A stretch of 36,957 nt of DNA from Verrucomicrobiota bacterium (GTDB taxonomy: Bacteria > Verrucomicrobiota > Verrucomicrobiia > Limisphaerales > Fontisphaeraceae), in NCBI GenBank assembly GCA_037139415.1, contig JBAXGN010000064.1, forward strand, positions 1-36,957. The letters are read 5' to 3'. The notes below the pieces were generated by a model. That model was not told the DNA's origin, ran no database searches, and worked only from the letters and a program-made list of their open reading frames with translations. Shown piece by piece: positions 1 to 36,957 of the stretch. The first letter of the stretch is position 1; every line of letters starts with the position of its first letter. The position numbers were made by a program, and so were the translations under genes.

Positions 1-60
1 AAAACAACAAAAACAAAACAAAAAAACATTTACACAATTATATTTACAAAACCATAAACG

Positions 61-168
61 CACGTGTATTTCGGAAAAGCGCACGTGCTTATGACACAAA
101 CGCATGTGTTTTTGGCAAAAGCACACGTGTATTTGGCAAAAGCACACGTGTTTTCGAAAAAACAAGTG
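61..168. repeat. 21-bp periodic CACGTG array
   Basis: Palindromic hexamers lie at 61, 82, 103 (CATGTG), 124 and 145, exactly 21 bp apart. A decayed copy (CAAGTG) sits at 163. Each is followed by a spacer close to tatttggcaaaagca. The spacing of two helical turns would put every palindrome on the same DNA face. No gene overlaps it. A protein-binding array or a simple tandem repeat are both possible. Confidence 0.75.
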
Positions 169-233
169 CCGGTTTGGCTGGGTTCCACATGGGTTAAAAG
201 CTAAACCAAAGGTACTTACGCAAGAAAACGCCA

Positions 234-258
234 AAAACAGGATTTTTCAGCCTGTTTT
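234..258. terminator. 8-bp stem hairpin, terminator-like
   Basis: aaaacagg (234-241) and cctgtttt (251-258) form a perfect 8-bp stem around a 9-nt loop. A-rich sequence on one side and T-rich on the other make it read like a bidirectional intrinsic terminator. No gene is seen on the left within the window, so the role is inferred from shape only. Confidence 0.35.
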
Positions 259-364
259 ACTTTAAAAGCGGGCGTTAAAGTGAATTCTGGCACCCCGCCA
301 AGGTCAGTTGGGTTTATGGGATGCCTTTCCGAAGGTCATACCCCGATCCTCGCATAGACCGCAC

Positions 365-949
365 CGGGCTGAAAGCCCGTGATGTGATAGCTTGGGGTGA
401 AGCCCCAAGGAAACGATGAACCACCTGATTGCCACCGCCCTGAAAGGGAGGGATATATAATTCCATGATTGACGCCCGCAACGGTGGTGCCGCCCTTACA
501 GGGCGGGGCGGTTTGCGGGGAACTCATTCCCGGGCCTTCAGCCCGGGCTATCACAGGACGAGCCTTCGGCCCTTTGTTGCCATCCTCACCCGCGGATTAC
601 CGTTCTGGCATCCCCTTCAGGATGCATTGGATTTATTGGACGGCTTTCCGGAGGTCATGCCCCGTTCCCCTCATGACGCTCCGGCTAGCTATCTGTCATC
701 CCGTTCGGGATGTATTCCAGAAAAATCCCAAGGGGATTTCGTCCTCCAGCCCAGGGTTGGACCGTTGGGGAAAAAGGGGAACAGGCCGTTGCTGGGTACC
801 CACCACCGTAGAGGGTAAACCCTGTAAGGGTTTCGGCTCTTGGTGTCCCCGGCGTCCGTGGCCACAACCCATGCCGGTCCGGTCGCGAGGGGCATGGGGC
901 GAGACCACCGGAAACGTGGAAAAAGACGAATGCACCCCGGAATGGGTGC
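365..949. repeat. Cluster of REP-like short hairpins
   Basis: At least nine short palindromes lie in under 600 bp, most with 3-6 nt loops: 365-379, 391-409, 438-448, 491-505, 529-547, 608-625, 697-712, 817-833 and 932-949. Many share the pattern stem-CT-GAA-AG-stem or a TTCA loop, for example cgggctgaaagcccg. This resembles intergenic REP/MITE-like mosaics common in Planctomycetes and Verrucomicrobia, a resemblance recalled rather than searched. Open frames across the tract have odd composition and no recognisable protein, so I see no gene in 1-1040. Confidence 0.7.
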
Positions 950-1040
950 CAGAGAGGTTGAGGCAAGGCCGTTCGTTATGCCAATCGTTCACAGTTTGCG
1001 AATACGCTACGAGCTTCGCATGCATGTGATAGCCTGCTCT

Positions 1041-1613
1041 TTAGTTTGCAATCCAAAACCATTTATCTCGCAGTTTTTTCCTCTTCGGCCAAATTTCGTC
1101 CGCACGTGACCCCGGCTTGATTTCACCAGAGGACGAATACAGGTAACCCCAATGCCTGACAGGAAAACTCCCGCCAACGAAAAAGGTAACAGTTAGCACC
1201 CCATTAGTTCCCTTCTCAGCCCATGTCGCAGAAGCCAACTCGGCCTCAGCGGGGAGCAGGTTCAACCGCATTGGCTCGGTCTGAACGGCAATATCTCCCG
1301 CCTCGATGCGTTGGATAATTGTTGCATAACGCGGTGCTACTCGCTCAAATCCGGCAACTAAAAGGCGAGGCGTAATGATCCCGTTGAGGAACTCCGCTGT
1401 TAAACATATTGCCAACGGAATGAACGACCAGAACCGAAAACGACGCCACCGCACGAACGCCCATACGAAACTCGTAATCAAAGCTGCTGCGTAAGCTATG
1501 TTCGCCGGAATCGTTAAGAGCAATAGCGGGTTTGAATGCGACCAGGCACACACAGCCGTGCAGATAAGCCATACCCCACAGACAAAAGAGACTATTGCAA
1601 CGACAAGTCGCAT
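1041..1613 (-). CDS. Membrane protein of unknown function
   Basis: The 190-residue product has three hydrophobic segments at about residues 4-26, 31-55 and 60-80, followed by a soluble C-terminal half of about 110 residues that probably lies on one side of the cytoplasmic membrane. A basic WRRFRFW stretch separates segments two and three. The C-terminal part has alternating hydrophobic residues suggestive of a beta-rich domain (for example GVLTVTFFVGGSF). I recognise no family. It lies downstream of the pseudopilin gene on the same strand, about 120 bp away, so co-transcription is possible but not shown. No clear Shine-Dalgarno sequence precedes the ATG. The frame is open over its full length and has ordinary amino-acid composition. 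Confidence 0.65.
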   Translation of the reverse strand: MRLVVAIVSFVCGVWLICTAVCAWSHSNPLLLLTIPANIAYAAALITSFVWAFVRWRRFRFWSFIPLAICLTAEFLNGIITPRLLVAGFERVAPRYATIIQRIEAGDIAVQTEPMRLNLLPAEAELASATWAEKGTNGVLTVTFFVGGSFPVRHWGYLYSSSGEIKPGSRADEIWPKRKKLRDKWFWIAN

Positions 1614-1735
1614 ACACAGGCTAACAACATTCTTGAACGCCCTTCCCGTTCATTATTTCCGGTGGCCAGTTATTTATCATGGCACCGACCTTCCCTAAAA
1701 AGTCCCCTCTGGTCAATTGGAAAACCTTGATCTTC

Positions 1736-2458
1736 CTATTCCGGGCCTTGCTTGCCGGGCTTGAGTCCGCAGTTGGTAAAATTGCTATCCTGGACTGCGT
1801 AGTGACTATCGTTCGTGGAGAGGTATTTCTTAAGTTGGGCCTGGTTGAGTTGCACCGCGTGGCCATCCGCCATGACCATGTTGCCGGCGTTGACGTGAAT
1901 GGTGTTCGTCCAAGTGGCAGTTTGTCCCAAGGTGGTCGTGGCTGGGAAAGGTAATCCCGGTTCCTGAACGTTTCCGCAAGCCCCGGCAGGTGCGGTAACG
2001 TTGCGGTCTCCGGCCACAAAGGCTTCGGGTTCGCGATCGTCTGCCTCGGTTCCGATGAGATAACTGATGGCATTGTTGCCCATGGCTGCATTGAACAATC
2101 CGCTGGTGCCGGTGGACCAGTCCGTGGCCTGCTTGCGGGCGGTGTCGCTGGGACAATATAATACTTTTGGCGTGGCCAGTAAATTTGAGAAGGCGGCAAA
2201 ATGCACATAAGCGTCTGGGTTTCCCCGGGTGCCGCCGTTGGCGACCGGCGTGTTCCAAGGGAAAAGGTGTCCGCCGTTATCCTCAGTCCACATCTTGGCG
2301 GCCAGTCCGATTTGCTTGAGGTTGCTAATGCAGGCAATTCGCTGGGCTTTGGCCTTGGCTTTGGCCAGGGCTGGCAACAAAAGTCCGGCCAGGATGGCGA
2401 TGATGGCGATAACCACCAGTAACTCGATCAACGTAAAGGCCGAAGCGTGCTTTTTCAT
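1736..2458 (-). CDS. Type II-like pseudopilin with H-X9-DG motif
   Basis: The 240-residue product begins with a short basic leader and the class III cleavage/methylation motif [19 protein letters not shown]. Prepilin peptidase should cut before the Phe (residue 8), leaving an N-terminal hydrophobic helix of about 20 residues. A basic alanine-rich helix ([20 protein letters not shown]) follows, then a beta-rich domain. Near the C-terminus, [12 protein letters not shown] matches the prepilin-associated H-X9-DG motif typical of Planctomycetes, Verrucomicrobia and Lentisphaerae. These genomes carry many such proteins, and their individual roles (surface filaments or secretion-associated pseudopili) are mostly unknown. 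It is transcribed away from the giant lyase gene at 2615, with which it shares a 156-bp intergenic region. Confidence 0.9.
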
Positions 2459-2570
2459 AAGCCGGACAATTCTGTTTCAGTTCTAATGAAAGTTACTGAT
2501 AAGCACCGACCATTTCAACCCGTATTTACGAATTATTTTCTCGGTGAAAAACGGTGCTACGGATTGGAAT

Positions 2571-2598
2571 TTGATTCGCAAGGAAGCCCATTTATGAT
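2571..2598 (+). promoter_or_regulatory. Sigma70-like promoter of the giant lyase gene
   Basis: TTGATT (2571-2576) and TATGAT (2593-2598) are separated by 16 bp and match the -35/-10 consensus at 4/6 and 5/6 positions. Transcription would start near 2605, leaving a leader of about 10 nt before the ATG at 2615. No Shine-Dalgarno sequence fits in that leader. Confidence 0.4.
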
Positions 2599-2614
2599 AT
2601 GGTTCATTTGAAGC

Positions 2615-5600
2615 ATGAAGTTGTTCAGCTTGATGATGCGGATGCATGTACTGATCTTCGCTACCGGATGGGTTTTAGGGCCCGTGTGGCAAGGGCAGGG
2701 CGCTGGCACTGGTTTGAATGGCGAATACTTCGGCAGCAACAATTTCACCACGCTCAAATTCACCCGCACGGATGCCACGGTCAACTTCGATTGGGGCACG
2801 AATACGCCGGGCAGCGGGGTGGGGGCGGACAACTTCTCGGTGCGGTGGTCCGGCCAGATCGAGCCGCGTTTCACGGAGACGTACACCTTTTACGTCACGG
2901 CGGATGACGGGGCGCGGCTTTGGGTGAATGACCGGATGATCCTGGGGCGCACCGTTTATTCCTCCTCCGCACTGGAAGTGTCGGGGAAAATCGCGCTCAA
3001 AGCCGGCGAGCATTATAATATTGTCCTGGAATATAATGAGAGCACGGGCCAGGCAAAGGTGCGACTCGGCTGGTCAAGTCCCAGTCAGGCCAAGGAGATT
3101 ATTCCGCAAAGCCAGCTCTATCCCACGGTCGCCGTGCCGGAACGTGGTTCGCTGCTCGTGGAGCATTGGCTGGGGCTGCCCGGCACCAATCTTTCCGCGC
3201 TCACGGCGGACACGAATTACCCGGCCAAGCCGGATATGCGCGAGTTTATCACCAGCTTCGAGTGTCTCCAGCCCAATTGGGCGGATAGTTACGGCACGCG
3301 TGTCACCGGCTATATCATGCCATCGGTGAGCGGTAATTATGTGTTTACGGTGTCGGGCGATGATACGGTGGAGCTGCGCCTCAGCACGGATACCAACGCG
3401 GCGAACAAGCGGCTCATTGCCTCGGTGCCGGCGGCGACGGGTTTCCGGCAGTTCACGAACTTTTCCAGCCAGGTCTCCACTTCGATCACGCTGGTTGCGC
3501 TGCAAAAATATTATGTCGAGTTGCTCCACAAGGAAGATACGAACAGTGATCACTTTTCCGTCGCATGGCAGCCGCCCGGCGCCACGAATTTCACGGTGAT
3601 TCCCGGTGATGTCCTGATCCCTGCCGGCTTGCACACCACGTTGCCCACGCAGGCGAATATCTTCAACACGCTGGTGCCGGTGCATCCGCGGCTCCTGGCT
3701 TCGCCGGAGAAGTTCGAGTGGCTGCGGCAGGCCATCGCGTCAAATTCCAATACGCAGATCACCGCGTGGTGGAAAACCCTGAGCAATTCTGCCGCCGGCA
3801 TTCTCACCAGTCCGATCAATGTTTATACGCAGGATAATCGCGGCACGATTCTCAATGTCAGCCGCAGCGTGCTGGACCGGATGCAAAAGCTTGGCCTGGT
3901 CTGGCAGATCACCGGCGATACGAATTTCTCCGAGCGCGCCTGGGCCGAACTGGCGGCGGTCGCGGCGTATCCTGATTGGCACCCCGCGCACTACCTCGAT
4001 ACCGCCGAGATGACGCACGCCTTCGCCATTGGCTACGATTGGATGTATAATTATTGGTCGCAATCCCGCCGCGACACCATCCGTAATGCGATCATCACGA
4101 ATGGGCTGAACCAGAGCCTGAACATTTACACCAATATGAACGATTGGTCGGCCTCGACCGCGAACAATTGGAACCTGGTGTGCAATGGCGGCATGATTAT
4201 GGGCGCGCTGGCGGTGGGGACGGAGAACGAGTCGCTGGCCGAATATATCGTCCTGCGCGCTGTCACGTCGGCTACCGCGGTCATGAAACATTATACGGCG
4301 GACAACGGCGGATGGTACGAGGGGCCCGGTTATTGGGACTATACCACCGACTATAACACGCGCCTGATGGCGGCCTTGGAGTCCGCTCTGGGCACCGACT
4401 TCGGCCTGAGCGATACGAAAACCGCATGGGAGACAGGACTCTTTGCCATGGGCATGGTGGGGCCAAACAAACTTTGCTTCAACTTCGCCGATGCCGGCGC
4501 CGGTAATATGGCTGGACCGCAGCTCTTCTGGGTCTCCCGCCGCTATAATCGGCCCGAGATCGCTTGGTATCAGCGCACCAACGCCAGTCCGGAGGTGCTG
4601 GACTTGCTGTGGTATGATGCGCGCGGCAGTAACCAGGTTAGCAGCGGTATCGCCACGGATTTTCATTATCGCGGCCCCACCGGCACGACTTCATTCTCTC
4701 CCGCCGATGCCGTGACGCTGCGGACGCGATGGTCAGACCCGGATGCGACGTTTGTTGGCTTCAAGTCCGGTGAGATTGGCGCAAGCCATGGGCATTTGGA
4801 CGGCGGCTCGTTTGTGCTCGATGCGTTGGGACGACGCTGGGCGCACGATATGGGGGGCGACGACTATGCATTGCCCGGCTACTTCAGCATCCCGCAGCGC
4901 TGGACCTATTACCGGCTTCGCGCCGAAGGCCACAACACGCTCGTCATCAATCCCGATGCCAATGCGGACCAGAACACTGGTGCCAAACCGCCGGTGATCC
5001 TGTTTGAAACCGAACCAAACCCGGAGCGTAGCGCCTTGGTCGCTGATCTCACCAGCGCCTATGACATCACGCGTGTCTGGCGCGGTATTCAACTTTTCAA
5101 CCAGCGCCGCTGGGTGCTGGTGCAGGATGAACTGCAAGCCACCAATGCCACGGTGTGGTGGTTCATGCATATCCAGACCAACGAGGCTCCGCAGCTTGAT
5201 CTCGACGGTTCTGCCGCCATGCTCACGCAAGGCACCGACCGGTTGTGGGTGAAAATCCTTTCCGGTGGTGGCACCTTTGTTTTGAGTAACGCCGTGCCGC
5301 TGCCCACTTCGCCCCAATTGACCAACCAGAACGCCAATGCGACCATGCAAAAGCTGGCCATCAAGCTAACCGGCGTCACGAACACCACGCTGGCGGTGCT
5401 GATGGTGCCGTTGAATCCGGGGGATAATCCGCCCACTCAATTGCCAACGCTGACCCCGCTGACCAACTGGGGTGCCATCAATCAGTTTGCGCCCTTGGTC
5501 AACGCGACGAACGTGAAAGCGGGACCGGCTGGTTTTGTGGATGTGGACCTGCTCACGCTGGCCACCGATGCCCAAACGGCGTCCAGTAATTTGTTGTTCA

Positions 5601-8600
5601 CCGTCAGTGGCACCAACGGCACGGCAGCGCTTTTTGCCGACGGTCACACCGTCCGCTTCACCCAGCCAAGCAATGCGCTTGCGCCATTGATCTTCACGTA
5701 CACCGCCACGGACCAGGTCGAGGATTCGCGCCTGTTATTCCACTATACCTTTGATCCGCCAGTTTCGGAGATGGCCACCAATGTGACTGATAACTCTGGC
5801 CACTACCGCGACGGCATGCTCGACAAACTGGGCACCGGCTCGTTTGCCTACGATACCAATGTGTCCAGCGTGCTCGCGCCATTTAGCGCGCAGTCGCTGC
5901 GCCTGACGGCCAGCGGCACGAACGCCGCGCGCCTCTCGCTGAGCCTGACCAACACGGATTACAACTTGAGCGATGCGGATTGGACCTTCACCACCTGGTT
6001 CCGCCGGGCTTCCACGAATACGGATGACTTTCTCTTCTACATCGGTGCCGGGGACGGTTACGGGGGCACCGGCGATGAGTTGCAGCTTTATTGTCCGGCA
6101 AACCAGTCCACCCTTGGTCTGGGCCACTGGAATGCTACCAACGGCCAGAATGTGGGCATCACTTCCACCAATACCGTCAACCTTGGGGAGTGGCATCACG
6201 CCGCCGTGGTCTTCAACCGTACCGCCACCAGCAATGGCACGATTCGCCTTTACCTCGATGGCGCGCAGGCGGGCAGTGTGACCAACCTGCCCGCGGCATT
6301 CGCGCAAAGCGCGCCGCTGCGGTTCGGCGGCCATTATGCCACAAACTATGCCGTGGACCGCTGGCTCGATGGTAATCTTGACGACGTGGCGTTGTTCGGT
6401 GCCGCGCTCTCCGCCACGGATATTGCGAAACTCGCTTCGGGTACGGTTGCCCAGTTCGGTGGGCGGACCTCGACCGGCTTGGTCACGGTGTTGCCGTGGA
6501 CGCTGCCGTTCGGGTGGCTGAATCAGGACATCGGGAGCGTTGGTGTGGCGGGAAACGCGGACTATTTTACCAACACCTTTGTGGTTACCGGTTCCGGCGC
6601 GGACATCTATAACAGTGCGGACGCCTTCCAGTTTGTCTTCCAGCAGCGTGCGGGTGATGGAGCGATCACCGCGCGCGTCCTCAGTCAGGATCCCACCGAC
6701 CCGTGGGCCAAAGCTGGCGTGATGATTCGTGAGACTCTGGATGCCGGTGCCCGGAACGCCTGCACCGTGGTGACACCGAGTAATGGCATCGCCTTCCAGC
6801 GCCGGGTCATTACCAATGGTACAAGCGCTACGACGAGCGGTCCCCGGGTCACGGCGCCTTACTGGGTGCGCATGGCTCGCAGCGGCACCAACCTGATTGG
6901 TTCCGCTTCCGCCGATGCGACCAATTGGACGCAAGTCACCAGTGTGGCGATCACCAATCTGGCCGATCCGGTATATTGGGGATTGGCGGTCTCGGCTCAT
7001 AACATAACCAAGACTTGTACTGCGCTGTTTGACAACGTCACGCTCAACGCCACGCCCGTGTTTCCTTCGCTAGCTGATGTTACCATGCCACCGGGAGGCT
7101 CATTGATAATCACGAATACTGCGACTGATTCAGACCTGCCGCTGCAAACGCTCAGTTATAGTTTGCTCACTCCGCCGGTTGGCGCGAGCATTGATCCGCT
7201 GACCGGGGTGATCAACTGGACGCCCTTGCAATCCGGCACCTTCAAGATCACCACCAAAGTCACCGATAACGGCGTTCCGGCGTTGAGCGCCACCAATAGT
7301 TTTAATGTCACCGTGAACCCTTTTACGAACACCACCATCTACTTCTGGGATACTTCGGCGAGTACCGGTTTGCAGGCGGGCAGTGGCACTTGGGATACCG
7401 CCATCTCGGCGTGGTCGGCCACACCTGCTGGTTCCAACCCGCTCCTCGCCTGGCCTGTGGGCGGAGGCGGCGCTGTGTTTGCCGGTGCGAATGGCAGTTA
7501 CCTGATTGCTACGGCGAGCGGCTTGACGGTGGATAGCCTCATTTTCAGCAATGCGGGTTATTCCGTCACGGGTAGCGCGCTGAACCATTTCTATACGCCG
7601 CTATCCATTCGCACCGAGGCGGATGCAACCATCAACGTGCCACTGGCGGGCGGTTATGGTTTGGTCAAGGACGGTGCGGGTAAACTTGTACTGGGAGGGG
7701 CCAGCACGTTCGCGGGAAATGCCACGATCAATGCCGGTACGCTGCAATGGACCACGGATAACGCGCTGCCCGCCACTGCCGCCGTTACCATTGGCAGCAC
7801 GAACGGCACCGCTGGCAATCTCGATCTGAATGGCCATGGCCAGACCATCAGTGGTCTCGCTTTCAAGTCCATCACCACCAACTATGACACCGTCAAAATC
7901 CTTGGCGGAAACACACTCACTGTCAGCAATATCGCCGCTGGCATCGCCTTCGGGGTGGGTAACTACGGGAACACGATTGGTGGGATTACCGCAACGACGC
8001 GCGTTGCCTTCGCGGGCGGTGGATCGCTCATCATCAACGCTCCGAGTGGCGCGTTCTCCGTTGAGCCAAGTGGCACGAATGCCACGGGTAACGCGCTGGC
8101 TGTTCTTGATCTGTCGGGTTTATCCAACTTCACCGCCAACGTGAGCAACTGGACGGCAGCGGTCATCGGCGGAAATCCTAACAATGTATCGGTGCAATTC
8201 ACTCTCACCTTGGCTACCAACAACACTATTACCGCGACCAACATCGTCCTTGGTTCCTCCGGCATGGGTAACAGTTCCGCTGGCGGTAATACGGTCAACC
8301 TTGGACGGAGTAACACGTTTAATGCCAACAATATTGTGGTCATGGGTGGGCGCCAGCTCGGTGCAATGCTCTTCCAGGCCGGTTCCAGTTCCAATCTTAC
8401 CATTCGCGGTGTTGCTGGCGGCTCCAGCCGCGCGAATTTGTATGCTGGTGACCAAAGTAACCTTTCTGGACTCGGAGGCGGTGGCGGTTCCAGCGTTAGC
8501 ACCAGCACGCTCAATTTCAGCGGCGCAACCGTGGACGTCCGCTTCAATCAGTTGACCCTTGGTATTGGCGGCTCTTCTGCGGGTGGGTATGGAACGGCTG

Positions 8601-10339
8601 GCGGCACCTTTATTTTCAGCGGCAGCAACAGCATTGTGGATGTCAATAACGTCATTCTTGGCTATGCGATGAAGAACAGCGCTTGGGGGAGCAGCAACAG
8701 CAACGCGGTCACTCACACCGGCACCTTGATAATGAACGCCGGCACGCTCATCGTGAACTCTAATTTCTTCCTCGGGTACAGTACTGATGATAACCTTGGT
8801 ACCACCCAGCACGTCACCGGTGTTTTTACCCTTAATGGCGGCATTGCCATGGTTACCTCCAACATTTTCCTCGGCTATGCCACCAATACTGCCGGTACCA
8901 ATACTGGAATCCTCAACCTCTCCAACGGCACTCTCAATGTCAGCGCCGACATCCTTTCCGCCAGCGCCAACGCGACCGGCATTGTCAACCTTGTTGGCGC
9001 CACGCTGAACATGAACGGCAACGACCTGGGCTCGGCCTCGAAATTCATCAACCTCGTCGCTGGCAGCGGCACGCTTCAAAGTGTGGGCGAGATTAATGCC
9101 GGTGCCACGCCGCTAGTGAAAACCAGCACAGGCACGCTCATTCTATCCAATGCCAACAACCATACCGGTGGTACGATTCTGGGAGGGGGAACTCTGGTGC
9201 TGGCAGGCAGCCTGAACAGCAGCCTCACAGCCACCAACGGCCTCCTCACCGGCGGCGGCATGATCAATGGCAACCTGACGCTCAACGCCGGCACGACGAA
9301 TCGCGTGAATATCAACGGTTTCATTCCAAACAACGGTTATGACCAACTGGTCGTCACGGGTGCAGTCAGCACGGTCACTCTTGCCGGCGCGCTGAATATC
9401 GTCGCTGCCACCAATTTGCCGGATTACGTTAGTTTTACGATCATCAACAATGCTGGCACGCTTCCGGTGAACGGCACCTTTGCGGGGCTGCCGGAAGGCG
9501 CCATTTTCTCCGCCTCCGGCTATTGGTGGCGGATCAACTACGCTTCCGGTGATGGCAATGATGTGGTGCTCTCGCTGCTCACGGCCACCAACCGTCTGCC
9601 GCTGGTATCGCTCGTCACGACTGGAGCGGTTTGGAAATATCTCGACAACGATTCCGACCAAGGGGCTGCTTGGCGCAGTAATACGTTCAACGATGCAGGT
9701 TGGAACTCCGGTCCCGCCAAATTGGGCTTTGGCGTTGGCAGCGAGGCCACGATTGTCAATGGCGGCCCGACAACCAATCGCTACGTCACCACGTATTTTC
9801 GGCGCGCTTTCTACGTTCCGGATGCCACGCTGGTGAAAACTCTGGGGGCGCGCCTCCTGCGCAACGACGGCGCGGTGGTGTATTTGAATGGCGGCGAAGT
9901 GTGGCGCGATGGATTGCCTGTCAGCACCAACATTACTTACCGGACCCTGGCCACCCAGACCATTCAAGGGACTAACCAAACCAACTACATTTCCACCACG
10001 CTTACGCCGTCAGTACTCATCACTGGTACAAATGTGGTGGCGGTGGAAGTTCACCAAGTTGCCACGAATAGCCCCGACCTCGGTTTTGATTTTGAACTCA
10101 CCACCTCAGTGGTTTTGGATAGGGTGCCAATGCTTGCCATCAGCCGGGCAGGGAGCGGCAACACCCTGACCATTCCCCTGTCGGCGGGCTTCCTCCAGCT
10201 TTACTCTGCCACCAATCTGGCCCCACCATATTATTGGATGCGGGTGACGAATTCCTCGGTTCTCACTAACGGTTCCTGGCAATTCACGCTGCCTTACACG
10301 TCCAGCTCCCGTCGCTTCCTCCGGCTGCAATCGCAGTGA
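2615..10339 (+). CDS. Giant exported heparinase II/III-like polysaccharide lyase
   Basis: This 2574-residue secreted protein has a signal peptide at about 1-30; starts at 2633 or 2636 are also possible. In order I see a PA14 domain (about 34-169), a second PA14-like domain (181-322) and a heparinase II/III-type alpha-toroid plus beta-sheet lyase (357-980). The lyase has NNWN at 517-520, HGH at 725-727 and EGHN with His773, consistent with the Asn/His set of that fold. After it come a LamG/concanavalin-like domain (1036-1274), a DUF1349-like sandwich (1296-1478), a putative Ig domain (1482-1569), a long tract of autotransporter-associated strand repeats (1572-2325), a galactose-binding-like domain (2329-2498) and a short C-terminal module ending FLRLQSQ. 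The substrate is probably a uronate polymer. No outer-membrane barrel follows the strand repeats, so it is not a classical autotransporter. Which polymer it cuts cannot be read from the sequence. Confidence 0.85.
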   Translation: MKLFSLMMRMHVLIFATGWVLGPVWQGQGAGTGLNGEYFGSNNFTTLKFTRTDATVNFDWGTNTPGSGVGADNFSVRWSGQIEPRFTETYTFYVTADDGARLWVNDRMILGRTVYSSSALEVSGKIALKAGEHYNIVLEYNESTGQAKVRLGWSSPSQAKEIIPQSQLYPTVAVPERGSLLVEHWLGLPGTNLSALTADTNYPAKPDMREFITSFECLQPNWADSYGTRVTGYIMPSVSGNYVFTVSGDDTVELRLSTDTNAANKRLIASVPAATGFRQFTNFSSQVSTSITLVALQKYYVELLHKEDTNSDHFSVAWQPPGATNFTVIPGDVLIPAGLHTTLPTQANIFNTLVPVHPRLLASPEKFEWLRQAIASNSNTQITAWWKTLSNSAAGILTSPINVYTQDNRGTILNVSRSVLDRMQKLGLVWQITGDTNFSERAWAELAAVAAYPDWHPAHYLDTAEMTHAFAIGYDWMYNYWSQSRRDTIRNAIITNGLNQSLNIYTNMNDWSASTANNWNLVCNGGMIMGALAVGTENESLAEYIVLRAVTSATAVMKHYTADNGGWYEGPGYWDYTTDYNTRLMAALESALGTDFGLSDTKTAWETGLFAMGMVGPNKLCFNFADAGAGNMAGPQLFWVSRRYNRPEIAWYQRTNASPEVLDLLWYDARGSNQVSSGIATDFHYRGPTGTTSFSPADAVTLRTRWSDPDATFVGFKSGEIGASHGHLDGGSFVLDALGRRWAHDMGGDDYALPGYFSIPQRWTYYRLRAEGHNTLVINPDANADQNTGAKPPVILFETEPNPERSALVADLTSAYDITRVWRGIQLFNQRRWVLVQDELQATNATVWWFMHIQTNEAPQLDLDGSAAMLTQGTDRLWVKILSGGGTFVLSNAVPLPTSPQLTNQNANATMQKLAIKLTGVTNTTLAVLMVPLNPGDNPPTQLPTLTPLTNWGAINQFAPLVNATNVKAGPAGFVDVDLLTLATDAQTASSNLLFTVSGTNGTAALFADGHTVRFTQPSNALAPLIFTYTATDQVEDSRLLFHYTFDPPVSEMATNVTDNSGHYRDGMLDKLGTGSFAYDTNVSSVLAPFSAQSLRLTASGTNAARLSLSLTNTDYNLSDADWTFTTWFRRASTNTDDFLFYIGAGDGYGGTGDELQLYCPANQSTLGLGHWNATNGQNVGITSTNTVNLGEWHHAAVVFNRTATSNGTIRLYLDGAQAGSVTNLPAAFAQSAPLRFGGHYATNYAVDRWLDGNLDDVALFGAALSATDIAKLASGTVAQFGGRTSTGLVTVLPWTLPFGWLNQDIGSVGVAGNADYFTNTFVVTGSGADIYNSADAFQFVFQQRAGDGAITARVLSQDPTDPWAKAGVMIRETLDAGARNACTVVTPSNGIAFQRRVITNGTSATTSGPRVTAPYWVRMARSGTNLIGSASADATNWTQVTSVAITNLADPVYWGLAVSAHNITKTCTALFDNVTLNATPVFPSLADVTMPPGGSLIITNTATDSDLPLQTLSYSLLTPPVGASIDPLTGVINWTPLQSGTFKITTKVTDNGVPALSATNSFNVTVNPFTNTTIYFWDTSASTGLQAGSGTWDTAISAWSATPAGSNPLLAWPVGGGGAVFAGANGSYLIATASGLTVDSLIFSNAGYSVTGSALNHFYTPLSIRTEADATINVPLAGGYGLVKDGAGKLVLGGASTFAGNATINAGTLQWTTDNALPATAAVTIGSTNGTAGNLDLNGHGQTISGLAFKSITTNYDTVKILGGNTLTVSNIAAGIAFGVGNYGNTIGGITATTRVAFAGGGSLIINAPSGAFSVEPSGTNATGNALAVLDLSGLSNFTANVSNWTAAVIGGNPNNVSVQFTLTLATNNTITATNIVLGSSGMGNSSAGGNTVNLGRSNTFNANNIVVMGGRQLGAMLFQAGSSSNLTIRGVAGGSSRANLYAGDQSNLSGLGGGGGSSVSTSTLNFSGATVDVRFNQLTLGIGGSSAGGYGTAGGTFIFSGSNSIVDVNNVILGYAMKNSAWGSSNSNAVTHTGTLIMNAGTLIVNSNFFLGYSTDDNLGTTQHVTGVFTLNGGIAMVTSNIFLGYATNTAGTNTGILNLSNGTLNVSADILSASANATGIVNLVGATLNMNGNDLGSASKFINLVAGSGTLQSVGEINAGATPLVKTSTGTLILSNANNHTGGTILGGGTLVLAGSLNSSLTATNGLLTGGGMINGNLTLNAGTTNRVNINGFIPNNGYDQLVVTGAVSTVTLAGALNIVAATNLPDYVSFTIINNAGTLPVNGTFAGLPEGAIFSASGYWWRINYASGDGNDVVLSLLTATNRLPLVSLVTTGAVWKYLDNDSDQGAAWRSNTFNDAGWNSGPAKLGFGVGSEATIVNGGPTTNRYVTTYFRRAFYVPDATLVKTLGARLLRNDGAVVYLNGGEVWRDGLPVSTNITYRTLATQTIQGTNQTNYISTTLTPSVLITGTNVVAVEVHQVATNSPDLGFDFELTTSVVLDRVPMLAISRAGSGNTLTIPLSAGFLQLYSATNLAPPYYWMRVTNSSVLTNGSWQFTLPYTSSSRRFLRLQSQ

Positions 10340-10357
10340 GGGGCGGGCGAAGAGTTC

Positions 10358-10379
10358 GCACCTCGGGATTGTCAGGTGC
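10358..10379 (+). terminator. Possible terminator after the giant lyase gene
   Basis: gcacct (10358-10363) pairs with aggtgc (10374-10379) across a 10-nt loop, 19 bp after the stop codon. The following sequence is A/T-rich (ttaataataa) but lacks a clean U-tract, so termination efficiency is uncertain. Confidence 0.35.
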
Positions 10380-10485
10380 TTAATAATAACCGGGTGTATA
10401 GGTGGAGGTACAAAAAACGATGCATAGCATGGATACCAAAAGTCAGACTAAAACCAGAACTGGGGAAGGCAACAGCTCCGGCCAA

Positions 10486-10510
10486 GTAGCCGACGACGTC
10501 AGTCGGCGCA
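10486..10510. repeat. Palindromic intergenic repeat, copy 1
   Basis: Stem gccgac (10489-10494) and gtcggc (10502-10507) flank a gacgtca loop. The 25-bp unit starts GTAGCCG and ends CGGCGCA, with GTCAG in the middle. A second member with the same frame and diverged stem is at 36878-36902; the stem differences largely keep base-pairing, as expected of a structured dispersed repeat. Confidence 0.55.
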
Positions 10511-10620
10511 TATATCAATCGCTCCAAGGTTCACTACGCGAACTTATATTGGGGAAAATTCTCTCCCTGCTCCGATCACAACCCTCAACGATCAACCAAC
10601 TGGCGTGCGCCCAAAAACAG

Positions 10621-10640
10621 GGTGACAAAAGGTGACAAAA
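10621..10640. repeat. 10-bp perfect tandem duplication
   Basis: ggtgacaaaa occurs twice head to tail. It could be a binding site for a dimeric regulator or a slippage product; nothing else in the window matches it. Confidence 0.5.
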
Positions 10641-10821
10641 CTCCTCGTTTCCATCCCGACGGCAGCTTTCCTCTATCTGACAGACAATTTTTGCCATGTT
10701 CCTTTCCCCCCATTTCCATTTCTGGTGTTTTCTGGTGCTCGCGAGTGCTTTTCAGTGCTTTGCTCACCCAATCGGATGACGTGACAGTCGCACCACCAAA
10801 ACTTTGAAGGTTCACTCACTT

Positions 10822-10834
10822 AAGAACGTCAAAA
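10822..10834 (+). promoter_or_regulatory. Shared leader motif AAGAACGTCAAAA (copy 1)
   Basis: This 13-bp sequence lies 23 nt before the ATG of a signal-peptide remnant at 10845. The identical 13-mer occurs at 26467-26479, 22 nt before the ATG of the PL6 lyase gene, and a shorter match (aagaacg, 12303-12309) precedes the GH-A gene. The shared position before signal-peptide starts suggests a common 5' leader or a recombination scar. Any function is inferred. Confidence 0.4.
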
Positions 10835-10844
10835 TTGCACAAAC

Positions 10845-11098
10845 ATGAACGTCGTCATACACATTACGCTTGTTGCCCTGCTGTTGGCTGGCGTTGCGTC
10901 CGTGCCACGCATGTATCGACGATGAACATCAAAGTGCAGAAGACCTCCGGTCAGATGGGCGTCGCCGTCGGCACCGACGCTTTCCTGTGCAAAAAACACC
11001 ATGCGCCCCGCGCGGCATCTACCAGCAGCACTTGGCGGAGTTGCAGGACATCGTATTCAATCGTGGCGAGCACGCCAACGACCTGAAACCAAAACCTT
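10845..11098 (+). pseudogene. Remnant of an exported protein: signal peptide plus frameshifted body
   Basis: An ATG at 10845 opens a 26-codon frame reading MNVVIHITLVALLLAGVASV and then PRMYRR before a stop at 10923. It looks like a complete signal peptide with no mature protein. The following 170 bp are open in two other frames: MNIKVQKTSGQMGVAVG starting at 10922, overlapping the stop, and later YQQHLAELQDIVFNRGEHA ending at 11098. Together they suggest a small exported protein broken by frameshifts or deletions, but I cannot identify a parent family, so this is a tentative reconstruction. It lies immediately before the enolase-superfamily gene and has the same leader motif as the PL6 gene. 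Confidence 0.35.
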
Positions 11099-11099
11099 G

Positions 11100-12245
11100 A
11101 TGATCGAAAAACTCATGATGAACAGATCGAAATTCCTGCAAACGTGCAGCGCGGCTGTCGCCGCCACTTGGTTGGCGCCAACGGTGGATGCCGCCGAAGA
11201 GTTGCGGCTGAAGTCGTGGGAACTGGTGGAGGTTCCTTCACTGCCAAAGAAGCTCAACCCGATGCTGCAACTCACCGCCAGCAATGGGGCGGTGGGGTAT
11301 TCGAAACCCGTAGCCAAGGACCTGGCCGCCGCTGTAGCCGCCATCCAGGACGCCAACCTGCTCGATCACGATAAACTATATGATTTGCTGCAGGCCAAAA
11401 CCGTGCCCAAAGCCCAGATCGCCACCCTGGATATCGCGTCCTGGGATTTGCACGCGCGGATGTTGAAGAAGCCGTTGCACGCCTTGCTCGGCACCAAGCG
11501 GACCAAGATACTGCGCTACGGCGATGTGCGCGGTCAGCAGCCGGACTTTTCGCCGCAGAAATACGCCCAATCGGTTGCCAGTTATCTGGAACGTACTGGT
11601 CTGCAAGCCACCAAGCTCCACTTCCCCGGTAATATGGGCACACCTGAGAGCATCCCGTTCCCGGTGATTCTCGAAACATTGACGGCGGTGCGCAAGGCTG
11701 TCGGCAAAGACAAAACCCTCGCGTGGGACCCGTATCCCGGCTCGGCGGAATCGGCCACGACCTCATTGGATGAAGCCAAGCAAATCCTCAAGCTGATGGA
11801 CGAACTCAGCTACGCGTGGATCGAAGGCCCGTTGCCGCCGGTGCCGTACGAGACGCAGATTCCGAAATACGTCGAACTGGTGAAAACGGGCACGAAACAA
11901 CGCATCCAGGCCGAAGGTCCCGGTTCCCCCATCGGCGACAGCACACCTTTTGAAGACATGAAACGCTGGGCCGAGGCCGGCGCCATCACGCAATGCTCCA
12001 CCGACGCCTACATCAGTACCGGCGTTACCAACTGTCTGCGGATGCTCGAATACGCCAAAGCCCACCCGCCGTTGGTCATCAACTTGCACTGGGACTGGGC
12101 GCCGCACGCCCACCTGGCGATGGCGTACGACGAAAAGATCATGCCGCTCGGTGAATTCGTCTGGGGCGGCGAGGTTCCCAAGAGTTACCTGACCGGCCCG
12201 TATCTCCAGGCGCCCGACTGGCCGGGCATTTACCGGATCGAATAA
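11100..12245 (+). CDS. Exported enolase-superfamily (mandelate racemase-like) protein
   Basis: The 381-residue product resembles mandelate racemase/muconate lactonizing enzymes, which abstract a proton alpha to a carboxylate and typically act as sugar-acid dehydratases or epimerases. The expected metal triad is visible as Asp210 (WDPYPG), Glu242 (WIEGP) and Glu272 (QAEGPG). Lys172 (ATKLHFPG) and His330 (NLHWDWAP) are candidate acid/base residues. The N-terminus (MNRSKFLQTCSAAVAATWLA, preceded by a few residues) looks like an export leader related to the Tat type but has RSK where RRK would be expected. Starts at 11100, 11115 or 11118 are possible; 11115/11118 would begin just before the leader. 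Export is unusual because most relatives are cytosolic. The gene opens the long plus-strand run of carbohydrate enzymes, which fits processing of released uronic or aldonic acids. Confidence 0.8.
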   Translation: MIEKLMMNRSKFLQTCSAAVAATWLAPTVDAAEELRLKSWELVEVPSLPKKLNPMLQLTASNGAVGYSKPVAKDLAAAVAAIQDANLLDHDKLYDLLQAKTVPKAQIATLDIASWDLHARMLKKPLHALLGTKRTKILRYGDVRGQQPDFSPQKYAQSVASYLERTGLQATKLHFPGNMGTPESIPFPVILETLTAVRKAVGKDKTLAWDPYPGSAESATTSLDEAKQILKLMDELSYAWIEGPLPPVPYETQIPKYVELVKTGTKQRIQAEGPGSPIGDSTPFEDMKRWAEAGAITQCSTDAYISTGVTNCLRMLEYAKAHPPLVINLHWDWAPHAHLAMAYDEKIMPLGEFVWGGEVPKSYLTGPYLQAPDWPGIYRIE

Positions 12246-12330
12246 GGGCGAGATCGAGCGCGGGAATTGGCGGAATCGACTCCTGGAACCTCCAAATGAT
12301 ATAAGAACGGCACAACAAGGAAACACGCAC

Positions 12331-13797
12331 ATGAACATGCTCACATCATTCACTGCCACCGCCCTGCTGCTGGTTCCCCTGTCGGCGTTGGCCGGAGAGG
12401 CGCCCCTAACGATCACCTTCCAAATCAGCCGAATCCTTAAGGATACCACCGAGCATCCTCTCGGCATCCAGGATCCGACCTTCCTGGCCGATGTGACCGG
12501 CAGCGGCGCTGCGATCCGCCGCTTGGGGGTGCGTTTTCTGCGCATTGGCGATCCCCGGGACGCTTTCTGGTCGGAACCACCCTGGGAACGGGCGAATCCG
12601 GTGGCCGTGCTCAGCGGTCCGTCCGCGTGGCCGGCCAACGACCGCAATTATATGGATGCCGATGGTCGCCATTTTCGAGCCGATCGCACCACCGATTTCG
12701 ACGAATCCCTCGCTCTGGCGCAAGCTGCTGGTGCCGAGCCGATCGTCATCCTCACCTACAATTCCCTCTACAAACCGCCCGCCGACGGGCTGGTCATTCC
12801 GCCCCGCGAGCGCTTCTTCGCCGCCGCCGAGGCCCAGGTGCGCTATGCCCTGCGCCGCAAGGTGCGTATCCGCTATTGGGAACTGGGCAACGAGCTGTGG
12901 AATCGCGGCAGCAATGGCCATGGCCCGGTCGCCCTGGCTGACATCCGGCGCGACCTTGCCGTGCTGGTGCCCCGCCTGCGCGCCATTGACCCCGGCATCC
13001 GCATCCTGGTGAGTGGCGACTCCGGCACTTGGTATCGGCAGTTGCTGGAATCCGCACCGCTCCTTGATGCCGTGAACTTCAGTTGGTACCTGTGGGAGAT
13101 GTCGGATGGCTATGAATCATTCCGCGCCAGCCCCGACCTGCTGGGCGGCACCGCGGCCTTTACCGGCGCCTTGGCCGCCATTGACGCCCTGCCCCCACTC
13201 AACCGTGACCGGATCGGCGTCGTGATCACCGAATTCAACGCCCTCGACTGGGCCGCCACGACGGTGGCGGCGCCGGGCGGCCGCCCCGGCTGGGAGAATC
13301 GCAACGACCTGGGCCATGCCCTCTGCGTCTTCCAGATGGCCGGCGAGGCCCTCGCCCATCCTCGCGTGCGCCTGGCCTCGTACTGGTGCAGCCAATGGAT
13401 GTGGCCGCCGTGGCAGCCGAAGATCGAACTCGACTCCGTGTACAACGCGCTGCGGCAAGACGGCTCGCCGACCGCGACCGGGCTCGCCGTCGCGGCTTGG
13501 GGCAACCACCTGTTGGATGCCTTCGTCCAGGTTTCGGCACCCGATCCCTTGCTGCGTACCTGGGCCAGCCGTTCGACCGACGGCAAGCGCCTGCATGTCT
13601 TTCTCCTCAACAAGGACCGGAACTCGCGCCGTGTTACCCTGCACGGTGGCGACGCGCCCTGGAAGGCGACCGGGGCCTGGCGCTTGGCGGGCGACGGGCC
13701 GCGCGATCTGCATCCCCGCTGGGAGCAGGTGCCCGCCGACGTATCCCTGCTCCTGCCGTCCGACTCGGCCACGGTCGTGCATCTCGCCATCCGCTAA
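12331..13797 (+). CDS. Secreted clan GH-A glycosidase, arabinofuranosidase-like
   Basis: The 488-residue product has a signal peptide (1-21, ending ALAGE) and a TIM-barrel glycosidase pattern. YWELGNELWN supplies the Asn187-Glu188 pair typical of the clan GH-A acid/base, and VVITEFNAL supplies Glu301 as probable nucleophile, at a normal distance. The last 100 residues form a beta-sandwich-like tail (HVFLLNKDRNSRRVTL) seen in GH51, GH39 and GH79 relatives. I cannot decide between these families; alpha-L-arabinofuranosidase-like is the best single label. An AAGGA at 12317-12321, 9 nt before the ATG, supports this start. It is followed 21 bp later by the esterase gene, suggesting one operon acting on side chains of a plant- or alga-type polysaccharide outside the cytoplasm. 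Confidence 0.8.
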   Translation: MNMLTSFTATALLLVPLSALAGEAPLTITFQISRILKDTTEHPLGIQDPTFLADVTGSGAAIRRLGVRFLRIGDPRDAFWSEPPWERANPVAVLSGPSAWPANDRNYMDADGRHFRADRTTDFDESLALAQAAGAEPIVILTYNSLYKPPADGLVIPPRERFFAAAEAQVRYALRRKVRIRYWELGNELWNRGSNGHGPVALADIRRDLAVLVPRLRAIDPGIRILVSGDSGTWYRQLLESAPLLDAVNFSWYLWEMSDGYESFRASPDLLGGTAAFTGALAAIDALPPLNRDRIGVVITEFNALDWAATTVAAPGGRPGWENRNDLGHALCVFQMAGEALAHPRVRLASYWCSQWMWPPWQPKIELDSVYNALRQDGSPTATGLAVAAWGNHLLDAFVQVSAPDPLLRTWASRSTDGKRLHVFLLNKDRNSRRVTLHGGDAPWKATGAWRLAGDGPRDLHPRWEQVPADVSLLLPSDSATVVHLAIR

Positions 13798-13818
13798 ACT
13801 CAACCGATAGACGAAACC

Positions 13819-14823
13819 ATGAAACACAACCTCACCCTCATCACCGCCCTGCTGCTCGCGCCGCTGGCCGGGCTACGCGCTGCTGACACCACGCCGTCAG
13901 TGCCGATCTCCGTCGCTGTGGCGAATTTGCAGACCGTGACGCTGACGGTGGACGGAGTTGAACGGCGCGCTCTCGTTCACGTGCCGCCAGCTTACGATGG
14001 CAAAGCGGCGCTGCCCGTGGTGCTGATGTTTCACGGCAACGGTGGAACGGCAGAATCCGTGATCAAGGAAACCGGTTGGGTGGCGAAGTCGGATGCGTCG
14101 GGCTTCATCATCGTCTTCCCCGAGGGGACGCGGCCAGACATGACGCAGCCGCCGAAGTTTGGCCGCAACAATCCCGCATGGAACGATGGCTCCGGGCGCT
14201 TCCACTCGGGCGAGCACAACATCGCCGACGTGGCCTTCATCGCCGCGCTGCTTGACCACCTCGAAGCGAAGCTCGCCGTGGACAAGCGGCGCGTGTTTGC
14301 GAGCGGGTTTTCCAACGGCGCTTCGATGGCTTTCCGCGTGGGTCTTGAGCTTTCCGAGCGCATCGCCGCCATCGCGCCCGTCTCCGGTGCGCTCTGGATT
14401 GCCGAACCGAAAGCCGCGCGGCCCGTGTCGCTGCTTTACATCACCGGCACCGCCGACCCCATCAACCCGCTGGAAGGCGGCGTTCCGAAAATGGCGGCCG
14501 GCTCCGGCTTCAAAGGCGTGCCGGAAAAAGCCAAGCCGCCCGTGTGCGAGATGGTTCGGGCGTGGGTGAAGCTGCTGGGCTGCGCGCCAGAAGCGAAGCC
14601 AGTTGCCAGCGGCATCGAAGGCATCGCCACCATTGTCCACGCCGGCGGACGCGATGGCACGGAAGTCATCTTCACCACCATCGAAGGCCACGGCCACATC
14701 TGGCCCGGCGGAAAAAGTCCCCTGCCCGAATTCATCCTCGGTAAGGCGACGAGCCGCCTCAACGCCACCGATGCCGTTTGGGAGTTTTTCCAAGCGCATC
14801 CGAAGCCGAACATGAAGCCATGA
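13819..14823 (+). CDS. Secreted CE1-like / PHB-depolymerase-family esterase (LpqC-like)
   Basis: This alpha/beta hydrolase of 334 residues has a signal peptide (1-21, ALLLAPLAGLRAAD). The oxyanion region is VVLMFHGNGGT, the nucleophile is Ser165 in GFSNGAS, the acid is probably Asp213 in GTADPINP, and the base is His293 in GHGHIWPGG. The GHxWPG ending is characteristic of the polyhydroxybutyrate depolymerase/feruloyl-esterase group. In this setting removal of feruloyl, acetyl or similar esters from polysaccharide is more likely than polyester degradation, but that is inference. Its stop overlaps the next gene's start (ATGA at 14820), so translation is probably coupled. Its signal peptide is strikingly similar to that of the following sulfatase remnant, at both protein and DNA level. 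Confidence 0.85.
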   Translation: MKHNLTLITALLLAPLAGLRAADTTPSVPISVAVANLQTVTLTVDGVERRALVHVPPAYDGKAALPVVLMFHGNGGTAESVIKETGWVAKSDASGFIIVFPEGTRPDMTQPPKFGRNNPAWNDGSGRFHSGEHNIADVAFIAALLDHLEAKLAVDKRRVFASGFSNGASMAFRVGLELSERIAAIAPVSGALWIAEPKAARPVSLLYITGTADPINPLEGGVPKMAAGSGFKGVPEKAKPPVCEMVRAWVKLLGCAPEAKPVASGIEGIATIVHAGGRDGTEVIFTTIEGHGHIWPGGKSPLPEFILGKATSRLNATDAVWEFFQAHPKPNMKP

Positions 14824-15422
14824 AAACAATTTTCCTCACCCTCATCGCCCTGCTGCTGGCACCGCTGGCCGCGTTGCGCGCCGGCGACGCGCCCAAGCCA
14901 ACAAAGCCCAACATCCTTTTCATCATCGCGGATGACCTGACCAAGGCCCTGAGTTGCTACGGGCATCCCACCGTGCAGGCGCCTAACGTGGATCGGCTGG
15001 CGGCGCGCGCACTGCGCTTCGACCGCGCCTACCTGGATTTCTATCCCACGCTGGTGGATTTGTGCGGGTTGCCGCCCGCCCCGAGACTGGAAGGCCGCAG
15101 CCTGCGCCCGCTGCTTGCACAGCCTGATGCGCCTTGGGACCATGCCGCGTACAGCATGGGGGCTCGTAACGACCGTCCCTCCAAGCTGGCCGTCAGCACC
15201 GAACGCTACCGCCTGATTCAAAATGAGGATGGCAAAGGCAGCGTGGAACTTTACGATATTCAGGCCGATCCGAATGAATGGAACAACCTGGCTGCCCAAC
15301 CCGAGCACCGCGCCGCGCTGGAACGCCTGCAAACGCTCGCGCGCGTGCACCGGGACAAATTCTGGAAGGATTGGGAAGCTATGCCGGAAACACAAAACAA
15401 GGCTCTGAAAAATAGAAAATGA
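14820..15422 (+). CDS. Internally deleted sulfatase (catalytic core missing)
   Basis: The 200-residue frame begins with a signal peptide and a textbook sulfatase N-terminus: PNILFIIADDL with metal-binding Asp38/Asp39, then GHPTVQAPNVDRLAARALRF. After FDRAY (residues 67-71) it jumps directly to LDFYPTLVDLCGLP, which in intact iduronate-sulfatase-like enzymes lies far downstream. The C/S-x-P-x-R motif that becomes formylglycine and the central catalytic and metal residues are absent; intact relatives are about 450-500 residues. The C-terminal part (LEGRSLRPLL, SVELYDIQADPNEWNNLA) is intact and in frame. The product should be catalytically dead. It is either a precise in-frame deletion remnant or an assembly collapse. 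Its start overlaps the esterase stop by ATGA. Confidence 0.85.
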   Translation: MKTIFLTLIALLLAPLAALRAGDAPKPTKPNILFIIADDLTKALSCYGHPTVQAPNVDRLAARALRFDRAYLDFYPTLVDLCGLPPAPRLEGRSLRPLLAQPDAPWDHAAYSMGARNDRPSKLAVSTERYRLIQNEDGKGSVELYDIQADPNEWNNLAAQPEHRAALERLQTLARVHRDKFWKDWEAMPETQNKALKNRK

Positions 15423-15460
15423 CACCCTAAATCAAAGTGACTATATTCACGAAACTTGAA

Positions 15461-16282
15461 ATGAGAATTCCATCTAAACCGATGTTTAACAACGGCCGTC
15501 GCCGTCACTTCCTGACAATTGTCGCGCTAGGCGTCAGCGCAATGGTCTGCCTCCCGCCCGCGATGGGAGCGGACGCGCCGCCCAAACGCGTCCTGTTCAT
15601 TGGCAACAGTTTCACGCAGGGCTTGTTCAAACAATTGCCGCCGCTCCTGAAATCTGCGCAACCGCCTGTGGACCTCAAGGTCGAGCTTGCGGCGGCTGGC
15701 GGCGTGACGCTCGCGGCCCATTTTGATCCGGAAAGTACGGCCAATAAATCGGCCCACACCTTGCAGAAACTCCGCGAAGGCCATTGGGACTTGGTCGTGC
15801 TCCAGGAATACAGCAGCCGTCCCTTGGAGACGGAGAAACGATCTGCGGATAAGCCCAGTGGCTACGAGGAATTCATGAAGTTTGGCAAGCTCTTTGACGC
15901 GGAAATCAAGAAGCAGGGTGCTCGCACCGCCTTCTACATGACTTGGGCGAAGAAACCGGAGCCGGAGAACTTTGCCAAACTCGCGGCTGCCTATCGCAAG
16001 TTGGGTGCGGAACTCCAAGCCTCCGTGGCTCCTGTTGGTGTTGCCCTGCAACAAGCTATTCAGGAAGTGCCGCACCTGGGCTACTACAGTGATGATCAAA
16101 AGCATCTCAAAGATCCGGGCTACTATCTCGCCGCGTGCGTCTTTTATGGGTTTCTGACCGGCCATTCACCGGCGGGCCTCAGTTATCACCCGGCTGGTCT
16201 CGCCGCCGACGATGCTGCAAAACTCCAGGCCATCGCGTGGGAAATGCTCCAACTGGAAAAACTTACACCAAATCAGCCATGA
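15461..16282 (+). CDS. Exported SGNH-fold hydrolase
   Basis: The 273-residue product has a twin-arginine-like leader (GRRRHFLTIVALGVSAMV). Block I of the SGNH fold is RVLFIGNSFTQG with Ser50 as nucleophile. LVVLQEYSSRP resembles the loop of sialate/acetyl-xylan esterase relatives, and DQKHLKDPGYYLAA gives the Asp212-x-x-His215 block V. The role is probably deacylation of a carbohydrate in the periplasm or outside the cell. A GTG at 15437 and an ATG at 15482 are alternative starts; the latter would leave the Tat motif almost at the N-terminus. The stop overlaps the next gene by ATGA, and both genes encode SGNH proteins of different subtypes, which suggests a tandem deacylation pair. Confidence 0.8.
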   Translation: MRIPSKPMFNNGRRRHFLTIVALGVSAMVCLPPAMGADAPPKRVLFIGNSFTQGLFKQLPPLLKSAQPPVDLKVELAAAGGVTLAAHFDPESTANKSAHTLQKLREGHWDLVVLQEYSSRPLETEKRSADKPSGYEEFMKFGKLFDAEIKKQGARTAFYMTWAKKPEPENFAKLAAAYRKLGAELQASVAPVGVALQQAIQEVPHLGYYSDDQKHLKDPGYYLAACVFYGFLTGHSPAGLSYHPAGLAADDAAKLQAIAWEMLQLEKLTPNQP

Positions 16283-18270
16283 AAATCCAAAACTTAATTC
16301 ACCAATTGACTCTGGTCTTGACGCTATCGGCAATTCAACTGCCTGCGGCTGAACCGCGCGAACTGCGCGTGTACATGATTGGCAACAGCCTCACTGACAA
16401 TGTCAATTACGATGGTTTCAAGCAGATCGCCGAAAGCCGCGGTTACAAGCATACGTGGGGACGTTCGATGACGCCTGGCGCGCCAATTTTCTGGCATTGG
16501 GACCATGACCCGGCATTCACGCAGCCGCCGTTTGGCGGCTGGAAGAAAGCCCTTGTGGAATATCAGTGGGACGCCATCACACTCCAGCCGTTCTCCACCT
16601 ATAAGAATGAACTTGAGGCTGCGCAGAAGTTTGTCGAGGTGATCCAGTCTAAAAACCCTCAGGCGCAGGTGTTCATCTATGCCCAGTGGATGACCCGCGA
16701 TAAGGGGGATTTCGATGTGGCTTGGACGCAAAAGGGAGGGGAGGGCACCGGCAAGTTGTCCCCGGGCACGCGCGATTATTACGAGCGCTTTGTCCAGGAT
16801 TTGCGCAGGGCCTGTCCAAACCTGAAACCGTTTCGCCTGATTCCCGCCGGGCATGCCATGTATCTGCTGAATCAGAAAATCAAAGCCGGTCAGGTGCCCG
16901 GCTTTCACGACATTCGCGAGGTGTACAATGATGGCATTCACCTGAACAACGTTGGCGCATATATCGCCGGTTGCTCGTTTTTTGCCACAATCTACGGTGA
17001 AAGCCCGGTCGGTTTGCCAGCGGAACCGTATCAGCCCCAATCCGGTCATCGTGGTGTGAAGCTCACGCCTGAACTGGCCCGTGTTATCCAGGAAACCGTC
17101 TGGGAAATCGTTGCCACGCATTCACAGACCGGGGTGTCCGCCAAAGACCCACTGAAAGTTGCCAGCCCGCTGATCCCGGATGCGGTACAGGGCAAACGCT
17201 ATGAAACGGTGTTGCTCCCTGCCTTTGGTCATGGACCCTATCGCTGGTCGGTTGCCAGTGGTCAAATACCGGCGGGACTGGCGTTGACTGCGGAAGGAGT
17301 CATTGCCGGCACGGCCTCCGCGCTGGGCGAAGCCCAATTGAAATTCGAGGTGATGGATGCCGCTGGAGCCTCCGCGCGGCGCGAACTGACCTTGAAAGTG
17401 GTGGCAGACAGCAAACCGGAAATCACGGAACGCATCTTGCCCCCGGGCAAAGTAGGTAAGTATTATCGGCACCAGGTGCAGGCCAAGGGTGGCAATGGGC
17501 CGTTGACCTGGCGGCCGGCCAAGAAAGAATCGCTGCCGCCGGGTCTGGAACTTGGCATTAATGGCGAACTGTTCGGTACTCCGGTGAAGACTGGAGAGGT
17601 CACCTTCCCGGTCGAGGCAAGTGATGCGGACCTCGGGGCACCCGATACCACCACATCATCACTCACGTTCAAGGCGACCGAGGCCGAAGGGGATGTCTTG
17701 TTCGTCCGGCAGGTCGCGCCAAAGTCAGTAACGGTGGACGGCAAACTGGATGAGCCATTCTGGAAGCTGGATCAGAAAATTGGCAGGCTGGTTGAAGGTC
17801 AGAACACCGGGGTTTCCGGGATGTTTGACGTGGTGACGGATGGTGAAAACCTTTATGTGGCCATTGCTGTCAAGGATTCCAAGCTGATGGAAAATGCGCA
17901 GGAACTTTGGAATGGTGACTCCGTGGAAGTGTATCTCGACACCCTGAACAGCCGTGAAACAGTGTATAATTTCAATCATCGCCGGTTGGTCTGCGGTCCA
18001 TCCGGCAAAAAACCTTATATCGTGGGGGAAAAGTTCGGGATCAAATTTGCCACCCAGAAAACGGCTGACGGTTACACCGTGGAACTTTCTGCCCATAACT
18101 ATGGCTTGGGAGTGCGCTTGCGCGATCAGGCGCTTGGTTTCGATGTGGCCATCAATGACTCTGCTGACGGTAAAACCCGAGTCAGTCGCTTGGTGTGGCG
18201 CGGCACCAAAGACAACGATACTGACCCGAGCAACCTCGGCACGATCATCCTGCCGGGGGCAACCAAATGA
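16279..18270 (+). CDS. Secreted SGNH hydrolase with Ig-like and CBM9-like domains
   Basis: The 663-residue product has a signal peptide (1-25). The N-terminal SGNH-like domain (about 28-290) has LRVYMIGNSLTDN with Ser37 and NDGIHLNN giving Asp218-x-x-His221. Two putative Ig/cadherin-like domains follow (about 295-385 and 388-480), each with the PAGLAL..GVIAGTA or PPGLEL..GELFGTP signature. The C-terminal region (about 485-663) resembles the family 9 carbohydrate-binding/DOMON-like domain of xylanases: VDGKLDEPFWK, NLYVAIAVKDSKL and GDSVEVYLD. The arrangement fits an esterase tethered to its polysaccharide. It overlaps the preceding SGNH gene by ATGA and is about 100 bp from the next gene. Acyl substrate and sugar specificity are unknown. 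Confidence 0.82.
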   Translation: MKIQNLIHQLTLVLTLSAIQLPAAEPRELRVYMIGNSLTDNVNYDGFKQIAESRGYKHTWGRSMTPGAPIFWHWDHDPAFTQPPFGGWKKALVEYQWDAITLQPFSTYKNELEAAQKFVEVIQSKNPQAQVFIYAQWMTRDKGDFDVAWTQKGGEGTGKLSPGTRDYYERFVQDLRRACPNLKPFRLIPAGHAMYLLNQKIKAGQVPGFHDIREVYNDGIHLNNVGAYIAGCSFFATIYGESPVGLPAEPYQPQSGHRGVKLTPELARVIQETVWEIVATHSQTGVSAKDPLKVASPLIPDAVQGKRYETVLLPAFGHGPYRWSVASGQIPAGLALTAEGVIAGTASALGEAQLKFEVMDAAGASARRELTLKVVADSKPEITERILPPGKVGKYYRHQVQAKGGNGPLTWRPAKKESLPPGLELGINGELFGTPVKTGEVTFPVEASDADLGAPDTTTSSLTFKATEAEGDVLFVRQVAPKSVTVDGKLDEPFWKLDQKIGRLVEGQNTGVSGMFDVVTDGENLYVAIAVKDSKLMENAQELWNGDSVEVYLDTLNSRETVYNFNHRRLVCGPSGKKPYIVGEKFGIKFATQKTADGYTVELSAHNYGLGVRLRDQALGFDVAINDSADGKTRVSRLVWRGTKDNDTDPSNLGTIILPGATK

Positions 18271-18355
18271 TAACTGATCAATTGAAGCATCACCTCCTGA
18301 ACCGCGCGTTGCGTCATAAGCGAACTGGAGATTGCCATGGAATCGCGGGTAGTCT

Positions 18356-18359
18356 AGGA
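18356..18359 (+). promoter_or_regulatory. Shine-Dalgarno AGGA deciding the 18368 start
   Basis: AGGA lies 8 nt before the ATG at 18368 but overlaps the in-frame ATG at 18359, so the downstream start is the better one. Confidence 0.45.
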
Positions 18360-18367
18360 TGTTCGCC

Positions 18368-19744
18368 ATGCGCACATCTCGAATAGTTTTCTGCTGGCTG
18401 ATGCTGGCCGTGCCGGTATGGGCATTGGACCCTCAAAATTCCGGTTACGAGTTTCAGTACAGCCTCTATCCACCCCAGGGATTTAGCGTGAAGAAATCGA
18501 AGATGATTCCGCGGGCCGATCCGAAACAGCCGAAGACGGTGGCGTTGGTCGGTACGGACGGAAAGTTTACTGACGTGGCGCAGTGGTATTACGCCATCGG
18601 CAGCAACCCGAAGGCATTCGAGAAATGGTGGCTCGGTTACTGGACTGACACGAACACTTGGAAGATGTCGAAGTCGCCGGTGTTCGAGGGGACGGTTGCC
18701 GGCAATCAGGGTCATCGGATCATCGCGTGGCTCGGCACGTTCCGGAAATTGCTGGAGAAGGACGCGGGAATTGACGCCGGGGTAAAACAGGCGTTCCTGA
18801 ACGAAGATTGGCAGCGGGCGGCGGAGAAGGTTATCGGTTCCACGATTAATGACCAGGGCATGCTGGAGCATGGCGGCAACAAGGCCGACCTGGCGTGCTG
18901 TTTTCATTTTATCCGGACAAAATTCGGCGCGATGGGATTGAAGTTCGACCACGTGTACACGTTGGAGCGCGCGCAGAATTTGATTGCGACGCTGTTGACG
19001 GAGCGGTGGATTATTTGCGAGGAAGACAAGTACCTTGCTCCGCCGAATCCGGAATATCTGGAGGCGATGGGCAAACAACACGGCGGCCAGACTGGCGACA
19101 TCCGCATCGTGAAAGACGGCCAGGTGCTTTGGTCGGGCGGCATGTTCATCGGTTGGAAAGACAAGCCGTCGTTGCACGGCACGTGGGACGGACTCGCCAT
19201 CATCAACTCGCTGTTCAAGTATTTCCCGGAGCCGGATCCCGCGAGTCCAAAATCCATTTTTTACAAATGGAACAAATTGTCGGAAGAAAAAAAGGAGATC
19301 GGCAGGAAGATGATAATACTCTGTTCGCGTCGGCTCTGGTTGGATTGGCAGGAGAACAAAGGCAAGACGTGGTGTTGGTTTCACGACGGCAAACCGACTG
19401 AGGACGAGAGCAAGCCGAGCGAGGCCCAGTTCCTGCCAGCATACGACGGCTACGGCGATAATCAGCTCGGCTGGGCGAAACAATGCTGGGAGGAAATGTT
19501 CGGCAATCCGTCGCGCAACACCAACGACGGGGTCCAGTCGTTGCTTGCCATCGCGCACGGCAAAATTCATCGCGAGTTGAGGACGCCGCTCGGCCAGCAG
19601 GTGCCGGGACGATACGACTACGATCCGGAGATTCAGAAAACACTTTTGGAGGAGGATTTGAAGAAGCTCAAAACGTCGCCGCCCAAATTCGCCGATGAAG
19701 AACCCAAACTTAATCCGGCCAAATCAAAAAACGTTTCGGAGTAG
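18368..19744 (+). CDS. Exported protein of unknown function
   Basis: The 458-residue product has a signal peptide (about 1-20, VFCWLMLAVPVWALDP) and no family I recognise. It is rich in Trp, Lys and Gly, with motifs such as QWYYAIGS, EKWWLGYWTD, GKTWCWFHDGK and LPAYDGYGDNQLGW. Predicted helical stretches dominate the middle (LERAQNLIATLLTERW) and the tail is a charged Lys/Glu-rich segment. Regular helical segments with aromatic residues would suit an alpha/alpha-toroid, but that is a guess. It is followed 7 bp later by an SGNH hydrolase whose Shine-Dalgarno overlaps this stop, so the two are almost certainly co-expressed. The pair sits between the esterase and GH9 genes, pointing to a polysaccharide-related job. 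Confidence 0.7.
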   Translation: MRTSRIVFCWLMLAVPVWALDPQNSGYEFQYSLYPPQGFSVKKSKMIPRADPKQPKTVALVGTDGKFTDVAQWYYAIGSNPKAFEKWWLGYWTDTNTWKMSKSPVFEGTVAGNQGHRIIAWLGTFRKLLEKDAGIDAGVKQAFLNEDWQRAAEKVIGSTINDQGMLEHGGNKADLACCFHFIRTKFGAMGLKFDHVYTLERAQNLIATLLTERWIICEEDKYLAPPNPEYLEAMGKQHGGQTGDIRIVKDGQVLWSGGMFIGWKDKPSLHGTWDGLAIINSLFKYFPEPDPASPKSIFYKWNKLSEEKKEIGRKMIILCSRRLWLDWQENKGKTWCWFHDGKPTEDESKPSEAQFLPAYDGYGDNQLGWAKQCWEEMFGNPSRNTNDGVQSLLAIAHGKIHRELRTPLGQQVPGRYDYDPEIQKTLLEEDLKKLKTSPPKFADEEPKLNPAKSKNVSE

Positions 19745-19751
19745 GACGAAA

Positions 19752-20996
19752 ATGAAACGCATCATCCTTTTATTAACGATCGCCACATTCGCGCATGCCG
19801 CGCCAACGCGCGTGGCCTGTCTTGGCGACAGCATCACGCATGGCGTCGGAGCCGACGCCGGCTGGTCGTGGCCGGAACAGCTCGACCGGATGCTCGACTC
19901 CAATTGGGACGTTCGCAATTACGGTCATAGCGGTGCATCGGTCGCGAAGGAGGAGAAACACACGATCTGGAGCCAGAAAGAATACAAGGACGCGTTGGCG
20001 TTTCATCCAGACATCGTTGTCATTTTGCTCGGCACCAACGATCGCAAGCCGCAGAATTGGGAACATAAAACCGAGTTTCCAAAACTGTACAAAGAACTTG
20101 TTGTTTCATTTCAATCGCTTTCCAGCAAGCCGCGCGTGTTTTGCGGCACGCCGCCGTACGTCGCGAAGAAAGGCGCGTTCGGCATCACTGAAGCTGGCGT
20201 GAAGGAACAAATTCCGATGATTACGGAAGTCGCCACGAATCTCGGCGCGGTTGTCGTTGACGTTCACGCCGCGACGGAAGCCAAGGACGAGTTGTTCAAG
20301 GACAATGTTCATCCGAACACTGCCGGTGCGGCAATTATAGCGAAGGCAGTTTACCAGGCGCTCGCCGGCAAGGAATGGGAGGGCGAAATCCCCAGCGCGA
20401 CGACAGTGAAGAAAGACAAACCGCTCGTCCGCGTCGTCGAGAATCCGGGTGAATTGAGTTACCGCGAGTTGTTCGCGTTGATCGCCTCCGAATGCGAGTT
20501 GTCGTCGGACAAGATGGCGCCAATCCGGGAGAAGTTTGACGAGACCGGGCAGGAAGTGGAGACGAAGATTCATAACTTCGAGAGCAAGATCGCGGAGTAC
20601 GACCAGTTGCGGATGAAGTACAAACACACCAAGGAAGATTCGGAGAAATCGTTGTACGGCGAATATCGCGCCAAGATCGCCGCGACCAAGCAGGAGTTGG
20701 CGAAGTACAAGTTCAACATGAACTTGGCGTTGATCGCGATGATTCCGTCCGAGGCCAAGCCCGCGTTTGGCACCGGCTGGGTTCACAAATACGTGTCCGA
20801 CCGGCTCGCTCCGATTGCGACGGCTGTGACGCCCGCGCAGCGCCGACAAATCCGGGAGATTTGCCGGAAGGTCGGCCCGGCCTACGGTGCCATCAACAAT
20901 ACCCCCGAGCGCAGCATCGCGGACGTCGAGACGTACAAGACCGTTTACCAGCAGGTGCTGGACGCCGAACAGAAGAAACGGGTTGAGCCACAATAA
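19752..20996 (+). CDS. Secreted GDSL/SGNH hydrolase with coiled-coil tail
   Basis: The 414-residue product starts with MKRIILLLTIATFAHAAP (signal peptide). The N-terminal 205 residues are a GDSL hydrolase: VACLGDSITHG with Ser27, IVVILLGTNDRKP (block III Gly-Thr-Asn-Asp) and DNVHPNTAG with Asp184 and His187. The C-terminal half is not part of the fold. It is helical and highly charged, and about residues 250-330 (EKFDETGQEVETKIHNFESK) look like coiled coil; the last 80 residues are a further helical segment. An AGGA at 19743-19746, overlapping the upstream stop and 5 nt from the ATG, fixes this start; an earlier in-frame ATG at 19695 lies inside the upstream gene. The extension may mediate oligomerisation or binding to the preceding unknown protein; this is inference. 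Confidence 0.82.
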   Translation: MKRIILLLTIATFAHAAPTRVACLGDSITHGVGADAGWSWPEQLDRMLDSNWDVRNYGHSGASVAKEEKHTIWSQKEYKDALAFHPDIVVILLGTNDRKPQNWEHKTEFPKLYKELVVSFQSLSSKPRVFCGTPPYVAKKGAFGITEAGVKEQIPMITEVATNLGAVVVDVHAATEAKDELFKDNVHPNTAGAAIIAKAVYQALAGKEWEGEIPSATTVKKDKPLVRVVENPGELSYRELFALIASECELSSDKMAPIREKFDETGQEVETKIHNFESKIAEYDQLRMKYKHTKEDSEKSLYGEYRAKIAATKQELAKYKFNMNLALIAMIPSEAKPAFGTGWVHKYVSDRLAPIATAVTPAQRRQIREICRKVGPAYGAINNTPERSIADVETYKTVYQQVLDAEQKKRVEPQ

Positions 20997-21052
20997 CGTT
21001 TCGCTTGGACGTGTTCAAGAAACAGCATGAAGCCGATGTGGCCGAACTCGCG

Positions 21053-21057
21053 AAGGA
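21053..21057 (+). promoter_or_regulatory. Shine-Dalgarno AAGGA deciding the GH9 start
   Basis: AAGGA stands 5 nt before the ATG at 21063, whose product begins a normal signal peptide. The in-frame ATG at 21027 lacks a comparable site. Confidence 0.55.
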
Positions 21058-21062
21058 AAATA

Positions 21063-24000
21063 ATGAAAACATGCCTCACCCTGTTCCGCTGCATGGGAAT
21101 GCTCGGACTCATAGTGCTCATCGCACGACCGTCCATCAGTAGCGCTTCCTCTGTCATTTTCGATGGCAAACGGGCGCCTGATTATGCGTTCTTGGATTTC
21201 CAAAAAGCTTTTGTGGTCGAACCCGACGGCTTGCGGCTCAAGGCGAAAAAAAGCGCTGGTGGTGCGGGCTTCAATGGGAATCTCGATTTGTCGCCCTACC
21301 TGGATTGGACTCCCACCTTGACCGTGAGCGTCGGGGCAGGAAATAAAGCGGATAAAATTCGTCTCATTTTTGGTTCGGAAGGAGCCGGGCATGAGTACGT
21401 GTTCGACCTGTTTGGTCTGAAGCCTGGTGAATTGGCCACGCTCTTCGCTGAGTCTGGGGCTTCGTTGCGCGAGCCGGTCAAAATGCCGAAGGAGGAAAAG
21501 GGCAGGAGTTTCGACGCTACCAAAATTAATTTGTTCCAAATCCAGGGAGACTGGAGCGCTAAACCGGTGGATCTGCTGATCGGCAAGATCGCCCTGACGG
21601 AACCGACCGATGCCATCAAAGCCCTGCGCGCAGCTTTGGCTTCAAAGAAAGCGGCGACGGCCGAAAAAGTCCGTAAAGAAGCTGAGGCCCGGGAGAAAGC
21701 CCGGAAAGAACTCCTGGCCAAGGGTGGTTCACACCCGGTGGATGGGCCAGAGGTTAAACACGTTTGTGCCGTGGGGCCGGACGTGATCGCCTTCACGCTG
21801 CAGGCCGGGCAACATGTCAGTAACCAACTTGTCCCCTACGTGGCCGAACCCGGCGACGAGGTGGTGGAGGAAGAGAAGGGCAAGCCGCAGTACGAAGTGA
21901 AGGATGGCAAGGTGGTAGAACTTCTCCAGAATTCGCTCTACCGGGTGGTCCGCAGCCAGCGTACCAAAGTGGGGAGCTTTTCTTTTGATGGCAAGTCTCT
22001 CTTCATTGCCGGGAAGTCCAAGGGGCAATTGCTCGACGAGACTATGGTGGATGTGCCCGAGGCGTACGCCATCCAGTCGTCCGATGACACTGCTTATGCG
22101 AACGCGTTGCCGCCAACGAAGGTCTTTCGCAAGGGCAAGCCGAATGGCAACAGCAAGCCGTTGCCCTTTCTCTACACCGTCTCGCTAAAATTGCCTGCGC
22201 CACTCAAGGAAGGGGCGACCTACACGATTCTTTTCTTGGGCGTGAACACGTCCAAAGAGAGCGCCGCCTACGTTCACAAGCCCCGTGAGTCGCGGAGCCT
22301 GGCTCTGCACGCCATCCAGACCGGCTATCGTCCGGACGATCCCTTCAAACGCGCCTATCTCTCCTTCTGGATGGGTGTGGATCAGGACGGCAAGAACGGA
22401 AGTTGCACGCCTGATGTTGACGCCTTCGAATTGGTGGACGCCACCGGCAAAACCGTGTTCACTGGCATGGCTGAACTTGCGAAGAAGGAGGGCGAGGAGG
22501 AGCAGATCAGCATCCACGAGAAGTTGGATTATACGAAAGCGGCGGTGCGCCGCTTGGATTTTAGCGCCTTCAAGACGTCGGGCGAATACCGCGTGTTTGT
22601 GCCCGGAATCGGGTTGAGCGGATCGTTCCGCATTACCGCCGACGTATGGGAGAAGCCGTTCAAAGCCGCCATGCAGGGGATTCTGGCGCAGCGACAGGGT
22701 GTTGACCTGGGGCCGCCCTTCCTTGCCTATACGCGCAAACGTCCGTTTCATCCCGACGACGGCGTGGAGTTCTATCAGATGACCATCCCCGTACAGGGAG
22801 GGCAGGAAGCCGGGGAGGGTGGTCAGGCCGGACGCGGCGGCAACCTCCTCGAATTGTCCAAGGCGGGCAAATTGCAGCGTGTCACTGGCGTTTGGGGCGG
22901 TTACCAGGATGCCGGTGATTGGGACACGCTGGGCGGTCATCTCAGCGCAACCTACGATCTGCTCGGCTTGTATGATCTCAACCCTGCAGCGTTTGCCCGC
23001 ATAAAACTTTCGCTTCCGCCGGCGGAGATGGGAAACAACCTCCCTGACATCCTTGACGAGGCGCTCTGGCAGATGCCGTGTTGGAAGAGCCTGCAGCTTC
23101 CCGACGGCGGGGTGCGCGGCGGCTACGGTTATGGCTGGGGATGCCCCCCGGCCGCCACCAGTTCGATGATCAAGAGCGCCGGCGTGTATGCGGTGGACCA
23201 TGTCACCACCTTGCACTACGCCGCCGCTGCCGCGCGAGCTGCCCGCGTGCTGGATGCGTTCGACCAGCAGCAGGCCGCTGAGTATCTGGAGTCTGCCAAA
23301 CGCGCTTGGGCTTGGTCGGAAGCGCACTCCAATGAGGACGACGTAATCTACCAGAAAGTGCTCTCCTTCGCTAAGAGCCTGCCGAAGGATTTGCGCAATT
23401 TTCGCGCGATGGCCGCCGTGGAGCTGTTGGCCGCCACGCGTGATCCCGCCTTTGATGCCGCCTTCAAACAGACGTCGGAGCTGTCCAAAAAGGGAGAACT
23501 CCGCTATCTGGACCAGCTCGGCACGGACTTCGCCTATGCGCGTCTGCCGGAAGGTATGGGTGACCCGGAACTGAAGCGGCAAGCCGTCCAATTGATCACG
23601 GCCTACGCCGACCACGCCATCGCGTTCAGCCGGAAAAATGCGTATGACATCATCACCGGTCATCGCACTGATATGCCGATGATTTTTGTCAGCCGCTTCT
23701 TTAGTACGCCGGGCGCGGGCGGTTTGGCTCTGATCTACGCCTACGAATTGACGAAGAAACCGGCCTATCTCGCCGCTGCGGTGCAAGGGGCGAACTACAG
23801 CCTCGGCGCCAATCCGGACAATCTCTCTTACTGCACCGGCGTTGGCGAAAACTGTCAGCATTTCAGTTTCATCGTCGATGCGACCGTTTCCGGTCAACAG
23901 CCGGACATCATGGTCGGCCACATTCCTTACGGGCAGGGCAACGAGGGAAACGCCATGAGTCGCAGCGCGAACTCCTGGGTTCAGCAATGGCTGCTGAACT

Positions 24001-24170
24001 TCGGGCCAACCAGGAAGATGTTCCCCAACTGGTTTGACTGGCCGGTGAACGAGCAATACATCGACTTCGCCATTTACCCGCTCCACAACGAGAATTGCTT
24101 CAACCAAACCACCGTGCCCGCTGCCTGTTACTGGTTCTATTTGCACACCCGACCTGTGGTGGGAAAATGA
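21063..24170 (+). CDS. Secreted GH9 glucanase with N-terminal jelly-roll and CelD-like Ig domains
   Basis: The 1035-residue product has a signal peptide (about 1-28). Residues 30-185 form a beta-rich, probably carbohydrate-binding domain, followed by a highly charged helical linker (about 190-225, KKAATAEKVRKEAEAREKAR). A beta-rich region and a CelD N-terminal Ig-like domain follow (about 410-530: GYRPDDPFKRAYL to GIGLSGSFRI). The GH9 alpha/alpha-barrel then runs to the end. GGYQDAGDWD supplies Asp616 and Asp619 as base/nucleophile pair, GANPDNLSYCTGVG is the conserved GH9 loop, and Glu1010 in LHNENCFN is the likely acid. Activity is probably endo- or exo-acting on a beta-glucan or related beta-linked chain. 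The stop overlaps the next gene by ATGA. The Lys/Glu linker is unusual for the family. Confidence 0.88.
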   Translation: MKTCLTLFRCMGMLGLIVLIARPSISSASSVIFDGKRAPDYAFLDFQKAFVVEPDGLRLKAKKSAGGAGFNGNLDLSPYLDWTPTLTVSVGAGNKADKIRLIFGSEGAGHEYVFDLFGLKPGELATLFAESGASLREPVKMPKEEKGRSFDATKINLFQIQGDWSAKPVDLLIGKIALTEPTDAIKALRAALASKKAATAEKVRKEAEAREKARKELLAKGGSHPVDGPEVKHVCAVGPDVIAFTLQAGQHVSNQLVPYVAEPGDEVVEEEKGKPQYEVKDGKVVELLQNSLYRVVRSQRTKVGSFSFDGKSLFIAGKSKGQLLDETMVDVPEAYAIQSSDDTAYANALPPTKVFRKGKPNGNSKPLPFLYTVSLKLPAPLKEGATYTILFLGVNTSKESAAYVHKPRESRSLALHAIQTGYRPDDPFKRAYLSFWMGVDQDGKNGSCTPDVDAFELVDATGKTVFTGMAELAKKEGEEEQISIHEKLDYTKAAVRRLDFSAFKTSGEYRVFVPGIGLSGSFRITADVWEKPFKAAMQGILAQRQGVDLGPPFLAYTRKRPFHPDDGVEFYQMTIPVQGGQEAGEGGQAGRGGNLLELSKAGKLQRVTGVWGGYQDAGDWDTLGGHLSATYDLLGLYDLNPAAFARIKLSLPPAEMGNNLPDILDEALWQMPCWKSLQLPDGGVRGGYGYGWGCPPAATSSMIKSAGVYAVDHVTTLHYAAAAARAARVLDAFDQQQAAEYLESAKRAWAWSEAHSNEDDVIYQKVLSFAKSLPKDLRNFRAMAAVELLAATRDPAFDAAFKQTSELSKKGELRYLDQLGTDFAYARLPEGMGDPELKRQAVQLITAYADHAIAFSRKNAYDIITGHRTDMPMIFVSRFFSTPGAGGLALIYAYELTKKPAYLAAAVQGANYSLGANPDNLSYCTGVGENCQHFSFIVDATVSGQQPDIMVGHIPYGQGNEGNAMSRSANSWVQQWLLNFGPTRKMFPNWFDWPVNEQYIDFAIYPLHNENCFNQTTVPAACYWFYLHTRPVVGK

Positions 24171-26026
24171 AGAAGTCAATGCACTCGAACATGAACAAAT
24201 CCCTCATTTTGATAAAAACAGCACTCTATATTTTGATGGGCATATTCTGGCTGGGGGTGGTTCAGGCGGAAAGCCCGCAGACGTTTGCGCAGCGGCAGAA
24301 ACTGTTCCTGGATTCGGTCTGGCAGGATTACCAGGCGCATGTGGATAAACCCTCGGCCAAATCCGCCTTCTGGCGGGCTGAAGCCTTGTTTGAGTTGGGT
24401 AAGGTGGAGGAGGGGCGTCGTTTGGTGGGACGCGGGTTGGATCAGATGGTGCCGGGTAATCGTGAGAACCGTTGGATTCATGGCGGCAACAGCGGGTTTG
24501 TGGCGTGGCCGGGTGTGGATTGTTATATCCGCTATGAGAGGTTTCTGGATGAACCGCTGAAGGAACGGAACCGCAAAATCTATACCGGCGCGGTGTTTTA
24601 TAAGCGCCTCTCCACCAGCAATCATAAAATCATGGCGGCGGTTACACGCTATCTGGCCACCCAGATTTGGGGACTCAATGCGTTTCATGCGGACCCTTTC
24701 TTCAAAGGGCAGGAGGAGGATGGTACCCGCTTTGAAAAGAATGATCCAACCGGGGAGAAGTACATCCGCAGCCTTATTCAGGAAACGGTCAAAAGTGGTC
24801 CGGGAGAATTTGCGTCACGCCCATATGGAGCCGAGAACATTTTGCCGCTGCTGACGCTGGCTGAGTGCGCGCAGGATTCCGGTATCCGTCAAAGTGCCGC
24901 GCTGGCTTATGAGTATAGCCTGATTGAATTGGCGCCGGCCTGGTTGCGCGGGCATCTGGCCACCTTTGCGCCGCGCTCTTATCCGGACATGGAGACGCAG
25001 CAGCCATGGGGGATTGCCGTTGTCCCTTGGGCATATTTTGGCGGGATACCGCCGGGGGAACTGCACGATCAATGGGCGCTGCGCACCGCCACGGCAAGCT
25101 ACCGTATGCCGGACGCCTTGCTGGCCTCCGGCGCGGACCGTTCTCAGCCCTACGTGTACCGCGCGCTCATCAACCGCTGGGCGCTGTATCATTATGTGAA
25201 CCAGGATTATGCTCTCTTCAGCCGTTCGCCCAAGGCTTCGACCCGGCAATTCATGGGGCAGAGCTACCCGTGCGGGGTGATGTGGGAGGAGCCCAATGTG
25301 AACCATGGCAGCCATCTGTGGATCACCAATCCCTCTGCCGACGACAACCACGCGGAGGGGAACAAGACGACCGGCATTCATACCCACGGCGTGACCCAGT
25401 ATGAGCAGGAACTGCAGTATCGCGATGCCCTGTTGTTTGTGTTCAACATCGCTCCCAATTTCCGAAATCCTTACGCCTTGGCCTATATTCCCGGCGGCTA
25501 CCGTGCCGCGCTGACTGCGCCGAACCGCCTGTTCCTGCACTACGGCACCGTCCTGGTGGCGGTTTCCGCCTCGCATCCGTTCACCTTCAACCCCCAATCC
25601 GGCATTCGTGCCCCCGCTGGCAAAGCGCGGGAAGGCGATTCGGAATTCCGCATCCCAACCCTGCAAACTGCCGTGGCGTTGGAAACGGCATTGCCTGCGG
25701 ATTTTCCCGGGGCCGATCCCGAAAAGCAACTGGCTGCCTTCCGCGATCTGCTGCTGGCGAAGGCCAGGATTGAGCTCCAATCCGGCGTGAAGCCGGTTGG
25801 CCGCTATACGGATCGCCATGGCAATACCCTGGAGTGTGTTTATGATGGCGAGGACAAAATTAACGGCAAGACTGTGGATTACACTCGCTGGCCGACCCTG
25901 GAAAGTCCCTGGCTGCAGCAGCCGTCCCCTGAGAGTTCATTGGTGCTGACTGACGGTAAACGAACCCGTACCTATGATTTCCAGAACTGGAAGGTTGTGG
26001 AATCCGCAGGGAAACCGAGGGACTGA
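24167..26026 (+). CDS. Exported protein of unknown function, possible alpha/alpha-toroid
   Basis: The 619-residue product begins with a basic N-terminus and a hydrophobic signal segment (ALYILMGIFWLGVVQAES, ending at about residue 36); a second start at 24191 would shorten the basic part. The first two thirds are helical with repeated aromatic and Gly turns (RWIHGGNSGFVAWPGVD, RYLATQIWGLNAF, RPYGAENILPLLTLAECAQ), like alpha/alpha-toroid glycosidases or lyases. The last third is beta-rich (YIPGGYRAALTAPNRLFLHY). Candidate active-site clusters include NVNHGSHLW and GIHTHGVTQYEQE. I cannot assign a CAZy family. Translation is probably coupled to GH9 through the ATGA overlap, so it may act on GH9 products or the same polymer. 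Confidence 0.7.
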   Translation: MKKSMHSNMNKSLILIKTALYILMGIFWLGVVQAESPQTFAQRQKLFLDSVWQDYQAHVDKPSAKSAFWRAEALFELGKVEEGRRLVGRGLDQMVPGNRENRWIHGGNSGFVAWPGVDCYIRYERFLDEPLKERNRKIYTGAVFYKRLSTSNHKIMAAVTRYLATQIWGLNAFHADPFFKGQEEDGTRFEKNDPTGEKYIRSLIQETVKSGPGEFASRPYGAENILPLLTLAECAQDSGIRQSAALAYEYSLIELAPAWLRGHLATFAPRSYPDMETQQPWGIAVVPWAYFGGIPPGELHDQWALRTATASYRMPDALLASGADRSQPYVYRALINRWALYHYVNQDYALFSRSPKASTRQFMGQSYPCGVMWEEPNVNHGSHLWITNPSADDNHAEGNKTTGIHTHGVTQYEQELQYRDALLFVFNIAPNFRNPYALAYIPGGYRAALTAPNRLFLHYGTVLVAVSASHPFTFNPQSGIRAPAGKAREGDSEFRIPTLQTAVALETALPADFPGADPEKQLAAFRDLLLAKARIELQSGVKPVGRYTDRHGNTLECVYDGEDKINGKTVDYTRWPTLESPWLQQPSPESSLVLTDGKRTRTYDFQNWKVVESAGKPRD

Positions 26027-26134
26027 AATTCCAGCATTCCATGCCCCCGTTGCCGTTTTGTAAAAGCGGCGGAAAGTAGAAACAGGCGACCAGTTTGGTT
26101 GACAATTTTGATTCCTCTGGTAGGTTGTTTTTAA
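26027..26134 (+). promoter_or_regulatory. Intergenic region with possible promoter for the toxin-antitoxin pair
   Basis: A perfect -35 hexamer TTGACA occurs at 26099-26104. The best -10 match, 16 bp later, is weak (taggtt), and there is no Shine-Dalgarno sequence before the ATG at 26135. If used, the transcript would be nearly leaderless. Confidence 0.25.
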
Positions 26135-26371
26135 ATGAAATTGGCACCGAAATACGACTTCCCTTCGGACTTGCCCATCTGGGTTGACCCGGAACGATTG
26201 AGCGGTGTGCCCTGCTTCAAAGGCACACGCGTGCCAGTGGATAGTCTGTTTGCCAATTTGAAAAGCGGTCTCAGCTTGGACGAATACCTTGATTGTTTTC
26301 CCGACGTGACACGTGAACAAGCCGTTGCTGTTTTGAAATACGCCCACAAGACTGCGCTGCACGCCGCATGA
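26135..26371 (+). CDS. DUF433 antitoxin-like protein
   Basis: The 78-residue product is a complete DUF433 protein. WVDPERLSGVPCFKGTRVPVDSLFANLKSG is split here as the family hallmark GVPCFKGTRVPVDSL, followed by a helical part (LSLDEYLDCFPDVTREQAVA). DUF433 proteins usually sit directly before a PIN-like DUF5615 protein and are thought to act as antitoxins binding DNA through a small winged helix. The arrangement here is the same, with an ATGA overlap at 26368, but the partner is truncated. It is unrelated in function to the surrounding carbohydrate genes and is probably a mobile passenger. Confidence 0.88.
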   Translation: MKLAPKYDFPSDLPIWVDPERLSGVPCFKGTRVPVDSLFANLKSGLSLDEYLDCFPDVTREQAVAVLKYAHKTALHAA

Positions 26372-26496
26372 AAGTCTTGCTGGATGCCTGCGTTCCACGC
26401 CCCTTGCGGCAGTTTCTTTCCGCCCATACCGTTCACACGGCGCAGGAAATGGGCTGGGGACAACTGAAGAACGTCAAAAATCTCAAGCATGAATAG
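26368..26496 (+). CDS. Truncated DUF5615 PIN-like toxin
   Basis: ATG at 26368 overlaps the DUF433 stop and encodes only 42 residues: MKVLLDACVPRPLRQFLSAH, then TVHTAQEMGWGQLKN, then a non-homologous tail VKNLKHE. The first 35 residues match the start of DUF5615 PIN-like nucleases, including the first acidic residue in LLDACVP. Intact relatives are about 110-120 residues and supply further acidic residues (for example in a TTDKN motif), all lost here. It should be inactive. The frame stops at 26494-26496, inside the start region of the PL6 gene (ATG 26489). The tail is encoded by what looks like the native leader of that gene, so a deletion or recombination event fused the two. Confidence 0.75.
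   Translation: MKVLLDACVPRPLRQFLSAHTVHTAQEMGWGQLKNVKNLKHE
26467..26479 (+). promoter_or_regulatory. Shared leader motif AAGAACGTCAAAA (copy 2)
   Basis: Identical to the 13-mer at 10822-10834 and 22 nt before the PL6 start. Its first seven bases also encode the last native-looking residues (Lys-Asn) of the truncated toxin, making this the probable junction. Confidence 0.45.
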
Positions 26497-27985
26497 GCTT
26501 ACTGCATTTGTCCTCACTGCCCTGTTGCTGGCATCGCTGGGCGTGCTCCGCGGTGCCGATTCGATCGGATCGTTGGAAGAAGCGATCCAGGGGCTTGGCC
26601 CGGGTGTAACAGTACAGGTGGCTGATGGTGATTACAAGGTAACGCGTCCGATCCGTATCCAGGGAAAACGCGGTACCGCCGAGGTGCCAATCATTCTGCG
26701 CGCGGAACATCGTGGTCGGGCTGTGATTGGCGGCGCGGCCGGTTTCGTCATCAGGGATTGTGAATATCTGATTTTGGAAGGTTTCATGTTTACCAGCGAT
26801 GCCGACCAGCAAGCGGTGCGGCTCGACAACTGCCGGCATGTACGCGTGACCCGGAACACGTTTCGCCTGACCGAGCGCGCCACGCCGCGGCACTGGGAGC
26901 ACTGGGTCACCGTGGAGGGCGCCCGCAGCGGGCAGAACCGCATTGATCACAATCTGTTTGAGCGCAAAGTGAATCGCGGCAGTCATGTCTTCATCCGTGG
27001 CGACGATGCGCTGCTGGTTTGTTCGCAGCACGATCGGGTTGATCGCAATCATTTTCAGAACGTTGTCTATGCCAATGGCGAGAACGGCCATGAGACCATT
27101 CGCACCGGCGGCAATGATCTCGGCGCCTCCGGCCAAAGTTCGTTCACCCTCATTGAGGAAAATTTATTGGAACGATGCAGCGGCGAAGACGAGATCATGT
27201 CGCTGAAATCTTCGGATAACGTCGTGCGCAATAACACGCTTTTGAATTGTCGCGGCGCGATCTGCTTGCGGTTGGGCAACCGCGACATCGTCTCCGGTAA
27301 CTTCATCATCGCCACCAACGGCGAGCCGGGGTGTGGCGGCGTCAAGCTCTACGGCTTCGATCATCGTGTTTTTAATAATTACTTTTTCGGTCTGACTGGC
27401 AGGCGGCATGAGGCGCCCTTGGGGCTGATCCCCGGCACACTCGACACGCCCACCACCGAAAACATCGGCAAGAAATACGACGATATGACTTCAGTTCCGC
27501 CGACACGGTGTTGGATCGCCTTCAATACTTGGATTGACTGTGTGCCACTCCAGTTCGGTTTCAATCCGGACAACGCCGAGCGAATGCGTATTCCCCCCAA
27601 CGAATGCACCTTCGTCAATAACCTGGTTGTTCGCACCAAACCCCAAGCCTTGCCCCTCGTGAACTTCGAGGTTGTCCGTGGTCTGCGGGCGCATGACAAC
27701 CTTGGATATACTTGCCAACCAGTCGTCCCCCGTGATGAATGGGCGGGTTGGTTTCGCTTCGCTGATCCGCACCTGCGTCAAGTGGAGGGTGCTGGGGTGC
27801 TCTGGCGACTGACGGATTCGAGTCCTGCCATTGACGCCGCCGTCGAAGGCACCGGGTTGGTTGACGACGACGTGTTTGGTCGTGTGCGGTCTGGTTGGCG
27901 GGATATTGGCGCCGAGGAATTTGGCAGCGGGGCCTTACGACGTCGGCCCCTGACTTCAGGCGAGGTTGGTCCCGATGCGCCATGA
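26489..27985 (+). CDS. Secreted PL6 polysaccharide lyase, chondroitinase-B/alginate-lyase type
   Basis: The 498-residue product has a signal peptide (1-23, ALLLASLGVLRGAD) and a right-handed parallel beta-helix, visible as repeated N-x-hydrophobic turns (HVRVTRNTF, HDRVDRNHF, SDNVVRNNTL). The calcium and catalytic signature is clear: Glu233-Asp-Glu235, Lys240 in MSLKSSDN and Arg261 in CLRLGNR. The Glu-to-Lys (5) and Lys-to-Arg (21) spacings equal those I recall for Pedobacter chondroitinase B (Glu245, Lys250, Arg271). NGHETIRTG (199-207) should supply the Asn calcium ligand. It cleaves uronic-acid linkages by beta-elimination; alginate or dermatan-type substrates cannot be told apart here. 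The start overlaps the truncated toxin frame by 8 bp. Confidence 0.88.
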   Translation: MNRLTAFVLTALLLASLGVLRGADSIGSLEEAIQGLGPGVTVQVADGDYKVTRPIRIQGKRGTAEVPIILRAEHRGRAVIGGAAGFVIRDCEYLILEGFMFTSDADQQAVRLDNCRHVRVTRNTFRLTERATPRHWEHWVTVEGARSGQNRIDHNLFERKVNRGSHVFIRGDDALLVCSQHDRVDRNHFQNVVYANGENGHETIRTGGNDLGASGQSSFTLIEENLLERCSGEDEIMSLKSSDNVVRNNTLLNCRGAICLRLGNRDIVSGNFIIATNGEPGCGGVKLYGFDHRVFNNYFFGLTGRRHEAPLGLIPGTLDTPTTENIGKKYDDMTSVPPTRCWIAFNTWIDCVPLQFGFNPDNAERMRIPPNECTFVNNLVVRTKPQALPLVNFEVVRGLRAHDNLGYTCQPVVPRDEWAGWFRFADPHLRQVEGAGVLWRLTDSSPAIDAAVEGTGLVDDDVFGRVRSGWRDIGAEEFGSGALRRRPLTSGEVGPDAP

Positions 27986-28047
27986 GGTTGGCTGCCGAAA
28001 CGCTAAAAAATTGTGATAAAAAACAGTCCTCTACATCCAAACCCAAG

Positions 28048-29013
28048 ATGAAACCTACGGTATTATTGCCTCTCAGTTGCCTGCTGTTGGCAGCGCTGGC
28101 TGGGCACGCCCAGACTTCACCCGAGACTTCTGCCAGCTGGAAGAAGTTCGAGGAAAACCCCGTCATGGGCGGCAAATATGGCACCTGCTTCGACATTTCC
28201 GTTTTGCGCGAGGAGGGCACGTATCGGATGTGGCTTTCGTGGCGTCCGAAAAAATCCATCGCGCTGGTCGAGAGCAAAGACGGAATTCATTGGAGCGAGC
28301 CGCCGCAGGTTGTGCTGGGTCCGCGCCCGGAAACCGGCTGGGAGGACGACCTCAACCGGCCCGTGGTGTTAAAACGCAAGGATGGCTATCACCTGTGGTA
28401 CACGGGGCAGGCCAAAGGCCATTCGGCGATCGGTTATGCGACGAGTGCGGATGGGGTTACCTGGAAACGGATGAGCGACCGGCCGGTACTCGCAGCGGAA
28501 AAACCGTGGGAAAAGGTGGCCGTGATGTGCCCGCATGTATTGTGGGACGCGGATGCCGGGCAATTCCGCATGTGGTATTCCGGTGGCGAACAGAATGAGC
28601 CGAATGCCATTGGCTACGCGATCAGCCCCGACGGCTTGACGTGGACCAAACACGCCGCCAATCCGATTTTTACACCGGACCTGCAAAGTCCCTGGGAAAA
28701 ACACAAGGTCACCGCCTGCCAGGTGGAGAAGCGGGGGGATTGGCACATCATGTTTTACATTGGCTTCCGCGACGAGCCGCGCGCCCAGATCGGCATCGCC
28801 CGATCGCGGGATGGCATCACGGATTGGCAGCGGCATCCGGCCAACCCCATCATCCGCCCTGGCCAGGATCAATGGGATCACGACGCCTGTTACAAACCGT
28901 ATGCCGTTTTCGACGGCGGAAAGTGGTTGTTATGGTATAACGGCCGCCACGGTCGTCTGGAACAGATTGGCGTGGTATTGCACGACGGCGAGGATCTGGG
29001 GTTTGGGAAGTGA
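28048..29013 (+). CDS. Secreted five-bladed beta-propeller glycosidase (GH43/GH32/GH130-like)
   Basis: The 321-residue product has a signal peptide (about 1-22, LLLAALAGHAQ). Repeating blades carry D/S-x-DG-[IVL]-x-W signatures: VESKDGIHWSEPP, ATSADGVTWKRM, AISPDGLTWTKH and ARSRDGITDWQRH. Together with FRMWYSGG and LWYTGQAK these are typical of the five-bladed propeller shared by GH32, GH43, GH117 and GH130. A likely acidic residue is Asp in WEDDLNRPVVL, with others in FRDEPRAQIG and WDHDACYKPY. The exact family is not decidable by eye. An upstream in-frame start would precede the signal peptide without support. It converges on the minus-strand oxidoreductase with only 6 bp between stops. Confidence 0.78.
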   Translation: MKPTVLLPLSCLLLAALAGHAQTSPETSASWKKFEENPVMGGKYGTCFDISVLREEGTYRMWLSWRPKKSIALVESKDGIHWSEPPQVVLGPRPETGWEDDLNRPVVLKRKDGYHLWYTGQAKGHSAIGYATSADGVTWKRMSDRPVLAAEKPWEKVAVMCPHVLWDADAGQFRMWYSGGEQNEPNAIGYAISPDGLTWTKHAANPIFTPDLQSPWEKHKVTACQVEKRGDWHIMFYIGFRDEPRAQIGIARSRDGITDWQRHPANPIIRPGQDQWDHDACYKPYAVFDGGKWLLWYNGRHGRLEQIGVVLHDGEDLGFGK

Positions 29014-29019
29014 GGGGGA

Positions 29020-30213
29020 TTACATCTTAAACTGCGGGATTTTCAGGCGCTCCCCGTCCTTGATGGCGGATTGATGCGCGACGATTCCGGAGACCGTGAG
29101 GTTCAGTGCCATGATGATATCCACCAGCGGCGTGCGATTTTCCAGAATGGACAGCACAAATTCGTTGGTCAGGTAGCCGTGCGAACCGCCGTGGCCGCCG
29201 GCATCCACCTTCGGCGGCAGGGGCGGGCGCATGAGGTCCGGCAGTTGTTTCTCCAAACCTTCGTAGCGGGCATAAAAGGACCCGCGCTGTCCGCGCACAC
29301 GTCCCCGTTCGCCGCTGTCACCCGGGGTGTCCCAACTGACGGCCATGCGCGCCATGCCGCCTTCGCTGGTGCGGAAGGAGGCGATCTCGGTGCCGAACGG
29401 ATTCTGGTAGCGGTTGTTGGCGGGTTGCAGGTGCTTGAGCAGGCTCGGCATGCCCAGGCAGGAGACCTCGGTGAAGCTGCCGCCGGCCACGCCCAGGCAG
29501 TAGGCGCTGGAATGGGTGGGGTACCATTGCGGCGGCAACCCGACCCGCCAATCCTGGTACGAGGCGATGGGTTCCGGCATGTAATGATAGTATTCACCCT
29601 CGGAGTAGGTGAGCTTGCCAAAGCCGCCGGCGCGGTAGATCGCCCGCATGGCATACAAATCCTCGTGGAAACAGGAGGTCTCAAACATCATGTATTTCAG
29701 CCCGCTCTTTTTGACGGCGGTGAAAAGCGCCTGCGCATCCTCCAAAGAACCAAAGATCGCTGGTACTGCGGAGGCCACATGCTTGCCATGCTTGAGCACC
29801 TCCAGACAGTGGCGCACATGGCTGGGGGCATCGGTGGCGACAAACACTGCCTCGATGCGGTCGTCCTTCACCAGTTCCTCCAGCGAAGGGTAGGTTTTGT
29901 CGCAGCGGCAGGCTTGCGCCAGGGCTGCGCAACGATCCGGGATCAGATCGCTGACGGCCATGACTTCGACGTTCGGGTGATTTTGAAAACCGAAGGCGGC
30001 CCCGAATTTGCAAACGCCGTAGCCCACAATGCCCACGCGAATGCGGCGGTCACTGACGGGTTTCCATCCCCGCGAGGCATCCGGTGCGGTGGGCGCTTTT
30101 TCAAAGCCCTGGATGACTTTTTCCTCCGCTTGGGTAGATGACGGCACCGCCAGCATGGCGGAACCCAAGCCCAGTGTATGGAGAAACGAGCGGCGTGGAA
30201 GGTTATGGTGCAT
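29020..30213 (-). CDS. Tat-exported Gfo/Idh/MocA-family oxidoreductase
   Basis: The 397-residue product has a strong twin-arginine leader (NLPRRSFLHTLGLGSAMLAV). The nucleotide-binding fold follows: RIRVGIVGYGVCKFGAAF, AVSDLIPDRC, then VFVATDAPSHVRHCLEVLKH. Where most family members have GKHV-x-EKP this one has GKHVASAVPA, so the canonical EKP lysine is missing. The C-terminal domain carries GEYYHYMPEP and HSSAYCLGVAGG. Family members oxidise, reduce or hydrolyse sugars with tightly bound NAD(P). Export through Tat, which carries folded cofactor-loaded proteins, fits a periplasmic glycosidase-like or sugar-modifying role. GAGG at 30226-30223 lies 9 nt before this ATG; an alternative ATG at 30228 overlaps the protease stop by ATGA. 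Translation is probably coupled to the protease. Confidence 0.85.
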   Translation of the reverse strand: MHHNLPRRSFLHTLGLGSAMLAVPSSTQAEEKVIQGFEKAPTAPDASRGWKPVSDRRIRVGIVGYGVCKFGAAFGFQNHPNVEVMAVSDLIPDRCAALAQACRCDKTYPSLEELVKDDRIEAVFVATDAPSHVRHCLEVLKHGKHVASAVPAIFGSLEDAQALFTAVKKSGLKYMMFETSCFHEDLYAMRAIYRAGGFGKLTYSEGEYYHYMPEPIASYQDWRVGLPPQWYPTHSSAYCLGVAGGSFTEVSCLGMPSLLKHLQPANNRYQNPFGTEIASFRTSEGGMARMAVSWDTPGDSGERGRVRGQRGSFYARYEGLEKQLPDLMRPPLPPKVDAGGHGGSHGYLTNEFVLSILENRTPLVDIIMALNLTVSGIVAHQSAIKDGERLKIPQFKM

Positions 30214-30224
30214 AATGTATGACC

Positions 30225-31205
30225 TCATCGTTGCGTTATTTTGCCCTGTTTTGCCAGGCAGAGAATGCCCCGGGACGGAACGGCTTCATGCAGGATCATA
30301 TAGGCTTTCTCGGTGGTGTTGGTCGCCGCAGTGTTCCGGCCTTTTTGCCGCTCGTGCTGGGCCAGCAGGGAAATGGTGGAGACATGCCCGATGGCGTTGC
30401 CGCATTCATCCAGCACGGCGGCGCCGCTGCTGCCGGGCGCCCAATCCGTGCTCACGTTCATGCGCAGATGACAAAGCACGTCCAGTGAATCCTCGCGGCC
30501 AGTGCGGTTGGCGCGTTTCCAGTAAAACCGGTTCACCAGTCCGGCGCTGAAATAGCCCGACTGGCTCAGCGGATCGCTATAGCAATACGCCGCATCACCC
30601 AGGTGAACCTGGTGATTGAGGGGCAGGGCGTTCAGCTTGCCACCGCTGACCTGGATAATGGCGGCATCCAACTGCTCGTTGCGGGCGAGAATGGCAATGA
30701 CCGGAAGCACCTCCCCGCTATCGGTGGAGGCGATGAGAAAACCCTCACGCATGGAGTCATCAAGCTCCAGGACGTGATCGCAGGTTACCACCGCGCCCTG
30801 GGTGGAAATGGCGTAGCCTCCGGAGAGGTTCAGGTGCCATTTGTCGCAGCGTTTGCACAGGTAATACCAGCCGACCTTCAGGTGGGCGGCGAGGGCCTTG
30901 GCGGCGACCTCGGAGGGGCTGAGTCGTTTTTTGGATGGTTTGGGCAGGGATAGGGGTTCCGTGGATTTTCCCGGAGTCCAGTTTTTGACAGACGGGATGT
31001 CCATCAATAATTCTTTGCGGGAGCGTGCCACCTCGGCTTTGCTGATGATCACCCGATCCGCCGCCCGGATGCCGGTGGCGGATTGCTCGACGATGCGGGT
31101 GTCCGGGGTTTGGGCCACGCCGCACCAGGTTCCGGCCAGCAGCCACCATACGCCGCCTGCCCGCAGGATTGTCCGCCAACCAATGTATTTCATAGCATTA
31201 CTCAT
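30225..31205 (-). CDS. Exported trypsin-like serine protease with CxxC-x3-H motif
   Basis: The 326-residue product (chosen start MSNAMKYIGWR) has a hydrophobic signal segment (ILRAGGVWWLLAGTWCGVAQ) and a basic linker rich in Ser, Pro and Lys. The trypsin-like barrel follows with a visible triad: His144 in VVTCDHVLEL, Asp180 in QLDAAIIQV and Ser260 in APGSSGAAV. Just before the first strand, Cys117-x2-Cys120-x3-His124 (LCKRCDKWHLNLSGG) resembles a small metal site. Starts at 31193, 31268 and 31355 are also in frame. A weak promoter (TTGCCA-17-TTTTAT on the minus strand, near 31290-31320) would favour 31268 or 31205. It is followed by the Gfo/Idh/MocA gene through an ATGA overlap. A maturation or surveillance protease for the exported enzymes is possible but unproven. 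Confidence 0.82.
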   Translation of the reverse strand: MSNAMKYIGWRTILRAGGVWWLLAGTWCGVAQTPDTRIVEQSATGIRAADRVIISKAEVARSRKELLMDIPSVKNWTPGKSTEPLSLPKPSKKRLSPSEVAAKALAAHLKVGWYYLCKRCDKWHLNLSGGYAISTQGAVVTCDHVLELDDSMREGFLIASTDSGEVLPVIAILARNEQLDAAIIQVSGGKLNALPLNHQVHLGDAAYCYSDPLSQSGYFSAGLVNRFYWKRANRTGREDSLDVLCHLRMNVSTDWAPGSSGAAVLDECGNAIGHVSTISLLAQHERQKGRNTAATNTTEKAYMILHEAVPSRGILCLAKQGKITQR

Positions 31206-31421
31206 ACGGAACGACCGGTTTACCGCAGCGCGTCGGCTGCTTGCATCCGGCCAACGATGATGCTCCATGGAAATACATCTTTGGCCCAAAGGGAAATAAA
31301 AAAGTTGGTATAAAAAATTGGCAACGCATGCCGTCGTTCCCGGTACGTCGTTCAAAGCTGTTCCCCATTTTTATATCAGTTCTACCTTGACGCGCTTTTT
31401 CCGTCGGCGGAACCTGTACCC
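31206..31421. promoter_or_regulatory. Divergent intergenic region
   Basis: This A/T-richer segment separates the minus-strand protease from the plus-strand propeller gene and should hold both promoters. A TTGACG at 31387-31392 could be the -35 for the plus gene, but no convincing -10 follows before the ATG at 31422. Minus-strand hexamers TTGCCA and TTTTAT with 17-bp spacing suit the protease. Confidence 0.3.
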
Positions 31422-34400
31422 ATGTTCACGTATAACCGTATCGCCCATGCCAATGCAGGCATTCAGCACTTGGTGATTTGGGCACTGTTCGCGCTGGCGA
31501 TTCCGGTGTGCCTGGCGGCATCCCTGGATGAGGCTGAGTTTTCAGTGATCTCCGGCCCTGCCTCCCCGCAGGTGGCGTGGGCGGTGCTTCAGGACGGGGA
31601 CGGCTTGCGGCTGGCATTCAAGCTCGAACCCACCACGGCGGCTTCCCCCAAATTGGCCGTGGGTGTGTCGGCAGATCATACCCTTGTGCTTGGCGAACGT
31701 GACGCCACCGCCACTCGGATTGGCGAACAGGTTCTCTATGAGTTTCAGGTCAAGGGGGCGACGCTGGTGGATACCCCTGCCGGTTGGCAGCGGCTTCGCC
31801 TTGGTTTCGCCGTGAGTTGGCCGGGGGGATCCGGTGGCCAGGATCAACAGCGTGAGCGTTATGCGCATCTCGATTCCGCCGCGCCACACACGGGGTTGTC
31901 GCGTAGTCCGATTGACTGGATGCCATTGGACTTGGTTGAACATCGGCGGGAAGTGGGGGATCGCCGGCTCGCGCTGGCCATCGCCTTTGAGCAGCCGCTG
32001 GATGGCAAGGCCACCGTCGTGATCGAGGATGACCAGGGCCGGCGCATTCGCAATCTGGTCAGCGGGCAACCCTACGGCAAAGGTCCCGCCCGCGTGGCGT
32101 GGGATGGGCTGGACGAGGACGGCGTGGTTGTCAAGCCGGGGGCCTATCACTGGCGCTCCATTCATCATCCAGGCATTCGTCCCGAGCATCTGTTTTCATT
32201 CTGCAACGACGGTCAGCCGACCTGGCGCACGGGCACCGGCACGGACATGTGGGGGGCGGACCACAGTGTGTTCGTCTCAGCGGCTGCCAATGCCCGGTTC
32301 ACGTTCTTCGGTGGGTCCGTTGCTGAATCTGGCTATGCCATGGTGGCCGTGGATCAGCAGGGGGTAAAACGGATGCATTATAATCCGCTGGCTGGCACTG
32401 GCATCGAGCGGGTCTTCCTCGCCGCCGATGATCAGCAACTCTACGCCGCTCACGACGGTTTTGCCTGGGGGGACAAGACGAAACGTGGCAAGTCTGACTG
32501 GAAGGGTATTCAAAAGATCACGCTGACCCGATTCGACATTGCCACGGGCCGGGTGCGCGATTATCCGGGCCATCGATTTGCAGTGCTGGCCACCAACGAA
32601 ATCGGGCCGGGATCGGCTCATCCTGATTGGAAGGAGCCGAGCCTGCGGGGGATGACGTTGATCGGATCAAGCTTGTACGTGTCGGACCATCACGCGGATC
32701 GCATCCTGGTGGTGGAGGCGAAAACGGGGCGGGTGGAGCGTGAAATCAAATTGCCCCAACCAGGCGCGCTTGCGGAAATGCGCGGCCAGCTTCTGGCGGT
32801 TTCGGAGGATCGCCTGGTGCGCATCGAGGGAGTGACGGTGAAGCCGCTGAATATACCCGCCAACCTCAAGCCCCAAGGCATTGTTGCGTCCAAGGACCGC
32901 ATTTATGTGACGGATGGCGCGACTCATACCGTGATGATCTTGGAGGCGAACGGTGCCCGCTTGAGCAGCCTGGGCACCCTCGGCGGCGCGTACCAGGGGG
33001 CGTATGACCCCAAACGCATGGTCAACCCGCGCGGGCTGGCGCTGGCCAATAACGGTTGGCTGTGGGTCACCGAGGATCGCTGGAATCCCAAACGTCTCAC
33101 CGCCTGGGATGTGGCGGCCGGGCGGGTGGTGGTGGAAAAGTTTGGTCCCACCGCGTATGGTGCTCCCGGCGCCGGATTTGATACGGCGGACGCTTCCCGC
33201 TGGATTGGCCAGGGCGCGCTCTGGCAGGTGGATTTGAAGCAGCAGCGCGTCCAATGCCGCAGCATTCTCCAGCAGGAACCGACCGGTCCCGCCGCTTCGG
33301 CCACGCACTGGAGCTTTCTGCATCAGGACGGCCGCACGTTCCTGATCGGTTTTGGAAAAGTGACCAGCATCAACGAACTGAAGCCCGACGGTTCAATGAA
33401 GCCGCTGGCGTTTGTGGCCTCCACTCACCAGTATGGCTATGCCTGCAACTGGCGTCCGCCACAAGCTTTCATCGACGCCTTTAATAAAACCTATCCGGCC
33501 AAGCCGTACCGGAGTGGCGCGGTGATGGACAAGGGTCCCGGTGTGCTTTGGGTGGATCGCAACGGTGATCGTGAAATCCAGTCTGAGGAACTCGATTTCT
33601 CGACGGAGGTGGAACGCTTTGCCGGCTCCGGTTGGGGGCACGACCAGCACGATCTCACGCTGCGCCTGCCGGCAACTTTCAATGGCAAGACGGTGCTCGT
33701 CACCTTGAAGCCCAATGGGTACAACGCGGGTGGCGCGCCCAATTACCCCACGCTGAATGCCGCCTGTGCCGCTGGTATTCCGATTGCGCTGCAACATAAC
33801 GAGCGCGAAAGCGCGGTGGATCGTTTCAATAATCTGCTCGTCAATTCGGACCCCAAGATGTCCGCGTTCGCCCCGGATGGCCGCTTGCTCTGGACCTATC
33901 CCAACCGCTGGAGCAACGTCCACGGTTCCCATGCCGCGCCGCTGCCGGAGATCGGCGTGATGCAAGGCGTCCTGTTCTTTCTCGGCATGGCCGAATTGGA
34001 TGCGAAATCCGATGTGTTCGTTTGCAACGGGAATCATGGCCGCTTCTTTGTTCTCACCAGCGATGGCCTTTATCTGGATGAGATGTTCAAGGATGTCCGC
34101 ATGGGTAGTGCGCTGGATGCTTACCTCATTGGCGGCGAATGTTTTGGCGGGTTCTTTGGCCGCTCCAAGACCGACGGCAATTATTATCTGCAATCCGGTC
34201 ACACGGATTATCGCATCTTCCGCATCGAGGGCCTGAATCAGGTGCGCCGTCAGGAAGGCACGCTGACCGTCTCAGCGGCTCAGGCTCTGGCTGCCGAACG
34301 CGTGTTGGCTGGGCGCATTGCGCAGCAATCGCCCAAACGCCAGGCGGTGTTGGCCCGTTTGACCACGCCTCCGGTGGTGGACGGGCGCGGTACCGGCTTT

Positions 34401-35033
34401 ACCGGTGCGCCCGTAATTTCCTGGGATAAGTCTGGCAAATTCCCCGTGCGCGTCTGGGCTGGATTCGACGCCCGCAATTTGTATCTCAGTTACCAGGTGG
34501 CTGATGAATCTCCCTGGGTCAACAACGGCAAGGATTGGACCACCCTGTTCAAAACTGGCGACAGCGTGGACCTGCAACTCGGCACGGATACTTCGGCTCC
34601 GCCCGCCCGTTCGGGTCCGGTCCCGGGCGATCTCCGGTTGCTCATGGCGCCGTTCGAGGGCAAGCCCGTGGCGGTTCTTTACCGTCACCGGCTGCCGGCC
34701 AAGGAGAATCCCGTGACCTTCACGTGTCCGTGGCGCAGTGAGACGGTGGATTCGGTGAAGCTGCTGGCCGAGGTGAAAATTCAAGTGCGCCGTGAAAACA
34801 ATAGTTACCGGGTGGATGCCGCCATCCCTTGGACTGAACTCGGGCTGAAAGAGCCGGCGGGCAAAACCTTCGCCGCCGATTTTGGCGTGATCTACGGGGA
34901 CAGCGGTGGGGCGGTGAATTTATTGCGTTCCTATTGGTCCAACCAAAACACCAGCCTGGTCAATGATGTGCCCGGCGAAATTATGCTCACCCCCAATCTC
35001 TGGGGCAGCATCACCTTTGCGGAGGGCAAATAA
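31422..35033 (+). CDS. Large secreted beta-propeller protein with FlgD-like Ig and CBM9-like domains
   Basis: The 1203-residue product has a signal peptide (about 1-33, WALFALAIPVCLAAS). An N-terminal beta-rich region (35-180) leads to a FlgD-like Ig domain (about 185-245: GKATVVIEDDQGRRIRNLVS, then AWDGLDEDGVVVKPGAYHWR). The centre (about 250-950) is a propeller of NHL/PQQ-like blades: LIGSSLYVSDHHADRILVVE, KDRIYVTDGATHTVMILE and LALANNGWLWVTED. A D-x-N-x-D-x-x-I-x calcium-loop-like segment, DRNGDREIQSEE, lies at about 707-718. The C-terminal about 210 residues resemble the CBM9/DOMON sandwich (FPVRVWAGFDARNLYLSYQV, GDSVDLQLGTD). No catalytic signature is evident, so binding, scaffolding or lyase-type activity all remain open. 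It is followed 1 bp later by a second propeller gene. Confidence 0.78.
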   Translation: MFTYNRIAHANAGIQHLVIWALFALAIPVCLAASLDEAEFSVISGPASPQVAWAVLQDGDGLRLAFKLEPTTAASPKLAVGVSADHTLVLGERDATATRIGEQVLYEFQVKGATLVDTPAGWQRLRLGFAVSWPGGSGGQDQQRERYAHLDSAAPHTGLSRSPIDWMPLDLVEHRREVGDRRLALAIAFEQPLDGKATVVIEDDQGRRIRNLVSGQPYGKGPARVAWDGLDEDGVVVKPGAYHWRSIHHPGIRPEHLFSFCNDGQPTWRTGTGTDMWGADHSVFVSAAANARFTFFGGSVAESGYAMVAVDQQGVKRMHYNPLAGTGIERVFLAADDQQLYAAHDGFAWGDKTKRGKSDWKGIQKITLTRFDIATGRVRDYPGHRFAVLATNEIGPGSAHPDWKEPSLRGMTLIGSSLYVSDHHADRILVVEAKTGRVEREIKLPQPGALAEMRGQLLAVSEDRLVRIEGVTVKPLNIPANLKPQGIVASKDRIYVTDGATHTVMILEANGARLSSLGTLGGAYQGAYDPKRMVNPRGLALANNGWLWVTEDRWNPKRLTAWDVAAGRVVVEKFGPTAYGAPGAGFDTADASRWIGQGALWQVDLKQQRVQCRSILQQEPTGPAASATHWSFLHQDGRTFLIGFGKVTSINELKPDGSMKPLAFVASTHQYGYACNWRPPQAFIDAFNKTYPAKPYRSGAVMDKGPGVLWVDRNGDREIQSEELDFSTEVERFAGSGWGHDQHDLTLRLPATFNGKTVLVTLKPNGYNAGGAPNYPTLNAACAAGIPIALQHNERESAVDRFNNLLVNSDPKMSAFAPDGRLLWTYPNRWSNVHGSHAAPLPEIGVMQGVLFFLGMAELDAKSDVFVCNGNHGRFFVLTSDGLYLDEMFKDVRMGSALDAYLIGGECFGGFFGRSKTDGNYYLQSGHTDYRIFRIEGLNQVRRQEGTLTVSAAQALAAERVLAGRIAQQSPKRQAVLARLTTPPVVDGRGTGFTGAPVISWDKSGKFPVRVWAGFDARNLYLSYQVADESPWVNNGKDWTTLFKTGDSVDLQLGTDTSAPPARSGPVPGDLRLLMAPFEGKPVAVLYRHRLPAKENPVTFTCPWRSETVDSVKLLAEVKIQVRRENNSYRVDAAIPWTELGLKEPAGKTFAADFGVIYGDSGGAVNLLRSYWSNQNTSLVNDVPGEIMLTPNLWGSITFAEGK
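35021..35025 (+). promoter_or_regulatory. Shine-Dalgarno GGAGG inside the upstream gene end
   Basis: A strong GGAGG lies 9 nt before the ATG at 35035 and within the last codons of the preceding gene. It fixes the start of the second propeller gene and ties the two into one operon. Confidence 0.6.
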
Positions 35034-35034
35034 G

Positions 35035-36837
35035 ATGAATTACGCGAGGCAAATTACCAATCAAGCAGGGGCCGAGGTAACGAGGCTCAAATATCCAGAC
35101 CGTAGGTTCCCCACGGTTTTCCCCAGCTTTCTCGTAGCACTGATGAGTTTCGTTCTGTCAACCCAGGCGCAAACCATTACGTGGGACGGGGTCCTGGGTA
35201 ACTCCGGGCAGCAAGGGGCTGCACTGGTGCGTTTTGGCAGCGTGGGCTCCAGCACCAAGGGGCCCATCGCCGGCGGGACTGCGGCGGGCATGGGCGTGGC
35301 GTACGACCGGTTCGGCTCGCTCTGGGATCGCGGCGGTTCCGGCACGCTCAACCGTTATGCCTTGGATGGCCGGCTGCTTGGACAATACCAGATTCCCCAC
35401 GGCATCGGACGCAACGATCAACTCATTCTGGTGGGCGACACGCTCGTGATGCAGCTCCAGGACAAACTGTTCACCTTGCCCATCACCGCAGCGGCTGGCA
35501 CGGCCGCCATCGCGCTCAAGCGTGCCTCTCTGGCTTTGTCGTTTGGAACTTTCCAAGACCAGTTCGCTTCCTGGTCTGGTTCGGAAATTTTGTTGGTGAA
35601 TCCGCTCACCGGCCAGGCCCGGACGGTGATGACCGCCACCAATGTTCAACAGCTTGAACTCGGTCCTGACGGGGCTCTGTATGTGGCCACGGGCGGCAAG
35701 GTCCACAAATATGTCGCCGGTCAGGAGATCGTTCAGGGGTGGCCCCGCAACGTGCCGGGTGAACGCATGCAACTGCTGGACGGCGCGTTCTACGGTCAGG
35801 CCTGGCACGGCACCATTCGGCGGTTCACGAGCGGGCTTGAACCCGATCCCGGCGTGGTCCTCGGCGGTTCCTCCGGCTCGTTTATCGGGCATCTCGACCA
35901 AAATTCCGAACTCTCCAACGGACGCGGCCTCGCGCGCATCCGCCCCGGTCTCTACGCGGTTTCCGGTTTCACGGGCACGCTGCACCTGTTGGCGTGGGAT
36001 GCCCAAAAACAGCAGTTCCAGATTGTCCGCCGAATCGGTTGCGCGCCGGTGGGGCATGGTTTGGCCGTGGATCGTTCGGGTAATGTCTGGTGGCATTATG
36101 GCGCTTGGAAGTGGTCTGATACGCCCGCCACCCCGCTGCAATCAGGCATCAATGCGCCCGAGGAAATCGCCACTCCGGTGATGCTGGAGAGCGACCATTT
36201 GGTTGCGCCTGCCTGGATGTGGGGCAAGCCCACCTTCCTCAATGGGCCGCTGACCACCGAGGTGGAGATTCATCGCGTCGAGAATGGCAAGTGCGACCTG
36301 CTGCGTCCGCTGATGGCGTCGGTCGTTTATAAATCAGCCGGTCGTCTGGTCCTGCTGGCCGCCGGCCCGACCGGCAAGGTCGCCGCATTTAATATCGGCA
36401 CCGATGGCAAATACGCGAGTGATGCCGCCCCGGTGACGCTGGCCACCGCCTCGCCCATCAAATCACTCGCCTCGCTGGCGATGAAGGACGCCAATACCTT
36501 GCTGATCGCGGCGGACGGCAGTGTCATTGAATTGGCATTAAGCGGGAACAGTTGGAAGGAATCGCGCCGCTGGTCGCAATGGGCCGGCGACCATTTCGGC
36601 GCTGAAATCTGTCTCGCGTGTGACGCTGGCCGCCTATGGATTGCCGACACGCAGCGCCAACGCGTATTGGTCTTTGATGCCGCCAGCGGGAATTTATTGG
36701 CGGGCTGCGGCTTGGTGGATAAACCGGGTGCTGATCTGCGCCAGTTCGATGCTCCGCGCACCATTGCCGCCCGCAACCATCGCGCGGTGGTGTACGATGC
36801 CGGCAATCAGCGCCTGGTCAAGTTATTGTTCAAATAA
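35035..36837 (+). CDS. Secreted beta-propeller (NHL-like) protein
   Basis: The 600-residue product has an unusually long N-region before its hydrophobic signal segment (VFPSFLVALMSFVLSTQAQ, ending near residue 46). The remainder is a propeller with NHL/SMP-30-like blades: GMGVAYDRFGSLWDRGGSG, LELGPDGALYVATGGKVHKY, GHGLAVDRSGNVWWHYGA and GRLWIADTQRQRVLVFDAAS. The final DAPRTIAARNHRAVVYDAGN closes the ring. No catalytic residues are recognisable; such proteins often bind ligands or partner proteins. It has its own strong ribosome-binding site and follows the larger propeller gene by 1 bp, so the two products may form a complex. Only non-coding sequence follows within the window. Confidence 0.78.
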   Translation: MNYARQITNQAGAEVTRLKYPDRRFPTVFPSFLVALMSFVLSTQAQTITWDGVLGNSGQQGAALVRFGSVGSSTKGPIAGGTAAGMGVAYDRFGSLWDRGGSGTLNRYALDGRLLGQYQIPHGIGRNDQLILVGDTLVMQLQDKLFTLPITAAAGTAAIALKRASLALSFGTFQDQFASWSGSEILLVNPLTGQARTVMTATNVQQLELGPDGALYVATGGKVHKYVAGQEIVQGWPRNVPGERMQLLDGAFYGQAWHGTIRRFTSGLEPDPGVVLGGSSGSFIGHLDQNSELSNGRGLARIRPGLYAVSGFTGTLHLLAWDAQKQQFQIVRRIGCAPVGHGLAVDRSGNVWWHYGAWKWSDTPATPLQSGINAPEEIATPVMLESDHLVAPAWMWGKPTFLNGPLTTEVEIHRVENGKCDLLRPLMASVVYKSAGRLVLLAAGPTGKVAAFNIGTDGKYASDAAPVTLATASPIKSLASLAMKDANTLLIAADGSVIELALSGNSWKESRRWSQWAGDHFGAEICLACDAGRLWIADTQRQRVLVFDAASGNLLAGCGLVDKPGADLRQFDAPRTIAARNHRAVVYDAGNQRLVKLLFK

Positions 36838-36877
36838 AGTCCCTCCGCCGGATAATGTCCTCCTCCCCATGAACCGC

Positions 36878-36902
36878 GTAGCCGCTGCCGTCAGGCGGCG
36901 CA
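36878..36902. repeat. Palindromic intergenic repeat, copy 2
   Basis: The unit starts GTAGCCG, contains GTCAG and ends CGGCGCA, like the copy at 10486-10510. Stem gccgc (36881-36885) pairs with gcggc (36895-36899), with an additional T-G wobble. A small open frame starting ATGAACCGCGTAGCC runs through it to the window end; I consider it repeat-derived, not a gene. Confidence 0.55.
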
Positions 36903-36957
36903 AACTTCAGAACACCGCATCTGCGCCGAATAATTTGATACCATTGGGGATTGGCGG

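Follow-up and report, generated by a model that had tools for sequence, protein, structure and literature searches.

Introduction

Plasmid iterons are tandem sites placed about two turns of DNA apart, on the same helix face, and their sequence is specific to each replicon. The sopC site of the F plasmid consists of tandem 43-bp repeats, each with a dyad of ~16 bp, at one locus with a cognate protein, SopB. The STRR of cyanobacteria are intergenic tandem repeats of heptamers, with a 7-bp unit, and REPs are adjoined by insertion elements. Here we describe arrays with a 21-bp period, starting from a window of 36,957 bases (the whole stretch of DNA that was analysed), which is contig C64 of a 7.9-Mb genome in 378 contigs. 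The arrays resemble sopC in that regularly spaced tandem repeats each carry a dyad; however, the period is 21 bp instead of 43 bp and the arrays are found at many loci instead of one. They resemble STRR in being short-period intergenic tandems, and 21 is 3 x 7, but the unit is not 7 bp.

Results

An array of five units in the window

A preliminary description of this DNA reported five CACGTG or CATGTG palindromes at exact 21-bp spacing, and we found them just as described: units start at 61, 82, 103, 124 and 145, with CACGTG at four of these and CATGTG at 103, and Tandem Repeats Finder gives a period of 21 with 0% indels. CACGTG occurs 10 times in the window as compared to ~11 expected from composition, and 4 of the 10 fall inside one 90-bp stretch in steps of exactly 21 bp. 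Over positions 33-190, three of the six frames are open and there are no gene calls. The array and its surroundings are as follows.

1-54, + strand: end part of a multi-copy repeat element with 17 strong genome matches, including the window
61-165, no strand assigned: 21-bp array of five units (dyad p = 0.004)
166-208, + strand: stretch that joins array and module, covered by no genome match other than the C87 paralogue
209-367, + strand: window copy of the downstream module, which follows arrays of differing sequence
260-280, + strand: most conserved part of the module in a 12-copy alignment, a 21-bp imperfect palindrome, CTTTAA ... TTAAAG
110-590, + strand: segment paralogous to C87:10453-10935, with the same period and a different core
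604-712, + strand: a further, incomplete copy of the downstream part of the module

All 17 strong matches of the element at 1-54 are at contig ends, and no searched contig extends further into it. Because just 7 bp separate this contig-edge element from the first unit, the array may be incomplete on its left side. A 21-bp array lies within 300 bp of the element junction in 4 of 15 junctions examined (C58 and C75 were left out) as compared to 44 of 3000 background windows. Within the array, column agreement is 29/30 in the core and 59/75 in the spacer (Fisher p = 0.037); because a permutation test for any block of six columns conserved equally gives p = 0.23, the window array alone only weakly supports a core more conserved than its spacers.

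In an Rfam search of window positions 1-2600, we found solely a chance microRNA match at 94-175 and a sub-threshold match to Acido-Lenti-1 RNA at 529-573 (29.4 bits, gathering threshold 37, E = 4e-4), which lies within a stretch that recurs in the genome; L121:2400-4900 gave no Rfam match. Positions 2615-10339 hold a 2574-aa open reading frame whose first 500 residues include a PA14 domain.

The 21-bp period recurs across the genome

We read 1,606,475 bases for arrays, about one fifth of the genome, comprising the window, 13 stretches picked for matches and another 1,316,143 bases in 67 stretches picked by contig number, among them contigs that also had matches. With home-made gene calls, 80.5% of this DNA is coding and the noncoding part is 301 kb. 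Base identity in the noncoding part peaks at lags 21, 42, 63, 84, 105 and 126, and the peaks stand above a three-base background that probably comes from missed genes; 21 bp and its multiples are the top noncoding repeat period in the 1.6 Mb read. When we counted segments with at least 36/63 identity at a given lag, there were 29 at lag 21, 18 at lag 42, 15 at lag 63, 7 at lag 41, 6 at lag 14, 5 each at lags 10 and 62, 1 each at lags 18, 20 and 22, and 0 at lag 24. Five shuffles gave 0 segments at lags 20, 21, 22 and 42. When matches at lags 20-22, 41-43 and 62-64 were merged, 32 loci resulted; in most of them the unit sequence differs from that of the window array, and some are period-7 repeats or repeats of other kinds. 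Of the 32 loci, 19 lie in the 67 stretches, 12 of these with lag 21 itself, and by extrapolation from these stretches we estimate ~70-115 noncoding arrays in the whole genome. A separate repeat class is present at L098:11171-11382, a period-7 heptamer array of the GTAATCA/GTGATCA type.

Of 155 steps between motifs in 20 arrays, 123 measure 21 bp; the commonest remaining steps are 20 bp (9), 19 bp (7), 22 bp (7) and 41 bp (5), and in array C130 the steps alternate between 19 and 22 bp. The longest array has up to 16 units, and several arrays contain homogeneous runs. The period does not vary freely between arrays, as it would in simple minisatellites; lag 21 dominates.

Each 21 bp contains one motif of ~14-18 bp that is usually dyad-symmetric. 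Example units are GGAACACGTGTTCC, CCAAACCACGGTTTGG, GCATAACGCCTTATGC, ACAAAGGCCTTTGT, AATCCTAGGTCGGATT, GGACAAGACCTTGTCC and TTTGGGGGAGCCCCCAAA. Dyad symmetry is significant by column permutation (p < 0.05) in 14 of the 17 arrays that had three or more usable units each (combined Fisher 9e-18), where motif seeds were picked by eye and 3 of the 17 arrays are one family; a dyad test without phase correction or seeds is positive in 11 of 32 loci, two being period-7 arrays. The preliminary description had argued that the phasing exceeds what slippage of one sequence would leave, and this is borne out by arrays that have other units, mostly dyads, and the same 21 bp. The arms within units show no overall covariation (Stouffer Z = 0.32, 15 arrays): it is positive in L029 alone (p = 0.0035), and L054 shows the opposite. 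Arm mismatches comprise 112 G-T as compared to 91 A-C. The lack of covariation and the similar numbers of G-T and A-C fit recognition of duplex DNA, not hairpins, though passively inherited founder palindromes would look the same in one array.

Exact CACGTG-N15-CACGTG pairs are present in this genome on contigs C49, C64 and C80 only. With one mismatch allowed, we found 28 matches for CACGTG at 21 bp as compared to 12 with the reversed control, and three CACGTG at spacings of 15-27 occur 3 times as compared to 3 with the control.

Units are replaced at paralogous sites

The window copy at 110-590 and its closest paralogue, on contig C87, are 84% identical over 486 bp. The 21-bp period and the spacer CAAAAGCA are kept, and another palindrome stands in the C87 array where the window has CACGTG. 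CACGTG had been put forward as the recognised element, and an array for CACGTG-specific binding would keep its core in paralogous arrays; at C87 the period, spacer and surroundings are kept around a different palindrome. Variation of the period, or cores no better kept than spacers, had been named as the marks of an ordinary tandem repeat; we found that the period is not free and that the core is not kept between paralogous arrays. The earlier reading was half right: the geometry stands, and CACGTG as the conserved part does not. Beside the C87 array, L033:10977-11606 encodes a protein with an MmeI N-terminal domain.

At L414, L421 and L423, paralogous genes are each followed by an array and the module. 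L414 and L423 are 81% identical over 1040 bp, L414 and L421 84% over 645 bp, and L421 and L423 76% over 897 bp; the array of L414 is unlike those of L421 and L423, which resemble each other. The proteins at these loci are ~185-212 aa long and contain the stretch MARYNEA. These comparisons show that the unit sequence is swapped in place while the period and surroundings are retained.

A module lies downstream of arrays of differing sequence

The seven arrays first found to have a common downstream sequence led, through a genome search with it, to 41 matches. We fetched 30 module loci and retained 18 distinct copies under a core-holding rule, which left out L422 (array present) and L420/L424 (one place, no array). 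In the 420 bp upstream of the module, the best lag is 21 in 15 of 18 copies and its value is at least 0.6 in 13 of 18. Downstream of the module, the corresponding numbers are 2 of 18 and 1 of 18, and 48 of 3000 random noncoding windows have a lag-21 array. A second count took the 14 distinct copies with a match that begins within query bases 1-50: lag 21 reaches at least 0.6 in 10 of them, is weaker in 2 and is absent from 2. The 15 lag-21 upstream regions form seven BLAST clusters, and the 13 stronger ones form six, with the window and C87 as one (their link is alike). Despite these differing sequences, the arrays have a single orientation to the module, upstream of it.

The module was rejected as a conserved RNA structure: its fold has two stems in which 1 of 15 pairs is changed on both sides, i.e., almost no covariation. 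When 30 relatives were searched with window positions 1-420, none covered the module's core palindrome and 4 genomes matched, at bases 362-415 only. Taken together, the arrays have a two-turn geometry in common, in most cases with a dyad, and within this genome they also have the module in common; these data suggest that geometry, not letters, is what is kept.

Gene context of the arrays

Pfam matches were found for 17 of 20 flanking proteins. The 20 have no common theme except weak DUF4190-like proteins beside the C49 and C122 arrays, which are one family, and none has a transposase domain. In 20 proteins flanking arrays other than the window's, we found no replication (initiator) Pfam domain. 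The genome contains 8 matches to Y1_Tnp. None of them is on a contig with a listed array, and in the roughly one fifth of the genome covered for arrays no association with RAYT was seen. For 13 of 24 arrays the closest gene end is a 3′ end, and neighbours are convergent in 6 of the 17 cases with both neighbours present, so there is no clear bias to gene 3′ ends or convergent genes. At least one open frame is present at 27 of 32 loci and none at 5 (including L054:1353-1677 and L058), and, judged by eye, match rates by codon phase have no third-position pattern.

Arrays and CACGTG in other genomes

Three CACGTG at spacings of 15-27 are present in 12 of 387 genomes of the phylum as compared to 4 with the reversed control. 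Among the matches listed for the 387 genomes, a 21-bp tandem array is found in the window's genome only, and CACGTG as a phylum-wide conserved target was rejected; G262 and G293 each have, among the matches listed, a single 48-bp match whose spacers do not repeat. Other members of the phylum have a CACGTG element of another kind, close to CACGTGAGTCACGTTCCACGTGTCAACGTGGTCACGTG and with 16-bp spacing, at several loci in G258, G267, G190 and G100 and at one in G251 and G097. In two same-family relatives (small samples, 173 kb), we found only repeats that we judged coding from their open frames. G007, which is from another family of the same order, has nearly perfect 41-bp arrays with visible palindromes and no open frame at L086:979-1337 and 10694-11076.

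In viral contigs, three CACGTG at spacings of 15-27 occur in at least 120 stretches, with varied spacings. In the genome set scanned at 21 bp only, at least 118 stretches have three CACGTG at exactly 21 bp. Among the matches listed there are 80 loci, from Bacteroidota, Planctomycetota, Amycolatopsis, Hormoscilla, Acidobacteria and others; many of the Bacteroidota and Planctomycetota assemblies are, as we take it from isolate names, from termite guts. By eye, many of the 80 loci consist of a 16-bp palindrome plus 5 bp, and some are coding or chance, 12 being inside called genes. Of the others, 4 are between convergent, 9 between divergent and 22 between tandem genes, and 33 are at an edge. In the noncoding DNA of these loci and of 19 further stretches (47 kb, seed arrays excluded), lag 21 comes first (9), followed by 42 (6) and by 22 and 63 (3 each), with none at 20. 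In 34 genomes taken from the CACGTG scan and chosen for having matches, CACGTG-N15-CACGTG exceeds the reversed control in 32 (the control is 0 in 22) and the control is higher in 2; the counts are 34 and 5 in Amycolatopsis roodepoortensis and 50 and 0 in an Odoribacteraceae genome. When loci of the same genome were compared (10 groups), 9 groups share array sequence among the matches listed, and similarity is confined to the array in 6 of these and extends into the flanks in 3.

Discussion

Our preferred reading, to which we tentatively give a probability of roughly 45%, is that these are locally amplified, rapidly replaced dyad arrays, held as duplex DNA for their two-turn geometry. Units would be amplified and homogenised locally, by unequal exchange or slippage, and because of this each array would drift to a private sequence. 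As to function, we infer that an array would act in duplex form and would most likely offer a putative DNA-binding protein a row of cooperative sites; because it would work in this form, selection would retain the geometry alone, with one dyad per two turns, always on the same face of the helix. The putative protein would be dimeric or oligomeric and would tolerate, or co-evolve with, the sequence. Array and module together would be an extragenic element with a role comparable to that of REP/BIME clusters, and the fixed module may drive the rewriting of the arrays. Several points count against selected geometry. Units this diverse would call for either a number of proteins or a single sequence-tolerant one; the flanking proteins have no common theme beyond the weak DUF4190-like ones; the dyad test without phase correction or seeds is positive in only 11 of 32 loci; the arms covary in L029; the steps alternate in C130; three CACGTG at spacings of 15-27 do not exceed the control in this genome; the small samples of two same-family relatives showed only repeats judged coding; and the contrast between core and spacer in the window array is weak. 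It is a more doubtful proposition, if a conceivable one, that the arrays represent a widespread bacterial class with inherited and selected geometry and a private sequence rewritten in place beside a fixed module.

The main rival is a mutational ruler without selection, in which replication or repair preferentially duplicates 21-bp segments (two turns) at quasi-palindromes and turnover is neutral. Degenerate arrays that turn over at paralogous sites, homogeneous runs within several of them and their position beside ordinary genes with no clear bias are all consistent with it; however, the 21 bp persists in strongly diverged units, where neutral indels should build up, the arrays lie upstream of one module in a single orientation, and we know of no process that has a 21-bp ruler. 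We consider it rather unlikely. The fixed orientation of the module, its 41 matches and the differing array families on it would also suit a (formerly) mobile composite element, of which the array would be the variable, protein-binding end; arrays of transposase sites occur at Tn7-like ends. We regard this as improbable, given flanking proteins without transposase domains (0/20), similarity confined to the array in 6 of 9 same-genome comparisons in other genomes, among the matches listed, and arrays of up to 16 units.

The exact same-face spacing and the excess of CACGTG pairs over the reversed control in 32 of 34 genomes speak for the specific reading of the preliminary description, a protein dedicated to CACGTG or a replication origin of the iteron type, but those genomes were chosen for matches and the control is higher in 2, the C87 paralogue lacks CACGTG, few arrays in this genome have it and the 20 flanking proteins include no replication domain; such a protein or origin is very improbable. 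Even less probable is a role in RNA, in which arrays would be transcribed and each unit would form a small hairpin, for example to shield mRNA 3′ ends. The palindromic units and the arm covariation in L029 agree with hairpins; in contrast, 15 arrays together show no covariation, G-T is not clearly above A-C and a constant 21-nt spacing has no reason in RNA, and the lack of a clear bias to 3′ ends (13/24) or convergent genes (6/17) makes this explanation less likely. That the arrays encode seven-residue repeats of an unannotated protein is scarcely credible: 21 bp would make seven codons, and a frame is open at 27 of 32 loci, yet 5 loci have none, steps of 19, 20 and 22 bp break the frame and no third-position pattern was apparent by eye in the match rates by codon phase.

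If, as in our preferred reading, selection acts on geometry and not on sequence, ordinary searches by motif or homology would pass over such arrays; this could, if true, explain why we met no account of them in the literature searched, mostly material below full-text level and including PMC4060949 and PMC3733652. The arrays would allow a direct test for sequence-tolerant protein platforms, helically phased and located between bacterial genes, and would give a natural system in which to watch in-place rewriting.

The arrays are similar to CRISPR arrays in having regular repeats beside a conserved flank; in contrast to CRISPR, there are no identical repeats with unique spacers, and the spacers are degenerate copies of one another. 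They are iteron-like in their two-turn tandem spacing. Unlike plasmid iterons, they are present at tens of loci and have dyad units, there is no replication domain in the flanking proteins scanned, and no replication-initiator gene is adjacent among the proteins that flank arrays other than the window's. With REP/BIME (PMC3733652) they share being intergenic, palindromic, clustered and dispersed: the arrays are noncoding by home-made gene calls, and dyads are found in 14 of 17. In contrast to REP/BIME, there is no single consensus (seven BLAST clusters in 15 regions, with some units recurring at few loci), several unrelated units occur per genome in a strict 21-bp tandem period, and no RAYT gene is on the contigs for which arrays are listed, from about one fifth of the genome. 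As in REPs, a multi-copy element adjoins the arrays above background (4/15 vs 44/3000).
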